Source: Actinoplanes auranticolor
Lineage (GTDB): Bacteria; Actinomycetota; Actinomycetes; Mycobacteriales; Micromonosporaceae
Assembly (NCBI RefSeq): GCF_018332655.1
Contig: NZ_BOQL01000044.1
Span: 62,001-126,000, forward strand
DNA length: 64,000 nucleotides
Reading direction: 5' to 3'
Shown: positions 1 through 64,000 of the stretch, piece after piece
Layout: each line of letters opens with the position of its first letter
How positions within the stretch are numbered: position 1 is the first letter of the stretch
Position numbers and translations under genes: made by a program
Notes under the pieces: model-generated
What the model was told of the DNA's origin: nothing
Database searches by the model: none
Seen by the model: only the letters and a program-made list of their open reading frames with translations

Positions 1-1099
1 GCGACACGGTGAAGCCGATACCGGCCAGCACGGCCAGTCCCAGCACGTCCACCCAGGCGAAACTGGTGTCCAGCCGGGCCCGGGTGAAGCGCGTCACCAG
101 CCAGGTGGCCCCGGTGATGCCGATCGGCTTGCCCAGCACCAGCCCGACCACGATGCCGAGGGCGACGGGATCGCTGAGGGCACTGCCGAAGCCGCTGAGC
201 CCGCCGACCGCGACCCCGGCTGACATCAGCGCGAAGACCGGGACGGCGACACCCGCGGACAACGGCCGGAACCGGTGCTCGAAGTGCTCGGCCAGCCCGG
301 GCCCGGCCTCCGGACCGCCGGCCGCGCGGCTCCGCAGCACCGGTACGGCGAACCCGAGCAGCACTCCCGCGACGGTGGCGTGCACCCCGGAGGCGTGCAT
401 CAGCGTCCACGTGGCGAAGGCCAGGGGCAGCAGGAGCCACCACGATTGCACCCGCCGCTGCACCAGCACGGTGAACGCGCCCAGCGGCACCAGCATGGCG
501 AGCAACGGCAGCACGGACAGGCTCGCGGTGTAGAAGACAGCAATGATGACGATGGCGAGCAGGTCGTCGACCACCGCCAGGGTGAGCAGGAACGTCCGCA
601 TCGCGTGCGGCAGACAGCGACCGATCACCGCCAGGACCGCAAGCGCGAAGGCGATGTCGGTCGCGGTCGGGATGGCCCAGCCCTTCCCCTGGCCCGAGGA
701 GAGGTTGAACAGGACGTAGATCACAGCGGGCACGACCACCCCGCCGACGGCGGCGGCGATCGGCACCGCCGCGCGCCGGGGGTCGCGCAGGTCCCCGGCG
801 ACGAACTCGCGTTTGAGTTCCAGACCGGCGACGAAGAAGAAGATCGCCAGCAGGCCGTCGGCGGCCCACGTCGCCAGTGACAGGTCCAGATGCAGCGCCG
901 CGGGGCCGACGGTGAAGCCGCGCAGCGCTTCGTAGCTGTCGTTCCACGGCGAGTTCGCCCAGATCAGCGCGACCACGGCCCCGACCAGCAGCAGCATCCC
1001 GCCGATGGTCTCCTTGCGCAGGATGTCGGCGATGCGGCGGGCCTCGGGCCAGGACCCCCGGCTGAAAAGATGCGGGCCGCGGTGAGGTGCCTGCGTCAT
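1..1099 (-). CDS. nhaA: Na+/H+ antiporter NhaA (partial, C-terminus outside window)
   Basis: Membrane antiporter that exchanges internal Na+ for external H+ in pH and sodium homeostasis. The reverse strand encodes about 366 residues from an ATG at 1099 and runs off the window start, so the C-terminal end is missing. The reading has the NhaA hallmarks: an N-terminal amphipathic stretch, the segment [20 protein letters not shown], the motif [12 protein letters not shown] (Asp equivalent to E. coli D133) and [15 protein letters not shown] with the paired aspartates of the ion-binding site (E. coli D163/D164). Alternating hydrophobic segments fit a 12-helix carrier. It is transcribed away from the stress genes that follow. 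Confidence in the family is high. Confidence 0.93.
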
Positions 1100-1249
1100 G
1101 AGCGCTCCTGTTTCCGGGGTCGGGTCGGACGTTGCCGACCAGACTTCCCGGCGCACCCACCGGGCAGTCTAGCCACACGTCATTCTCTCGTCCGGCGAGA
1201 CGGCCGCGCGGTCATCTCGCCCGGGGGCCCGGCGTGGCGCGGGCCGGCC

Positions 1250-1286
1250 GGGCCGAAAGTCCCGGGCCGGCCGGGACCTCACGCCC
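1250..1286. promoter_or_regulatory. Two DosR/DevR-like palindromes
   Basis: Two 14-nt elements of the form 5+4+5 lie at 1250-1263 (GGGCC GAAA GTCCC) and 1273-1286 (GGGAC CTCA CGCCC). The mycobacterial DosR core has the same geometry, GGGAC-N4-GTCCC. They sit 56-92 bases before the universal stress protein start, and that gene overlaps a DevS-like kinase gene. The match is imperfect and this stretch is very GC-rich, so the call is tentative. Confidence 0.4.
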
Positions 1287-1341
1287 TGCCGGCCCGGTGC
1301 CCACCGCGCGCACGATCAGGGCGGGTGAAGGGAGACCCGCC

Positions 1342-3859
<2,518 letters not shown>

Positions 3860-3875
3860 CCGCGCGGGGCCAGCC

Positions 3876-4060
3876 CGGCCCGCCGCCGGGCACAGACCGT
3901 GCCGGTCACATCCGGCCCGCCGCCCGGCGACAACCGCGCGGACCACACCGCGGCCCGCCGCCGGGCACAAAGCGCACGGACGCACCCGGCCCGGCGCCCA
4001 GCACAGACCCTGCCGGCCACACCCGGACTGCGCCGGGCGGTGACCGCGGACGTAGCCGGC
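3876..4060. repeat. Imperfect ~37-bp tandem repeats in the 308-bp gap
   Basis: The non-coding interval 3860-4167 contains four clear units and one degraded unit. Unit starts are at 3876, 3913, 3951, 3987 and about 4024, so the period is 36-38 bases. Each unit begins with CGGCCCGCCGCCGGG or a variant, continues through CACA and ends in CGG(T/A)CACA-like bases. There are no unique spacers of CRISPR type. The array lies between the convergent ends of the kinase gene and the ligase gene. Function unknown; it may be a transcription stop region or simple slippage. Confidence 0.6.
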
Positions 4061-4167
4061 GCGAGAGCACTGACGGCTGCGCGCCGGCGGTGGCCACCGC
4101 GGTGTGCAGGCCCAGGGCCACCGCGCCCGGCGCAGAAAACCCACGGCCGGCGCCCCGGGCGGCGCGG

Positions 4168-6312
4168 TCAGTCGAGGTAGGTCTGGAGGACCGGCTCCTC
4201 ACCCCCGTTGTGAGCGGCCAGCAGCTCCGCGAAGCGTTCCGCCGGCATGATCGGAACCCCCAGCTCCTCCGCCTTGGCCGCCTTCGAGCCGGCGCCCGCC
4301 CCCACCACGACCAGGTCGGTCCGGGCCGAGACCGAGCCGGAGGACTTTCCGCCCAGGTGTTCCACCGCTTCGTTGCCCTCGTTGCGGCTCAGGCCGGGGA
4401 CCGAGCCGGTGACCACCACGGTCATCGGCTTGCCGTCCGGCTTGCGCAGCGGCAGCGGGACCGGGAGGGCGGCGTCGGCCTGGGCCGCCTCGCGGCCCGG
4501 GACGCCCGGCTCGGTCATCGTCACGCCGCGGGCCGTGAGTTTGTCGATGACCGGGCCCAGCTCGACCAGCTCCGCCGCGATCGTGGCCGCGCGTTCCGGG
4601 CCGACCGCCTCCACCTCCTGCAACTGCTCGACCGTGGCCGCGCGCAGGGCCTCCATGGTGCCGAAGTGGCGCGCCAGGCGACGGGACATCGAGCGGCCCG
4701 TCATGCGGACACCGAGGCCGGTCAGCACGCGGGACAGCGGCTGGGCCTTGGACGCCTGGATCGCCGCCACCAGCTTGGTCGCCGACGTGCGGCCGAGGCG
4801 GTCCAGTTCCGACAGGGCCTCCGGGGTCAGGTCGTACAGGTCGGCGGGGTCGGTCACCAGGCCCGCCGCCACCACGCCCGCGATGACCTTGTCGCCCAGT
4901 CCTTCGATGTCCATCGAGTCGCGGGCGGCGAAGTACGACAGGGACTCCCCCGCGCCGCAGGCCCGGCCCTGGGTGCAGCGCCAGCGCTTCTGGGTGCGGT
5001 CGATCTCGCCGCCGCAGCGGGGGCAGACCTCCGGCGGGGTGAACGGCTGCGCGTCCGCCGGGCGTTCGTCGAGCTTGGCCCCGGTGATCTCGGGGATCAC
5101 CTCGCCCGCCCGGCGCACGAACACGGTGTCGCCGACGCGGACGTCCCGGCGGACCAGGTCACCGAAGTTGTGCAGGGTCGCCGAGGTGACCACGACACCG
5201 CCGACCTGGACCGGCTCCAGGACGGCGACCGGGGTGATCACGCCGGTCCGGCCGACCTGCACCTCGATCGCGGCCAGCTTGCTGGTGCGGGTGTCGGCCG
5301 GGAACTTGTGCGCGATCGCCCAGCGGGGGGCGCGGCTCGACGAGCCGGCCAGGTCGCGGTCGCCGGGGTCGTCGGCCTTGACCACGGCGCCGTCGATGTC
5401 GAAGCCGAGCGTGCCGCGGGCCGCGCCCATCGCGGCGATGGCCTCGGACAGCTCGTCGATGGTGGCGCAGCGGGGCATGCCGGCGGGCGAACCCGCCGTG
5501 GTGGCCACGCCGAGGTCGGCGATGGCGGCCATCGCGGCGCTGTGCGTCAGGCCCTCGCCGCCGGGCAGGTCGTGCACCGCGTACGCCAGGAACGACAGCG
5601 GCGCGTCGTAGGCCCGGTCCTGGGCGCGCAGGGTGCCGGCGGCCGCACTGCGCGGATTTGCGAACGCCTGCCCGCCGTGGGCGGTCCGCAGCTCGTTGGC
5701 CCGGGCGAAGTCGGCGTCGGTCATGAACACCTCGCCGCGGACCTCGACCGTCACCGGCCGGCGCAGCTCGGCGGGCAGTCCGGCCACGAGCCGGGCCTGG
5801 GTGGTGACGTCCTCGCCGGCCCGGCCGTCGCCGCGGGTGGCGACCTGGCGCAGCCGGCCGTCGACGTAGCGGGCGGCGATGGCCATGCCGTCGATCTTGG
5901 GCTCGACCGTGTAGCCGAGGGCGGGCCGGCCCAGGATCCTTTCCAGCCGGGCCGCCCAGGCGCGCAGCTCGTCGGCGTCGAACACGTTATCGAGGCTGAG
6001 CATCGGGGTGCTGTGCTCGACGTCACCGGCCGCCACGCCCGCGCCCACCGTCACGGTCGGCGAGTCGCTCTCGGCCCAGTCCGGCCGGGCCTGCTCGGTC
6101 GCCGCGGTGCGGGCCAGCAGCGCGTCGTAGGTGGCGTCGTCGATGACGAGGTCGCCGCCGGCGTAGTAGGCGGTGGCTGCCGCGCGCATCCGCTCGATCG
6201 CGGCCCGGTATTCCTCCCGGGTGCCGAACGCGGCGGCCCAGGCCGCGTCGACCACCGGGGCCACCTCGTGGTCGGCTGTGGTCAGGCCGGCGGACGGTCC
6301 CGTGCTCGACAT
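4168..6312 (-). CDS. ligA: NAD+-dependent DNA ligase, divergent LigA
   Basis: Seals nicks in duplex DNA using NAD+. The protein has 714 residues: an Ia-like NMN-binding region (YYAGGDLVIDDATYDAL near 49-66), an adenylation domain with the catalytic lysine in EPKIDG (Lys139), an OB fold, a four-cysteine zinc finger (CPRC...C...C), a helix-hairpin-helix region and a C-terminal BRCT domain (TVVVTGSVPGLSRNE). The ATG at 6312 has AGGAAG about ten bases upstream; a longer in-frame start exists but lacks such a site. The Ia region and several blocks differ from standard housekeeping LigA and resemble the second, accessory LigA seen in many actinomycetes. Whether it is the essential ligase here cannot be decided from the window. 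Confidence 0.88.
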   Translation of the reverse strand: MSSTGPSAGLTTADHEVAPVVDAAWAAAFGTREEYRAAIERMRAAATAYYAGGDLVIDDATYDALLARTAATEQARPDWAESDSPTVTVGAGVAAGDVEHSTPMLSLDNVFDADELRAWAARLERILGRPALGYTVEPKIDGMAIAARYVDGRLRQVATRGDGRAGEDVTTQARLVAGLPAELRRPVTVEVRGEVFMTDADFARANELRTAHGGQAFANPRSAAAGTLRAQDRAYDAPLSFLAYAVHDLPGGEGLTHSAAMAAIADLGVATTAGSPAGMPRCATIDELSEAIAAMGAARGTLGFDIDGAVVKADDPGDRDLAGSSSRAPRWAIAHKFPADTRTSKLAAIEVQVGRTGVITPVAVLEPVQVGGVVVTSATLHNFGDLVRRDVRVGDTVFVRRAGEVIPEITGAKLDERPADAQPFTPPEVCPRCGGEIDRTQKRWRCTQGRACGAGESLSYFAARDSMDIEGLGDKVIAGVVAAGLVTDPADLYDLTPEALSELDRLGRTSATKLVAAIQASKAQPLSRVLTGLGVRMTGRSMSRRLARHFGTMEALRAATVEQLQEVEAVGPERAATIAAELVELGPVIDKLTARGVTMTEPGVPGREAAQADAALPVPLPLRKPDGKPMTVVVTGSVPGLSRNEGNEAVEHLGGKSSGSVSARTDLVVVGAGAGSKAAKAEELGVPIMPAERFAELLAAHNGGEEPVLQTYLD

Positions 6313-6515
6313 GCGGTGCTCGCTTCCTGTGTGCGGGAGACGGTGTCTTGATACCGCACCGGTGCGACAGAAACGCCGAAGCTCACTGCGTGTCATCACC
6401 CCGTACACGGAAAGCAGTTGGCTGGGGTCGATGTGAGCCGCATTTTGCAGTTGATGTGAGAATTCCGTCCGAACGTCCATGGCATTCCGATCTTTGCTTG
6501 CGGAGCATGGACCGC

Positions 6516-8273
6516 GTGCCCGGACGCCATCGAAGAACCTTCAGTCTCACCGGCATCGTCGTCAGCGCGGCCACGGCCTCGCTCGTCGTCATCGGTGCCG
6601 GATCCTGGCTGGGTTACCAGCGCCTCTCCGCCGGAGACTGTGCCGGGGAGGTGAAGCTCGCGGTCGCCGCCGCCGCCGAGATCGCCGGCGCGATCCAGAC
6701 CACCGCGGACAAGTGGATGCAGGGCGAGAAGGCCCAGGTCGGCGGCGTCTGCATCAAGGTCGCCGTCGCCGCCACCGATCCCGCGACCGCGGCCGCCACC
6801 ATCGCGGCCAAGCACGGCGTCGCGCTTCCCGGCCTGAAGCCGGCGGCGGGCAGGCCCGTCGTGCCGGACGTGTGGGTCCCGGACTCCTCGAGCTGGCTGC
6901 TGCGGGTCGGCGGCGAGGCCCCCGGCTTCGTGCCGACCGACAACATCCCGGTGGCCGAGAGCCCCGTGGTGCTGGCCATGCCGGCCCCGATGGCCCAGAA
7001 GCTCGGCTGGCCGGAGCGCAAGCTCAAGTGGCAGGAGCTGCTCGGCCAGCTGACCACCGGCAAGACCCTGCTGCCGGGCATCGTCGACCCGACCCGCGAC
7101 GCGGCCGGGCTGACCGGGCTGCTCGCCCTGGGCGCGGCCGCCGGCAACGACATCTCGGGTGCGCAACGCCGGGTGGCCGCGCTGCGCAAGCTGGCCGCGA
7201 ACACCTCGAGCATCCGCCAGGACCTGCTGGAGAAGTTCCCGCGTACGGCCGCCGAGGTCACCACCGGGCTGAGCGCCGCACCGCTGTCCGAGGAGGACGT
7301 GGTGTCGTTCAACGCGGGCAAGCCGCCCATCCAGCTGGCCGCGCTCTACCTCGATCCGGCGCCGACCGCGCTGAACTACCCGTTCGCGGTCATGCCGGAG
7401 GTCGACCCGCAGAAGGCGTCCGCCGCCGCGGCACTGCACGAGGAGCTGCGCGGCACGACCTTCCGGGACGCGCTGGCGGCAGCCGGCCTGCGGGGTCCCG
7501 ACGGCAAGGCGGGCGCGGGCTTCGTCGCTCCCACCGGCGCACCCCCGGTGGCCACTCCGGTCATCGCCCCCGGCGCCGGCAGCAGCCAGGGTGCCGCCGC
7601 CTCGGCCCAGGCCTCCACGGCCATCAGCCAGGTGCTGGGCAGCTGGGCCGCGATCACGCAGCCGGGCCGGGTGCTGGCCGTCTTCGACATCTCGGGTTCG
7701 ATGCTGACCGAGGTGCCCACGGCGGGCGGCCTGACCCGCGCCGAGGTCACCAAGCGGGCCGCGGCGCAGGGCCTGCAGCTGTTCGACGACCGGTGGGCCG
7801 TCGGTACGTGGTTCTTCTCCACGGAACTGGTGGGCAAGCAGGCGTGGCAGCCCAAGGTGCCGATCAGCCCGCTGTCCACCGCCCGCAACAAGCTCAACGA
7901 CGCCCTCAACGACCTGAAGCCGAAGAAGACCGGCGACACCGGGCTGTACGACACCGCGCTGGCGGCGTACAAGAACGTGCAGAAGGGGTGGCAGCAGGGC
8001 CGGGTCAACTCGGTCATCCTGTTCACCGACGGGGTGAACGAGAATCCCGACGGCCTGACCCGCGACAAGCTGGTCGCCGACCTGAAGAGGGCGCGGGACC
8101 CGAACAAGCCCGTGCGCATGGTGATCATCGGTATCGGGCCCGAGGTCGACCGGGCCGAGCTCAAGGCGATCTCGGACGCCAGCGGCCCGTCCAGCGGCGT
8201 CTTCATCGCGGAGGACCCGGCGAAGATCAACGAGATCTTCCTGCAGGCGATCGCGACCCGCACCGGCGCTTAG
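6516..8273 (+). CDS. Solute-binding/VWA-domain surface protein (paralogue 1)
   Basis: Predicted extracytoplasmic protein of 585 residues. After a basic start and one membrane segment (about 15-32, a signal anchor), residues 45-350 resemble a bacterial solute-binding fold and about 385-580 form a von Willebrand A domain. The MIDAS motif DISGS is at Asp391, with TDG further on (LFTDGVNEN), so a bound divalent cation is expected. The GTG at 6516 was chosen over an ATG nine bases earlier. It then begins MPGRHRRTF, matching MTGRHRRRL of the paralogue at 37705-39462, and both are exactly 585 residues; GGAG also lies ten bases upstream. Ligand and role are unknown. Confidence 0.82.
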   Translation: MPGRHRRTFSLTGIVVSAATASLVVIGAGSWLGYQRLSAGDCAGEVKLAVAAAAEIAGAIQTTADKWMQGEKAQVGGVCIKVAVAATDPATAAATIAAKHGVALPGLKPAAGRPVVPDVWVPDSSSWLLRVGGEAPGFVPTDNIPVAESPVVLAMPAPMAQKLGWPERKLKWQELLGQLTTGKTLLPGIVDPTRDAAGLTGLLALGAAAGNDISGAQRRVAALRKLAANTSSIRQDLLEKFPRTAAEVTTGLSAAPLSEEDVVSFNAGKPPIQLAALYLDPAPTALNYPFAVMPEVDPQKASAAAALHEELRGTTFRDALAAAGLRGPDGKAGAGFVAPTGAPPVATPVIAPGAGSSQGAAASAQASTAISQVLGSWAAITQPGRVLAVFDISGSMLTEVPTAGGLTRAEVTKRAAAQGLQLFDDRWAVGTWFFSTELVGKQAWQPKVPISPLSTARNKLNDALNDLKPKKTGDTGLYDTALAAYKNVQKGWQQGRVNSVILFTDGVNENPDGLTRDKLVADLKRARDPNKPVRMVIIGIGPEVDRAELKAISDASGPSSGVFIAEDPAKINEIFLQAIATRTGA

Positions 8274-8300
8274 GCCGGCTGCACGAACAGCAGAGGTGCA

Positions 8301-8335
8301 CCTGCTGCCCCGGCTCACCCTTCCGGGGCAGCAGG
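8301..8335. terminator. Bidirectional terminator hairpin
   Basis: A perfect 13-bp stem (CCTGCTGCCCCGG, 8301-8313, pairing with 8323-8335) with a 9-nt loop, followed by GGTCTTT. It lies between the convergent ends of the VWA protein gene and the esterase gene and probably serves both. Confidence 0.85.
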
Positions 8336-8344
8336 CGGTCTTTG

Positions 8345-9667
8345 TCAGGCGACCGTGCAGGCGACGCCGTTGAGCGTGAAGGCCGCCGGCCGGCTGCTGT
8401 CGCCGGTGTGGGTGGCCTGCAGCCCGATGCCGGTCGAGGCGCCGGTCGCCAGGGTGCCGTTGTAGGAGACGTTGCGGGCGGTGATCGCTCCGCTGGAGCC
8501 CGTCCAGGTGGCGTTCCAGCCGGAGGTGACGCTCTGGCCCGCCGGCAGGGTGAAACCGAGCGTCCAGCCGGTTACGGCCGGTCCGGAGTTGGTGATCGTG
8601 ATGGAGGCGGTCAGTCCGCTGTTCCAGGCGTTGACCACGTAACCCACCCGGCAGCCACTACCCGGCTCGGGAGGCGTGCTGGTCGGCGGCGTACTGGTCG
8701 GGGGGACGCTCGTCGGCGGGCTGCTGGAGGGCGGGACCGTGGTGCTGTCCAGCCCGAGGAACGTCACGGCCCGCTCCGCCATCCCGGCCTGCGGCAGGTT
8801 GTGCCCGGTGTTGGCCACGCTGATCGCCTCGACCGGCGGCTGCGCGGAGGCCGAGCCGTACCGGGTACGGGTCCAGTTGGCCTGCGGCGAGTCCGTCAGC
8901 ACCGGGGTCTGCGAGACGCCGTGCACGTTGGTCCACTGCTTGATCTGTTCGGCGAAGTTCGGGTAGCGCAACGTGTCGTCGTTGACCCCGTGCCAGATCT
9001 GCATCCGTGGCCGCGGCCCGGTGTATCCGGGGTACGCGCCACGCACCAGGTCCCCCCACGCCTGCGGGGTCCGGGTGACCTGGCCGTTGGCACAGGCGCT
9101 GTTCCAGCTCGAGCCGTCGGTGGTGGCGAAGCAGCCGAACGGCACACCCGCGAACGCCGCACCGGCGCGGAACACGTCCGGGTAGGTGCCGAGCAGCACG
9201 TTGGTCATCATGGCGCCGGAGGAGGCACCGGTGACGACCGTACGGGCCGGGTCGGTGCTGTACCGCTGCTGGACGTAGCGGACCATCGAGACGATGCCGG
9301 CCGGGTCGCTGTTGCCGTCGTGACGCAGCGCGCCCGGTGACGAGACGTCGAAGCAGTTACCGGAGCGGGTCGCCGACGGGTAGATCACGATGTAGCCGTG
9401 CCGGTCGGCCAGTGCGGCGAACGAGGTGCCGGAGTGGAACGCCGGTCCGGAGCCGGTGCAGTAGTGCACGGCCACGAGCAGCGCCGGGTTCGGCGGGAGC
9501 CGGTCCGGGACGTACAGGTGCATGCGCAGGTTGGTCGGGTTGGCGCCGAAGCCGGTGACCTCCTGCAGGGTCGCGGCGGCCGCGGGTGCGGCCGGCAGCA
9601 GGACGGACGCGCCGGCGGCGCTCACCGCGGCGGTGAGGGCCAGCAGGGCCCGGGTCAGTCGTCTCAT
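8345..9667 (-). CDS. Secreted CE1-type esterase (PHB-depolymerase family) with CBM2
   Basis: Secreted alpha/beta-hydrolase of 440 residues, probably an acetylxylan or feruloyl esterase. A Sec signal peptide ends near AAPAAAA (about 32). The catalytic domain has the nucleophile elbow GASSG, an Asp in HGVNDDT and a His in ANTGHNLP. A linker rich in PPTS repeats leads to a C-terminal family 2 carbohydrate-binding module (CxVGYVVNAWNSG...GWNATW...NVSYNG) that anchors it to cellulose or xylan. GGAG precedes the ATG. A terminator separates it from the xylanase gene upstream, so it has its own transcript. Substrate is inferred from the xylan context and the CBM2. Confidence 0.85.
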   Translation of the reverse strand: MRRLTRALLALTAAVSAAGASVLLPAAPAAAATLQEVTGFGANPTNLRMHLYVPDRLPPNPALLVAVHYCTGSGPAFHSGTSFAALADRHGYIVIYPSATRSGNCFDVSSPGALRHDGNSDPAGIVSMVRYVQQRYSTDPARTVVTGASSGAMMTNVLLGTYPDVFRAGAAFAGVPFGCFATTDGSSWNSACANGQVTRTPQAWGDLVRGAYPGYTGPRPRMQIWHGVNDDTLRYPNFAEQIKQWTNVHGVSQTPVLTDSPQANWTRTRYGSASAQPPVEAISVANTGHNLPQAGMAERAVTFLGLDSTTVPPSSSPPTSVPPTSTPPTSTPPEPGSGCRVGYVVNAWNSGLTASITITNSGPAVTGWTLGFTLPAGQSVTSGWNATWTGSSGAITARNVSYNGTLATGASTGIGLQATHTGDSSRPAAFTLNGVACTVA

Positions 9668-9688
9668 GGATGCTCGCTCCGGGGATGG

Positions 9689-9729
9689 GTCCGGCGCGGC
9701 GCGGAAGGGTGGTCCACGCCGCGCCGGAC
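9689..9729 (-). terminator. Terminator after GH10-CBM2 xylanase
   Basis: A perfect 13-bp stem (GTCCGGCGCGGCG at 9689-9701 with 9717-9729) and a 15-nt loop, just after the xylanase stop on the reverse strand and ahead of the esterase start. Confidence 0.75.
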
Positions 9730-9740
9730 GTCGCGATCGA

Positions 9741-11240
<1,500 letters not shown>

Positions 11241-11765
11241 TCAGGTCGCGCGGCGCCGCGGCAGCGAACGGGCGATGCCGGCAGCGGTGGCCGCGCCGTG
11301 GTACTTGCGGACCAGATGCAGGCACAGCTCCACGCCGGGGGCCCCGGCGGCGGCTGTGAAGATCGGGTCGTCGTCGACGTACCGCACGCCCGGCGCCAGC
11401 CGGACCCGCGGATATCGCCGCCGCAGTTCCTCGGCGTGGGCCGGGCAGGTGGACACCGCCCGGCCGTCGAGCAGCCCGGCAGCCGCCACGGTGAAGACCG
11501 CCTCGCCGATCGCCAGGATCCGGCAGTTGCGCCGCACCGCCTCGCGCAGGGCGGCGGCCTCCGCGGCGGTGATCGTGTCCGGCCCCCGCCGCACCGGCGG
11601 CGCGATGGCCAGGATGTCCGCCCCGGCCAGCAGGTCGAAGGTGCCGGCCGCGGCGAAGGCCAGGTCGAAGACCGGACCGGCGAAGACCTCCCGGTACGTG
11701 GACAGCCGGGCCGGCAACGCCTCCGGTGGCGGCAGCAGCACCGCCACGTTGGTCATGTTGCTCAT
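11241..11765 (-). CDS. DJ-1/PfpI-like protein lacking the nucleophile cysteine
   Basis: Cytoplasmic protein of 174 residues that resembles the N-terminal DJ-1/PfpI (GATase1-like) half of GlxA/FtrA-type AraC regulators but has no DNA-binding half. The nucleophile-elbow region reads LAIGEAVFTVAAAGLLDGR; relatives carry CSGAF or CTGAF here, so the cysteine position is Gly. It ends in VELCLHLVRKYHG plus a short arginine-rich tail. The ATG at 11765 overlaps the stop of the SGNH gene by four bases (ATGA), making it the last gene of the xylan operon. It may bind a sugar or other ligand, or be a regulator that lost its HTH domain. Function unknown. Confidence 0.7.
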   Translation of the reverse strand: MSNMTNVAVLLPPPEALPARLSTYREVFAGPVFDLAFAAAGTFDLLAGADILAIAPPVRRGPDTITAAEAAALREAVRRNCRILAIGEAVFTVAAAGLLDGRAVSTCPAHAEELRRRYPRVRLAPGVRYVDDDPIFTAAAGAPGVELCLHLVRKYHGAATAAGIARSLPRRRAT

Positions 11766-13012
11766 CGCAGCCACCGCAGCGGGACGGCCTCGGCCAGCGC
11801 CCGGTAGCCGACCGGATTGAAGTGCAGGTGGTCACCGGTGTCGTAGGCGGGCAGGAGCCGGCGCGGGGCGGCCGGGTCCCGGGCCACCGCGTCGAAGTCG
11901 AGCAGAGCGTCGAAGCGCCCGCTGCGCCGGATCCACTCGTTGACCCGGGTACGGGTCTGCTCGCGCAACCCGCCCGGGTCGTCGTAGCCCTCGTTGCCGC
12001 CGAACGGCGTGATGGTGGCCCCGTACACCCGGATGTCGCGGGCGTGGGCCCGGGTGACGATCTGGTCGTACGCGGCCAGCAGGTCGTCGCCCACCAGTTG
12101 TTGCGCCTCGGGCATGGCTCCCGCCGTACCGATGTCGTTGACGCCCTCGAAGACGATCAGCGAGGCGACCCCGCCCAGCGCGAGCACGTCGCGGTCCAGG
12201 CGGGCGAGGGCGCTCGGCCCGAGGCCGTCCTGCAGCACCCGGTTGCCCCCGGCGGCCTGGTTGAGCACCGCGTGGGAGCCGCGCAGCCGGGCCGAGAGCT
12301 GGTCCGGCCACCGGTCGTTGCCGTCGGTGGTGGAACCCCGCCCGTCGGTCAGCGAGTCGCCGAGCACGACGGTGGCCGTGCTGTCCCCGGGTGCGAGCAC
12401 CTCGACCCCGCTGAGGAAGTACCAGTGCACCACGGGTGTGGCGCCGGGCAGGTCCACGGCGTCATGGTGGTCGCCGCGCAGCAGGTGCGAGGTGGTGCGG
12501 GAGCCGGGGTGCGAGGTCACCGCGGTGCTCGCCTGGCCGGTGGCCAGGTAGAGCGTGACGGTGAGCTCGCTGCGGGCGGGCACGTCGAGATCGATGGGAT
12601 CGGAGACGACCTGGGCGCCCACCGGGACGGACGTGTGCGTCCGCCCGGAGAAGGTGACCGGTCGCAGGGTGCCCGGCTCGATCGCGGCCGAGCCCGCCCG
12701 GCCCCCGGCGGGCCGGGCGATCGAGACGGCCGTGATCGGCAGGACCGCGCCGCCGAAGGCGTTGGAGAACCGCAGCCGTACGGAGCTCCCGGCGATCGAC
12801 GTGTGCACGGTCTGGCGCAGGGTGGTGTCCACGAGCACCGAGTCGGTGCCGGTGAACGGGGCCGGTGGCAAATTGTGCGGCTCGGTGAGCTGCGGCATCG
12901 ACACCCAGGTGTGCAGCCAGTCCCGCCGCGGCCGGGGCCGGCGACCCTGGACGGCCGTGGCCACGGAGACCGCCGCGGCCCCACCGAGGCCCAGCAGTGA
13001 CCGGCGGTTCAT
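11762..13012 (-). CDS. Secreted SGNH/GDSL hydrolase (copy 1)
   Basis: Predicted secreted esterase of 416 residues. A twin-arginine type signal (MNRRSLLGLGGAAAVS) is followed by an N-terminal beta-rich domain (about 30-185) and an SGNH hydrolase domain. That domain has block I VVLGDSLTDG, block III EGVNDIG and block V DTGDHLHFNPVG, which supplies the Asp/His of the triad. It shares this architecture with the gene at 16010-17284. Its start overlaps the GH115 stop by four bases and its own stop overlaps the DJ-1-like start, so it is translated within the operon. Position beside the alpha-glucuronidase suggests removal of acetyl or other ester groups from glucuronoxylan; substrate not shown. Confidence 0.85.
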   Translation of the reverse strand: MNRRSLLGLGGAAAVSVATAVQGRRPRPRRDWLHTWVSMPQLTEPHNLPPAPFTGTDSVLVDTTLRQTVHTSIAGSSVRLRFSNAFGGAVLPITAVSIARPAGGRAGSAAIEPGTLRPVTFSGRTHTSVPVGAQVVSDPIDLDVPARSELTVTLYLATGQASTAVTSHPGSRTTSHLLRGDHHDAVDLPGATPVVHWYFLSGVEVLAPGDSTATVVLGDSLTDGRGSTTDGNDRWPDQLSARLRGSHAVLNQAAGGNRVLQDGLGPSALARLDRDVLALGGVASLIVFEGVNDIGTAGAMPEAQQLVGDDLLAAYDQIVTRAHARDIRVYGATITPFGGNEGYDDPGGLREQTRTRVNEWIRRSGRFDALLDFDAVARDPAAPRRLLPAYDTGDHLHFNPVGYRALAEAVPLRWLR

Positions 13013-15996
13013 CGGCTCACCCGCTTACTCTCGGGCGGGCCCAGGTAGCTGTACTTGACGCCACCGGTGTCGATCTCGAGGCGCTGCACGATCACGGTCG
13101 GATCCACCATCCAGAACTTGAGGGTGTGCACGCCCGCCTTGGCCACCGTGTGCGTCGTGGTGGTGCGGTTGACGTTGTCGGAAGTGTTGCGTTCCCACTG
13201 CTTGTTCATGGTGGTGTCGTCGGCACCGGTGGCCGTGGTGATGTTCACCGTCTGCGGCGGCTGGTCGTCCAGCGAGATCGCGTACTTGAGGCCGTCGGTC
13301 GGGAGGACGTTGTTGCGCGGCGACAGCACGGCGGTCACCTTGACCGGACCGGTCGTCTTCAGGGTCGTCGTGTACTCCAGGCGGGCGCCGGTGCCGCCGA
13401 GCGGGGTCAGGCCGTTACCGGTCTTGCCGATCTCCGGCAGCAGCCGCCAGTCGCCCACCTTGCGGGAGTAGTGGTCGGCCTCCATCGCGACGTAGCCGTT
13501 GGCCTCCACGAAGCCGCGCGGGCGCAGCACCGGGTTGTCGATCGGCGCCTGCACGACGGTGGTGACGCCGGCCCCGGTCACGGTGATCGGCACGGTCGTG
13601 GTGCCCTTGGGCGCGCGCCGCCAGTCGACCCGGACGGTGGCCCGGACCTGCTGGTCGACCCGGCCGGCGCTCGGCGTGACGTGCACCCACGGCACGGACG
13701 GGCGGATCCGGTACGTGAACGGCGTCGTGCCCTTGTTGTAGACCTCGATGAACTGCTGCGGCTGCGCCTGGTACGGGCTGAACGCGGGCAGCGTCACCGG
13801 GTCGGCGCCGTCGAGGTCGACCCCCATCTCGGCCTTCGCCGGCACCTCGATGCGCTTGAGGTACGGGTAGATCTCGTCGGGCAGCGCCACATGGTCCTTC
13901 TCCGGCTGCTGCCAGGGGGCGTTGGGGCCGTACCGGGCCACGTTGCCGTAACCGATCTTGGGCTGGAGCTGCCAGTCCTTCCACTTCCCGCCGGCCAGCT
14001 CGTTGTTGTAGTACGCGTTCAGCGCCTGGTCGTCGGCGAACCGGGCCTCGGCCAGGTCGGCCAGGGCGTTGGTGGCGGCGCGGCCCTGCCCGGCGTACCG
14101 GATGTTGGTGAATTCGGCGTGCCGCAGCGCGTACAGGTTCGCGGTCGCCTTGACCTGGTAGTAGACCAGCTGGAAGTAGGCGTCCTGCCAGGCCGCCGGC
14201 ACCCTGGCCTTGATCCGGTCGGCCCGGGCCCCCAGCGCCTGCCACTCGGCGGTGACCCGGTCCATCTCGCGGTAGTCGGTGAGGCTGAACGGGCTCGCCT
14301 CGTCGTCGTACGTGACGACCTTGGTCTCGGGGTCGAACGTGATGCGCCGGTTGAGCAGCTCGGGCTTGCGGCGCGACTGCAGATGGCCGTAGTCGCCGAG
14401 CACACCGGCGATCTCGCCGGCCAGGGCCGGGCCGAAGTTCTGCGCGGCGTAGCCCCGCTCCCACTCCGCCAGCCCGCTCAGCGGGAAGGGCTTCCAGGCG
14501 TAGTCGAGGAACATCTGCGTCGGCTGCTCCTCGTTCTTCAGGTCACCGACGTTGACCATCCACAGGCGGTCGACCCCCTTGCGGTACGAGAGATCCAGCT
14601 GCTCCCAGGTGTTGGTCAGGTTGACCGTGTCGACCCACTTGTAGTTGCGGCCGCCGCCGACGTAGTCGAAGTGGTAGTACATGCCGTAGCCGCCGCTGCG
14701 GGCCGGCAGCGAGGCGTCCGGCAGCTTGCGCATGTTGCCCCAGTTGTCGTCGCAGAAGACCACGGTGACGTCGTCCGGGGGCCGGTAGCCGCGGTCCCAG
14801 TAGCGCTGGACCTCCTTGTAGAGGGTCTGCACCTGGGGAGCGCCGATCAGCCCGTTCTCCCGCAGGATCTCCCGCTGGGTGTCGATGATGGAGCTCATCA
14901 GCTCGATGCCGTCACCGTCGGGCAGGCTGACGTCGCCGTTGCCCCGCATGCCGAGGGTGACGACGCCCTCGATCTTGTCGCGGGCCATCCGCTCGGCCCC
15001 GTCGCGCCAGTACGCCTTGATCGCGTCCGCGTTGCGCCGGAAGCTCCACTCGCCGTTGCCGCCGTACGGGTCCGTGCCGTTCACCGCGTGCCGGTTCCAC
15101 TCCTCGATGCCGCGCATCATCGGCGCCTCGTGCGAGGTGCCCATCACCACGCCGTAGAACGAGGCGGTGGCGTGGTTCTGCGGGTCGTCCTCGGCGAACG
15201 CGCGACCCCAGACGGCCGGCCACAGGTAGTTGGCCTTCAGCCGCAGCATCGTCTCGAAGACCTTGGCGTAGTAGGCCGCGTTGAGCCCGTTCGGGAAGCC
15301 GGGCGCCTTGCCGGGCCCGAAGTAGCGCGGGGCCCAGGTGCCGGTGGCCGGGTTCTCGTCGTTGATGAAGAAGCCGCGGTACTTCACCGCGGGCGTGCCC
15401 TGGGTGTGGCGCCCGGGCAGCAGGTACACCGCGTCCTGGTGGCGCACCGGGACGTCGTCGAAGAAGCGCCAGGGCGAGACGCCGATGCGCTTGGACAGGT
15501 CGTAGGCGCCGTAGATGCTGCCGCGCTGGTCGCTGCCCGCGATCACGAACGCGCGCCGGACGCCCGGCAGCGGGTTCTCCACGATCTGCTCGACGGTGGT
15601 CTCCCACTTGCCGGCGATGCCGCGCACGTCGAGCTTGCCCGCGGCGACCAGCCGGTCGATCAGCGGGCTCTTGCCGATGGTGCCGACCAGCACCGGGTCG
15701 CGCCCACCGGGCACCCGGTCGTGGGCGACGACCGGCTTCACCCCGGTGACCGCGGCGATGTCGGCGCTCAGGTCGTCGACCACCCGGATCACACCGGCGT
15801 GGTCACCGGCGCTGACCACCAGCGGCGCGGCGCGGCCGGCGGCCACGAGCGGGAACCGGCCGCGGCCGGGCAGCGCCGAGACGTACGAGTCGCGCTGCCC
15901 CGTGGCCAGCGCGTCACGTGGTACGGCCGCGGCGGTTGCCGGCGCGGCGACGAAGAAGGGCGCGGCCAGAGCCGCGAGTGCGAGCAGGATCCTCAT
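13009..15996 (-). CDS. Secreted GH115 xylan alpha-1,2-(4-O-methyl)glucuronidase
   Basis: Removes glucuronic acid side groups from intact xylan. The 995-residue protein has a Sec signal peptide (to about residue 23), an N-terminal domain, a large GH115 catalytic core and C-terminal beta-sandwich regions. The core carries family-typical stretches: KYRGFFINDENP, LRLKANYLWPAVWGRAF, GMRGNGDVSL, VFCDDNWGNMRKLP and YYHFDYVGGGRNYKW. The length matches the family. GGGAAGG precedes the ATG at 15996 and the gene starts 13 bases after the upstream SGNH gene, so both are in one operon driven from the CE4 promoter. Confidence 0.94.
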   Translation of the reverse strand: MRILLALAALAAPFFVAAPATAAAVPRDALATGQRDSYVSALPGRGRFPLVAAGRAAPLVVSAGDHAGVIRVVDDLSADIAAVTGVKPVVAHDRVPGGRDPVLVGTIGKSPLIDRLVAAGKLDVRGIAGKWETTVEQIVENPLPGVRRAFVIAGSDQRGSIYGAYDLSKRIGVSPWRFFDDVPVRHQDAVYLLPGRHTQGTPAVKYRGFFINDENPATGTWAPRYFGPGKAPGFPNGLNAAYYAKVFETMLRLKANYLWPAVWGRAFAEDDPQNHATASFYGVVMGTSHEAPMMRGIEEWNRHAVNGTDPYGGNGEWSFRRNADAIKAYWRDGAERMARDKIEGVVTLGMRGNGDVSLPDGDGIELMSSIIDTQREILRENGLIGAPQVQTLYKEVQRYWDRGYRPPDDVTVVFCDDNWGNMRKLPDASLPARSGGYGMYYHFDYVGGGRNYKWVDTVNLTNTWEQLDLSYRKGVDRLWMVNVGDLKNEEQPTQMFLDYAWKPFPLSGLAEWERGYAAQNFGPALAGEIAGVLGDYGHLQSRRKPELLNRRITFDPETKVVTYDDEASPFSLTDYREMDRVTAEWQALGARADRIKARVPAAWQDAYFQLVYYQVKATANLYALRHAEFTNIRYAGQGRAATNALADLAEARFADDQALNAYYNNELAGGKWKDWQLQPKIGYGNVARYGPNAPWQQPEKDHVALPDEIYPYLKRIEVPAKAEMGVDLDGADPVTLPAFSPYQAQPQQFIEVYNKGTTPFTYRIRPSVPWVHVTPSAGRVDQQVRATVRVDWRRAPKGTTTVPITVTGAGVTTVVQAPIDNPVLRPRGFVEANGYVAMEADHYSRKVGDWRLLPEIGKTGNGLTPLGGTGARLEYTTTLKTTGPVKVTAVLSPRNNVLPTDGLKYAISLDDQPPQTVNITTATGADDTTMNKQWERNTSDNVNRTTTTHTVAKAGVHTLKFWMVDPTVIVQRLEIDTGGVKYSYLGPPESKRVSR

Positions 15997-16009
15997 GGGT
16001 ACGCCTTCC

Positions 16010-17284
16010 CTACCGGAAGAGTCGCAGGGGTACGGCCGCCGCGAGCGCGGCCATCCCGGCGTCGTTGGGGTGCAGGTGGTCGCCGCTGTCGTAGGCCGGG
16101 GCCAGCCGGAGCGGATCGGTACGGTCCCGGACGGCGGCGTCGAAGTCGATGACCGCGTCGTAGTCCCCGCCGGTGCGGATCCAACGGTTCAACGCGGCGC
16201 GCTTGCGCTCGTTCTCCGCCGAGTAGAAGCCGAGGGTGTCGTCCTTGAACGGCAGCACGGTGGCGCCGTAGGCCCGCAGCCCGGCCTGGTGGGCCCGGGC
16301 GATGAGCTGGCGGTGCCCGGCGATGAGGTCGTCGGCCGAGACCACCTCGGACGCCGGGGCGGTGGTGCCGGGGTGGCCGAGGTCGTTCACCCCGAGCAGC
16401 ACGATCAGGAACTCCGCACCGGGCTGGGCGACCACGTCGCGGTCGAAGCGGCGCAGCGCGCTCTGCGCGAAGTACGCGGCGTACGCCACCGCGTCGCTGC
16501 CGGCCGGTGGGTTCGGGTCGTGCAGCAGCCGGTTGCCGGAGACCCCGACGTTGACCACGCCGCGGTCGATGCGCGCGGCCCGCAGCCGGGCGGCGAGCAG
16601 GTCGGGCCAGCGGTGGTTGAGGTTCGCCGCCGCGTTGGCGCCGTTGGTGATGGAGTCACCCAGGGTGACGATCGCGCCGGCGTCGGAGGCGACGCTGACT
16701 CCCGAGAGGAAGAGGTTCTGCCCGACCACCGCGGTCGGCGTGACGGTCCGGGCCGCGGTGACGTTACCGGCGGCGATCACGTTGTCCTGGTACGCGAAGG
16801 CGGCCAGCGTGGTGACCGGGGTACGCCGCGGCAGGTACACGCTGACGGTCAGCTCGGTGCCGGCCGGGACGCGCAGGTGCACCGGGTCACTGACCAGCGG
16901 CGCGCCCGCCGGGATCGTCGCCGTCGTACGCCCGCCGAAGGTGACCGGGCGGTCGGTGCCGGGCCGGTTGGCGGTGCTGGTGCCGGTGCCGGCCCGGCGG
17001 GCGACCCGCACCTCGCCGACGACCAGCGGCTGCTCGCCGAACTCGTTGGTCAGCCGGATCCGCAGCCGGTCGCCGCCGGTGCTGACGTGCACCACGTGGC
17101 GCACGGTCTGGTTCTCCAGCACCGTCGGCGGGGTGGGCGGGACGGTGGTGGGTGCTGCGGCCCACGTTCCGGTCCAGCGTGGACCGTCGCCGCCGCGGCC
17201 GGCCGCCTGCGCGGGCGTGCCGGGCAGCGTGGCCGCCACGGCGGCGCCCGAGGCGAGCGCCAGCAGTTCGCGTCTGGTGGACAC
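16010..17284 (-). CDS. Secreted SGNH/GDSL hydrolase (copy 2)
   Basis: Paralogue of the gene at 11762-13012, 424 residues. The start is a GTG at 17284 giving MSTRRELLALASGAAVAATLPG, a Tat-type signal. The same frame stays open far upstream through the deacetylase gene, but that part is antisense to no known domain and was discarded. A beta-rich N-terminal domain is followed by SGNH block I VTLGDSITNGANA, block III LGVNDLGHPG and block V DSGDHLHPNDAG. It lies 13 bases after the CE4 gene and 13 bases before GH115, in the same operon. Likely a carbohydrate esterase acting on decorated xylan; the substrate is inferred only from context. Confidence 0.84.
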   Translation of the reverse strand: MSTRRELLALASGAAVAATLPGTPAQAAGRGGDGPRWTGTWAAAPTTVPPTPPTVLENQTVRHVVHVSTGGDRLRIRLTNEFGEQPLVVGEVRVARRAGTGTSTANRPGTDRPVTFGGRTTATIPAGAPLVSDPVHLRVPAGTELTVSVYLPRRTPVTTLAAFAYQDNVIAAGNVTAARTVTPTAVVGQNLFLSGVSVASDAGAIVTLGDSITNGANAAANLNHRWPDLLAARLRAARIDRGVVNVGVSGNRLLHDPNPPAGSDAVAYAAYFAQSALRRFDRDVVAQPGAEFLIVLLGVNDLGHPGTTAPASEVVSADDLIAGHRQLIARAHQAGLRAYGATVLPFKDDTLGFYSAENERKRAALNRWIRTGGDYDAVIDFDAAVRDRTDPLRLAPAYDSGDHLHPNDAGMAALAAAVPLRLFR

Positions 17285-17297
17285 CGGTGCCCCCCGC

Positions 17298-17996
17298 TCA
17301 GCCACGACGCCGCGGCAGGGTGAACCGCCAGCCGTCGGCGCGCAGTTCGGGGATGATGCGGGCGACGGCCTCGACGGTCTGGCTGCGGTCGCCGCCGCCG
17401 TCGTGCATGAGCACCACAGCACCCGGGGTGATGCGGTCGCGCAGGCGCTGCACCAGGACGTCGGTGCCCGGCGGCTCCCAGTCGGCGATGTCGACGCGCC
17501 AGCCCAGCGGCTGCATGCCCAGCTCCGCGGCGACCTGCGGGCTCTGCCCCCAGCTGCCGTAGGGCGCCCGGAAGTACGGGATGCGGGCGTGCGGGACCGC
17601 GCGGCGGATCGCCGCGCTGGTCTCGACCAGATCCGCCCTGATCTGCTCCGTGGTCCAGGGACCGAAGTCGTCGTGGTGCATCGAGTGGTTGCAGAGCACG
17701 TGCCCGGCGGCGGCGATCCGGCGGGCCACCTCGGGATGCTCGGCGACGTGGTCGCCCCACAGGCAGAACACGGCCCGCACGTGCTGCCGGCGCAGCACGT
17801 CGAGCAGGCGCAGGGTGTCGCTCGGGTTGGGGCCGTCGTCGAACGTGAAGCTGACGACGTCGCCGTGCCCGCGCGCAGTGTCGACCACCACGGCGGTCGG
17901 GCCACCCGCGTGCGCGGGACCGGCGAGACCGCCGGTCAGCAGCAGGGCGGACATCGGCACCGCCAGCCGGCGCCACCACTTCGGACGATGAGACAT
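17298..17996 (-). CDS. Secreted CE4 polysaccharide deacetylase
   Basis: NodB-homology metal-dependent deacetylase of 232 residues, first gene of the five-gene xylan operon. A signal peptide ends near GPAHA. The CE4 motifs are complete: TFDDGP (motif 1, catalytic base and metal Asp), HSMHH (motif 2, metal-binding H-x3-H), RAPYGSWG (motif 3), DIADWEPPGT (motif 4) and LMHDGGG (motif 5). GAGGAAG lies just before the ATG at 17996. Acetylxylan is the likely substrate given the neighbours, although CE4 enzymes also act on chitin oligomers or peptidoglycan. A CGAAACTTTCG palindrome lies 35 bases upstream of the start. Confidence 0.9.
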   Translation of the reverse strand: MSHRPKWWRRLAVPMSALLLTGGLAGPAHAGGPTAVVVDTARGHGDVVSFTFDDGPNPSDTLRLLDVLRRQHVRAVFCLWGDHVAEHPEVARRIAAAGHVLCNHSMHHDDFGPWTTEQIRADLVETSAAIRRAVPHARIPYFRAPYGSWGQSPQVAAELGMQPLGWRVDIADWEPPGTDVLVQRLRDRITPGAVVLMHDGGGDRSQTVEAVARIIPELRADGWRFTLPRRRG

Positions 17997-18030
17997 GACT
18001 TCCTCACGATCGATTCCGGGACTCGGTGCT

Positions 18031-18043
18031 CCGAAACTTTCGG
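18031..18043. promoter_or_regulatory. LacI-type (BxlR-like) operator before the CE4-GH115 operon
   Basis: CCGAAACTTTCGG is a perfect 13-nt palindrome with one central base, 35 bases before the CE4 start. The same core recurs at 23875 before the beta-xylosidase gene. Streptomyces BxlR is known to bind an inverted CGAA/TTCG element, so the local LacI protein probably binds here. Confidence 0.75.
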
Positions 18044-18208
18044 AAACCGCGCGGCCGAACGTCCGTAACATAGAACCCGGTCGAAGTCGCGTCAAGGAGG
18101 TGCTGCGCCCCAGATCACGCGCTCAGCTCATTGATCTTCACCGCTTTCTGCCCAGGTTGTTACCTGTTGACCGGTGACCAGGATCGGCATATGTTCCGGA
18201 CACATAAC

Positions 18209-18221
18209 GGAAGTTCTCGGA
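18209..18221. promoter_or_regulatory. Degenerate BxlR-like operator before GH10 xylanase
   Basis: CGGAAGTTCTCGG matches the 13-nt palindrome CCGAAAGTTTCGG at nine positions and lies 44 bases before the second GH10 start. Weak on its own; its position supports co-regulation. Confidence 0.4.
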
Positions 18222-18264
18222 ACCTCTCGGCCGGTACCGGAGGCCGGAACAGAATGGACAGACG

Positions 18265-19326
18265 ATGAGAGTTCGCGCGCTCGCCGGCGTCGTTCTACTG
18301 ACGACCCTGACTCTGACCGGCAATCCCGCCACCGCGTCCCCGGCCCGGCCCGCTCCCCCGGCCCCCACCGGGCTGCGAGCCCTGGCCGACCGCGCCGACC
18401 TGCGGATCGGCACCGCCGTCGACATGGCCGCCCTGGCCGACGACGACGCCTACCGCGCCGCTGTGGCCCGCGAGTTCAACACGGTGACGGCCGAGAACGT
18501 CATGAAGTGGGAAGCTACCGAGCCGCAACAGGGCGTGCACGACTGGGCCGCGGCCGACCGGCTGGTCGACTTCGCCCGGGCCAACCGGCAGAAGGTCCGC
18601 GGGCACACCCTGGTCTGGCACAACCAGAACCCGGCCTGGGTCACCGAGGAGGCCTTCACCCCGGCGCAGCTGCGCGCGGTGCTGCGCCGGCACATCATCG
18701 ACGAGGTGACGCACTTCCGCGGCAAGATCTGGCACTGGGACGTGGTCAACGAGATCTTCAACGACGACGGCACCTGGCGGGACAGCATCTGGCTGCGCAA
18801 CCTCGGACCCGGCTACGTCGCCGACGCGTTCCGCTGGGCGCACCAGGCCGACCCCAAGGTCAAGCTGTTCCTCAACGACTACAACAACGAGGGCGTCAAC
18901 GCCAAGAGCGACGCGTACTACGAGCTGGTCAAGCAGCTCAAGGCCCAGGGCGTGCCGGTGCACGGGTACGGCGTCCAGGGCCACCTCGCGGTGCAGTACG
19001 GCGTACCCGCCGACACACTGACCAACCTGCGCCGCTTCGAGAAGCTCGGCCTGCAGACCGCGTTCACCGAGGTCGACGTGCGGATGCCGCTGCCGGCCGA
19101 TCCGATCAAGATCCAGGCCCAGGCGCAGGGCTTCACCGCCCTGCTGCAGGCGTGCCTGCTGGCCGACCGGTGCGTCTCGTACACGCTGTGGGGCTTCACC
19201 GACCGCTACTCGTGGGTGCCCGGCGTCTTCGACGGCGAGGGGTCCGCCACCCCGTACGACGAGAACCTCAGCCCCAAGCCGGCGTACGCCGCCCTGCGCG
19301 ACACCTTGGCGCTCGCCGGGCGCTGA
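18265..19326 (+). CDS. Secreted GH10 endo-xylanase without binding module
   Basis: Second xylanase, 353 residues, made of a signal peptide (to about 25) and a single GH10 barrel. The acid/base glutamate is in WHWDVVNEIF and the nucleophile glutamate in FTEVDVRM; HTLVWHNQNP and NDYNNEG are also typical. No CBM or linker follows, so it probably acts on soluble or loosely bound xylan, complementing the CBM2 enzyme. It is transcribed divergently from the CE4 operon across a 268-base intergenic region that holds one strong and one degenerate palindrome. Confidence 0.93.
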   Translation: MRVRALAGVVLLTTLTLTGNPATASPARPAPPAPTGLRALADRADLRIGTAVDMAALADDDAYRAAVAREFNTVTAENVMKWEATEPQQGVHDWAAADRLVDFARANRQKVRGHTLVWHNQNPAWVTEEAFTPAQLRAVLRRHIIDEVTHFRGKIWHWDVVNEIFNDDGTWRDSIWLRNLGPGYVADAFRWAHQADPKVKLFLNDYNNEGVNAKSDAYYELVKQLKAQGVPVHGYGVQGHLAVQYGVPADTLTNLRRFEKLGLQTAFTEVDVRMPLPADPIKIQAQAQGFTALLQACLLADRCVSYTLWGFTDRYSWVPGVFDGEGSATPYDENLSPKPAYAALRDTLALAGR

Positions 19327-19341
19327 CCCGGCGTGGATCGG

Positions 19342-19365
19342 GGCCCGCCCCACCCGGGGCGGGCC
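19342..19365 (+). terminator. Hairpin between GH10 and lacI
   Basis: A perfect 10-bp GC stem (GGCCCGCCCC at 19342-19351 with 19356-19365) and a 4-nt loop, without a T-run. It may stop GH10 transcripts or attenuate read-through into the repressor gene 31 bases later. Confidence 0.6.
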
Positions 19366-19396
19366 TGCCGGGGCTCGGAGAACGAGGAGGACCGCG

Positions 19397-20422
19397 ATGA
19401 CCGCGGACGGCCGCCGGGTGACCATCTCCGCCATCGCGGACGCGGCCGGGGTTTCCGTGCCGACCGTCTCGCGTGTGCTCAACGGCCGCGCGGACGTCTC
19501 CGCGGCCACCCGGGAACGGGTCGAGCAGTTGCTGCGCGACCGCGGCTACCGGCGGCGCAACTCGCGCCAGCCGGGCCGCGCGCAGGTGCTCGACGTGGTC
19601 TTCGACGAGCTCGACAGCCCCTGGGCTGTCGAGCTCATTCGCGGTGTCGCCGACGTGGCGCACGCGGCCGGCGCCGGCACGGTGGTCTCGGCCGTGCACC
19701 AGGACGAGACTGCGACCCGGCAGTGGCTGCGCAACCTGCGCAGCCGCACCTGCGACGGGGTCGTCTTCGTGCTCTCCCAGGTGGCCGCGCCGGTCCAGAT
19801 CCAGCTGCGCCGCCTGCACATCCCGGTGGTCGTCGTCGACCCCGCCGGCGGCTCGGCCTCGGAGGTGGCCACGGTGGGCGCGACCAACTGGGCCGGTGGG
19901 CTCAGCGCCACCGAGCACCTGCTCGCCCTGGGCCACCGGCGGATCGGGCTGATCGCGGGCCCGCGCGGGCTGTCGTGCAGCCGCGCCCGGCTCGACGGCT
20001 ACCGGGCCGCCCTGGCCGCCGCGGGGATCGGCACGGACCCGGCCCTGGTCGTGCAGGGCGACTTCCGGCACGAGTCCGGATACGCCGCCGGCGGCCGGCT
20101 GCTCGATCTCGCCGAGCCGCCGACCGCCGTGTTCGCCACCAGTGACCAGATGGCGCTGGGTGTCTACGAAGCCGCCCGCCGCCGCGGCCTGCGGGTGCCC
20201 GCGGACCTCAGCGTGACCGGCTTCGACGACCTGCCCGAGGCGCGCTGGTCCTCACCGCCGCTGACCACCGTGCGCCAGCCGCTGGCCGAGATGGGCGGGC
20301 TCGCCGCGCACACAGTCCTGCGACTGGCGCGCGGCGAGACCCTTCAGGCTCCCCGGGTCGAGCTCGCGACCGAGCTCGTGGTGCGGGACAGCTCTGCGCC
20401 ACCGCGGGGAAGAATCCGGTAA
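19397..20422 (+). CDS. bxlR: LacI-family repressor of xylan/xylobiose utilisation (BxlR-like)
   Basis: Cytoplasmic transcription factor of 341 residues. The N-terminal LacI helix-turn-helix reads VTISAIADAAGVSVPTVSRV, followed by a hinge and a periplasmic-binding-protein-like effector domain (about 62-330) with the usual C-terminal GFDDLPEA segment. GAGGAGGA lies before the ATG. It sits between a xylanase gene and the convergent xylobiose-type importer genes, so it is the natural candidate to bind the CGAAA(C/G)TTTCG palindromes at 18031, 23686 and 23875. The symbol follows Streptomyces bxlR by context, not by direct comparison. A 30-base perfect inverted repeat lies inside the gene at 19607-19636. 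Confidence 0.85.
   Translation: MTADGRRVTISAIADAAGVSVPTVSRVLNGRADVSAATRERVEQLLRDRGYRRRNSRQPGRAQVLDVVFDELDSPWAVELIRGVADVAHAAGAGTVVSAVHQDETATRQWLRNLRSRTCDGVVFVLSQVAAPVQIQLRRLHIPVVVVDPAGGSASEVATVGATNWAGGLSATEHLLALGHRRIGLIAGPRGLSCSRARLDGYRAALAAAGIGTDPALVVQGDFRHESGYAAGGRLLDLAEPPTAVFATSDQMALGVYEAARRRGLRVPADLSVTGFDDLPEARWSSPPLTTVRQPLAEMGGLAAHTVLRLARGETLQAPRVELATELVVRDSSAPPRGRIR
19607..19636. repeat. Perfect 14-bp inverted repeat inside the lacI gene
   Basis: GAGCTCGACAGCCC at 19607-19620 is exactly complementary to 19623-19636 with a 2-nt loop. It encodes ELDSPWAVEL in the first part of the effector domain. The hairpin is unusually strong for an internal coding sequence. Confidence 0.8.
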
Positions 20423-20449
20423 CACCGAACGGACGATCCCCGGTTGCTA

Positions 20450-21352
20450 CTACTTCCCGAAGCCCGCGGTCAGTCCGCTGAGCAGCTGCCGCCGGCCGAT
20501 CGCGTACAGGATCAGGATCGGCAGCGTGGTCAGCACGACCGAGGCGAGCACGGCCGGCACGTTGACGCCGTACTGGCCCTGGAAGCTCCACAGCCCCAGC
20601 GGCAGGGTCCGCTGATCGGGGCTCTGGGTGAGGATCAGCGGCAGGATGAAGCCGTTCCAGACGCCGAGCCCCTGGTAGATCACCACGGTCACCAGGGCCG
20701 GACGGACCAGCGGGAACGCCAGCCGCCACAACGTGCCCCATTCGGTCGCGCCGTCCAGGCGCATCGACTCGAACAACTCCTTGGGCACGTCCCGGATGAA
20801 GTTGGCCAGCACCAGCACCGACAACGGGATGGCGAAGGCGATCGACGGCAGGATGATCGCCAGCAGCGTGTCGTACATCTGCAGCCGGATGATGATCAGG
20901 TAGATCGGGATGATCACCGCCTGCAGCGGGATCGCCAGGCCCATCAGGAACAGGCCGTTGACCGAGCGCAGGAAGCGGCTGCCCGCACTGCCGCGGACGA
21001 TCCCGTAGGCCGCCATGAACGAGATCAAGGTCGCCGGCAGCACCGCCCCGGCCGTCACGATGACGCTGTTGACGAAGTACCGCGTGAACTCGGCCTCGAT
21101 CACCAGACGGTAGTTGTCCAGTGTCGGCGCCGACGGCGGGACGAGCGGGTTCTGGGCGTAGTAGTTGGCCCGGGTCTTGAAGCTGGTGATGACGATCCAG
21201 TAGATCGGCAGCATCACCACGATCAGCCAGAGCCAGCTGAAACTGCCGCCGAACCAGTTCAATCGCAGCGAGGAACGGCGCCGTCCGCCGCCGCCGGACG
21301 AAGTCACCGACACGCCGTGTCGCGGCGGTGCCGGCCGGGTCGAGATAGCCAT
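20450..21352 (-). CDS. bxlG: Xylobiose-type ABC importer, permease 2 (MalG-like)
   Basis: Inner-membrane permease of 300 residues. About six hydrophobic segments follow a basic Ser/Gly-rich N-terminus, and the cytoplasmic EAA loop reads ELFESMRLDGATEWGTLWRL, which contacts the ATPase. It is the last gene of a three-gene unit; its ATG shares one base with the stop of the first permease (TGATG). No ATPase gene is nearby, as is common for actinomycete sugar importers that use a shared MsiK-type ATPase. Named by analogy with Streptomyces bxlEFG. Confidence 0.88.
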   Translation of the reverse strand: MAISTRPAPPRHGVSVTSSGGGGRRRSSLRLNWFGGSFSWLWLIVVMLPIYWIVITSFKTRANYYAQNPLVPPSAPTLDNYRLVIEAEFTRYFVNSVIVTAGAVLPATLISFMAAYGIVRGSAGSRFLRSVNGLFLMGLAIPLQAVIIPIYLIIIRLQMYDTLLAIILPSIAFAIPLSVLVLANFIRDVPKELFESMRLDGATEWGTLWRLAFPLVRPALVTVVIYQGLGVWNGFILPLILTQSPDQRTLPLGLWSFQGQYGVNVPAVLASVVLTTLPILILYAIGRRQLLSGLTAGFGK

Positions 21353-22272
21353 CAGGCACCTTCCAGTTGGCTGTCGGACGCGCCGCCGCCACCGAGCTTG
21401 CGCAGCAGCAGCGCCAAGCCGAGACCGAACAGCACCAAGATGACCGCGATCACGCTGGCCGGGCCCATGAGGTTGGCCATGAAGCCGGTCTTGTACATCT
21501 CGAGCGCGAGCACGTTGGTGGCGTCACCGGGCCCGCCGGCGGTGAGGACGAAGATCAGATCGAAGAACGTCAGCGATCCCACCACCATCAGCGTCGACGA
21601 GGTGATGATCGTGTACTTGAGCTGGGGCAGGGTGATGCTGAAGAACTTGCGCACCCGGCCGGCGCCGTCGATCTCGGCCGCCTCGTACATGGCGGTCGGG
21701 ATCTGCCGCACGGCGCCCTGGTAGATCAGCGAGTGGAACGGGATGAACTGCCAGGACACGACGAAGACCAGCACGCCCAGGGCGAGGTTGCCCTGACCCA
21801 GCCAGTCCTGGTTGAGCCACTCGAAGCCCAGGCCCGTGCCGAGGCCGAAGTTCGGGTTCAGCAGTGCGCTGAAGGTGATCGCGATGGCCGCCGAGCTGAG
21901 CAGCAACGGGATGAAGTACAGCACGGCGAGGAACCCGCGGTAGCGCTTGCGGGCGGCCAGGAAGACGCCGAGCAGCAAGCTCATCGGCGTCTGGAAGGCC
22001 CAGGACAGCGCCATCACGAGGAACGTCACCCAGATCGAGTGCAGCAGGCCGGGACCAGTGAGCACCGACTGCCAGTTGTCCAGGCCGGCCGGGTTGATCG
22101 CACCGATGCCGTCCCACTGGGTGAAGCTGAGGATGAGCACACCGAGCAGCGGCACCACACCGAACGCCGTGAACATCAGCAGCGCCGGCCACACCATCCA
22201 GGAGACGGACCTGCTCCGCCCGCCGGTCTTGGAGGAAGGTACCGCCACCGGGGGCGGAGCAAGAGCGGTCAT
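21352..22272 (-). CDS. bxlF: Xylobiose-type ABC importer, permease 1 (MalF-like)
   Basis: Inner-membrane permease of 306 residues with a first membrane segment at about 25-47, five further segments and the EAA loop MYEAAEIDGAGRVRKFFSIT. It overlaps the binding-protein stop by four bases (ATGA) and the next permease start by one, so all three are translationally coupled in the order binding protein, MalF-like, MalG-like. It forms the channel dimer with the downstream permease for uptake of short xylo-oligosaccharides. Substrate is inferred from the neighbouring xylanases, repressor and beta-xylosidase. Confidence 0.88.
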   Translation of the reverse strand: MTALAPPPVAVPSSKTGGRSRSVSWMVWPALLMFTAFGVVPLLGVLILSFTQWDGIGAINPAGLDNWQSVLTGPGLLHSIWVTFLVMALSWAFQTPMSLLLGVFLAARKRYRGFLAVLYFIPLLLSSAAIAITFSALLNPNFGLGTGLGFEWLNQDWLGQGNLALGVLVFVVSWQFIPFHSLIYQGAVRQIPTAMYEAAEIDGAGRVRKFFSITLPQLKYTIITSSTLMVVGSLTFFDLIFVLTAGGPGDATNVLALEMYKTGFMANLMGPASVIAVILVLFGLGLALLLRKLGGGGASDSQLEGA

Positions 22273-23603
22273 TTACCGATGACCCCGTTCATGTTGGCGA
22301 CCCACTGCGCGGGGGTGACCTGCTGCTGGAACAGCTTGGCGATGTTGTCCAGCAGTGCCTCGGCCGCGGTCGGGCTCAGCGCCTGGTCCCAGGACTGGGC
22401 GAAGACCTTGGCGTTGACCGAGGTGTCGTAGACGAACTTGAGGAACTCGGCGTCGGGGGACGCGGCCAGGGTGGCCTCCGTGCCCTTGACCACCGGCACC
22501 GAGCCGCCGTCGTTGATCCACGCCTTGGTCTCGGCCTCGTCGAGCACGCCGCTGGTGAAGTACTTCTTGGCGATGTCCTTCTGCTCGGCGGTGGCCTTGC
22601 TGGAGATCGAGAGGTACTGGCCCGGGTTGCCGACCGTGTCGCTCGGGTCGCCCTTGCCGCCCGCGAAGGTCGGGAACGGGATCCAGCCCAGGTTGCCCTT
22701 GGAGACGAAGTCGCCGCCGTCGTTCTTCATGCTGCCGTAGGTCCACGCACCGTGCAGCATCATCGCGGCCTTGCCGGTGTAGAGCAGGGCCTGGTCGGCG
22801 TTGGCGCCGGCGTCGACCGAGGAGAAGCCCTTGTTGAAGCCGTTGGCCTTCACCAGGTCCAGCAGCTTGGTCAGCATCTCCGTCACCGCCGGGTCGGACC
22901 AGGCGTCCTTCTTGCCGTCGAAGACATTCTGGAAGACCTGCGAGCCGCCGATGCGGTCGAGCATGAACTCCAGCCACATCATGTTGGTCCAGCGGGACTT
23001 GCCGGCCAGCGAGAAGGGCGCGATCTTCTTCTCGTTGAACTTCGGCACCAGGGCCATGACGTCGTCCCAGGTCTTCGGCGGCTGCACGCCGACGTCGTTG
23101 AAGACCTTCTTGTTGTAGAACAGGATGATCGGCGCGACGGTCTCGCACGGCATGGCGTAGATCTTGCCGTTGACCGTGGCCGGGCCGAACGAGGACGGGA
23201 ACAGCTTGTCCTTGATCGCGGCGTTCTGCTCGAACCAGGGGGTCAGGTCCTCGACCTGGCCGGCGTCCACGTAGCTCTTCAGGCCGCCACCGCCCCAGCC
23301 CCAGATCAGCGTGGGCGCCTGGCCGGCGCCGATGGCCGTCTTGATCTTCTGCTTGTAGGCGTCGTTCTCGAACGCGGTGAACTGGATCTGGGTGTCCGGG
23401 TTGGCCTTGTTGAACCGCTCAGCAGCAGCCTGCCGGATCCCTTCGCCGGGCTGACCGGTGAGGAACCAGTAGCTGGCCGAACCGGCCTTGGTCCCGGAGC
23501 TGGTGCCCGGTCCCGAACTGCCGCAGGCGGCCAGGGCGGCACCGGCACCGGCGGCGGCCGTCAAGCTGAGGAAAGTACGACGGGATATCGGACTGCGTTC
23601 CAC
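22269..23603 (-). CDS. bxlE: Xylobiose-type ABC importer, lipoprotein binding component
   Basis: Extracellular solute-binding lipoprotein of 444 residues (family 1). The start is a GTG at 23603, with GGAGA upstream. The N-terminus ISRRTFLSLTAAAGAGAALAAC... has a Tat-type twin arginine and a lipobox LAAC, so the mature protein is lipid-anchored. Internal stretches such as WFLTGQPGEG and APTLIWGWGGGGLKSY resemble Streptomyces BxlE, the xylobiose-binding protein. First gene of the importer unit. A BxlR-like site lies at 23686, 83 bases upstream of the start. Confidence 0.9.
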   Translation of the reverse strand: MERSPISRRTFLSLTAAAGAGAALAACGSSGPGTSSGTKAGSASYWFLTGQPGEGIRQAAAERFNKANPDTQIQFTAFENDAYKQKIKTAIGAGQAPTLIWGWGGGGLKSYVDAGQVEDLTPWFEQNAAIKDKLFPSSFGPATVNGKIYAMPCETVAPIILFYNKKVFNDVGVQPPKTWDDVMALVPKFNEKKIAPFSLAGKSRWTNMMWLEFMLDRIGGSQVFQNVFDGKKDAWSDPAVTEMLTKLLDLVKANGFNKGFSSVDAGANADQALLYTGKAAMMLHGAWTYGSMKNDGGDFVSKGNLGWIPFPTFAGGKGDPSDTVGNPGQYLSISSKATAEQKDIAKKYFTSGVLDEAETKAWINDGGSVPVVKGTEATLAASPDAEFLKFVYDTSVNAKVFAQSWDQALSPTAAEALLDNIAKLFQQQVTPAQWVANMNGVIGK

Positions 23604-23685
23604 GCTGGTCTCCGTACTCGTGAGCCGCAGGCTCGCGGCGGGGTCGAACTTCTGATGGAAAGGTCACCGATCCCGGCTCCAGGTT

Positions 23686-23698
23686 CTGGAACTTTCGA
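23686..23698. promoter_or_regulatory. BxlR-like operator before bxlE
   Basis: CTGGAACTTTCGA matches CCGAAACTTTCGG at ten of thirteen positions and lies 83 bases upstream of the binding-protein start, the right place to control the importer unit. Confidence 0.55.
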
Positions 23699-23873
23699 TC
23701 GACAACCGCAAGTTACCGAGAGATTTCGTTAACGTAGGATTTCATGATTGGCGTGTCAAGGCCCTTGAAAGACTCGTGCTTAAGGCGCGAGAGTGGACCC
23801 ACTGCAGCGCTGTCAGGCGCGATCTGCCCCCGTCAAAGGTCACGGTAAGGTCGCGGCAAGGTCTCGTCGACAG

Positions 23874-23888
23874 TCCGAAAGTTTCGGA
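23874..23888. promoter_or_regulatory. BxlR-like operator before the GH3 gene
   Basis: TCCGAAAGTTTCGGA is a perfect 15-nt palindrome 37 bases upstream of the beta-xylosidase GTG start. It is the strongest copy of the element also seen at 18031. Confidence 0.8.
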
Positions 23889-23925
23889 GCCTCTGCACCC
23901 CGTCCGGCTCGTAAGGAGAACCATC

Positions 23926-26319
23926 GTGACGACACCTGACTGGCACGACCCGACCCGCAGCGTGGCTGAGCGGGTCAGTTCGCTGCTGGCCGAGATGACC
24001 CTGGAGGAGAAGGTCGCGCAACTGGGCAGCCGGTGGGTCAGCAACGACATGGAGCACGAGGAGCCGGACAACGACCCCGATACCACCCATAACGTCGCGC
24101 CCATGCAGGACGTCTTCGCCGCGTCCGGCACCGTGTCGCTGCAGGAGGCCAGCAAGCACGGCCTCGGCCACCTGACCCGCGTCTACGGCGGTATCCCGCT
24201 GACGGTGACCGAGGGCGCCGCCGAGGTGGTCCGTCAACAGCGTATCGTGCTCGAGGGCAACCGCCTGGGCATCCCCGCGATCGTGCACGAGGAATGCCTG
24301 ACCGGCTTCACCACCTACGGCGCGACGGTCTACCCCGCCGCGATCGCCTGGGGCGCGACCTTCGACCCGGACCTGGTGGAGCGGATGGCCGCGGCGATCG
24401 GCCGGGACATGGCCGCCGTCGGCGTGCACCAGGGACTGTCCCCCGTGCTCGACGTCGTCCGCGACTACCGCTGGGGGCGCGTCGAGGAGACCATGGGCGA
24501 GGACCCGTACCTGGTCTCGATGCTCGGCGCCGGATATGTCCGCGGGCTGCAGAGCGCCGGGATCATCGCCACCCTCAAGCACTTCGCCGGCTACTCGGCC
24601 GCCCGCGCCGCGCGCAACCACGGGCCGGTGCCGATGGGCCGGCGCGAGCTGATGGACGTGATCCTGCCCAGCTTCGAGACCGCGATCCGGGTGGGCCGGG
24701 CCGGCTCGGTGATGAACTCGTACTGCGACCTGGACGGCGTACCGGCGGCCGCGGACTCCTGGCTGCTCACCGACCTGCTGCGGGACCAGTGGGGCTTCAC
24801 CGGCACGGTGGTGTCCGACTACTGGGCCGTACCCTTCCTCGCCACCATGCACAAGGTCGCCGCGGACACCGGCGACGCCGGCGCGCAGGCCATCGCCGCG
24901 GGCATCGACGTCGAACTGCCCGACACCCTCGGCTTCGGCGCCGGCCTGGTCGAGCGGGTCCGCAACGGCGAGGTGCCCGAGGAACTGGTGGACCGGGCCG
25001 CCCGGCGCCTGCTGACCCACAAGGTCGAGCTCGGTCTGCTCGACCCGGACTGGACGCCCGAGGGCTCGGTGGCCCGGGCGGCCGGCACCGACCTGGACTC
25101 GGCGGAGAACCGCGCCCTGGCCCGCGAGCTGGCCGAGCGCTCGATCGTGCTGCTGGACGCGGGCACCGCCCTGCCGCTGCTGGACGGCAGCCGCCCGGCC
25201 CCGGACCGGATCGCCGTGATCGGTCCCTGCGCCGACGACCCGCGCACGTTCATGGGCTGCTACGCGTTCCCCAACCACGTGCTCCCCCGCCACCCCGACC
25301 TGGGCCTGGGCATCGACGTCCCGTCGGTGGTGGACGCGCTGCGCGCCGAACTGCCCGGCACCGAGATCGTCCACGAGCGCGGCAGCGAGGTCCAGGGCAC
25401 GGACCGTTCCGGCTTCGCCGCCGCCGTCGCCGCGGCCCGCGACTCGGACCTGTGCGTGGCCGTCGTCGGCGACCTGGCCGGCCTGTTCGGCCACGGCTCG
25501 TCGGGCGAGGGCTGCGACGCCGAGGACCTGAGCCTGCCGGGCGTGCAGGCGGACCTGCTGGCCGAGCTGCTGGAGACCGGTACGCCGGTGGTCGTGGTCG
25601 TGGTCTCGGGACGCCCGTACGCGCTGGGTGGCGTGCACGGTCGCGCGGCCGGGCTGGTGCAGGCGTTCATGCCCGGCCAGGAGGGCGGCGGGGCGATCGC
25701 CGGGATCCTCAGTGGCCGGTTGCAGCCCGGCGGCAAGCTGCCGGTGCAGATCCCGCGGCTCCCGGGCAGCCAGCCCAGCACCTACCTGCAGCCGCCGCTG
25801 GGCGCGGAGGTGACCAACATCAGCAACCTCGACCCGACGCCGCTGTTCCCGTTCGGCTACGGCTCGTCCTACACCACCTTCGAGCTGGACGACCTGCAGA
25901 TCAGCGCAGCCGAGGTGCCGACCGACGGCGAGTTCACCGTGACGGTCCGGGTCTGCAACACCGGCGAGCGCACCGGCGAGGAGGTCGTGCAGCTCTACCT
26001 GCACGACACGGTGGCCCAGGTGACCCGGCCGGTCAAGCAGCTCACCGGCTTCGCCCGGGTGTCGCTGGAACCGCACACCGACGCCCTGGTCCGCTTCCAG
26101 GTGCACGCCGACCGGACCGCGTTCACGGGCCGCGACCTGCGGCGCATCGTGGAGCCGGGCGACATCGAGGTCATGGTCGGCACGTCCGCGAACGACCTGC
26201 CGTGCCGCGGCACCGTCCGGCTGACCGGCCCGCTGCGCGTGGTCGGCGCCGACCGTGAGCTGGTCACCCCGGTGGACGTGATGCCGACCAAGGACGCCGA
26301 CCTGGCGGTCGCGGGCTGA
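23926..26319 (+). CDS. bxlA: GH3 beta-xylosidase (BxlA-like), cytoplasmic
   Basis: Hydrolyses imported xylobiose and xylo-oligosaccharides to xylose. The 797-residue protein has no signal peptide, consistent with action after uptake. It has a GH3 N-terminal barrel (about 15-300) with [15 protein letters not shown] and the nucleophile Asp in VVSDYWAV, a GH3 C-terminal alpha/beta sandwich and a fibronectin III-like domain at the end (VCNTGERTGEEVVQLYLHD). The GTG at 23926 has AAGGAG seven bases before it. It is transcribed divergently from the importer genes under a strong palindrome. A beta-glucosidase activity cannot be excluded from sequence alone. Confidence 0.9.
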   Translation: MTTPDWHDPTRSVAERVSSLLAEMTLEEKVAQLGSRWVSNDMEHEEPDNDPDTTHNVAPMQDVFAASGTVSLQEASKHGLGHLTRVYGGIPLTVTEGAAEVVRQQRIVLEGNRLGIPAIVHEECLTGFTTYGATVYPAAIAWGATFDPDLVERMAAAIGRDMAAVGVHQGLSPVLDVVRDYRWGRVEETMGEDPYLVSMLGAGYVRGLQSAGIIATLKHFAGYSAARAARNHGPVPMGRRELMDVILPSFETAIRVGRAGSVMNSYCDLDGVPAAADSWLLTDLLRDQWGFTGTVVSDYWAVPFLATMHKVAADTGDAGAQAIAAGIDVELPDTLGFGAGLVERVRNGEVPEELVDRAARRLLTHKVELGLLDPDWTPEGSVARAAGTDLDSAENRALARELAERSIVLLDAGTALPLLDGSRPAPDRIAVIGPCADDPRTFMGCYAFPNHVLPRHPDLGLGIDVPSVVDALRAELPGTEIVHERGSEVQGTDRSGFAAAVAAARDSDLCVAVVGDLAGLFGHGSSGEGCDAEDLSLPGVQADLLAELLETGTPVVVVVVSGRPYALGGVHGRAAGLVQAFMPGQEGGGAIAGILSGRLQPGGKLPVQIPRLPGSQPSTYLQPPLGAEVTNISNLDPTPLFPFGYGSSYTTFELDDLQISAAEVPTDGEFTVTVRVCNTGERTGEEVVQLYLHDTVAQVTRPVKQLTGFARVSLEPHTDALVRFQVHADRTAFTGRDLRRIVEPGDIEVMVGTSANDLPCRGTVRLTGPLRVVGADRELVTPVDVMPTKDADLAVAG

Positions 26320-26331
26320 CCGGTCCGTGGT

Positions 26332-26362
26332 GCCCGCCGCTCCCCCGCCGGGGACGGCGGGC
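26332..26362 (+). terminator. Terminator after the GH3 gene
   Basis: GCCCGCCG (26332-26339) pairs with 26355-26362 and an inner TCCCC/GGGGA stem extends it to 13 bp with one bulged base and a 4-nt loop. It lies between the convergent GH3 and acetyltransferase genes. Confidence 0.7.
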
Positions 26363-26381
26363 CCGGACGTGCGCCCCGGGG

Positions 26382-26888
26382 TCAGAACGCCGTGGCGTAG
26401 ACGCGGACCGGGTCGCCGTCGCGGGACAGTGTGTCCCGCTCGAAGGCGAGGCCGATCTTCTCGGCGACGCGCTGCGACGGCACGTTGTCGGGGTGGATGA
26501 TCGCGATCAGCCGCTCGACGCCGAGCACGTCGCGGGCGTACGCGTGGCAGGCGGCCGCCGCCTCGGTCGCGTACCCGTGCCCCTGCAGCTCCGCCCGCAC
26601 GTGGTAGCCGACCTCGACGTCCGTCACCCCGTCGATCTCCTGCGGGGTCAGGCCGCAGTCGCCGACGAACTCGCCCGTGGCGCGCAGCCGGACCACCCAC
26701 ATGCCGAAGCCCCCGGACTCGTAGAGACCGTGGGTCCAGGTGATCCAGTCCCGGGCGCCGTCGCGGTCGCGGGTCCGTGGGTAGTACTGCATGACGACCG
26801 GGTCGCCGAGCAGAGCGGCCATGTCATCGAGGTCGTCGAGCGTCATCGGGTGGAACTCGAGGCGGTCGGTGGCTTCCGGTGGCTTCAT
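26382..26888 (-). CDS. GNAT-family N-acetyltransferase (RimJ/RimL-like)
   Basis: Cytoplasmic acetyl-CoA-dependent acetyltransferase of 168 residues. The acetyl-CoA loop reads ELQGHGYATEA (Q-x2-G-x-G/A) within the GNAT fold, and the C-terminal segment NVPSQRVAEKIGLAFERD is typical of the RimJ/RimL group. Its ATG overlaps the stop of the sigma-factor gene by four bases, so the two are co-translated. The acceptor substrate is unknown. Confidence 0.85.
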   Translation of the reverse strand: MKPPEATDRLEFHPMTLDDLDDMAALLGDPVVMQYYPRTRDRDGARDWITWTHGLYESGGFGMWVVRLRATGEFVGDCGLTPQEIDGVTDVEVGYHVRAELQGHGYATEAAAACHAYARDVLGVERLIAIIHPDNVPSQRVAEKIGLAFERDTLSRDGDPVRVYATAF

Positions 26889-27784
26889 GACGGCTCCGGT
26901 GGCAGGTCGAGGGCGGTCAGATCGAGCTTAGCCAGGCGGTCGGCGTCGGCCAGGACGTCGATGGCCACCACCCGGCCGGCCACGACCGTGAAGGCCATGA
27001 CGGAGAACAGCCGGCCGTTCACCACGACCACCACGCCGGCGGCCCCGTTGACCAGGGCCGGGTGCACGAACGGCGAGAGGCGGCGGGCGGTGAACGCCTG
27101 ACCGGCCACCGTGGACGCGCCCCGCAGCACCACGTTGAGCCGGGGCCGGCCGGGACCGGCGTCGGAGCGCAGGATGACGTCCGGATCGAGCACCGCCACC
27201 AGCGCCTCGAAGTCGCCGGCCCGCGACGCGGCGAAGAACGCGTCCACCACCTGTCGCTGCCGGGCCAGGTCCGGATCCGGGGCCGGGGCCTCGCTGCGCA
27301 GCCGGCGCCGGGCGCGGCTGGCGAGCTGCCGGGCGGCCGCCGGCGACCGGTCGATGACGGTGGCGACGTCCTCGAACGGCACGGCGAACATGTCGTGCAG
27401 GACGTACGCGAGCCGCTCGGCCGGGGTGAGCGTCTCCAGCACCACCAGCAGCGCCAGCCCGACCGCGTCGGCCAGTAACGCCTGCTGCTCGGGGTCGGTC
27501 CCGTCGGCGCGGCTGAGGATCGGGTCGCTCACGTGCACGTCGAGGGCTTCCTCCCGCCGATGTGCCCGCTCGCGCAGCTTGTTCAGGCAGATGCGGGCAA
27601 CCACCGTGGTCAGCCAGGCGCCGGGGTTCTCCACCCCCTGCGTCCCGGCCCGGTCCAGGCGCAGCCACGCGTCCTGCACCGCGTCGTCGGCCTCGGCGAG
27701 GGAGCCGAGCATCCGGTACGCCACCGCGCGCAGCCGGCCCCGATGGGTCTCGAAGAGCTCCGCCGCCGCTGCGTTCTCCGCCAC
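26885..27784 (-). CDS. ECF41-type sigma factor with C-terminal SnoaL-like domain
   Basis: RNA polymerase sigma factor of the SigJ/ECF41 type, 299 residues. Region 2 ([32 protein letters not shown]) and region 4 ([24 protein letters not shown]) are followed by a C-terminal domain of the NTF2/SnoaL fold (about 185-290). In ECF41 proteins that domain regulates activity in place of an anti-sigma factor. The start is GTG at 27784 with GGAAGGA nine bases before it. The divergent gene encodes an NmrA-like oxidoreductase, matching the habit of ECF41 sigmas of adjoining oxidoreductase, epimerase or carboxymuconolactone-decarboxylase genes. Confidence 0.88.
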
Positions 27785-27785
27785 G

Positions 27786-27812
27786 TGTCACATTCCTTCC
27801 GCGCCGGGTGTC
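27786..27812 (+). promoter_or_regulatory. Candidate ECF41 promoter for the NmrA-like gene
   Basis: TGTCACA at 27786-27792, a 16-base spacer and TGTC at 27809-27812. The known ECF41 consensus is TGTCACA in the -35 and CGTC in the -10 element. It points towards the oxidoreductase gene and begins two bases from the sigma-factor start. Confidence 0.6.
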
Positions 27813-27868
27813 ATCCCATCAGACCCGCCAGGGCCGACAGATGTGACCGACGATCTCGGGGAGAAACC

Positions 27869-28651
27869 ATGTCCGCACCCATCCTGCTCACCGGCGGCAC
27901 CGGCACGCTCGGCCGCCTGGTCGTTCCGCTGCTGCACGCCGAGCACACCGTGCGGGTGCTGAGCCGCCACCAACGGGAAGCCGCCGAAGGCACCGAGTAC
28001 CTCGTCGGCGACCTGGACACCGGCGCGGGCGTCGACGCCGCCGTGGAAGGCGTCTCCACGATCGTGCACTGCGCGGGCAGCGCCAAGGGCGACGAGGAGA
28101 AGACCCGCACCCTGGTACGGGCGGCCCGCCGCACCGGCCGGCCGCACCTGGTCTTCATCTCCGTGGTCGGCGCCGAGCGCGTGCCGGTGGTCAGCGCGGC
28201 CGACCGGGCGATGTTCGGCTACTTCGCGGCCAAGCGGGCCGCCGAGGAGGTGGTGGCCGGTTCCGGACTGCCGTGGACCACACTGCGGGCGACGCAGTTC
28301 CACGACCTGACGCTGCTGGCGGCCCGGCAACTGGCCCGGCTCCCGCTGGTCCCGGTGCCGGCCGGGGTCCGCTTCCAGCCGGTGGACGCCGGCGAGGTGG
28401 CGGCCCGGCTGGTCGAACTGGCTCTGGGCGAGCCGGCCGGGCTGGTGCCGGACCTGGCCGGGCCACGGATCCACCCGATGGCCGAGCTCGTCCGCGGCTA
28501 CCTGCGGGCGACCGGCCGGCGGCGGCCGATCGTGGCGGTGCCGGCCGTGGGCCGGGCGTACCGGGCGATCCGGGCCGGAGCCAATCTGGCACCGGACCGG
28601 GCGGTCGGCCTGCGGACGTGGGAGCAGTTCCTGGCCGACACCGTACGGTGA
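27869..28651 (+). CDS. NmrA/SDR-type NAD(P)-binding oxidoreductase
   Basis: Atypical short-chain dehydrogenase of 260 residues. The N-terminal Rossmann motif is LLTGGTGTLGR and the protein has the NmrA-like pattern VDAAVEGVSTIVHCAG and HLVFISVVGAE; the usual YxxxK is only partly preserved (YFAAKRAAEE). GGGGAG precedes the ATG at 27869. It is divergent from an ECF41 sigma gene and carries a matching promoter, so it is the probable target gene. Substrate unknown. Confidence 0.85.
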   Translation: MSAPILLTGGTGTLGRLVVPLLHAEHTVRVLSRHQREAAEGTEYLVGDLDTGAGVDAAVEGVSTIVHCAGSAKGDEEKTRTLVRAARRTGRPHLVFISVVGAERVPVVSAADRAMFGYFAAKRAAEEVVAGSGLPWTTLRATQFHDLTLLAARQLARLPLVPVPAGVRFQPVDAGEVAARLVELALGEPAGLVPDLAGPRIHPMAELVRGYLRATGRRRPIVAVPAVGRAYRAIRAGANLAPDRAVGLRTWEQFLADTVR

Positions 28652-28663
28652 CCGGCCGCACCC

Positions 28664-28933
28664 TCAGCCGGGCACGACGTTGCCCTGCTCGTCGACCACG
28701 ACCCCGCTCCAGTACTCGTCCCACTTGTCGCCGACGTGCTCGGGCACCTTGCCTTCCGGGTAGCGCACGTAGCCCGCCGGCGGCTCCTGGCCCTCGGGGA
28801 CGCAGTCCTGGCCGGTGGTCGTGCCCACGGCCTTGACGGGATAGTCGCCGGAGCCGCAGATCGCGTCCGCGAACGTGCAGCCCCCGGCCGACAGGGTGGT
28901 GGCGAGCAGCACGACGGTCAGTGTCTTTCGCAT
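28664..28933 (-). CDS. Small lipoprotein (resembles SCO0607 family)
   Basis: An 89-residue precursor with signal MRKTLTVVLLATTLSAGGC and a lipobox SAGGC, so the mature part is lipid-anchored. The mature sequence contains ADAICGSGDYPVKAVG and GYVRYPEGKVPEHVGDKWDEYW, a pattern I associate with a small actinomycete lipoprotein family of unknown function. The ATG at 28933 was chosen to place the signal peptide at the start. It is convergent with the NmrA-like gene. Confidence 0.75.
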   Translation of the reverse strand: MRKTLTVVLLATTLSAGGCTFADAICGSGDYPVKAVGTTTGQDCVPEGQEPPAGYVRYPEGKVPEHVGDKWDEYWSGVVVDEQGNVVPG

Positions 28934-28982
28934 GCCCCTCACTCTTTCCGGATGCGGCCGCCCGGGAGATCCGTACGCGTAC

Positions 28983-29864
28983 TCAGCTGAACTGCGGAAC
29001 GACCTCACTGGCGAACCGCAGCATCGGCTCGTGGTCGTACGCCACCCGGGGCACGTAGACGATCACGTAGTCGGCGCCGGCCTCGGCCATCCGCTCGACC
29101 CGGCCGATCGTCTCGGCCATCGACTCGGTCAGGTCGAGCTCCAGGCTCGTGGACTTGATGATCCGGTCGTAGTCGCGGCCCAGGTTGTCGCAGTGCCGGC
29201 GCAGCACCCCGAGCTTGTGGCGGATGAGCTCGGGGTCACCGCCGCCCACGTTGCAGGCGTCGGCGTACTGGGCGACCAGCTTGAGGGTGACCTTCTCGCC
29301 ACCGCCGCCGAGCCAGAACGACGGGTGCGGCTTGCGGACCCCCTTCGGCTCGTTGATCGGCTGGTCGATCGAGTAGTGCCGGCCGGTGAAGACGGGCCGC
29401 TCCTCGGTCCACATCTTGTGCACGATCTCGACGGCCTCGCGGAACTCACCCATCCGCTGCGGCACCTCGCGCCACTCGTAGCCGTACGCCTTCCACTCGT
29501 GCTCGTACCAGCCCGCGCCGAGGCCGGCGTAGAGGCGGCCGTGGCTGGCCACGTCCACGGTGGAGGCGATCTTGGCGTACAGGGAGGGCTGGCGGTAGCC
29601 GTTGCAGCCGACCATCTGGCCGATGTTGACCCGGCTGGTGTCGCGGGCCAGCGTCGAGGTGACGGTCCAGCACTCGAAGGTGGTGTTGATCGTCGGCTCG
29701 GGGGTGGTGTGGAAGTGGTCGTAGACCCAGACCGAGTCCCACGGGCCGGCGTCCGCGGCCTTGGCCACCGCGGTCATCGCCTCGTACTGCTCGACCGGGT
29801 CGGCGATCTCGACCAGATCCATCTTCCAGCCCTGCGGGACGAACACTCCGAAACGCACGCTCAT
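28983..29864 (-). CDS. LLM-class F420-dependent oxidoreductase
   Basis: Luciferase-like flavin/F420 oxidoreductase of 293 residues with a TIM-barrel fold. Features include an early beta strand FGVFVPQG, WDSVWVYDHF, the segment GRLYAGLGAGWYEHEW typical of the actinobacterial F420 group, and RKPHPSFWLGGGGEKVTLKL. The ATG at 29864 is the only good start. Cofactor F420 is likely for this subgroup but is not proved by the sequence; the substrate is unknown. Confidence 0.87.
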   Translation of the reverse strand: MSVRFGVFVPQGWKMDLVEIADPVEQYEAMTAVAKAADAGPWDSVWVYDHFHTTPEPTINTTFECWTVTSTLARDTSRVNIGQMVGCNGYRQPSLYAKIASTVDVASHGRLYAGLGAGWYEHEWKAYGYEWREVPQRMGEFREAVEIVHKMWTEERPVFTGRHYSIDQPINEPKGVRKPHPSFWLGGGGEKVTLKLVAQYADACNVGGGDPELIRHKLGVLRRHCDNLGRDYDRIIKSTSLELDLTESMAETIGRVERMAEAGADYVIVYVPRVAYDHEPMLRFASEVVPQFS

Positions 29865-29895
29865 ACCGGCAACGTACCGGATCTTGAGCGGCGGC

Positions 29896-30579
29896 TCAGC
29901 CGCGTCCCCGGCTCAGGTGGGCCACCGTCACGGCGAACTCGCTGCCGGGCGGGCAGTGCCCGGCCACCACCGGCACGTCGGCGCCGTTGGCCAGCTCCCG
30001 CAGCGTGGGCAGCATGGCGACGCGCAGGCCGAGGCGCAGGGCCGCGACGGTCAGAGCGCCCGCGCTGCTCAGGGCGCCGGGCATGGTCCGCAGGGCGGCG
30101 CCGTGGGCGGGGTCGCGCAGCCCGAACGCCCACCAGCCGGCGCCGGTGGTGGGACCGAGCACGGCGTCGAACTCGCCCAGCAACTCGGCGGCGTCGGCCA
30201 GCAGGGCGGCGCTGAGCTGGGGCACCTGGGGCGCCACGAGCAGCGCTCCGGTACCGGGCTGATCGGCCCGGGGCGCGAAGGCGTAGGCGAGCGGTCCGAT
30301 CTCGATCGGCCAGCCCGGCATCGCGCGCACGGCCCGCATCGTGTCGGCGGTGGCCGCGGCGGCGATCATCGCGGCCTGCACCGCGGTCCAGGGCCGGTCC
30401 AGCCGGGACGCGGGCCCGCACAGATCGGAGACCACCTGCACGCTGCACTGCCGCAGCACGGGGAGGCGCCGCGGCCGGCACGGATGGACCCGGCCACCGA
30501 CGGGCCGCCGCCCGACCACCGACGTGTCCCGGGTCCGCCGGGACGGCCGGCCGGCATACGGCGCACTAGGTCGAGTCAT
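29896..30579 (-). CDS. Hypothetical protein
   Basis: A possible 227-residue protein with an ATG at 30579. The N-terminal third is arginine- and proline-rich; the remainder is Ala/Leu-rich with alternating hydrophobic stretches (ALLADAAELLGEFDAVLGPTTGAGWW). No domain was recognised. The ribosome site is weak (GGATGGG). It lies between the F420-type oxidoreductase and the divergent LPMO gene. It may be a real gene with a later start. Confidence 0.45.
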   Translation of the reverse strand: MTRPSAPYAGRPSRRTRDTSVVGRRPVGGRVHPCRPRRLPVLRQCSVQVVSDLCGPASRLDRPWTAVQAAMIAAAATADTMRAVRAMPGWPIEIGPLAYAFAPRADQPGTGALLVAPQVPQLSAALLADAAELLGEFDAVLGPTTGAGWWAFGLRDPAHGAALRTMPGALSSAGALTVAALRLGLRVAMLPTLRELANGADVPVVAGHCPPGSEFAVTVAHLSRGRG

Positions 30580-30839
30580 CACCCATCCATTCGACAGCCC
30601 CGGACGGCGGCGGTCGCCGCGCCCATCTGCACAGTGGCGGAGCGGGCCCGCAAGGTTGCCGCGTTCGGCCAACTTTCTTCAGCGAACGGATGCATTGACA
30701 CGTCGCGATCGGTCGGCGACGCTGGGCGCGCACCCCACCGGGCCGGTGGCGGGCGGGAGCCGTGGGCAGCTTTCGCCGTACCCCTGCAAGACCCATGCCC
30801 TTTCCCCGGGCCCCTTTTGTCACGGAGTGCTGAGCCCTC

Positions 30840-31916
30840 ATGTCCTCTTCGCTACGAATCCGCATCCTGATCAGCGGTCTCGTCGGGATCGTCGTGGCCA
30901 CCCTGGCCGCGGTCGTCCTCCCGGCCGGGCCCGCCGCCGCGCACGGCAACGTCACCGGGCCGGCATCGCGCAACTACGGCTGTTACGAACGCTGGGGCAG
31001 CAAGTTCCAGGACCCGGCGATGGCCACCGCCGACCCGATGTGCTGGCAGGCCTGGCAGGCCGACCCGAACACCATGTGGAACTGGAACGGCCTCTTCCGC
31101 GAGGGCGTCGCCGGCAACCACCAGGCCGCCATCCCCGACGGCCAGCTGTGCAGCGGCGGGCGCACCCAGGGCGGCCGCTACAACTCGCTGGACGCCGTGG
31201 GCAACTGGACACCCGCGCCGGTCGGCAACACCTTCAACGTCCGGCTGTTCGACGGGGCCAGCCACGGTGCCGACTACATCCGGGTGTACGTCACCAAGCC
31301 CGGCTTCGACCCGGTCACTACGGCACTGAAGTGGTCCGACCTGGAGCTGGTGAGCCAGATCGGCGACACGCCCGCCGCACGGTGGGACGCGGTCACCGGT
31401 GGCGTGCAGATCGACCTGCCGGTGGCGCTGTCCGGGCGCACCGGGCGGGCCATGGTCTACACCATCTGGCAGGCCAGTCACGCGGACCAGTCCTACTACT
31501 TCTGCAGTGACGTGGCCTTCGGCGGCACGAGCACGCCGCCGGTGACCACCCCGCCGGTCACCCCGCCGGTCAGCACCTCGCCCACGGCGTCGCCCACCAC
31601 CCCGGCCCCGCCGGCGACCGGCGCCTGCTCGGCCACCTACGCCGTGAGCTCGTCGTGGCAGGGCGGTTACCAGGGTGAGGTCAAGGTGACCGCCGGCTCG
31701 GCGGCCGTCAAGGGCTGGACGGTCTCGCTGGCCTATCCCGGTAGCCAGACGATCCAGCAGGGCTGGAATGCCACCGTCGCGGCCAGCGGCAGCACGGTGA
31801 CGGCGACCAATGCCGGTTACAACGGCGCATTGGCGGCGGGCGCGAGTACGACGTTCGGATTCATCGCCTCGGGGGCGAGCGCCGTCCCTGTGGCGACGTG
31901 TAACGCCACAGTCTGA
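30840..31916 (+). CDS. Secreted AA10 lytic polysaccharide monooxygenase with CBM2
   Basis: Copper-dependent oxidative enzyme that cuts crystalline cellulose or chitin. Of 358 residues the first 34 form a signal peptide ending PAAA; cleavage exposes His35 (HGNVTGPASRNYGC), the N-terminal half of the copper histidine brace. The second copper histidine is probably His142 in ASHGADY. YTIWQASHADQSYYFCSDV is characteristic of cellulose-active AA10 enzymes. A PPVT-rich linker leads to a C-terminal CBM2 (CSATYAVSSSWQGG to CNATV). The gap upstream (30580-30839) shows no clear operator. The enzyme complements the hydrolases of the xylan locus. Confidence 0.93.
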   Translation: MSSSLRIRILISGLVGIVVATLAAVVLPAGPAAAHGNVTGPASRNYGCYERWGSKFQDPAMATADPMCWQAWQADPNTMWNWNGLFREGVAGNHQAAIPDGQLCSGGRTQGGRYNSLDAVGNWTPAPVGNTFNVRLFDGASHGADYIRVYVTKPGFDPVTTALKWSDLELVSQIGDTPAARWDAVTGGVQIDLPVALSGRTGRAMVYTIWQASHADQSYYFCSDVAFGGTSTPPVTTPPVTPPVSTSPTASPTTPAPPATGACSATYAVSSSWQGGYQGEVKVTAGSAAVKGWTVSLAYPGSQTIQQGWNATVAASGSTVTATNAGYNGALAAGASTTFGFIASGASAVPVATCNATV

Positions 31917-31967
31917 GCAATTCCTTAAGCGTCTTCCACCCGGCCCGAAGGACAGTTACAGTCATGG

Positions 31968-31983
31968 TTGGGAGCGCTCCCAA
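31968..31983. promoter_or_regulatory. Orphan CebR-type operator
   Basis: TTGGGAGCGCTCCCAA, a perfect 16-nt palindrome whose 14-base core is identical to the site at 11183. It lies 52 bases after the LPMO stop codon and no gene starts within 400 bases downstream on the + strand. Confidence 0.85.
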
Positions 31984-32076
31984 CCACCATCCTCCCGTCC
32001 CCCTGGAGGTGACCCGGCAAGACCATTCACCGGCCCGGCTCCCGCACTGAACATGAACCGTCCGAAAGCGAAATGG

Positions 32077-32111
32077 ACGGGGGATGAGGCGCCCTCCTCA
32101 TCCCCCGTTTC
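32077..32111 (+). terminator. Strong intrinsic terminator
   Basis: ACGGGGGATGAGG (32077-32089) pairs perfectly with 32096-32108 (13 bp, 6-nt loop) and is followed by TTT. It is about 95 bases downstream of the orphan CebR box. Confidence 0.85.
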
Positions 32112-32120
32112 GCGTTGCCG

Positions 32121-32140
32121 CACCAGGGATTTCCCTGGTG
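32121..32140. repeat. Short perfect hairpin
   Basis: CACCAGGGA (32121-32129) pairs with 32132-32140 with a 2-nt loop, ten bases after the preceding terminator. Confidence 0.7.
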
Positions 32141-32141
32141 C

Positions 32142-32205
32142 CGGGCACGCACGACGAAGGCCCGCACCGGCGTTCCCGCCGTCGTGGGCCTTCGTGCGTG
32201 CCGGG
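32142..32205. repeat. Long bulged hairpin
   Basis: The left arm from 32142 (GGCACGCACGA...AGGCCC) pairs with 32186-32205, with a 3-nt bulge in the left arm and a loop of about 20 nt. It may be a second terminator. Confidence 0.6.
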
Positions 32206-32363
32206 GTTCGAATGACGGATCCGCCCGCCCGAGGCCGGCCGTGACCGAATATGGACCGGCCGATATCCGCGCGGCGATACCGTCGTTGTCCGGCCTTATT
32301 GTGCGGTGCCGAGAAGATCTGTCGTCGGCCACTGCTGTCGATGAATGCGGCGACTCAGCGGGC

Positions 32364-32399
32364 AGTGCCCGGCCTCCCGCGATCGGGAGGCCGGGCACT
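32364..32399 (-). terminator. Terminator after the pectate lyase gene
   Basis: A perfect 16-bp stem (AGTGCCCGGCCTCCCG at 32364-32379 with 32384-32399) and a CGAT loop, directly downstream of the pectate lyase stop on the reverse strand. Confidence 0.85.
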
Positions 32400-32406
32400 C
32401 ACCGGA

Positions 32407-33408
32407 TCAGAGCGAGATGCGGCCCGCGCCGGCGTTGCCGGTCACGATGGACTTGACGTTGCCGGCGGCGTCCGCCGTGTAGCCGTACGGGATGGCCTTG
32501 ACGCTGCCGCCGGTCTGGCCGGCGCCCGACGAGACCAGCAGGTTGCCCCGGGCGACCAGCGTGCCCGGCCCGGAGTCGCCCTCACCCAGGTGGAACGGGT
32601 CCGAGACACCCTCGAAGGAGTTGTTCTCGACCAGCACGCCCGCGCCCTCGGTGGAGGCCACGCCGTAGCCGCTGTTGTTGCGGTAGTAGTTGTTGTAGAC
32701 GTGCACCGGGTTGCCGAAACGCACCCGAGGGTGGCGCTGGGTCGACGCGTCGAACCAGTTGTGGTGGTAGGTCACCCGCAGATGGCCGGTGTCCTGCGAG
32801 GCGTTGTCGTCGCTGTGGCCCAGCAGCATCGACTTGTCGTGGTTGTGGACGCGGTTCCAGGACACCGTGACGAAGTCGGAGCCGCGCTTGATGTCCACCG
32901 CGCCGTCCTTGCCGTTGGTGAACGTGTTGTGGTCGACCCAGATGTTGGTGGCCGAGGTCTGCACGTTGATCGCGTCGTCGCCCCAGTCGCGGAACGTGAT
33001 GTTGCGGATGATCACGTTGCGGTCGCCGTTGATGTTGAGGCCGCAGCCGGCGATCGTGGCCCCGGCGTTGCCGATGATGGTCTTGTTGGACCGCACCCGC
33101 AGCATGCCGGAGCAGGAGATCGTCCCGGAGACGCGGATGACCGCCGCCGCGCTGGAGCCCAGCGCCGTGGTCAGCGCCGAGGCGCTGGTCACCGTGGTGG
33201 TCGCGGCGCTGCCGCCGCCGGTGGTCCCGCCGTTCTGGGTGGCCCAGCCGACCAGGTCGGTGATGGCGGCCAGCGTGCTCGGCGGGGCGGCGGCCGTATT
33301 CTCCGCGGCGGAGGCGGCGCCGGTCATGGTGACACCGGCGGTGACGAGGGCGAGAGCGGCTGCGCCGGCGGTGGAGCCCAGCACGACCTGGCGCACGTTT
33401 CTGCGCAT
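32407..33408 (-). CDS. Secreted PL1 pectate lyase
   Basis: Cleaves polygalacturonate by beta-elimination outside the cell. The 333-residue protein has a signal peptide (to about 40) and the right-handed parallel beta-helix of PL1. Family signatures are WVDHNTFTNGKDGAVDIKRG (Ca-binding aspartates), VTYHHNWFDASTQRHPRVRFG (catalytic Arg region) and HVYNNYYRN. AAGGAG lies six bases before the ATG at 33408. It is a single-gene unit with a strong terminator. It extends the plant cell wall repertoire to pectin. Confidence 0.93.
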   Translation of the reverse strand: MRRNVRQVVLGSTAGAAALALVTAGVTMTGAASAAENTAAAPPSTLAAITDLVGWATQNGGTTGGGSAATTTVTSASALTTALGSSAAAVIRVSGTISCSGMLRVRSNKTIIGNAGATIAGCGLNINGDRNVIIRNITFRDWGDDAINVQTSATNIWVDHNTFTNGKDGAVDIKRGSDFVTVSWNRVHNHDKSMLLGHSDDNASQDTGHLRVTYHHNWFDASTQRHPRVRFGNPVHVYNNYYRNNSGYGVASTEGAGVLVENNSFEGVSDPFHLGEGDSGPGTLVARGNLLVSSGAGQTGGSVKAIPYGYTADAAGNVKSIVTGNAGAGRISL

Positions 33409-33568
33409 GGTTTCTCCTTGACGGTCGGTGAGATGCCGCGCGATGGAACGCGGCCGGGGAGGAACGGATGAGGTGCCGTCCGGAACGGCACCAGCGGTCG
33501 CCGGCCGGATCGCCGGGGGCGTCACGCTGCTGCGGCTGTTACTGGCTCCCGCGCCCGCTTTGCCCGAA

Positions 33569-33580
33569 GCAAGCGCTTAC
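33569..33580. promoter_or_regulatory. LacI-type operator candidate (AAGCGCTT core)
   Basis: GCAAGCGCTTAC contains the palindrome AAGCGCTT with the central CG typical of LacI/GalR operators. It lies 161 bases upstream of the pectate lyase start and differs from the CebR and BxlR-like boxes. Confidence 0.45.
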
Positions 33581-33625
33581 CCGTACCAGAACAACACAGA
33601 CGGCTGTCAATGTGAAGGGATAGGT

Positions 33626-33644
33626 GTTTGCAGGTTGTTTGCAG
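33626..33644. repeat. Phased direct repeat GTTTGCAG
   Basis: Two copies of GTTTGCAG start at 33626 and 33637, exactly 11 bases apart, so they lie on one face of the helix. They are in an AT-richer stretch upstream of the pectate lyase gene and could be activator sites. Confidence 0.5.
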
Positions 33645-33736
33645 ACATTGCCAATGACATCCGTCGATGCCGTTGGGCAGTGTGATCGGTAACAAGTGCG
33701 GCGTCAAGGTGTCCCGGTGGCTTCCGGAAGATGAGG

Positions 33737-34633
33737 TCAGTCCGCCGCCGAGCGGGCGCAGCGGCGCAGCTCCTCGAGCACGCACTCGGCCGGCGGGGTC
33801 GCCTCGACCGACGTCTGGACCACGGCGTGGATCGAGCGGTGCACCGCCGGCGCGGTGACCGGCACCGCGACCAGACCGGCCGGCAGGTTCGCGGCGCCGA
33901 GCCGCGGCAGCACCGTGACGCCGATGCCGGCCTCGACGAAGGCCAGGGCGGTCGGGTAGTCGTGCGCCTCCACCCGGAACGGCGGAGTGAAACCGGCCGA
34001 CCGGCAGGCGTCGATCAGGTTCTCCCGGCACCAGCCGCGGGCGAAGTCGTTGTCGATCCAGCGCTCCCCCGCCAGGCGGGCCAGCTCCACCGCCCCGGCG
34101 CCGGCCAGCGGGTGCCCCGGCGGCACGACGACCACGTACGGGTCGTCCAGCAGGTGGTGCGCGCGGGTGTCCCGGCTGCCCGTGAAGCCCGGCGGCGCCA
34201 CCAGCAGCTGGATGTCGACCCGTTTGGCGGCACCGGCGGCGAAGTCGTCGCGCAGCTCGAGATCGAGCCGGATGTCCGGGAAGCGGCGCAGCAGCGTACG
34301 GGCCACGGCGGGCAGCCAGGCGGCGCCGACCGACGGGAAGTACGCCATGGACAGCGAGCCGGTGCGCCCGTTGCGCAGGTCGGCCACGAACGTCTCGACG
34401 TCGCCGAGCCGGCTCAGCGCGCCGTCGATCTGCTCGGCCAGCGCCAGCCCGACCGAGGTGGGCTCGATCCCCCGGCCGCTACGGGCCAGCAGGACCAGGC
34501 CGGTCTCCCGCTGCAGCGCGGTGACGTGCTGACTCACCGCGGACGGGGTGTAGCCGAGATTCGCCGCGGCGGCGTTGACCGAGCCGCTGGCCACCACGGC
34601 CCGGAAGATGCGCAGTCGATGCGGATCCAGCAT
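33737..34633 (-). CDS. LysR-family transcriptional regulator
   Basis: DNA-binding regulator of 298 residues. The N-terminal winged HTH reads LRIFRAVVASGSVNAAAANL with SAVSQHVTALQRETG; the effector-binding domain (about 90-290) follows. The ATG at 34633 was chosen because it begins MLDPHRLRIFRAV, the usual LysR start. An open frame continues far upstream but lies antisense to the transporter gene. It is divergent from the EamA transporter gene, the classic layout of a LysR protein and its target. Confidence 0.9.
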   Translation of the reverse strand: MLDPHRLRIFRAVVASGSVNAAAANLGYTPSAVSQHVTALQRETGLVLLARSGRGIEPTSVGLALAEQIDGALSRLGDVETFVADLRNGRTGSLSMAYFPSVGAAWLPAVARTLLRRFPDIRLDLELRDDFAAGAAKRVDIQLLVAPPGFTGSRDTRAHHLLDDPYVVVVPPGHPLAGAGAVELARLAGERWIDNDFARGWCRENLIDACRSAGFTPPFRVEAHDYPTALAFVEAGIGVTVLPRLGAANLPAGLVAVPVTAPAVHRSIHAVVQTSVEATPPAECVLEELRRCARSAAD

Positions 34634-34651
34634 GGTGGTCACCGTACAGCA

Positions 34652-34690
34652 GTGCTTAACGGTGCGGTAGGAACCGTTGCTTGTGCTTAA
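34652..34690. promoter_or_regulatory. Candidate LysR binding region
   Basis: Between the divergent LysR and EamA genes, AACGGT (34658-34663) and ACCGTT (34673-34678) form an inverted repeat. The octamer GTGCTTAA occurs twice (34652 and 34683), 31 bases or about three helical turns apart. Confidence 0.5.
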
Positions 34691-34717
34691 TCGGTCCGGT
34701 CGACCAGATTGGGGGTC

Positions 34718-35629
34718 ATGCGCACTCCCGGCCTTCCCCTGCTCGCCACCGCGGTCACGATGATCCTCTGGGCCTCGGCCTTCATCGTGATCCGCTCGGT
34801 CGGCGGACATTACACCCCGGGCGCGATGGCGCTGGGCCGGCTGGCCGCCGGCTCCGCGGCCCTGAGCCTGGTCGCCGCTCTGCGGCCCCGGCGCCTGCCG
34901 CGTGGGCGCCCGCTGCTGCTGGTCATCGCGTACGGGGTGCTGTGGTTCGGCCTGTACGCGGTGGTGCTGAACGCGGCCGAGCACCACCTCGACGCCGGCA
35001 CGACGGCCCTGGTGGTCAACGTCGGCCCGATCCTGATCGCCGTCCTGGCCGGGGTCTACCTCAAGGAGGGCTTCCCCCGGGGCCTGGTGGCCGGCCTGGT
35101 CATCGCCTTCTCCGGCGTCCTCACGATCGCGATCGCCACCTCGACGGGCCGGCACGACGCGATCGGCGTTCTGCTCGCCCTCGGCGCCGCCGCCCTGTAC
35201 GCCGTCGGCGTCCTGCTGCAGAAGCAGGCGCTGCACGATGTGGACCCCTTCACCGCGACCTGGCTCGGCTGCCTGACCGGCACCGCCGCCTGCCTGCCGT
35301 TCACCGCGGACCTGCTCACCCAGCTCGGCGACGCCCCGCGCAGCGCCACACTCGGGGTGGTCTACCTCGGACTGTTCCCCACCGCCATCGCGTTCGCGAC
35401 CTGGGCCTACGCGCTCAAGCGGATGAGCGCGGGCGGCCTGAGCTCGTCGTCCTACCTGGTCCCGGGCATCGCGGTGCTGCTGTCCTGGGCGTTCCTGGGC
35501 GAGGTGCCCGCCCCGCTGGCGTTCCTGGGCGGCGCCCTGTGCCTGGTCGGCGTCGCGGTGACCCGGCTGCCACCGTCGGCACTGTTGCACATTCTTGGCA
35601 ACAAGTCTGGACCGCGGGCCCGTCGGTAA
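34718..35629 (+). CDS. EamA/DMT-family transporter
   Basis: Inner-membrane transporter of 303 residues with ten hydrophobic segments in two EamA repeats (about 8-135 and 145-285); each repeat ends in the usual glycine-rich helices (LVAGLVIAFSGVLTIA and AFLGGALCLVGVAVT). It is typical of exporters of amino acids or other metabolites. The ATG at 34718 has a GGGGG ribosome site. It is divergent from the LysR gene, which probably controls it, and followed after 14 bases by a methyltransferase gene. Substrate unknown. Confidence 0.88.
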   Translation: MRTPGLPLLATAVTMILWASAFIVIRSVGGHYTPGAMALGRLAAGSAALSLVAALRPRRLPRGRPLLLVIAYGVLWFGLYAVVLNAAEHHLDAGTTALVVNVGPILIAVLAGVYLKEGFPRGLVAGLVIAFSGVLTIAIATSTGRHDAIGVLLALGAAALYAVGVLLQKQALHDVDPFTATWLGCLTGTAACLPFTADLLTQLGDAPRSATLGVVYLGLFPTAIAFATWAYALKRMSAGGLSSSSYLVPGIAVLLSWAFLGEVPAPLAFLGGALCLVGVAVTRLPPSALLHILGNKSGPRARR

Positions 35630-35643
35630 GTAGCGTGACGGAC

Positions 35644-36408
35644 ATGACTCATTACCTCGCCGAGGTGGCGGACGCGTGGCAGGAGAGCTGGGACCGGCAG
35701 CAGGAGGCCTATCTGCCGGACCGGGAACACCGGATCACGGCGATGCTCGACGCGGTCGAGGCGGTGACGCCGCACGGCCGGCCCGAGGTCCTCGACCTGG
35801 CCGGCGGCACGGGCACGATCGCCCTGCGCACCCTTGCGCGCTTCCGGCAGGCGCGGGTCACCGTGGTCGATCAGGACCCCGTGCTGCTGGCCCTGGCCGA
35901 GGCATCGCTCGGCGACCGGGCCCGGATCATCGCCGCGGATCTCGGTCAGCCGTCCTGGACCCAGGCCCTGCCGCACCGCGACTACGACGCCGTGCTCACC
36001 GCGACGGCGCTGCACTGGCTCACGCCGGACCGGCTCGCCGTGCTCTACGGCGAGATCCGCCACGTGCTGCGCACCGGTGGCATCGTCGCCAACGCCGACC
36101 ACATGCCCGACGAAGGTCTGCCGGAGCTGACGAAGCAGCTGCTCACCAGGGCGGACAGCCGCCGCGAGACCCGCTACGCGACCGGTGCGGCACTGTCGTG
36201 GCGGGACTGGTGGGCCCGCGTGGCCGCCGATCCACAGCTGGCTCCGCTGCACGCCGAACGGGAGAAGATCTACCCCGCCGCGCACGGCAGTGCGGAGTGG
36301 ACCCCGCCGGCCGGCTGGCACCTGACGGCGCTGCGGACGGCGGGGTTCACCGAGGCCGGACTGCTGTGGCGCGGCGGTGCGGACGCCACGGTCACCGCCG
36401 TGGCATGA
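35644..36408 (+). CDS. Class I SAM-dependent methyltransferase
   Basis: Cytoplasmic methyltransferase of 254 residues. The SAM-binding motif I is VLDLAGGTGTIALR, followed by the acidic end of strand 2 (VTVVDQD) and ALPHRDYDAVLTATALHWL (motif IV region). It begins 14 bases after the EamA gene in the same direction and is probably co-transcribed. Small-molecule methylation is likely; the substrate is unknown. Confidence 0.87.
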   Translation: MTHYLAEVADAWQESWDRQQEAYLPDREHRITAMLDAVEAVTPHGRPEVLDLAGGTGTIALRTLARFRQARVTVVDQDPVLLALAEASLGDRARIIAADLGQPSWTQALPHRDYDAVLTATALHWLTPDRLAVLYGEIRHVLRTGGIVANADHMPDEGLPELTKQLLTRADSRRETRYATGAALSWRDWWARVAADPQLAPLHAEREKIYPAAHGSAEWTPPAGWHLTALRTAGFTEAGLLWRGGADATVTAVA

Positions 36409-36417
36409 CGGGGTGGA

Positions 36418-36675
36418 TCAGCCGCTGCGGCGGTTGCCGTACTGGCGGGGGCTCTGCACCGAGCCGCGGCCGACCGGCTGCTGGCCCTTGCTGAAGACCT
36501 CGCCACCGCCGCCGGAGCCCTTCTTGCCCTTGGCCCGGCGCTCGGCCCGGTTGGCGAACACTTCCACCTCGGGCTCCTGCTCGGCGGACTCGCCGGTGGT
36601 GGCGTTAGCCCGTCCGACCTCCCCGCCGCCACCCTTGGAAGGACTGGAGGCTGCATCGCCTCTCGACTCGGACAT
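36418..36675 (-). CDS. Small hydrophilic protein
   Basis: An 85-residue protein with GGGAG six bases before the ATG at 36675. It is rich in Gly, Glu, Lys and Arg, contains EVFANRAERRAKGKKGSGGG and is predicted to be largely disordered and basic at the centre. Similar small proteins occur widely in actinomycetes, but I do not know a function. It is convergent with the methyltransferase gene. Confidence 0.65.
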   Translation of the reverse strand: MSESRGDAASSPSKGGGGEVGRANATTGESAEQEPEVEVFANRAERRAKGKKGSGGGGEVFSKGQQPVGRGSVQSPRQYGNRRSG

Positions 36676-36806
36676 CGTGACTCCCTGAGCTGACGGCTGC
36701 CGCGTGGATCGTCACCGATCCGGGCGACGCGGCGGCCGGCCGCCCAAACGGTATCGCAGAACCCCGCGGCACCGGCGCCCGATCCACCCCGCCGCGCGGG
36801 ACGTCG

Positions 36807-37595
36807 TCAGGAGGCGCCACCCGAGCGGATGCTCGCGCGGATCCAGCCGGCGATGTTGTCGGTCCGGGCGCTGTTCTCCACCGAGGTGTGCGGGCAGCTC
36901 GGGCCGTTGCTGACCACCGAGACCAGGACCGGCCGCGCCGTGCCGCGCTCCAGGAAGAACGGGGCTCCGGAGTCGTACGGGCACGGCGTGGTGTCGGGCT
37001 GGGGGGCGTACCCCTGGAGACCGGTCACCGAATCGCTCAGCGAGACCACCGTCATCTGCCCGGTCCGCAGCCGGGTCACCGGCGCCGGGCTCGCGCTCGT
37101 GGTGGAACCGTAGCCGGTGACCCGGACCACGGCGCCGACCTGGGGAGCCCGGTGGCCGACGCGCAGCGGCCGCACGTCGCGGACCGGCGTCTCCAGCCGG
37201 GCCAGGGAGACGTCCGCGGTGGGCGACTGGATCACCGCGACGACCTTGACCTCGTGGCCCCCGGTGCCGGTCAGATCCGTGCGGCCCACCGTCGCGGTGG
37301 TGAGGTCGGCGACCGGGTAGTCGACCCGCACATTGTTCGCGTCGCGGAAGCAGTGCCCGGCGGTGATCACCCACTGCGGCGCGATGAGGGCGCCCGAGCA
37401 GGCGCTGTTGCGCCGCCCGCCGCTCGCGGTGGGGATGCCGGTCATGGTCAGCTTCACCGAGAACCGGTACCTGCCGTCCGGCACCGGCTCGCCGTTGGCG
37501 ATCGCCGTTGCGGCGCCGGCGCTGCTCAGCAGCAGGCTCAGCGCGGCCACGGGAGCGAGCAGGGCACCGACAACGATCGATCTCGTCCGTCGCAT
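36807..37595 (-). CDS. Secreted trypsin-like serine protease (S1)
   Basis: Extracellular serine protease of 262 residues with a signal peptide ending near AATA. The mature start IANGEPVPDG resembles the IVGG activation site. The triad is seen as His in WVITAGHC, Asp in SPTADVSLARL and Ser in PYDSGAPFF; the serine motif reads DSGAP in place of DSGGP. Cysteines in SACSG...AGHC, TPCPYDSG and GPSCPH would form the usual disulfides. Single gene; substrate unknown. Confidence 0.88.
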   Translation of the reverse strand: MRRTRSIVVGALLAPVAALSLLLSSAGAATAIANGEPVPDGRYRFSVKLTMTGIPTASGGRRNSACSGALIAPQWVITAGHCFRDANNVRVDYPVADLTTATVGRTDLTGTGGHEVKVVAVIQSPTADVSLARLETPVRDVRPLRVGHRAPQVGAVVRVTGYGSTTSASPAPVTRLRTGQMTVVSLSDSVTGLQGYAPQPDTTPCPYDSGAPFFLERGTARPVLVSVVSNGPSCPHTSVENSARTDNIAGWIRASIRSGGAS

Positions 37596-37667
37596 CCGGC
37601 CAACCTAGCGACCGGCTCGCGCCGCACGGAACCCCTCCGGCGTACGGATCCCCGACAGAGGCCCGTC

Positions 37668-37688
37668 CGCACCGGGCCCGCCGGTGCG
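37668..37688 (-). terminator. Hairpin downstream of VWA paralogue 2
   Basis: CGCACCGG (37668-37675) pairs perfectly with 37681-37688 around a 5-nt loop, just beyond the stop of the reverse-strand VWA gene. No T-run. Confidence 0.55.
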
Positions 37689-37704
37689 TCCGTGCAAAGC
37701 CGGC

Positions 37705-39462
37705 TCAGCGGGTGGCCGTGGTGCGCAGCGAGAGGGCCTGCAGGAAGACCGCGCCGATCTGGGCGGGGTCCTCGGCGATGAAGACACCGCCGCCGGTCAC
37801 CTTGGTGATCCGCTCCAGCGGCCCCTCGTCCACCGCGTCGCCGACCCCGACCACGATCACCTGGACCGGCTTGTCGGTGCTCTTGGCCGCCTCGAGCTGG
37901 GCGAGCGTCTGGTCCAGCTTGATGTCGCCGGCCTTGTCCCCCGCGTCGGCACCGTCGGTCATCACCAGCACGGAGTTGACCCGGCCGGCCTGCCAGCCGT
38001 CCTGCACCTCCCGGTAGCCGTCGAGAATCGTGCGGTAGAGCCCGGCGTCCCCGCCTTCCGGCTTGATCCCGCTGAGCGCCCCGGCGACATCGTCGCGCTT
38101 GTCCGTCAGCGGCCCGATCGACACCAGCTCCCGGTGGTTGCCCGGGCCCGCACCGGCGGCGAACAGCCACAGCCCGACCTGCCAGTCGTCGCTGAACAGG
38201 CCCAGCCCGCTGCGGGCGGCCGCGAGGGTCACCTGCATCCGGGTGGCGTTGCGGGCGGTCGGCACCGGGGTCCGCATGCTGTTCGAGGCGTCCACGATGG
38301 CCAGGATCCGGGCCGGTGCGACCACCGCGGACCAGCCGGCCAGGGCCCGGTCGATGGTCGCGCCGTCCGTGGCCGACGCCGCCGCCTCACCGCTACCGGC
38401 AGCCGGGGACGGGCCGATGCGCTTCGGGGCGCCGTCGGGTGCGACGAAACCACCGGGGGTGCCACCGTCCGGCAGCCGCAGGCCCGCCGCGCCCAGGGCG
38501 CCACGGAAACCCGATCCCTTGGTCAGGGTCTCGTAGAGCTGGTGCGCCGCCTCGGCCTGGGACCGGTCGAGCTGGGGCATGACCGCGAACGGATAGTCCA
38601 GCGGCACCGCCGCGGGCTCGGGATAGAGCGCGGTCAGCGCGACCGTGGGCTTGCCGGCGTTGTACGTGACGACGTCACGCTCCGACATGGCCGCGAGGCT
38701 GAGCCCGGCGGCCAGCGATCCGTCGTCGTCACCCTGGGGCAGCTGGGCCATCAGGTCGTCGCGCAGCACCGAGGTGTCGGTCGCCAGCGCGCGCAGCAGG
38801 CCGTTGGAGGTGCCCGGCCGGCGCTGATCCAGCGTCGTCGCGGTGCCGCTGAGCACGAGCAGCCCGGAGAGGGCGGCGGCGTCGCGGGCCGGATCAACCG
38901 TGCCGGCCCGGAAGTTGGTGCTGGTGGTGATCTGGGCGACCAGATCGGCGTAGCCGAGCTTCTTCTCCGGCCAGCCGAGATCCTCGGCGACCGGATCGGG
39001 CAGCGCCATGACGACCGGGCTCATCGCGAGCGAGCCCTCGTCGGTGATGGCGAACTGCGGCGCGGCGGCCCGCAACCGCTGCAGCCAGGTGCGCGAGTCG
39101 GAGATCCAGACGTCCGGCGGGGTCAGCCCGGAGCGCGGCGCCCCGGCTCCGGTGAGCGAGACCTTCTGCTGCGCGCCGAGCACGGCGGCGACATCGGCCG
39201 GATCCGCGGCGCGGACATCGATCGCCACACAGGTGCCCTCGATGTCGGCCTTGCCGGCGACCCACTCGGCCGCGGACTGCTGGACAGCGGTGGCGATCTC
39301 CGGGGCCGCCGCCACGGACAACCGCACCTGGCCGCTGCATTCCGCACCGCCGAGCTGGCCCACGGCGATGCGCGCCCCGGCCACCACCGCCACCACCGCC
39401 AGGGTGGCAAGCACGGCAGTACCCGCGCGTAGTCGCAAACGTCGTCGATGGCGGCCTGTCAC
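37705..39462 (-). CDS. Solute-binding/VWA-domain surface protein (paralogue 2)
   Basis: Paralogue of the protein at 6516-8273 with the same length (585) and order: basic start MTGRHRRRLRL, one membrane segment, a solute-binding-like domain and a C-terminal VWA domain. The MIDAS reads IVDASNSM and the later acidic motif VMTDGADAG. The two proteins align throughout (for example CSGQVRLSVAAAPEIATAV against CAGEVKLAVAAAAEIAGAI), so they arose by duplication. The start is GTG at 39462 with no strong ribosome site. Probably held at the outer face of the membrane. Role unknown. Confidence 0.82.
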   Translation of the reverse strand: MTGRHRRRLRLRAGTAVLATLAVVAVVAGARIAVGQLGGAECSGQVRLSVAAAPEIATAVQQSAAEWVAGKADIEGTCVAIDVRAADPADVAAVLGAQQKVSLTGAGAPRSGLTPPDVWISDSRTWLQRLRAAAPQFAITDEGSLAMSPVVMALPDPVAEDLGWPEKKLGYADLVAQITTSTNFRAGTVDPARDAAALSGLLVLSGTATTLDQRRPGTSNGLLRALATDTSVLRDDLMAQLPQGDDDGSLAAGLSLAAMSERDVVTYNAGKPTVALTALYPEPAAVPLDYPFAVMPQLDRSQAEAAHQLYETLTKGSGFRGALGAAGLRLPDGGTPGGFVAPDGAPKRIGPSPAAGSGEAAASATDGATIDRALAGWSAVVAPARILAIVDASNSMRTPVPTARNATRMQVTLAAARSGLGLFSDDWQVGLWLFAAGAGPGNHRELVSIGPLTDKRDDVAGALSGIKPEGGDAGLYRTILDGYREVQDGWQAGRVNSVLVMTDGADAGDKAGDIKLDQTLAQLEAAKSTDKPVQVIVVGVGDAVDEGPLERITKVTGGGVFIAEDPAQIGAVFLQALSLRTTATR

Positions 39463-39632
39463 GTAGCCATCATCGACAAGAACACCTTCTGCCGCTAGGC
39501 CCTGGAAGGCACGGATATGGCCGGGACAATCCGTTTAAGGGGTCAAGGCACTCCGGAAAACGAGGGCACCGTGGCATTCGCGGCTTTTGCCCGGTGCACC
39601 CGGGCAGCAACCGGACGGACGTACAGGAACAG

Positions 39633-39638
39633 TACGAT
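39633..39638 (+). promoter_or_regulatory. Candidate leaderless -10 element
   Basis: TACGAT fits TANNNT and ends six bases before the ATG at 39645, which lacks a ribosome site. This is the arrangement of leaderless actinobacterial transcripts. Confidence 0.45.
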
Positions 39639-39644
39639 CGCGCC

Positions 39645-40544
39645 ATGCTGCGCAGTGATCATCCCCTGGCCCGCATCGTCGACGCGTACCGGACGGCGGA
39701 GTTCGCGACGCTGACGTCGGACGGCACCCCGATCGCGTGGCCCACCGCCATCGTGCGCAACGAGGACGGAAAGATCCTGGTCACAACCTCACTGGCCTTC
39801 CCGCAGAAGGCACTCAACGTCCGCCGCGACGGCCGGGTGGCGCTGCTGCTCTCCGACCCGACGGCCAGTGGGCTGGCCGACCCGCCGCAGATCCTGATCC
39901 GCGGCACGGCGACGTGCCCCGAGCAGATCCACACGGCCCCCGAAGGCGACCTGGGCCGGCTGTGGGTCTCGCTCTTCGAACGACAGCCGATAGTCCGTGC
40001 CTATCTGCGCGCCGGGGCCCGCCGGTTCACCGACTGGTACTTCATGCGGCTGCTGATCACGGTGACGCCGACGGAGATCACGACGGCGCCCCGGCCGGCG
40101 GACGGCCCGGGCATCACCGGCGGCACGCTGCTCGGCGCTCAAGCGCTGACCGGGTACGGCACCGCGGTGCTCGCCGCCACGGACCGCGACGGGGCGCCGG
40201 TGCTGCGCCGGACCACGATCACGAGCACGGCGGACGGGTACGGCATCGAGCTGGACGACGACACGGCAATCACGCCGGGGACGGCCAGCCTGCTGGTGCA
40301 CCGGCACGACGAGAAGCTCTCGGCGCTGCACAACGCTGTGTTGCGGGGGACGCTGACCCGTACCGGATCCGGGTGGGTGCTGGCCCCGGAGCGGCTGATC
40401 CAACCGATGGGGCGCGGTCCCCGGGACATGCTGCGGACGGTGCAGAGTTGCCGGAAGGCGACGCGCCGCTACCTGGACCGGCGGGGGTTGGCGCGGCCGG
40501 TCATCCCGTGGGCGGCGTACCGGGAGCTGACCGGTAAGCGTTAG
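39645..40544 (+). CDS. Pyridoxamine 5'-phosphate oxidase-like flavoprotein, two-domain
   Basis: Protein of 299 residues with two PNPOx-type split-barrel halves: residues 8-130 (FATLTSDGTPIAWPTAIV, VALLLSDP) and 165-250 (AVLAATDRDGAPVLRRTTI). It probably binds FMN or F420. A GTG 51 bases earlier is a possible alternative start. The gene ends by overlapping the convergent TrpF-like gene by four bases. Related proteins are usually annotated as FMN/F420-binding oxidoreductases of unknown substrate. Confidence 0.8.
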   Translation: MLRSDHPLARIVDAYRTAEFATLTSDGTPIAWPTAIVRNEDGKILVTTSLAFPQKALNVRRDGRVALLLSDPTASGLADPPQILIRGTATCPEQIHTAPEGDLGRLWVSLFERQPIVRAYLRAGARRFTDWYFMRLLITVTPTEITTAPRPADGPGITGGTLLGAQALTGYGTAVLAATDRDGAPVLRRTTITSTADGYGIELDDDTAITPGTASLLVHRHDEKLSALHNAVLRGTLTRTGSGWVLAPERLIQPMGRGPRDMLRTVQSCRKATRRYLDRRGLARPVIPWAAYRELTGKR

Positions 40545-41245
40545 CCGCGGGCTGCCTGCAGGACGCGTACGGCGTCGGCGTAGCGGTGGAACCGGGCGTC
40601 GCTCCGCCGGCCCTGCCCGGCCAGGGTGAGAGCGATCCCCCGCACTGAGGGAAGCGCCGCGACGATTTCCCGCACATTGTCCGCGGTGAAATCCAGCCCG
40701 ACGGCGATCGGACGCTCGCGGCCCAGCTCGTCCAGGTCGGCGATCTGGAACTCCTGGCCGTACTCCGGGGCACGGTCGCGCAGAAACACCCACGAGTCGC
40801 GATACTCGGGCAGGACATCAGCGTGGAAAAGGGCAGCGTTCAGGTCCGGTTCGCCGGCGTAGGCGCTGAAGACCCAGCCGGGATCGTCGTCGTGGGCGAT
40901 CTCGATGCCGCCGTACACGATGCCGACACCGGTGTCGCTCAGCGCGCGGCGGACCTCGGGTGGCGGGATGGCTTCGGTGATCGGCTGCACCATTCCGGCG
41001 CCGGTCGCCGCGACGGTACGCAGAACGCGGTCGGGGTCCTTGGCAAGCTCCATCGCCGTGACGAGCGTTGCCCGCCGCAGTGCCTCGCCGATGGCGGCCG
41101 CCTGCTCGACGGTCACCGTGCGGTCGTCGTGGAACCGCGGGTCGGCGGTCAGGGACACACCGATGAGGTCGGCGCCGAGCGCTTCGAGATCCGTGGCCTC
41201 CGCCACCGACCGCACCCGGTCGACCTTGATCAGCTTATTCGTCAT
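40541..41245 (-). CDS. TrpF-like barrel protein lacking catalytic residues; possible immunity partner
   Basis: A 234-residue protein whose whole length resembles phosphoribosylanthranilate isomerase (TrpF). It shows an early strand and helix (LIKVDRVRSVAEATDLEALGADLIGVSL), AAATGAGMVQP-like central blocks and RAPEYG where TrpF has PEYGGSG. However, the catalytic cysteine (VKICGIT in TrpF) is Asp in IKVDRV and the catalytic aspartate position appears to be Arg in FLRD, so isomerase activity is unlikely. Its ATG overlaps the toxin-like gene by 11 bases (ATGACGAATAA), which demands tight co-expression. It occupies the place of an immunity gene. Function is inference. Confidence 0.65.
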   Translation of the reverse strand: MTNKLIKVDRVRSVAEATDLEALGADLIGVSLTADPRFHDDRTVTVEQAAAIGEALRRATLVTAMELAKDPDRVLRTVAATGAGMVQPITEAIPPPEVRRALSDTGVGIVYGGIEIAHDDDPGWVFSAYAGEPDLNAALFHADVLPEYRDSWVFLRDRAPEYGQEFQIADLDELGRERPIAVGLDFTADNVREIVAALPSVRGIALTLAGQGRRSDARFHRYADAVRVLQAARG

Positions 41246-41783
41246 AGCGAATCACGTTCCCGCCCAGTTCGTCAGCGCCCCGGAAGTTGCCGGGGATGAC
41301 CCAGGTCTTGCCGGCCGTATTCGTCGAGATCTTCCAGTATGGCGAGCCTTCGGGAGTGTGCCGGCCGCCGCCGGGGTGTACCTGGATGTTGGTGATCTCA
41401 GGGTGGTCCTGGATGCGTACCTGCACGGCGTTTCCCGAGGTGCCCCTCTTGCGGCTCTGCTCGACCGTCGCCGGGTAACCCGCGGCGGTGAACTGGTCGG
41501 CGATGTCCTGCGCGGACCGCCCGGCCACCGACCTCGGGTCCCCGGTGATGTTGTCCACGAACGACTGCGCTGATCCGGTGTCCGGTCCGGCCGATGCCAG
41601 CGTGGCCGGTTGATCGCTGCTTCCTGCGCCGCCGGCGCCGCCCGGGCGGCCAAGGTGGGCTTCGGCCGCGACCGTTTCCTGGGCCGCCGCGATGCTCGCA
41701 CTGCCCCCGCCCTGGTCACGTCCCGCCCGGCCGCCGCGCGGTGAGCCGTCGTCGGCCTCGCCGTTCCTGCCCCGTCGGGCCAT
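41235..41783 (-). CDS. Putative secreted toxin domain protein (polymorphic-toxin C-terminus)
   Basis: A 182-residue protein in two parts: a low-complexity Gly/Ala/Ser/Arg linker (1-75) and a compact C-terminal domain beginning AQSFVDNITGDPRSVAGRSAQD. The C-terminal domain contains VQVRIQDHPEITNIQVHPGGGRH, SPYWKIST and GKTWVIPG; conserved-looking His, Arg and Lys residues in this spacing recall RNase-type toxin domains of the polymorphic toxins. It follows a WXG-type gene after ten bases and overlaps the TrpF-like gene. Toxic nuclease activity is inferred from architecture and context only. Confidence 0.6.
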   Translation of the reverse strand: MARRGRNGEADDGSPRGGRAGRDQGGGSASIAAAQETVAAEAHLGRPGGAGGAGSSDQPATLASAGPDTGSAQSFVDNITGDPRSVAGRSAQDIADQFTAAGYPATVEQSRKRGTSGNAVQVRIQDHPEITNIQVHPGGGRHTPEGSPYWKISTNTAGKTWVIPGNFRGADELGGNVIRYDE

Positions 41784-41793
41784 GCCCGGCCGC

Positions 41794-42495
41794 CTACCCC
41801 TGCACCAGGCGGGTCAGATTGGTCAGGCTGGTGACCAGCGCCGTCGTGTAGCTCAGGATCCGGCCGGCCCATTTGACCACCGCGGCGGTGATCTGGGCGG
41901 CGATCACCGGGATGGTCACCACGAAGACGGCCTCGGCCGCCCACACGATGACCCGGGCGACCAGGTCGGCGATCAGGTCCCGGACGATGTCGCGGGTGAG
42001 GCGGACCAGGTTGCCGGCCGCCTGCGTCGCTGCCGCCATCGCCGAGGCGACCGCGCTCAGTCCGCCGACGGCGGCCACGTTGTGGCCCATCATGGCCGTG
42101 TAGGCCGTCGCCGCCCGGCCGGTCCAGTCGGACAGGTCGCCGCTGAGGTGCGCGGCCAGATCGTCCGCCGCGCCGCTCAGCTCGACGGCGATGTTGTCCC
42201 AGGTGGTGGCGTGCGCGGCGACCACGTCGGGCATGCCGGCGAGCTGGTCGAGCACGTGCTGCAGCGGCTCGAAGTATTCCATCGCCCAGCCGAGCCCATT
42301 GGCCAGCAGCGCGCTGAACGGGTCGATCGCGGTGGCCACGACCTCGGTGCCGAAGGCCGCCCCGGCGAGCAGGTCGTCGACCCATCCCTCGCTCTCGATC
42401 GCCGCGACCAGACCGTCGAAGTTCTCCGCCAGCGACATCCCCGTCCATGGCTGACGGGTCGAGGAAACGTCAGCGACCAGGGACTGGTCGCTCAC
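41794..42495 (-). CDS. WXG/ESX-type helical protein
   Basis: A 233-residue, mostly helical protein. The centre (TTWDNIAVELSGAADDLAAHLSGDLSDWTGRAATAY) carries a WXG-type turn (DWTG) between two helices, as in type VII (ESX) substrates. It is followed by long Ala/Val-rich helices that may insert into or line membranes (VIVWAAEAVFVVTIPVIAA). Its start overlaps the EspC-like stop by four bases. It is likely to carry or present the toxin domain encoded next. The secretion machine itself is not in the window. Confidence 0.75.
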   Translation of the reverse strand: MSDQSLVADVSSTRQPWTGMSLAENFDGLVAAIESEGWVDDLLAGAAFGTEVVATAIDPFSALLANGLGWAMEYFEPLQHVLDQLAGMPDVVAAHATTWDNIAVELSGAADDLAAHLSGDLSDWTGRAATAYTAMMGHNVAAVGGLSAVASAMAAATQAAGNLVRLTRDIVRDLIADLVARVIVWAAEAVFVVTIPVIAAQITAAVVKWAGRILSYTTALVTSLTNLTRLVQG

Positions 42496-42812
42496 CGTCC
42501 CGGCCGTTCACCGGCCTTGCGGACCGCCTCGGCGGCACCGGCGTCGGCGTCTTCGTACGCCGTGGCGACCTCGGCGAGCGCGTCGGCGGCCAGCGCCAGA
42601 TTCTCCTCCACGTACGCGACCAGGCCGTCCTGCCGCTGGTGCCGTCCCTGCAGCACCGGCGGCAGCCAGGCGCAGAGCAGCCCGTACGCCGCGCCGTCCT
42701 GGGCGATGGAGGCGCTGGCCGACCTGACCGCACCGAACCGGGCGCGTACCGATTCGAGGTGGGCTATGTGCCGGCGGATCTGCGCCGCGTCGACGCTGAG
42801 CTCGTCGGTCAC
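42492..42812 (-). CDS. EspC-like ESX secretion-associated protein
   Basis: A 106-residue helical protein, MTDELSVDAAQIRRHIAHLESVRARF..., ending in YEDADAGAAEAVRKAGE. Size, two long helices and the terminal YxxxD/E-like pattern (YEDAD) fit EspC-type type VII substrates or partners. Four-base overlaps on both sides place it in the middle of a translationally coupled operon with YbaB-like and WXG-like genes. Confidence 0.7.
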   Translation of the reverse strand: MTDELSVDAAQIRRHIAHLESVRARFGAVRSASASIAQDGAAYGLLCAWLPPVLQGRHQRQDGLVAYVEENLALAADALAEVATAYEDADAGAAEAVRKAGERPGR

Positions 42813-43234
42813 CGCTCCGGTCGCCGCTCGCCGGTGATGTCTGCGCCGGTCAGCCGCTCGCCGACCTGAGTCGCGATCGCCTGGGCGGCCGGGGACTGCG
42901 TGCCGATCGTCTCCGCGACGATCTCCCGAGCCCGTCCCGCGGTCCGTCGCCGGGCTTCCTGGATCGTTGTCATGATCGCCTCGGCGACCCGCTCCGGCTC
43001 CAGCTGGTGGATCCGGCGTCCCAGCCGTAGATCCATCAGCGCGCCCTGGGCGTCGACGGCGACCTCGACCATCCCGCTCCCGTCGGTGGCGGTGACCCGC
43101 AGCTGCCCGAGCTGGTCGCTCATCGCCCTGGTGTCGACGGCCATCCGGTCGATCCGGTCCTTCCAGGCCGCCAGCCTGTCCAGCGCCGCTCCCGGCTCCA
43201 GGATGGGATCACCGTCCCACACTCCGGCACTCAT
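42809..43234 (-). CDS. YbaB/EbfC-family protein
   Basis: A 141-residue protein with the YbaB/EbfC pattern: an N-terminal helix with coiled-coil character (LDRLAAWKDRIDRMAVDTRAMSDQLGQL) followed by the strand core VTATDGSGMVEVAVDAQGALMDLRLG and a C-terminal helix. In actinomycetes such proteins often head type VII toxin cassettes, where the role is not settled. The ATG at 43234 has a GGGGTGG site; a GTG two codons earlier is an alternative. First gene of the operon that runs to the TrpF-like gene. Confidence 0.8.
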   Translation of the reverse strand: MSAGVWDGDPILEPGAALDRLAAWKDRIDRMAVDTRAMSDQLGQLRVTATDGSGMVEVAVDAQGALMDLRLGRRIHQLEPERVAEAIMTTIQEARRRTAGRAREIVAETIGTQSPAAQAIATQVGERLTGADITGERRPER

Positions 43235-43386
43235 ATCCACCCCCGCGCTGACCGGTGTCGATGGGTCATCGTAGCGATCCGGTGCTACACCGGTGTCTCG
43301 CGGAATTACCACTTTTGTGTGGTTTGGTGGCATAGGCTGCTCATGTTTCGCGTCGGACCGAAGTTGTGCTGCGAGAGGGCCGGTTG

Positions 43387-44460
43387 ATGATGGGGAGACG
43401 CGCGTTCGCCGCCGTGCTGCTGGTGCTGGCGGTTTCCGGGTGTGGTGGGGACGGCGAGGATGACATCGCCGCGGCGCCGGATCGGGGCAGTGTCGGGATC
43501 GCTATGCCGACCACGAAGTCCGAGCGGTGGATCGCCGACGGGGACAACCTGGCCCGGCAGTTCACGCTGCTCGGCTACCGGCCCGACGTCCAGTACGCCG
43601 ACGACGACGTCAAGGCGCAGGTCAGCCAGCTCGAGGCGATGGTGGCGCGGGGCGACAAGGCACTCGTGATCGCCGCCATCGACGGGACCGCGCTCAAGGG
43701 TGTGCTGGGGCGGGCCGCCGCCGCGAAGATTCCGGTGATCGCCTACGACCGGCTGATCCGGGACAGCGCCGACCTGAGCTACTACGCGACCTTCGACAAC
43801 TTCAAGGTCGGGGTGCTGCAGGGCACCGCCATCCTCGACGGGCTGAAGGGCAAGGGGCCGTTCAACGTCGAGCTGTTCGCCGGGTCCGCGGACGACAACA
43901 ACGCCACCTTCTTCTTCAACGGCGCGATGAGTGTGCTGCGTCCGCAGATCGACTCCGGGCGGCTGGTGGTGCGCAGCGGGGAGACCGGCTTCGCCAAGGT
44001 TGCCACCCTGCGCTGGGACGGCGCGGTCGCCAAGCAGCGGATGGCCCGCCTGCTCGCCGCCGACTACCGGTCCGCGCGGGTCGACGCGGTGCTCTCGCCG
44101 TACGACGGGCTCAGCCGGGGCATTCTCGAGGCGCTCGGGGCCGCGGGGTACGGCGGCGCGAAGAAGCTGCCCGTCATCACCGGCCAGGACGCCGAGCTCG
44201 ACTCGGTCAAGCTGATCGCCGCGGGCAAGCAGACCGAGACCGTCTACAAGGACACCCGTGAGCTGGCCAAGGTCACGGTGCAGATGACCAACTCGCTGCT
44301 GACCGGCGGGCGCCCGGAGGTCAACGACACCGAGCAGTACAACAACGGCGTCAAGGTGATCCCCACGTTCCTGCTGCAGCCGGTCAACGTCGACAAGTCC
44401 AACTACCGGCGCGTCCTGGTCGACAGCGGCTACTACACCGCCGCCGAGATCACCGCCTGA
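43387..44460 (+). CDS. ChvE/XylF-type monosaccharide-binding lipoprotein
   Basis: Extracellular sugar-binding lipoprotein of 357 residues, periplasmic-binding-protein type I. The lipobox is VSGC at about residue 17. The mature part begins [22 protein letters not shown], typical of the ChvE/XylF multiple-sugar group, and includes [27 protein letters not shown] and [14 protein letters not shown]. There are no permease or ATPase genes beside it. Instead its stop is 29 bases from the start of a chemoreceptor gene, so it probably acts as the sugar sensor of that receptor. The start is the first of two adjacent ATGs. Confidence 0.86.
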
Positions 44461-44489
44461 TGCCGCCGCGCCCGCGAGGAGAGTCGTCG

Positions 44490-46076
44490 ATGACCAGCGT
44501 TCCCGCCGCCCGGTGGTTCCTGGACCTTCCCGTACGGGTGAAGCTGACCGTGCTGGTCGCCGCCAGCCTGCTGGCCCTGGCCGGCTGCCTGGCGGTGACC
44601 GTGGTCAACGACCGTGTCGCCGAGCGCACCGCCGACCGGCTGGGGACGCTGACCACGGCGAGCGCCCTCGTGCTGCAGCTCGACCGGGCGGCCAGCGAGC
44701 TCAAGGTCAACGGCCTGCAGTCGGTCATCCGGGCCGACGCCAAAGCCCAGGCCGCGTTGCTCGCCGAGCAGGTCGACGCCACGAACGCTCTGGTCGCCGA
44801 GCTGGAGGCGGTGCCGCTGCCGCGCGGGCTGTCGGCCGCCGTGGGACGGATCAAGACGGTCGCCGCCGACTACACCGCCACGCTGACCCGCTTCGTCGCC
44901 GGCGCCGGGGTGGATCAGGCGGCCGCCCGGCTGTCCTGGGAGCAGATCGGTGTCGACAACTATCTGTTCAGTGCCGTGCTGGCCAACGAACGTGCACTGT
45001 TCCTCGACACCGTCGAGCGCTCCCAGCAGTCCGCCGCCGCGAGCCGCGTACGGGCCGAGCGCATCCTGTTGATCGCCGTGGCCCTGGCCGCCCTCGTCGT
45101 CTGTCTGCTCGCCGCCGTGGTGGTGCGGTCGATCACCCGGCCGCTGGAGCGGGTCCGGACCGCGCTGCGGGCGATGGCCGACGGCGACCTCACCGTCGGG
45201 GCCGAGGTGACCGGCCGGGACGAGGTCGGCCAGATGGCGCAGGCCCTGGACCAGGCGCAGGCCAACATGCGCCGGGTGGTCTCGTCGGTCGCCGGTTCCG
45301 CGGACTCGGTCGCCGCCGCGGCCGAGGAGATGTCCGCGACCTCGACCACCATCGCCTCGTCGGCCGAGCGGTCCGCCGGCCAGGCGCAGGAGGTGTCCCG
45401 GGCCGCCGCCGGGGTCTCGGAGAACGTGTCGAGCGTGGCCAAGGGTACTCAGGAGATGGGCCAGTCGATCCGCGAGATCGCGCAGAACGCCACCGCCGCG
45501 GCCGAGGTGGCCGGCAAGGCGGTCTCCGTCGCGGAGGCCACCACGGCCCAGGTCGGCAAGCTCGGCGAGTCCTCGGCCGAGATCGGCAATGTGATCAAGG
45601 TGATCACCGCGATCGCCGGGCAGACCAACCTGCTGGCGCTGAACGCCACCATCGAGGCGGCCCGGGCCGGCGAGATGGGTAAGGGCTTCGCGGTGGTGGC
45701 GTCCGAGGTCAAGGACCTGGCCCAGGAGACCGCCCGGGCCACCGAGGACATCTCCCGGCGGGTCCAGGCGATCCAGACGGACACCACCGGCGCGGTGACC
45801 GCGATCGGGGAGATCAGCTCGGTCATCGCGGAGATCAACGACTACCAGGCCACGATCGCCAGCGCGGTCGAGGAGCAGACCGCGACCACCGAGGAGATGA
45901 GCCGCAGTGTCGCGGCCGCGGCCGCCGGGGCGGGTGACATCGCCGCGAACATCACCGGCCTGGCCGATGCCACCCAGGTCAGCACCGAGGGCATCGGCCA
46001 GTCCCGGCAGGCGGTCGTCGAGCTCAGCGGCATGGCCCACCACCTGCAGTCCCTGGTCAGCCACTTCAAGTACTGA
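44490..46076 (+). CDS. Methyl-accepting chemotaxis protein
   Basis: Transmembrane chemoreceptor of 528 residues. TM1 lies at about 18-38, then an extracellular four-helix-bundle-like sensor domain (about 40-185), TM2 ([21 protein letters not shown]), HAMP ([22 protein letters not shown]) and a long cytoplasmic coiled coil. Its hairpin tip holds [38 protein letters not shown], the CheA/CheW contact. No C-terminal CheR pentapeptide is present. GAGGAGAG lies six bases before the ATG at 44490; an ATG that overlaps the previous stop is the alternative. Pairing with the ChvE-type protein suggests sugar chemotaxis of motile spores. Confidence 0.93.
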
Positions 46077-46095
46077 CCCCGGCCGCCTCAGCGGG

Positions 46096-46713
46096 TCACT
46101 CCTCGACCGGGATCGCCTGCGACTTCAGCGTCTGGACGGTCGACGCCTGGGCCGCGGCAAGGGCGTCGTTGAGGGTGCCCTTGCCGGAGACCGCGGACTT
46201 GAACCCGTCCGAGGCGTTGGCGTAGGTCGAGGTCATCGTCGGTCCCCAGGTGAAGTCCGGGACGACCTGGGTGGAGGCCTCGGCGAAGACGTCGTAGATG
46301 GGCTGGTCGCCGTAGAACGCGACGCCCTTCTTGAGCGCCGGCAGCGAGGCGCCCGCCTTGGTCGCCGGGTACAGCTGCGCCTTCTCGTTGAGCAGCGTCA
46401 GCGCCTCCTCGGAGGTGTTCAGCCACAGCGCGAACTGCGCGGCCTCGTACGGGTGCTTCGAGCTCTTGAAGACCGCGGTGGACGACCCGCCCCAGTTGCC
46501 GGCCTTCTTCTCCCCGGCGGCCCACTGCGGCATCGGGGCGACCTTCCACTTGCCCGCCGTCTTCGGCGCGCCGGTGGCGATGGAGTTGGCTCCCCAGACC
46601 GCGGAGATCCAGGTCCAGGACTTGTCGGTGTTGTAGGCGTTGTCCCACTCCGGGGTCCACGGCGGCACCGCGGAGACGAGCTTCTTGTCGATCAGGCCCT
46701 GCCAGTAGTCGAC
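46096..46713 (-). pseudogene. C-terminal remnant of a sugar ABC solute-binding protein
   Basis: The reverse strand encodes about 205 residues of the C-terminal part of a family 1 sugar-binding protein: VDYWQGLIDKKLVSAVPPW, SIATGAPKTAGKWKVAPMPQW and NWGGSSTAVFKSSKHPYEAAQF. Homology stops at the GTCGAC palindrome at 46708-46713; the open frame continues but is antisense to a LacI remnant. Signal peptide, lipobox and the whole N-terminal lobe are absent, so it is a 5'-deleted pseudogene. Confidence 0.8.
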
Positions 46714-46986
46714 GGGCTCTTCGCCGCCTCGGACGCGCTGGCGGCGGGTGCGCTGGAGGTGCTGCGCGAAGCGGGCCGCAGCGCGCCGGCGGACATCGGG
46801 GTGGTCGGCTTCGACGACAGTTCCTGGGCCCTGCGGACGCAGCCGCCGCTGTCGACGGTGCACCAGCCGGCGCGGGAGATCGGGCGCAACGCGGCGGACC
46901 TGGTGCTGCGCCAGCTGCGCGGCGAGGAGCCGGCGCCGGGCAACGTGCTGCTCCCGACCCCGATCGTCTGGCGCGACTCGGCCTGA
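46708..46986 (+). pseudogene. C-terminal remnant of a LacI-family regulator
   Basis: The + strand encodes about 92 residues of a LacI effector domain, from VDGLFAASDALAAGALEVLREAGR through IGVVGFDDSSWALRTQPPLSTVHQP to a stop at 46986. The HTH and most of the effector domain are missing. It begins at the same GTCGAC where the binding-protein remnant on the other strand begins, so both genes have lost their 5' ends at one junction. Confidence 0.8.
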
Positions 46987-47058
46987 CCCGGCTGCGGGCG
47001 GCCCGAGGGCCGCGAAAGCCCCCGCAGTCTCCGCGAGCTGGCACGCCCCGGGCGGCCG

Positions 47059-47090
47059 CACAGCCGAGCGGTCGCACAGCCGAGCGGTCG
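47059..47090. repeat. 16-bp direct repeat
   Basis: CACAGCCGAGCGGTCG occurs twice in tandem (47059-47074 and 47075-47090) in the 190-base gap after the LacI remnant. GAGCGGTC recurs once more near 47108. Confidence 0.8.
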
Positions 47091-47176
47091 CGCGGCGCGA
47101 ACGATCCGAGCGGTCCGGACCGGCTTCGGGCCGCGCGTCTCCCGGCCAGCGGACGCCGGTCGGCGACCGGGACGGC

Positions 47177-48022
47177 TCAGAGCGGCGGTCGCGTGACGAA
47201 CGCCTGCGCCGCGCCCGGCGGCACCCGGTTCAGTGACAACACGGCGTCACGTTCGGTCACGTAGCGGTCCGGGGCGCTCCGGCTGCGCAGCACGAACCCG
47301 CCGCTCGCCGCGGGGATCGCGCAGAACGTCGCGTCGGCGTCGTACCCGCGGCTGCCGTCCGCCCGTTCGAGGCGCAGCGCGGACTGCCGCGAGCGCAGGA
47401 AATAGCCCGGGTAGTTGAACGACTCGAACGACAGGCAGGCGGCGTCGCCGCGGCCCGCCCGGGCGGTGAACCGGGAGTCGGCCCGGTCCAGCTCGCGGCT
47501 GCCCGGTCCGACCGGGTCGATCCGGGCCACGAAGTCGCGGTGCCGGACCCGGCGGCCGCGCTCCCCCACCGGCTCCAGCCCGAGCTCCCGGCCCACCACC
47601 GGCAGAACGACCGCCGGCGTGGCCGAGGGCGTCCGGACCGAGTTGCCGGCCGGGGTGCGGGACGGCGGCACCACGTCGCGGACCCGGCTGGTCGCCGGCC
47701 GGGCGGGGCGTTCCTCCGGTGCGGCGGCCTGCGACGACTCGCTCGGCACGACCGTCACCGGCGGCGCGGTCGGCAGAGCCACGAAGAGTGGTCCTGGACG
47801 TTTCTCCTCACCGGAGGTGACGGCCAGTCCGACTGCGGCGAGCAGGGTGATCACGGCGGCGGCGACCACGACCGTACGCAGGCGACCGGGCGCGGTGGCC
47901 CGGTGCGGCGCGGGAGCCTGGACGGCGGCCATCGGGACGCTCGCCGTCGTGCGCGGGGATGGGGCGAAGTGCTGGGGCGGTGGTACCCACTCGTCGGCGA
48001 GCGGGCCATCCTCTGGCGACAT
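47177..48022 (-). CDS. Membrane-anchored AbfB (CBM42-like) domain protein
   Basis: A 281-residue protein with a short cytoplasmic N-terminus, one membrane segment (VVVAAAVITLLAAVGLAV), a Pro/Ser/Thr-rich spacer and a C-terminal AbfB-type beta-trefoil domain (about 150-281). FESFNYPGYFLRSRQSALRLE and GYDADATFCAIPA match the repeats of arabinofuranose-binding CBM42 modules. No catalytic domain is attached, so it may display an arabinoxylan-binding domain at the cell surface. Start ATG at 48022; a later ATG is possible. Confidence 0.75.
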   Translation of the reverse strand: MSPEDGPLADEWVPPPQHFAPSPRTTASVPMAAVQAPAPHRATAPGRLRTVVVAAAVITLLAAVGLAVTSGEEKRPGPLFVALPTAPPVTVVPSESSQAAAPEERPARPATSRVRDVVPPSRTPAGNSVRTPSATPAVVLPVVGRELGLEPVGERGRRVRHRDFVARIDPVGPGSRELDRADSRFTARAGRGDAACLSFESFNYPGYFLRSRQSALRLERADGSRGYDADATFCAIPAASGGFVLRSRSAPDRYVTERDAVLSLNRVPPGAAQAFVTRPPL

Positions 48023-48244
48023 CCGGATCCGTTCACTGGAGCACGCTGCGGGGAGCCGCGCGCTGGCGGGCGCAGCAGCAATATTCGGGGCAAAAGTGGC
48101 CGGTGGCAAGAGGCAAGCCCCGGTTCACCGTCCGTGATCGATCCGAACCGCTTTCCCATCCGTAGTCACGAGGGAATCACCACGCGCCGACGGCCACGGC
48201 GAACCTGCGGCCGGCGGTGCTTGCCCTCGAGGGAGCAACGCGCA

Positions 48245-49351
48245 GTGGACAACCCCGCCCCGGCAGACCCGGACGCGCCGTACCGGCGTCCCGCCGACCC
48301 CACGCCCCCCACGCTGCCGTCGATCTCGGACTACTGGCCCGACGCGCCGCACCGGATCGGCCCGCCCGCCGACCACTACACCGACGAACCGACGGAGGCG
48401 GCGGTTGATGCGCTGCTGCGCTCCGGCACCCGCGAAGGCAACGACGGCGGCCGCAAAGGCATCGGCCGCGACAGCACCGACCACCTGACGTTCCCGCCGC
48501 CCCGCAGGCCGAAGCGGTCCTTGCTGGCGGCGGTCGCGCTGGCCGCCGTCCTGGTGGCGGGGGCCGGCTTCGCCGGGTTCGTCCTTCTCGGCCGGGACGC
48601 GGCCCCGGTGGCCCAGGCTCCGCAGCCCGGCACCGAGGCGCCACCACCGGCGACCGCACCGCAGCAGCCCATCGAACCCCAGACCATTGCGCCGCAGCCG
48701 ATCGAGCCGCAGACCGATCCACCGTCCTCGGCGCCCGCGCCGGCCAATGTGATCTCCGCGCCCGCGCGGGGCCGCGCCACGGCGGCGTTCGAGCTGGTCA
48801 GCGACACCGCGGTGATCGATCTGCGCACCGGTGACATCGGCGATGACCTGTACCGGATCACCACGCCGCCGGACGGCAGCGTGCTGCCGCGCGCCCAGGT
48901 GAGCGGGAAAGGCGTGCGGCTGTTCCTCGACGAGAAGGCCAAGCGGCCCGACGCGGCGGTGACCGTGCTGCTCAACGCCGAGGTCCGATGGAGCATGCGG
49001 ATCACCGGCGGGATCAAGGCCGGGGTGTTCGACCTCGGTGACGCCGAGGTGGACGCGGTGGACTTCGCCGGCGACGCGGCGCGTATCGATCTGACGCTGC
49101 CCAAGCCGGACGGCACGCTGCCGATCCGGTTGTCGGGCGGGGTGAACCGCTTCGAGGTCTCCACGGATCAGGGGGTGCCGGTGCGGGTACGGGCACGCGG
49201 CGGGGCGGGCCAGGTCAAGCTGGACGGGCGCACCGATGACGGCGTCGCGCGGGGTGCGTCGTTCCTGTCGCCGGACTGGGCCGGCAGCAAGAACCGGATC
49301 GACCTGGACGCGGTCGCCGGGGTCGGCACGTTACGGGTGGGCCGCGGCTGA
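48245..49351 (+). CDS. Membrane-anchored secreted protein, unknown function
   Basis: A 368-residue protein starting at GTG 48245, with GAGGGAG nine bases upstream. A Pro-rich cytoplasmic N-terminus (about 1-95) is followed by one membrane segment (SLLAAVALAAVLVAGAGFAGFVLLG), an outer linker with PQPIEPQT repeats and a C-terminal beta-rich domain (about 180-368) with regularly spaced Asp/Gly turns. The design mirrors the divergent AbfB gene (cytoplasmic tail, helix, linker, beta domain), so the two may be co-regulated. No named domain was recognised. Confidence 0.75.
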   Translation: MDNPAPADPDAPYRRPADPTPPTLPSISDYWPDAPHRIGPPADHYTDEPTEAAVDALLRSGTREGNDGGRKGIGRDSTDHLTFPPPRRPKRSLLAAVALAAVLVAGAGFAGFVLLGRDAAPVAQAPQPGTEAPPPATAPQQPIEPQTIAPQPIEPQTDPPSSAPAPANVISAPARGRATAAFELVSDTAVIDLRTGDIGDDLYRITTPPDGSVLPRAQVSGKGVRLFLDEKAKRPDAAVTVLLNAEVRWSMRITGGIKAGVFDLGDAEVDAVDFAGDAARIDLTLPKPDGTLPIRLSGGVNRFEVSTDQGVPVRVRARGGAGQVKLDGRTDDGVARGASFLSPDWAGSKNRIDLDAVAGVGTLRVGRG

Positions 49352-49369
49352 GGCGGCGCGGCCGAGGTG

Positions 49370-49404
49370 GTAGGTGCCGTCCGTGGGCGACGGCCGGCAC
49401 CTAC
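49370..49404. terminator. Bidirectional terminator hairpin
   Basis: GTAGGTGCCG (49370-49379) pairs with 49395-49404, with a further inner GTC/GAC pairing. It lies between the convergent membrane-protein and chaplin genes. Confidence 0.65.
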
Positions 49405-49417
49405 CCGGGTCGGGTCG

Positions 49418-49684
49418 TCAGTCGTTGACGCAGCCGGCGTTGCTGTTCGCCAGGCCGAGGATCGCGATGCTGTTGCCGCAGACGTTGAGCGGGATGTGCA
49501 CCGGGAAGTACGCCTGGTTGCCGTTCAGCAGACCGACGTTGTCACTGCTGTGCTGACTGCCGTGGTGACCGTTGTCGTAGTAGTAGTCGTCGTCGTCGTA
49601 GCCGTGCGCGCTCGCGGGAGCCGAGAAGGCCAGGGCAGCGGTGGCCACCCCCACGATCAGCGCGAAGCCTCGAACCAGTTTCAT
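49418..49684 (-). CDS. Short chaplin
   Basis: Secreted hydrophobic surface protein of 88 residues. A signal peptide ends ASA; after an Asp/Tyr/His-rich spacer (HGYDDDDYYYDNGHHG) comes one chaplin domain, VGLLNGNQAYFPVHIPLNVCGNSIAILGLANSNAGC, with the two conserved cysteines. Short chaplins of this kind assemble into amyloid-like films that make aerial hyphae or spores hydrophobic. The single gene has AGAAGGG before its ATG. The His/Asp-rich spacer is unusual. Confidence 0.85.
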   Translation of the reverse strand: MKLVRGFALIVGVATAALAFSAPASAHGYDDDDYYYDNGHHGSQHSSDNVGLLNGNQAYFPVHIPLNVCGNSIAILGLANSNAGCVND

Positions 49685-49797
49685 GACGAACCCTTCTCTT
49701 GTGGACAGGTACTGAGATCAAGCTAGCGGCCTCTTTGTGGCTTTTCGTACCTTTTAGGAAAATCGGCCACGATTCAGTACCCGCCGCCGGAACGGGG

Positions 49798-50152
49798 TCA
49801 GGCCGGCGCGCGGCGCAACGCGTCCGTCCGCAGGGCCCAGGTCCGCCGGGAGAGCGCCGCGTCGGCCGCGAAGGTCTCGGCGGCGTGGTAGCTGCCCGGG
49901 TGCACGTGCAGCTCGGTGGGCACCCCGGAGTCGCGGGCCATCAGCGCGGTGGCGATGAGCAGGCCACCGCCCGCGCCGGCCTCGTCGCAGAGGAAAGCGG
50001 CGGTCGGGTCCTCCCCGGCGACGGTGCCGAGGATCATCCCGCCGCCGTGGATGAAGTAGATGCCGGGCAGAGTTCCGGTGGCGTTGCGCGGCCGGTAGAT
50101 CCGTACGGTGAGGTCCGGGTCGCCGACCGGCCCCGGCACCGCGCGGGGACAT
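49798..50152 (-). pseudogene. Remnant of an HSL-type alpha/beta-hydrolase (esterase)
   Basis: A ribosome site (GAAGGAG) and ATG at 50152 are present, but the hydrolase sequence continues in another frame: PDLTVRIYRPRN, GIYFIHGGGMILGTVAGED (oxyanion-hole motif). This jumps from CDEAG directly to AGGGLLIATALMARDSGVP, so about 60-70 residues including the GDSAG serine are missing. A further jump leads to ELHVHPGSYH and a C-terminal tail. At least one frameshift and internal deletions make it non-functional. It follows a monooxygenase remnant, a common operon pairing. Confidence 0.75.
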
Positions 50153-50174
50153 GGGTGCGCTCCTTCGGGTTTCG

Positions 50175-52472
<2,298 letters not shown>

Positions 52473-52476
<4 letters not shown>

Positions 52477-53375
52477 AGCACTCCCTGAGCCGTCGCGTCC
52501 GACTGGCCGTCACCGGCATCGCCCTGGCCCTGACCGCCGGCGGCTGCGGCTCGGCCTCCGCCGGCACCGAGGACGCGGCGGCCGGTGAAGTGGTGGTGGA
52601 CGAGCAGATCCGGGCCATGCTGCCGGACGCCGTCCGCGACCGGGGCAGCATCCAGCTCGCCACGGACCCCAGCTACGCGCCGATGGAGTCCTACGCGCCC
52701 GACGGCCGCACCATCATCGGCTTCGACGCGGATCTGGCCGCGGCGCTCGGTTCGGTCACCGGGATCCGGGTGGAGATGGTGGCGGCCGACTTCAGCTCGG
52801 CCATCGACGAGACCGTCAAGGGCAACTACGACGGGGTTCTGTCCTCGATGACCGACACCGCGGAACGGGAGAAGAAGGTGGACTTCGTCGACTACTTCTC
52901 GGCCGGCACCGCGATCGTCGTGCAGCGGGGCAACCCGCGCGGCATCTCCGACCTCAAAGACCTGTGCGGCGCGGTCGTGGCGGTGGAGAAGTCCACTGTG
53001 CAGGCCGACCTGTTGCGTCGCTCCCAGCCGAGCTGCGGCGCGAACAAGATCGTGATCAAGACCTTCAAGAACAATGCGGACGCCCTGCTGCAGGTCCGCA
53101 CCGGGCGGGCGGTCGCCATCCTGAACGACTATCCGCCGGCCGCGCACCTCGCCACCGACGCCCGGACCCGCTCGTACTACCAGCTCGCCTCGACCGTGCA
53201 GTACGAGCCGGGCCTGATGGGTCTGGCCGTGGCCAAGGACAACACCGAACTCCGGGACGCGCTGCGCGCCGCGCTGGACTCGCTCATCCGCTCCGGGCGC
53301 TACACCGAACTGCTGCAGCGCTGGGGCCTGATGAACGGCGCGCTGGCGTCGTCGTCCATCAACGCGGGCAGCTGA
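52473..53375 (+). CDS. Amino-acid-type solute-binding lipoprotein (SBP_bac_3)
   Basis: Extracellular binding lipoprotein of 300 residues with lipobox TAGGC. The mature part has the family 3 pattern: [59 protein letters not shown] and ILNDYPPA. Such proteins usually bind polar amino acids. No permease or ATPase genes are nearby. It is translationally coupled (ATGA overlap) to the GGDEF-EAL gene, so a signalling role is more likely than transport. Confidence 0.88.
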
Positions 53376-53390
53376 CCCGGGCCGGCGGGC

Positions 53391-53639
53391 TCAGGAGCGG
53401 GTGTTGCGGGGCAGCGCGGAGAGCCGGCGGCCGCGTACCAGAGCCTGCCGGCGGCCGATCTCCCGGCCGTCCGGCGTGAACTCGACGCCTTCGACCTCGT
53501 ACCAGTTCTCCCCGTCGCGCTGGATCGGCCGGTTCCAGTCGACCCGTTCCACCCGCAGATCGAGGGAGCCGGTGCCGTAGCAGTAGTCGGTCTCCGCGAA
53601 GTGGCTCACCGGCCGGTTCGGGCCGCGATTGGCGTCCAT
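53391..53639 (-). CDS. Small hypothetical protein
   Basis: An 82-residue soluble protein with GAGGAG before the ATG at 53639. It contains ETDYCYGTGSLDLRVERVDW, ENWYEVEGVEFTPDGREIGRR and a basic C-terminus, suggesting a small beta-rich fold. No family recognised. Two TGCACGTGCA-like palindromes lie in its upstream region and one copy lies before the XRE regulator gene upstream, so it is probably a target of that regulator. Confidence 0.7.
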   Translation of the reverse strand: MDANRGPNRPVSHFAETDYCYGTGSLDLRVERVDWNRPIQRDGENWYEVEGVEFTPDGREIGRRQALVRGRRLSALPRNTRS

Positions 53640-53663
53640 GACTTCACTCCTCGTCCGGGCTTT

Positions 53664-53722
53664 GTGCACGTGCCCAAGCATCGTCATATGCGCGCGCGGA
53701 AGCAAGGCCGGATGCACGTGCA
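53664..53722. promoter_or_regulatory. Operator pair for the XRE regulator
   Basis: GTGCACGTGC at 53664-53673 and TGCACGTGCA at 53713-53722 (extended by TATGCACA) precede the small gene at 53391-53639. The second is identical to the element at 54709. Confidence 0.6.
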
Positions 53723-53801
53723 TATGCACACGGGACCAGAAGTGGAAGATCCGCCGGTTCGGTCCACCGTTCGGACGATGCCCGGTGTGTCGCCGTGACT
53801 G

Positions 53802-54677
53802 TCAGCGCGCGATCTGATGCAGCGCGTCATCGAGCAAAGCCACCGTGCGCTCCGGCGGCTCGGCCTCGAGGCAGGCCCGCTCCATCGCGACCAGGTAACG
53901 CTCCACGTCGCCCGGCTTGTCGAGATAGATCGCTCCGGTCAGCTGCTCGACGTAGACCACGTCCGGCAGCTCCGGCTCCGAGAACCGCATGATGGCGAAC
54001 GGGAAATCGGCCGGCCCCGCGGCTCCCTGATGGAACGGCACGATCTGCAGCCGGACGTTGGGCCGCTGGGCCGCCTCCAGCAGGGCCCCCACCTGCGCCC
54101 GCATCACGTTGCGGCCACCGATCTCCCGGCGCAGCACCGCCTCGTCGAGCACCGCCCAGAAGTGCGGCGGATCCGGCCGGGTCAGCACGCGCTGTCGGTT
54201 GCGCCGCAGCTCGATGCGCCGCTCGATCTCCGCCGCCGGCGCGGCCGGGTGCTCACGGCGCAGCACCGCCCGGGCGTAGTCCGGCGTCTGCAGCAGACCG
54301 GGCACGAAGTGCGCCTCGTACGCCCGGATCAGCGAAGCCGCTTCCTCCAGGCCCAGGTAGGACAGGTACCACTGCGGTACGACCTCGCCGAACTGCCGCC
54401 ACCAGGCCGGGGTGTTGGCCCGCCGGGCGAGCTCCAGCAGCGCCGTGGCCTGCGGCTCCCCGACGCCATAGAGGGTGAGCAGGTCAGCAACGTCCCGTTC
54501 CTTGAAGGGCACGCGGCCGAGCTCCATCCGGCTGATCTTCGACTCCGAGCCGCGGATCTCCCAGCCCGCGGCCTCGCGGGAGATGCCCCGCGCCTGCCGC
54601 AGGCGCCGCAGCTGCACACCGAGCTGGATGCGCAGCGCTGTGGGGCCGCTGCGATAGTCCTGATCCGCCGAAGTCAT
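53802..54677 (-). CDS. XRE-family regulator with DUF5753 domain
   Basis: DNA-binding protein of 291 residues with an N-terminal HTH (about 18-75: LGVQLRRLRQARGISREAAG, SESKISRMELGRVPFKERDV) and a DUF5753 domain (about 95-285: HFVPGLLQTPDYARAVL, FWAVLDEAVLRREIGG, VVYVEQLTGAIYLDKP). In actinomycetes these regulators usually pair with a small DUF397 protein; here the nearby small protein is not of that family. GGGGGAG precedes the ATG at 54677. A TGCACGTGCA palindrome 31 bases upstream suggests autoregulation. Confidence 0.9.
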   Translation of the reverse strand: MTSADQDYRSGPTALRIQLGVQLRRLRQARGISREAAGWEIRGSESKISRMELGRVPFKERDVADLLTLYGVGEPQATALLELARRANTPAWWRQFGEVVPQWYLSYLGLEEAASLIRAYEAHFVPGLLQTPDYARAVLRREHPAAPAAEIERRIELRRNRQRVLTRPDPPHFWAVLDEAVLRREIGGRNVMRAQVGALLEAAQRPNVRLQIVPFHQGAAGPADFPFAIMRFSEPELPDVVYVEQLTGAIYLDKPGDVERYLVAMERACLEAEPPERTVALLDDALHQIAR

Positions 54678-54708
54678 TGTCTCCCCCCTGCCCACTTCTG
54701 TGCCCCGG

Positions 54709-54718
54709 TGCACGTGCA
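54709..54718. promoter_or_regulatory. Operator before the XRE regulator gene
   Basis: TGCACGTGCA, perfect palindrome, 31 bases before the regulator start, followed by ATACAACCGTGCAGTG that contains a further half site. Confidence 0.6.
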
Positions 54719-54833
54719 TACAACCGTGCAGTGTCCAAGGAAGATGCGCAACCTTCTGCACGATCATCGAACCCGCGGGGTACGGATGCGCCCCGGTCCC
54801 CCGGAGCCCTCTCGCGAGTGGTACGCAAGGCAC

Positions 54834-56267
54834 ATGACACAGAGCAGCGAGACCGGCTACGACGTGATCGTGCTGGGCGCCGGGCCGGTCGGCGAGAACA
54901 TCGCCGACCGCGCCGTCCGGGGCGGGCTGACCGCCGTCCTCGTCGAGCACGAACTCGTCGGCGGCGAATGCTCCTACTGGGCCTGTATGCCGTCCAAGGC
55001 GTTGCTGCGCCCGGCCGAGGCCCGCCGGGCCGCCCGGCAGGTCGGCGGCGCCGGCGAGGCCGTGACCGGCCCCCTGGACGTGCCGGCGGTCCTGGCCCGG
55101 CGCGACTCCTTCACCAGCAACTGGAACGACGCCGGCCAGGTGGAGTGGGCCGAGGGCGCAGGCATCTCGCTGATCCGCGGCCACGGCGCCCTGACCGGCG
55201 TCCGGGAGGTCACCGTCACCGCCGCGGACGGCAGCACCACCGTGCTCACCGCCCGCCACGCCGTCGCGATCGCCACCGGCTCCGGCGCGGCCGTGCCGGA
55301 CATCGACGGGCTGCGCGCGGCGCGGCCCTGGACCAGCCGCGAAGCCACCGGCGCCCGCAAGGTGCCGGGCAGCCTGGCGATCATCGGCGGCGGGGTCGTC
55401 GCCACGGAGATGGCCACGGCGTACGCCGGCTTCGGCACGAAGGTGACCGTGCTGGCCCGCAGCGGCCTGCTGAGCGGCATGGAACCGTTCGCCGGCGAGC
55501 TCGTCGCCGCCGCGCTGCGCGAGCTGGGCGCCACGGTCCTGCTCGGCACCGCCACCACCCGGGTCACCCGGACCGCGGACGGCGTCGAGATCCGCACCGG
55601 CGACGGCGCCACCATCACGGCCGAGGAGGTGCTGGTGGCGACCGGGCGCACGCCGCGTACCAGCGGCATCGGCCTGGAGACCGCCGGGCTCACCCCGGGC
55701 GACTGGATCACCACCGACGACACCATGCGGGTGCCGGGCTCGGACTGGCTCTACGCCGCCGGCGACGTGACGCACCGCGTGCTCCTGACCCACCAGGGCA
55801 AGTACCAGGCCCGGGCGGCCGGGGACGTGATCGCGGCCCGGGCGGCGGGCGCTCCGGTCTCGGACGCGCCCTGGGGCACCCACGTCGCGACCGCCGACCA
55901 CCGGGCGGTCCCCCAGGTCGTCTTCACCGACCCGCAGGTGGCCTCGGTCGGGCTCACGGCGGCGGCCGCGCGCGAGGCCGGGTACCGGATCCGCGTCGTC
56001 GACTACGACCTCGGCCGGGTCGCCGGGGCGAGCCTGCACGCGGACGGGTACACCGGCACCGCGCGGATGGTGGTCGACGAGCAGCGCGAGGTGGTGCTCG
56101 GCGTGACCTTCGCCGGACCGGACGTCGCCGAGCTGCTGCAGTCGGCGACGATCGCGGTCGTCGGTGAGGTGCCGCTGGCCCGGCTGTGGCACGCCGTGCC
56201 GGCGTACCCCACGGTCAGCGAGATCTGGCTGCGGCTTCTGGAGACCTACGGCCGGCCTACCCGGTGA
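54834..56267 (+). CDS. FAD/NAD(P)-dependent disulfide oxidoreductase-like protein
   Basis: Class I pyridine nucleotide-disulfide reductase relative of 477 residues. An FAD-binding motif VLGAGPVGEN is followed by the redox pair in VGGECSYWACMPSK (C-x4-C), an NAD(P) fold IIGGGVVATEMATAYAGFG, the second FAD motif LYAAGDVTHR and a dimerisation domain. In lipoamide dehydrogenase and glutathione reductase the C-terminal catalytic base is the His of HPT; here the aligned text is AYPTVSE, so that His is Tyr while the Glu remains. Its last 11 bases overlap the convergent reductase gene. Substrate unknown. Confidence 0.88.
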   Translation: MTQSSETGYDVIVLGAGPVGENIADRAVRGGLTAVLVEHELVGGECSYWACMPSKALLRPAEARRAARQVGGAGEAVTGPLDVPAVLARRDSFTSNWNDAGQVEWAEGAGISLIRGHGALTGVREVTVTAADGSTTVLTARHAVAIATGSGAAVPDIDGLRAARPWTSREATGARKVPGSLAIIGGGVVATEMATAYAGFGTKVTVLARSGLLSGMEPFAGELVAAALRELGATVLLGTATTRVTRTADGVEIRTGDGATITAEEVLVATGRTPRTSGIGLETAGLTPGDWITTDDTMRVPGSDWLYAAGDVTHRVLLTHQGKYQARAAGDVIAARAAGAPVSDAPWGTHVATADHRAVPQVVFTDPQVASVGLTAAAAREAGYRIRVVDYDLGRVAGASLHADGYTGTARMVVDEQREVVLGVTFAGPDVAELLQSATIAVVGEVPLARLWHAVPAYPTVSEIWLRLLETYGRPTR

Positions 56268-56853
56268 CCGCCGGGCGGTAGCGGGCGATGATCACGCCGG
56301 TCGTGGTGGTCGCCGTGTCGACCAGGGACATCGCCCGGTACGCCGGGGCGCCGTCGCCGAACAACTTCGTCCCGGCGCCCAGCACGAGCGGGTTGATCGA
56401 CAGCACGTACTCGTCGATCAGTCCCGCGGCGGCCAGCGACCGGACCAGCATCCCGCTGCCCAGCACCACCAGCGCACCGGCGACGTCGGCCTTCAGCTTC
56501 GCGACCGCGTCGCTGACCGGGCCGGTCACCAGCACCGAATTCTGCCAGGGCAGCGGCTCGGTCAGGGTGCCCGAGACCACGTACTTGGTCTTGCGGTTGA
56601 GCACCTCGGTGTACGGGTTGCCGTCGGTCTGCCCGGCCCAGGCGCCGTGGAAGCTGACGTAGGTCCGCCGGCCGAACAGCATCGCCCCGTCCTCACCCAT
56701 CCCCTTGCCCATGGTGGCGGCGGCCACCTCATCGGCGTAGGGGCCGGCCCAGCCGCCGTACGGGAAATCGCCCCGGTCGTCCTCCTCGGCACTGCCTGGT
56801 GCCTGCATGACACCGTCCAAGGTCATCTGCTCCACGACCACGATCTCACCCAT
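56257..56853 (-). CDS. Dihydrofolate reductase-family protein (RibD C-terminal type)
   Basis: A 198-residue NADPH-binding reductase of the RibD-C/DHFR-like group. Typical pieces are VVEQMTLDGVMQAPG at the start, MLFGRRTYVSFHGAW, LVVLGSGMLVRSLAAAGLIDEY and INPLVLGAGTKLF. GGAAGGGGGAC lies before the ATG at 56853. Small stand-alone proteins of this family are common in actinomycetes; the substrate is not known and a role in folate synthesis is unlikely. Confidence 0.88.
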   Translation of the reverse strand: MGEIVVVEQMTLDGVMQAPGSAEEDDRGDFPYGGWAGPYADEVAAATMGKGMGEDGAMLFGRRTYVSFHGAWAGQTDGNPYTEVLNRKTKYVVSGTLTEPLPWQNSVLVTGPVSDAVAKLKADVAGALVVLGSGMLVRSLAAAGLIDEYVLSINPLVLGAGTKLFGDGAPAYRAMSLVDTATTTTGVIIARYRPAVTG

Positions 56854-56957
56854 GGCTGTCCCCCTTCCGCCGGACCGCACCGTGCGGCCCTGCACCCGCT
56901 ACACGAATGGGCGGTCCTCGAATCGACAATCCCGGGCCGGCGACTATCCTCTGGTGA

Positions 56958-57290
56958 ATGCCGAACGACGCCGTGGTCACGTATCAGCAGGTCGACGCCG
57001 ATGGTCTGGTGGTCGCCGCCCTCGCCGGCGAGATGGACCTGGACCGCGCGGACGCGGTCCGCGACAGCTTGGCGGCCGCCGCCGCGAGCGGGGAGTGCCG
57101 GTATCTGAACGTGGACGTCAGCGAGGTCACCTTCATCGACTCGTACGCGCTGGGAGCGCTGGTGAGCGCGCGCAACACCGCAGCGAGCAACGGGGTGTCG
57201 CTGACCCTGACCAACCCGTCGCAGCCGGTCCGCAAGGCGATCCAGGTGACCGGCCTGAGCCACGTCTTCGGCCTGCCCGCCACGACCTGA
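56958..57290 (+). CDS. STAS-domain anti-sigma factor antagonist
   Basis: A 110-residue SpoIIAA-like protein. The STAS fold shows LAGEMDLDRADAVRDSL and the phosphorylation loop VTFIDSYALGALVSARN, in which Ser of IDS is the probable kinase target. It would bind and inhibit an anti-sigma kinase when unphosphorylated. A TATCCT -10-like element ends seven bases before the ATG and no ribosome site is seen, so a leaderless transcript is likely. No partner kinase is adjacent. Confidence 0.88.
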   Translation: MPNDAVVTYQQVDADGLVVAALAGEMDLDRADAVRDSLAAAAASGECRYLNVDVSEVTFIDSYALGALVSARNTAASNGVSLTLTNPSQPVRKAIQVTGLSHVFGLPATT

Positions 57291-57342
57291 CCGCCCGCCG
57301 GCCGATCGTGGGACAGCCGGTCGCCGTGACAGATTGAGGGGC

Positions 57343-57966
57343 ATGGACTACCGCCGTACGTACCGGGCCGCTGCCGTCTCGTTCGCCGACCTCGTGTCCC
57401 GGCTGCCGGCGGACCGCTGGGACGGCCCCGGCCTGGCTGACTGGAGCCTGCGGGAGCTGGTCGGCCACACCGTCGGCTCCGCCCTGCGCCAGGTGGCCCC
57501 GGTCCTGGCCTCCCCCGCTGCCTCAGTGACCCTCGGCGCCCCCGAGGACTACTGGGCGTTCGCCCGCTCCGCACCGCCCGAGCTGTACGCCGCGGCGACG
57601 GCCGCCTCGTCGACGGACGCCCGGGAGACCGGCGCTTGGCTCGGCGACGATCCGGCCGCCCGGGTCAGCGAGCTCGCCGGCCAGGCCACCGCCGCGCTCG
57701 CCGCCGCCCGTGACGACGACGTGGTGACCACCGCGGCCGGCGGCATGCGGGTCCGCGACTGGCTGCCCACGCGGACCTTCGAGCTGGTCGTGCACGGCAC
57801 GGACATCGCCACCGCCGCCGGGGTGACCTTCGCGGTGCCGCCGGACGCCGTGGCCGAGGCCGTCGCGCTGGCCGCCCGGATAGCCGCGGCCGTCGGCGAC
57901 GGTGAGCTGGTGCTGCGCGCCCTCACCGGCCGCGCGGCCCTGCCGGAGAAGTTCTCGGTGGTCTGA
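57343..57966 (+). CDS. Maleylpyruvate isomerase/DinB-like protein (mycothiol-type)
   Basis: A 207-residue protein of the MDMPI/DinB superfamily. The N-terminal four-helix region contains LADWSLRELVGHTVGSALRQV, with the His of the usual metal site, and the C-terminal region has VRDWLPTRTFELVVHGTDIATAAG, where the H-x-x-D pattern gives further ligands. Such proteins are often mycothiol-dependent transferases or isomerases. The ATG at 57343 follows GAGGGG closely; a TTG three codons earlier is an alternative. Confidence 0.78.
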   Translation: MDYRRTYRAAAVSFADLVSRLPADRWDGPGLADWSLRELVGHTVGSALRQVAPVLASPAASVTLGAPEDYWAFARSAPPELYAAATAASSTDARETGAWLGDDPAARVSELAGQATAALAAARDDDVVTTAAGGMRVRDWLPTRTFELVVHGTDIATAAGVTFAVPPDAVAEAVALAARIAAAVGDGELVLRALTGRAALPEKFSVV

Positions 57967-58082
57967 GTCCGATGACCGGCCGCCCGGAAAGTGACCAGGT
58001 GCACACTTCGCAGCCTGTCGTACCGCCCCCTACAGTGGCAGTTCGATCCGGCTCGATTCCGTCTCCGCGGACGAGGAGTGAC

Positions 58083-59609
58083 GTGACCCTGGTGGCACCG
58101 GCGACCACGGACGCCGTTCCCGGGGCGCTGCCCCGGGAGGACGGCGACGACGGCGCGCGGGTGCGGGGCCGCCGGATTCCGCGTCCACTGCTCGTCTGGG
58201 GTCCCGCCGTGCTGCCGGCGCTGCTCATGCTCGTCGTCGGCCGGATCGGGCTGCGCCAGCCCGCCGTCGGCTGGGACGAGAACGCGACCTGGCTGGTCAG
58301 CCGGCGCACGGTCGCGCAGATCGTCGACCAGGCCCGGCACTTCGACGGCGTGATCTCCCCCTACTACCTGTTCATGCACTTCTGGACGGGCGTCTTCGGC
58401 GACTCGGAGTTCTGGCTGCGGGCGCCGTCGCTGCTCGCGGTGGCGCTCGGCGTGGGCATCGCGGCCGAGCTGGGGCGCCGGCTGTTCGGCCCGGCGACGG
58501 GGCTGCTGGCCGGCCTGCTGCTGGTCACCGTGCCGCAGCTCTCCCGCTACGCCCAGGACGCCCGGGCGTACGGCTTCGCCTTCCTCTTCGCCACCCTGGC
58601 GACCCTGCTGCTGCACCGCGCCCTGCGGCAGCCCTCCTGGGCGCGCTGGACCGGGTACGGCGTCACCGTCACGCTGCTCGGCCTGTCGCACATCCTGGCG
58701 CTGCTGGTGCTCATCGGGCACGCCTACGCGGTGCTCACCCGGGCCCGCCGCGACCCGGCAGCCGTCCGGCCGGCGCGCTGGCTCGTGGTGACCGCCGTGG
58801 CGGTGCTGCCCGTGCTGCCGTTCGTGTATCTCGGCCTCACCCAGCGTGGCTCCCAGCTCGACTGGCTGCCGCCGATGACGGTGCGTCAGGTGCTCGATGC
58901 TCCGGGCGACATCTTCGGTGCGGCGGCAGTCGGGCTGCTGCTGATCGGGCTGGCCCTGGTGGCCCGGCCCCGCGACGCCCGGCTGCTGCCCGAGTTCGCC
59001 GTGCTCGCGGTCGCCCCACCGGCGGTGCTGATGGCCGTCTCGTTCGTCACCTCGTCGCTGTGGGTACCGCGCTACGTGCTCGTCGTCGTGCCGGCGGTGT
59101 GCCTGTGCGCGGCGGTGTCGTTGCGGGTCGTGCCGCTGCGCGCGGTCGCCGCGCTGGTGCTGCTGGCCGCGGTCGGTGCACCCGCCCACCAGCGGCTGCG
59201 TGCCCAGACCAGCCACATGGGCCCGGACTTTCGCACCGTGGCGCACCAGCTCGAGCGGCACCAGCAGCCGGGCGACGTGATCGTGTACGGCACCTCCGGC
59301 ACCTGGTCACTGCGCGCCGGCATCGACTACCAGCTGCGGGGCCGGGAGAAGCCGCGCGACGTGCTGCTGCGCACCCCGGCGGCCGAGGTGGGTCAGCTGG
59401 ACGCGGTGCAGTGCGCCGACAAGGTGGCCTGCCTGGGCTCGGCGCAGCGGGTGTGGCTGTTCCGCTGGCAGGCGGCGGGCAAGCAGCTGACCGCCGAGGC
59501 GCCGCTGGCCGGCACCGGTGCCCTCGGACCCGTGCTGACCGGTCAGTACCGGGTGGCCGGCGTCTGGCACGCCACCAAGGCGAACCTGATCCTGTTCGAG
59601 CGCCGCTGA
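58083..59609 (+). CDS. GT39/ArnT-like membrane glycosyltransferase
   Basis: Integral membrane GT-C transferase of 508 residues with about ten hydrophobic segments. The first extracytoplasmic loop carries the catalytic acidic motif in VGWDENATWL, and LSRYAQDARAYGFAFLFA is characteristic of the family that uses polyprenyl-phosphate sugars. The GTG at 58083 with GAGGAG was preferred over an ATG at 57972, which would add a low-complexity leader. Acceptor unknown: a protein, lipid or cell-wall glycan. Confidence 0.85.
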   Translation: MTLVAPATTDAVPGALPREDGDDGARVRGRRIPRPLLVWGPAVLPALLMLVVGRIGLRQPAVGWDENATWLVSRRTVAQIVDQARHFDGVISPYYLFMHFWTGVFGDSEFWLRAPSLLAVALGVGIAAELGRRLFGPATGLLAGLLLVTVPQLSRYAQDARAYGFAFLFATLATLLLHRALRQPSWARWTGYGVTVTLLGLSHILALLVLIGHAYAVLTRARRDPAAVRPARWLVVTAVAVLPVLPFVYLGLTQRGSQLDWLPPMTVRQVLDAPGDIFGAAAVGLLLIGLALVARPRDARLLPEFAVLAVAPPAVLMAVSFVTSSLWVPRYVLVVVPAVCLCAAVSLRVVPLRAVAALVLLAAVGAPAHQRLRAQTSHMGPDFRTVAHQLERHQQPGDVIVYGTSGTWSLRAGIDYQLRGREKPRDVLLRTPAAEVGQLDAVQCADKVACLGSAQRVWLFRWQAAGKQLTAEAPLAGTGALGPVLTGQYRVAGVWHATKANLILFERR

Positions 59610-59618
59610 CCCGGCCGG

Positions 59619-60602
59619 TCAGCGGCGGGCCGGGGTCACCGGGCAGGACAGCACGCAGGGGTACTGCATCCACGCGCGCAGGTCGCCACGCGGGTCGAAG
59701 AGGTAGGCGCCGTCGCCGCGGGCCTGCGCGTCGAAGGTCGGGTTGTCGAAGACCGGTGCGCTCTGGCCCCAGTACTTGTGCGTTGCTGTGGGGGTACCGG
59801 ATCCGACGTGGACGTGGACCGCGCCCCGCGCGGGCAGGACCGTGCCCGCCGGGAAGGTGTAGCGGCGCAGGGCCGAGTCGCGCACCCACCAGCCCGCGAG
59901 CGACAGCGGCCCGGCCGAGCCGTTCGTCACCCGGACCCACTCGCCGTTGAGGTTGCGGTCGTCCGCGCCGTCGGCGTCGTAGTTGACCACCACGGTCAGC
60001 GGGGTGCTCTGCGCCGGCCCGGTCCCGCACGCGTCGGTGTCGAAGAGGTTGACGCGGTCGCGGGCCGCCTGGGCCTGCGCCAGCCGGTAGCGCGAGTTCC
60101 AGGCCCACTCCGCACCGAACGGCTGCCACAGCGCCAGCCCGCGGCGCATCAGGTCGAGGCCGACGTCGTGCCAGCTGCCGTTGATCCGCACCGCCACGCT
60201 GCGCAACGGGCGCGACCGGCTGCTGCTGGACGCCTGCTGGGCGGTCAGGCGGACCACTCCCCCGCCGGCCCTGACGAGCTGCTCCAGGCGGGCGGTCGCG
60301 GCGAGGCTGTGGCACTCACCGCGGCGGCGCTGCACCACGGAGGAGTAGACGGTCTGTTCCATCGCCTGCGCGTTGATGAGCCGGATCGAGCGCGGGGTGC
60401 TCGTGCCGTCACCGGCGAGGTCCACCGACAGGGTGTCGCCGTCGTTGACGCGTACCACCTTGCCGGTCCAGACCAGGCACGTCGGGCTCGGCGCACTCGG
60501 CAGGCACGGCGTCGTCGCGGCGGCAGCCGGCGTCGCCGGAGCGACGGCGAGGGCGCCGGCGATCGCGGCAGCGCCGAGAACGGAGACCAGGCGGGCGAGC
60601 AT
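59619..60602 (-). CDS. Secreted thermonuclease-like protein with lamin-tail domain
   Basis: A 327-residue secreted protein. After a signal peptide ending PAAA, a staphylococcal-nuclease-like domain follows (GKVVRVNDGDTLSVDLAGD, IRLINAQAMEQ, GLDLMRRGLALWQPF). A lamin-tail (LTD) domain closes it (VNYDADGADDRNLNGEWVRVTN, SLAGWWVRDSALRRYTFPAGT). Probably an extracellular nuclease. The ATG at 60602 leaves a normal signal; a GTG six codons earlier is possible. It is convergent with the glycosyltransferase gene. Confidence 0.85.
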   Translation of the reverse strand: MLARLVSVLGAAAIAGALAVAPATPAAAATTPCLPSAPSPTCLVWTGKVVRVNDGDTLSVDLAGDGTSTPRSIRLINAQAMEQTVYSSVVQRRRGECHSLAATARLEQLVRAGGGVVRLTAQQASSSSRSRPLRSVAVRINGSWHDVGLDLMRRGLALWQPFGAEWAWNSRYRLAQAQAARDRVNLFDTDACGTGPAQSTPLTVVVNYDADGADDRNLNGEWVRVTNGSAGPLSLAGWWVRDSALRRYTFPAGTVLPARGAVHVHVGSGTPTATHKYWGQSAPVFDNPTFDAQARGDGAYLFDPRGDLRAWMQYPCVLSCPVTPARR

Positions 60603-60737
60603 GCCTGACCCATCGACCACCCGCGCCCGCGGGTGAGGGAATCGCGCCGGTCAGGGCGCACCGAGCTCGTGCTGTACCTGCTGATCTTCGGCGTCCGCCG
60701 CGAACCCCCGGTGCTGAGCCGGTCCTAAACTGCGGGG

Positions 60738-61232
60738 GTGCCGACCCCGCCGGAGATCGTCCAGCTGCTCGCCTCACCCGTGCACCGCTTCGAGGGACGC
60801 CCGGCGGACGGCCCGGCGCCCGCGCCGCCCGGCGAGCTGGTCGACGAGGTCCGCATCCGCGCCGGCCTGGGCATCGTCGGCGACCGCTACTTCGGCAAGC
60901 CGGCGCACCGCGACGCGAGCATCACCGTCATCGCGGCCGAGTCACTGCCGGCGGGCGTCGATCTGGTCCAGGTCCGCCGCAACATCCTCGTCCGCGGCAT
61001 CGCGGTCGACGACCTGGTCGGCGCGGTGCTGGTGCTGGACTCCGGCGACGGCCCGGTGGCCCTGCGGGTACGCCGCCGGGCCAACCCGTGCGCGTGGCTG
61101 GACACCACGATCGGCCCCGGGGCGTGGCGGGCGCTGCGCAACAAGGGCGGCGTCCGCTGCACCCCGCTCACCGACGGCACCCTGCGCCGGGGACCCGTGA
61201 CCGCCACCGTGGAGGGCAGGCTGTTCGCCTGA
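60738..61232 (+). CDS. MOSC-domain protein
   Basis: A 164-residue stand-alone MOSC (molybdenum cofactor sulfurase C-terminal) protein. It contains GIVGDRYFGKPAHRDASITVIAAE, NILVRGIAVDDLVG and the conserved cysteine in RANPCAWLD. Such proteins transfer sulfur or handle molybdenum cofactor-bound groups. The start is GTG at 60738 with TAAACT ending six bases upstream, which suggests a leaderless mRNA. Confidence 0.87.
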   Translation: MPTPPEIVQLLASPVHRFEGRPADGPAPAPPGELVDEVRIRAGLGIVGDRYFGKPAHRDASITVIAAESLPAGVDLVQVRRNILVRGIAVDDLVGAVLVLDSGDGPVALRVRRRANPCAWLDTTIGPGAWRALRNKGGVRCTPLTDGTLRRGPVTATVEGRLFA

Positions 61233-61241
61233 CGGGGCTTG

Positions 61242-62243
61242 TCAGTTGCCGTACCAGCGCAGCAGCGCCGCACCCACCGACATGCCGCCGCCGAAGCCGG
61301 CCAGCAGGACCAGCTCGCCGTCGTGCAGGTCACCCGCGCGGGCGGCCGCGTCGAGCGCGATCGCCGCGGACGCGCTGCCGGTGTTGCCGTAGCGGTCCAG
61401 GACGAGATGGGTACGGGCCTCGCTCAGCCCGGCCGCCTCCACGAGCTCGCCGATCATCATGCCGTTGGCCTGGTGCGGCACGAAGTGATCGACGTCGCCG
61501 GGCGTGACACCGGCCCGCTTGAGCAGGTCGGCCAGCACCGGCGGCACCCCGGCCAGGACGAAGTCGCGGACCCCGCGGCCGTTCATCCGGAAGAAGTGGT
61601 CGCCGTCCGCCACGGTCGCGGCCGAGGCCGGCAGCCGGCTGCCGCCGGCCTTGACGTGGATGAGCTCGTGCGCGTCACCCCGGGTGATCAGCTCGACGTC
61701 GACCATCCCGTACGGCGCCGGCACGGCACCGACCACGGCGGCCCCGGCACCGTCGCCGAACAGGATGGCGGTGCGCCGGTCGGCGAAGTCCAGGATCCGC
61801 GAGTAGATGTCGGCCGCCACGACCAGGACGACCGCCTCGGGCCGGGTGGCGACGAGGCTGTCCGCCAGGGCCAGGCCGAAGACGAACCCGGCGCAGACGA
61901 CGTTGATGTCGAAGGCCGCCGCCCGGTGCGCGCCGATGGCGTGCTGCACGAGCGAGGCGGTGGGCGGCTGCGGCGAGTCACCGGTCGACGTGGAGACGAT
62001 CAGGTAGTCGATCCGGTCGGCGGCGATCCCGGCCCGGGACAGCGCCGCGAGCGCGGCCTTGGTCGCCAGGTCGGAGGTCGCCTCGTCGGGTGCCGCGAAA
62101 CGGCGGGCCTCGATCAGGGTGCGACCGGTGATCCACTCCGGTGTGGTGTCGGCCACCCGCTCCATCAGAGCCTCGTTGGTGACCTCTTGCTCGGGCAGGT
62201 ACGAACCCGTGCCCAGGATGCCGATGCGCGCTACCGGTTGCAT
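61242..62243 (-). CDS. 3-oxoacyl-ACP synthase III (FabH-like)
   Basis: A 333-residue thiolase-fold enzyme that condenses an acyl starter with malonyl-ACP. The triad is complete: Cys in INVVCAGFVFGLAL, His in VPHQANGMM and Asn in RYGNTGSASAAIAL. GFGGGMSVGAALLRW closes the protein. A typical fatty-acid operon is absent, so it may serve a specialised acyl pathway. It is convergent with the MOSC gene after a 9-base gap. Confidence 0.9.
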   Translation of the reverse strand: MQPVARIGILGTGSYLPEQEVTNEALMERVADTTPEWITGRTLIEARRFAAPDEATSDLATKAALAALSRAGIAADRIDYLIVSTSTGDSPQPPTASLVQHAIGAHRAAAFDINVVCAGFVFGLALADSLVATRPEAVVLVVAADIYSRILDFADRRTAILFGDGAGAAVVGAVPAPYGMVDVELITRGDAHELIHVKAGGSRLPASAATVADGDHFFRMNGRGVRDFVLAGVPPVLADLLKRAGVTPGDVDHFVPHQANGMMIGELVEAAGLSEARTHLVLDRYGNTGSASAAIALDAAARAGDLHDGELVLLAGFGGGMSVGAALLRWYGN

Positions 62244-62372
62244 GTCCCCGCTTATCGGCGCCGCGGTGACCCGGTTGAGGATCGGCCGGACGCTCTTCCC
62301 GGGGCCGGGCTCTTCCCGGGGCCGGGCGCTTTCCCACGGGGACGTGCGGGAAGACGATCACCAGTGATAATC

Positions 62373-62642
62373 ATGACTGTGACGAATTGGGAATACGCAC
62401 GCCTGGAGTACCGGGCGGCCGGCACCTTCGGCTCCGACAAGTTCATGGACTGGACGGCCACGTTCTACCACCCGGGTGGGACCTTGCGCTGGGGTACCGA
62501 CGAGCGCTTCGACGACCTGCGGCACCTCAACCGGGCCGGGGCGGCGGGCTGGCAGGCGTACGACCGGGCCGCGATCCACGTCATCAACGAGCCGCACCGG
62601 CTGCACGGGGTCACGTACTCGATGCGCCGCGCGGTCCCGTAG
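62373..62642 (+). CDS. Small DUF4177-like protein
   Basis: An 89-residue soluble protein, MTVTNWEYARLEYRAAG..., with the pattern WEYxxLEY and LNRAGAAGWQAYDRA that recalls small DUF4177-type proteins. No signal peptide. It is divergent from the KAS III gene, with 129 bases between the two starts. Function unknown. Confidence 0.65.
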   Translation: MTVTNWEYARLEYRAAGTFGSDKFMDWTATFYHPGGTLRWGTDERFDDLRHLNRAGAAGWQAYDRAAIHVINEPHRLHGVTYSMRRAVP

Positions 62643-62712
62643 CGCTCATCGGGTCGTTACGCGCGGCGGCCGGTTCCCGGTCGCCGCGCTGTCGCCACGG
62701 CTGCCATGCGGA

Positions 62713-62746
62713 CGGGAGGTACGCGGCCGCCACCGCGTACCTCCCG
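62713..62746. terminator. Bidirectional terminator hairpin
   Basis: CGGGAGGTACGCGG (62713-62726) pairs perfectly with 62733-62746 (14 bp, 6-nt loop) between the small + strand gene and the convergent peptidase gene. Confidence 0.85.
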
Positions 62747-62756
62747 TGCCGGTCGG

Positions 62757-64000
62757 TCAGCTGCTGAAGACCTCGAACTCCGCGGCCACCACGTTCGCGG
62801 CGGCGGGTGCGGCGGTCGTGCAGTCGGTGGCACTGCGCGGGTCGTTCTCCTGCTCACCGGCGTACAGCGGGTTGCCCGTGCACTGGTTGGTCAGGATCCG
62901 CAGCTTCACGTGGGTCGCCGGCGTCGCCCGGACCGGGAACGACTTGATCAGCAGGTTCGGCACCTTCGGCCGGAACGAGCCGGTGTCGAAGGCGTTCGCC
63001 GGGCTGGCGTACGCCACCTTGTAGCCGGCGTCGGTGGCGCAGTCCGCACCCGTGGTCGCGTTGCAGGTGAGGATCTCGAACTGGCGCACCGTGCTGTACA
63101 TCGACGCGGTCGTGGCGCCGGGGCCCGGGAAGGCGCTGAGCTGCACCCGGGAGACCAGCTTGGCCGTGTCGGTGGGCAGGTCGACGGTGACCTGGCGGCC
63201 CGCCGCCCCGCCGGTGGCGGACCACGCGGCGCCCTCGGCGTCATCGGTGAGCCGGCCCAGGTTGGTGCCGTCGCCGGTGATCGTGGCGCCGGACGCCGCC
63301 GAGGCCAGGTTGACCGGCATGACCACGCCGACCGTCGCGGTGACACCCGGGTAGATGGTCTGGGTGAACCGCTTGTGGCCGAAGCCGGCGCCGATGGCCA
63401 GGAACTTGTAGGTGCCCGGGGCCAGGGTGACCGTGGCCGGCAGGTCGGTGGTCGGGTCGGTGTCGGCGACCGGGACCGTGCCGAACTCGTGGTCGCCGAC
63501 GTAGAGCCGGACCGGCTTGCCCGCCGCCTCGCCCAGCGCCTTGAACGTCACTTCGACGTTCTCGGCCGACGGCGACGCGAAGCTCGGCACCGGGTCGGCG
63601 TCCGACGGGCCGCTCGACGCGCCGGCGCCGAAGCCCCGGGCGGCGAACGCGTTCCACAGCAGGTCGGCGTTGGCCCCGTCGAAGCGCAGCGCGTCGGCGG
63701 TGATCATGTTGTCGCGCATGTCCAGCATGCTGATCGAGCCGGTCGCCGCGAGTAGGTACGAGTCGAACACCAGCTGCGCCCAGCGCCGGTTGCCCGGGCA
63801 CTCGGTCGCCGGCGTCGCACCGGACGCGCAGCTCTCCTGCAGGGCCCGGGTGCCGGAACCGTACCGGGCGATGAAGGCACGCCGCACGTCGAAGTTCGTG
63901 GCGCTCCAGATCTCACCGTCGGCGTGCACGGCCGCGCCGCGGTCGTAGCCGTAGTTGGAGTAGTTGAGCGGGCTGTTGCTCATGTCGTAGTTGCGGATGC
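62757..64000 (-). CDS. M36 (fungalysin-type) metallopeptidase, C-terminal part
   Basis: The reverse strand encodes the C-terminal 414 or so residues of a large secreted peptidase; the N-terminus and the zinc-binding HExxH lie beyond the window end. NYDMSNSPLNYSNYGYDRGAAVHADGEIWSATNFDVRRAF is the typical end of the M36 catalytic domain, with MLDMRDNMITADALRF following. About 270 residues of C-terminal beta-sandwich domains come next (VRLYVGDHEFGTVPVADTDP and a discoidin-like final part with ECxx-type cysteines). Confidence 0.85.
   Translation of the reverse strand, partial: IRNYDMSNSPLNYSNYGYDRGAAVHADGEIWSATNFDVRRAFIARYGSGTRALQESCASGATPATECPGNRRWAQLVFDSYLLAATGSISMLDMRDNMITADALRFDGANADLLWNAFAARGFGAGASSGPSDADPVPSFASPSAENVEVTFKALGEAAGKPVRLYVGDHEFGTVPVADTDPTTDLPATVTLAPGTYKFLAIGAGFGHKRFTQTIYPGVTATVGVVMPVNLASAASGATITGDGTNLGRLTDDAEGAAWSATGGAAGRQVTVDLPTDTAKLVSRVQLSAFPGPGATTASMYSTVRQFEILTCNATTGADCATDAGYKVAYASPANAFDTGSFRPKVPNLLIKSFPVRATPATHVKLRILTNQCTGNPLYAGEQENDPRSATDCTTAAPAAANVVAAEFEVFSS

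Follow-up and report, generated by a model that had tools for sequence, protein, structure and literature searches.

What kind of element sets a perfect operator for a cellulose repressor, a ribosome-site-like motif and a hairpin side by side, with no gene between them? The stretch in question lies in the window, the whole 64 kb of DNA analysed here, which is part of the 9.88-Mb genome (G000) of Actinoplanes auranticolor, a member of the Actinoplanes group. The first-pass annotation left a choice between the scar of a deleted cellulase gene and a small RNA (sRNA) controlled by the cellulose repressor. Comparison with relatives supports the second reading: positions 31968-32112 of the forward strand very probably hold a conserved CebR-controlled sRNA, predicted to be about 140 nt long, with its 5′ end placed to ±2 nt and its 3′ end at the hairpin. 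We can also propose a likely target for it, the mRNA of the gene immediately upstream.

That gene (30840-31916, forward strand) encodes an AA10 LPMO with a C-terminal CBM2 (Pfam PF03067, E 1.1e-46; PF00553, E 5.1e-24) and has a Shine-Dalgarno sequence, GGAG, at 30824-30827. Fifty-two bases past its stop codon begins the perfect CebR-type palindrome of the first annotation, TGGGAGCGCTCCCA at 31969-31982, a CebR/CelR operator at the presumed start point of the sRNA. A likely −35 box, TTCCAC (31934-31939), and a likely −10 box, TACAGT (31957-31962), were read by eye on the same strand with a 17-nt spacer; a promoter so inferred would start transcription at about 31968-31970 and leaves the operator 6 nt past the −10-like box. 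Many relatives share a TACAGT/TACATT-like box. In the predicted RNA the operator doubles as a 5′ hairpin; the annotated ribosome-site-like sequence is indeed present, as the conserved GGAGG of the sRNA core (32005-32009, within GGAGGTGA at 32005-32012), and is followed by no start codon. The presumed terminator hairpin, with loop CGCCCT, occupies 32077-32108 (stem 32077-32089/32096-32108). Its 13-bp stem is as annotated; the tail is just GTTTC, a weak U-tract. A consensus promoter and terminator scan, which looks for U-tracts, lists neither this hairpin nor the sRNA promoter; both were read by eye, and both are conserved. The hairpin probably ends the LPMO mRNA as well as the sRNA. Downstream lies a convergent pectate lyase gene, and between it and the sRNA a long GC-rich inverted repeat can be seen by eye (32144-32202), perhaps a two-way terminator.

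Two open frames cross the interval, one of 144 aa on the forward strand (31810-32244), whose start lies inside the LPMO gene, and one of 123 aa on the reverse strand (32027-32398); no start codon is usably spaced after GGAGG. A small peptide translated from this motif was considered and rejected: a start codon 4-14 nt past GGAG occurs in 1 of 42 elements, and single-base indels distinguish the close relatives L025 and L028. Both hairpins appear in the fold of the strand, which 7 of 200 shuffles equal (z −2.07), and in the terminator-like hairpin 7 of the 12 modelled pairs keep pairing through changes on both sides. A known RNA family was also rejected, since Rfam release 15 returned sub-threshold matches and no family above its gathering score; a search of the LPMO loci gave just tmRNA, downstream of two of them. 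The locus is thus a conserved intergenic unit with a terminator-like hairpin and without a coding frame, as an sRNA locus should be.

Within the genus, a DNA search of 67 genomes, the window's own included, found matches in 18, with most of the region covered in four and the nearest match in G035. Four other genomes matched in the hairpin only, yet in each a perfect box stands before the hairpin at a distance of about 90 nt, and at the two of these loci that were read an LPMO gene precedes the box. R1, a covariance model built on eight sequences, matches 43 of the 67 genomes; among 33 R1 loci fetched, an LPMO lies directly upstream, nearly full length, in 29, parts of one in L040 and L045, and none in L060 and L039. 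Viewed from the LPMO gene, a perfect box follows the stop codon at all 30 of the best genus LPMO loci, own included, at a distance of 32-83 nt in 28 and of 273 and 383 nt in two; the GGAGG core is also present in 29 of the 30, the exception being L148, where it is lost. Across 80 named LPMO loci (35 of the Actinoplanes-group set and 45 others), 33 have the box no more than 220 nt past the stop codon, and L075 and L080 have it at a greater distance. A perfect operator is therefore found at 35 of 35 Actinoplanes-group loci (34 plus one from a MAG labelled Streptosporangiaceae) versus 0 of 45 loci of other genera. These come mainly from Micromonospora, Asanoa and Catellatospora, and the sequence of three of them (L105, L114 and L129) runs out no more than about 120 nt past the stop. 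The contig of the MAG (L085) carries an LPMO gene with the sRNA behind it, and reflects either gene transfer or mis-binning.

A wider model, R2, trained on 34 sequences, scores the window's element at 88.9 bits, and R1 scores it at 122 bits, the window being in both training sets. At E ≤ 1e-6, R2 matches 54 of the 57 genus genomes with this LPMO (E < 1e-100) and 3 of the 10 without (Fisher p 1.4e-5, on counts read by hand and with many of these sequences also used to train R2). The genomes with an LPMO and no such match are G012, G049 and G062, of which G049 (locus L148) keeps the box and hairpin and has lost the core; those with a match and no LPMO are G024, G052 and G061, the last two of which keep broken or partial LPMO sequence. 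At L088, L095 and L100, as at L148, the box is kept and the middle core is gone, and L100 has lost the hairpin too. These four natural losses could serve as test cases.

A GGAGG without a gene is what one might expect of a deleted cellulase gene, or of the leader of a gene further downstream. The relatives compared at the same locus, however, hold the same short operator-GGAGG-hairpin unit with no gene between operator and hairpin, and they carry the operator, the opposite of the operator-less interval that the first-pass annotation had named as evidence against its proposal. The core is conserved, the hairpin keeps its pairs and the flanking LPMO gene is intact, none of which suits a scar, and a usable start codon is as rare as noted above. 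A leader or attenuator of a downstream gene was rejected because the downstream genes differ (convergent pectate lyase here, others in L016 and L025). We give scar and leader together next to no chance.

Is the operator itself more than a chance occurrence? The window holds two perfect CebR boxes; the other, at 11183-11196, stands before a minus-strand ORF (9741-11237) that by reading resembles a GH10 xylanase. With up to 2 mismatches allowed, two boxes were also reached in 12 of 100 window shuffles (mean 0.63), so that a CebR box by itself is not striking in 64 kb; it is because the unit is conserved among relatives that we regard it as more than chance. The genome as a whole has 22 perfect copies, against none of a reversed control. 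A regulon scan covered 18 proteins at 17 of these sites, all other than the sRNA's own, and a cellulase-type, LPMO or CBM2 gene is found at 12 of the 17. Ten of the 18 proteins match GH5, GH6, GH12, GH30 or AA10; two join a CBM2 to a lipase-like or rhamnogalacturonan-lyase domain; one is Cip1-like; and the remaining five are a dehydrogenase, a subtilase, an RHS protein, a BNR protein and one without a match. The sRNA box thus belongs to a genome-wide set found mostly at cellulose genes. Among 45 LacI-type matches in the genome, C25 lies directly beside a GH1 gene, and C31 and C48 lie about 6-7 kb from GH1 genes. TGGGAGCGCTCCCA is the same 14-mer as the Streptomyces CebR consensus box (PMC5332605, PMC4898821), and the kinds of gene found in the CebR/CelR regulon of actinobacteria such as Streptomyces and Thermobifida recur at the boxes of this genome. 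In that regulon the box lies upstream of enzyme genes, among them the LPMO gene celS2 of S. scabies with a CebR box at −177 (PMC5332605); here it lies behind an LPMO gene and drives a presumed non-coding RNA.

The RNA has a second genomic setting. At E ≤ 0.01, R2 matches 268 of 354 family genomes, not all of them real. When 43 loci outside the LPMO setting were read, 37 looked true, and 33 of these have a divergent GH48-CBM2 gene on one side and a GH1 gene on the other (groups g4, g11, g21, g34 and g36); one is with GH1 alone (g19), and three are divergent from GH48 (two in g25, and one in G024 of the window's own genus). Homologues in Micromonospora and other genera therefore adjoin GH48 genes, GH1 genes or both, and their operator is TGGGAGCGCTTCCA or the perfect box. 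Their core, GGAGGUGGAACCAGAGCCACUCGCGUGGCCCGGCUCCC, is almost invariant in g4 and its neighbours, and G232 of g4 agrees by eye with the Micromonospora lutea record L136. The other six of the 43 (L209, L211, L217 and L229-L231) were judged by eye to be false, being gene promoters or other hairpins. In a sample of the class, 51 of 394 genomes gave R2 matches, those outside the family reaching at most 31.9 bits; the six read there were likewise rejected by eye, as they look like gene promoters. Many Micromonospora-type loci (L187, L188, L207, L208, L212-L216, L219, L221 and L232-L245) carry an extra 5′ hairpin upstream of the core, like GGCUGACGGCGG..CCGCCGUCAGCC, with a loop, GCCAGCCCGGAC, that is near-invariant by eye; in the same loci the box appears about 100-130 nt upstream of the model match. 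On contig C120 of G024 there are two sRNA copies (L039 and L228) 5 kb apart, one of them divergent from GH48, and the best LPMO match of this genome is no better than E 4.5e-87.

With 33 of the 37 true-looking loci at GH48-GH1 and with a CebR-like operator, the RNA is not merely the 3′ UTR of the LPMO gene. The same fact bears on the idea of a roadblock or 3′-end device, by which CebR bound behind the LPMO gene would stop or trim LPMO transcripts and the hairpin would merely terminate. This idea would account for the operator lying so regularly within 32-83 nt of the stop, and for the window showing, by eye, no hairpin between LPMO stop and operator. It does not account for an RNA that recurs away from this LPMO gene, at GH48 or GH1, in other genera, nor for the conservation both of the region upstream of the operator and of the core between operator and hairpin, and we consider it highly improbable.

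If the element is an sRNA, what would it act on? In none of the 80 named LPMO loci do the 500 nt before the LPMO match contain an operator, even with 1 mismatch allowed; the likely role of the sRNA is therefore to bring the LPMO under cellobiose control through RNA. In the window a likely −35 box of the LPMO promoter, TTGACA, stands at 30695-30700 (TTGAC occurs likewise in the LPMO leaders of several relatives). Near the presumed 5′ end of the LPMO leader lies CCGGGCCGGTG (30738-30748), a perfect 11-nt complement of the presumed sRNA pairing region CACCGGCCCGG (32028-32038); both are read on the forward strand. This match alone is unremarkable, because the core is GC-rich: 15 of 638 200-nt stretches of the window also reach 11 nt. 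The case for pairing has to come from comparison.

Across 42 non-redundant loci, the longest perfect complement between sRNA and own leader averages 8.50 nt (range 6 to 11), nearly equal to the 8.25 nt found with other leaders of the same clade, and exceeds the 7.01 nt found with leaders of other clades and the 6.61 nt with shuffled leaders; the clades were assigned by hand from sRNA motifs, and the p-values of this test ignore phylogeny. The 42 derive from 69 inputs by way of 62 pairs, seven inputs having been dropped, by our reading three without an operator (L096, L098 and L099) and four without GGAG after it (L088, L095, L100 and L148). Relative to the projected start, 38 of the 42 have their longest complement between −79 and −129. 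The pairs of segments are CCGCGTGGC with GCCACGCGG (perfect at 10 loci), CCGCGTGAC with GTCACGCGG, CCGCGCG with CGCGCGG, ACCGGCGG with CCGCCGGT (5 loci) and, in the window, CACCGGCCCGG with CCGGGCCGGTG. The matching letters change between clades yet stay complementary, which in the Actinoplanes group, with phylogeny uncorrected, amounts to compensating changes. Anchor seeds, 22 of 64 of which come from outside the LPMO-adjacent set, match their own leader perfectly in 16 of 64 cases, against 124 of 3458 with leaders of other-seed genomes and 0.4% with shuffled leaders.

When 6300 block pairs were scanned on separate alignments of the two RNAs, without any pairing information, the proposed block came out as the best paired of all (sRNA GCGTGAC with leader GCCACGC; weighted pairing 0.76, mean 0.31, sd 0.09). 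The best eight by pairing include a second block that is colinear with it, and two that are unrelated. Ranked by covariation alone, the best eight blocks are all others (0.087-0.096, against 0.062 for the proposed block), with a pairing of 0.41-0.54. Free duplex energies were excluded as evidence, being inflated by large loops. Taken together, these comparisons make it probable that the sRNA pairs with the LPMO leader.

Could the matching segments instead be DNA sites for one transcription factor, present in opposite orientation at the two places, with no contact between RNAs? The leader site lies near the presumed promoter, and in Paractinoplanes it is itself an inverted repeat (ACACCCGCCGGTGT). 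Against this, the orientation is opposite throughout, the sRNA site is some 60 nt into the transcript, and in one clade two or three blocks (CCGCGU, GGCUCCG and CAGUGCUG) face CAGCACUG, CGGAGCC and ACGCGG in antiparallel order, the third block, CAGUGCUG with CAGCACUG, lengthening the duplex. We judge a shared DNA site to be quite unlikely.

A more serious contender keeps the CebR-controlled sRNA and gives it other mRNAs or a protein as its main targets, the LPMO complementarity arising incidentally from shared ancestry and a GC-rich sequence. Of 36 genomes searched, nine (seven from the small-genome group g4) have the sRNA and no match to this LPMO at E ≤ 1e-60; the sRNA locus was read in seven of the nine and scored in two. 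Other targets must therefore exist there. The leader of another operator gene, L177, matches the sRNA core over 10 nt, and the 11-nt stretches elsewhere in the window point the same way. Pairing is also weak in Micromonospora: with the other genera included, 34 of 45 leaders match over at least 8 nt (21.9% of shuffles do), often by another segment, and the two-block pattern occurs in 19 of the 45, so that complementarity there is weaker and mixed. On the other side stand the excess of cognate complementarity over other-clade leaders and shuffles, the rank of the proposed block in the separate-alignment scan, and the fact that LPMO gene and sRNA co-occur and adjoin. We regard main targets elsewhere as rather unlikely, though they have a better claim than a DNA site or a roadblock.

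The leader contains a further conserved feature, a hairpin at 30752-30777 (stem GGCGGGAGC/GCTTTCGCC, loop CGTGGGCA). A hairpin with a loop ..GGGCA and a stem that changes on both sides is present in many family LPMO leaders (L063-L142, L246-L270), with or without an sRNA next door; the loop is GGGCAG in Actinoplanes and GGGCAA or GGGCAC in Micromonospora. It has no Rfam match and may be an RNA element of its own. Pairing of the C-rich sRNA terminator loop with this GGGCA loop was considered, and candidates can be found in some Micromonospora (GUUGCCCUC with GAGGGCAAC) and in Paractinoplanes (CUGCCCUC with GAGGGCAG). It is not consistent and serves as a lead at most: the G308 sRNA has CUGCCC where its leader has GGGCAA, and by eye clades 1-3 match mainly at GGGC/GCCC.

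The mechanism that we favour somewhat over its alternatives is that the CebR-controlled sRNA pairs with the LPMO mRNA leader and so couples the LPMO to cellobiose. The sRNA, which would code for nothing, would be transcribed from its own promoter just behind the AA10 LPMO gene; with the operator at its start point, it would be made only once cello-oligosaccharides release the repressor. Cellobiose would thus release CebR, and the sRNA would be made along with the cellulases. Its core, GGAGG ... CGCGUG/CACCGG ... GGCUCC, would pair antiparallel with the front of the LPMO leader, standing in for direct repression, so that LPMO output would track cellobiose through RNA. We infer from sequence the transcription of the sRNA, the binding of CebR, the pairing in the cell and the sign of the effect.

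As to that sign, a positive effect, in which a duplex near the 5′ end would expose the ribosome site or make the mRNA more stable, would make sense because an enzyme that attacks cellulose should rise with the products of its substrate. Given pairing, we lean towards activation, and go no further because opening of the ribosome site was gained clearly in just 5 of 35 modelled leaders (a gain of at least 0.15); with the 5′ segment blocked, the mean unpaired fraction over these 35 loci rose from 0.23 to 0.27, the other seven of the 42 loci, without a recognised start or site, being excluded. In clade 2 the sRNA resembles the gene's own ribosome-site strand (GGAGUGCUG), with which the 5′ part of the leader can pair, and the 5′ part of one clade, CAGCACU, complements its own ribosome-site strand AGUGCUG as well as CAGUGCUG of the sRNA. 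A riboregulator common to the whole of the Micromonosporaceae, in which a CebR-released RNA, its core a mimic of the ribosome-site strand, binds the 5′ end of the LPMO mRNA and thereby frees the ribosome site, is an attractive generalisation, though we think it doubtful.

Base-pairing small RNAs under carbon-source regulators are well known, Spot 42, SgrS and ChiX among them. The Actinoplanes sRNA resembles these as a short RNA with its own predicted promoter and terminator, a carbon-source regulator and a presumed target in the 5′ region of an mRNA, and differs in being encoded directly behind that presumed target, a cellulose LPMO, and in belonging to the Actinobacteria, which have no known Hfq. 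Activation by pairing at the 5′ end of a leader, or far upstream in it, occurs with other sRNAs, such as FasX acting on ska and DsrA and RprA acting on rpoS; the pairing site proposed here, some 80-130 nt before the projected start codon, is comparable, whereas activation is here presumed and the modelled opening of the ribosome site small. LhrA of Listeria is said to control a chitinase (PMC3078929), and is thus alike, by description alone, as a small RNA over a polysaccharide-degrading enzyme in a different bacterium and setting. No report of such an RNA was found in the literature searched, which lay mostly outside subscription journals, nor is one mentioned in passages of PMC3377646 and PMC7682106. 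Judged by its sequence, the element is a new family of a known kind of RNA, the regulated base-pairing sRNA, and its arrangement is unusual, with the operator on an sRNA directly behind the target gene and none at the target.

LPMOs are key enzymes for breaking crystalline cellulose, and to our knowledge few small RNAs in actinobacteria have known targets. Because the presumed target adjoins its regulator and the clades differ by compensating changes, the proposal can be tested by simple mutations in harmless bacteria of the soil, and the hairpin of the LPMO leader provides a second conserved RNA element for study. If the proposal is true, the synthesis of one LPMO would be tuned by a small RNA and not by a repressor at its promoter.
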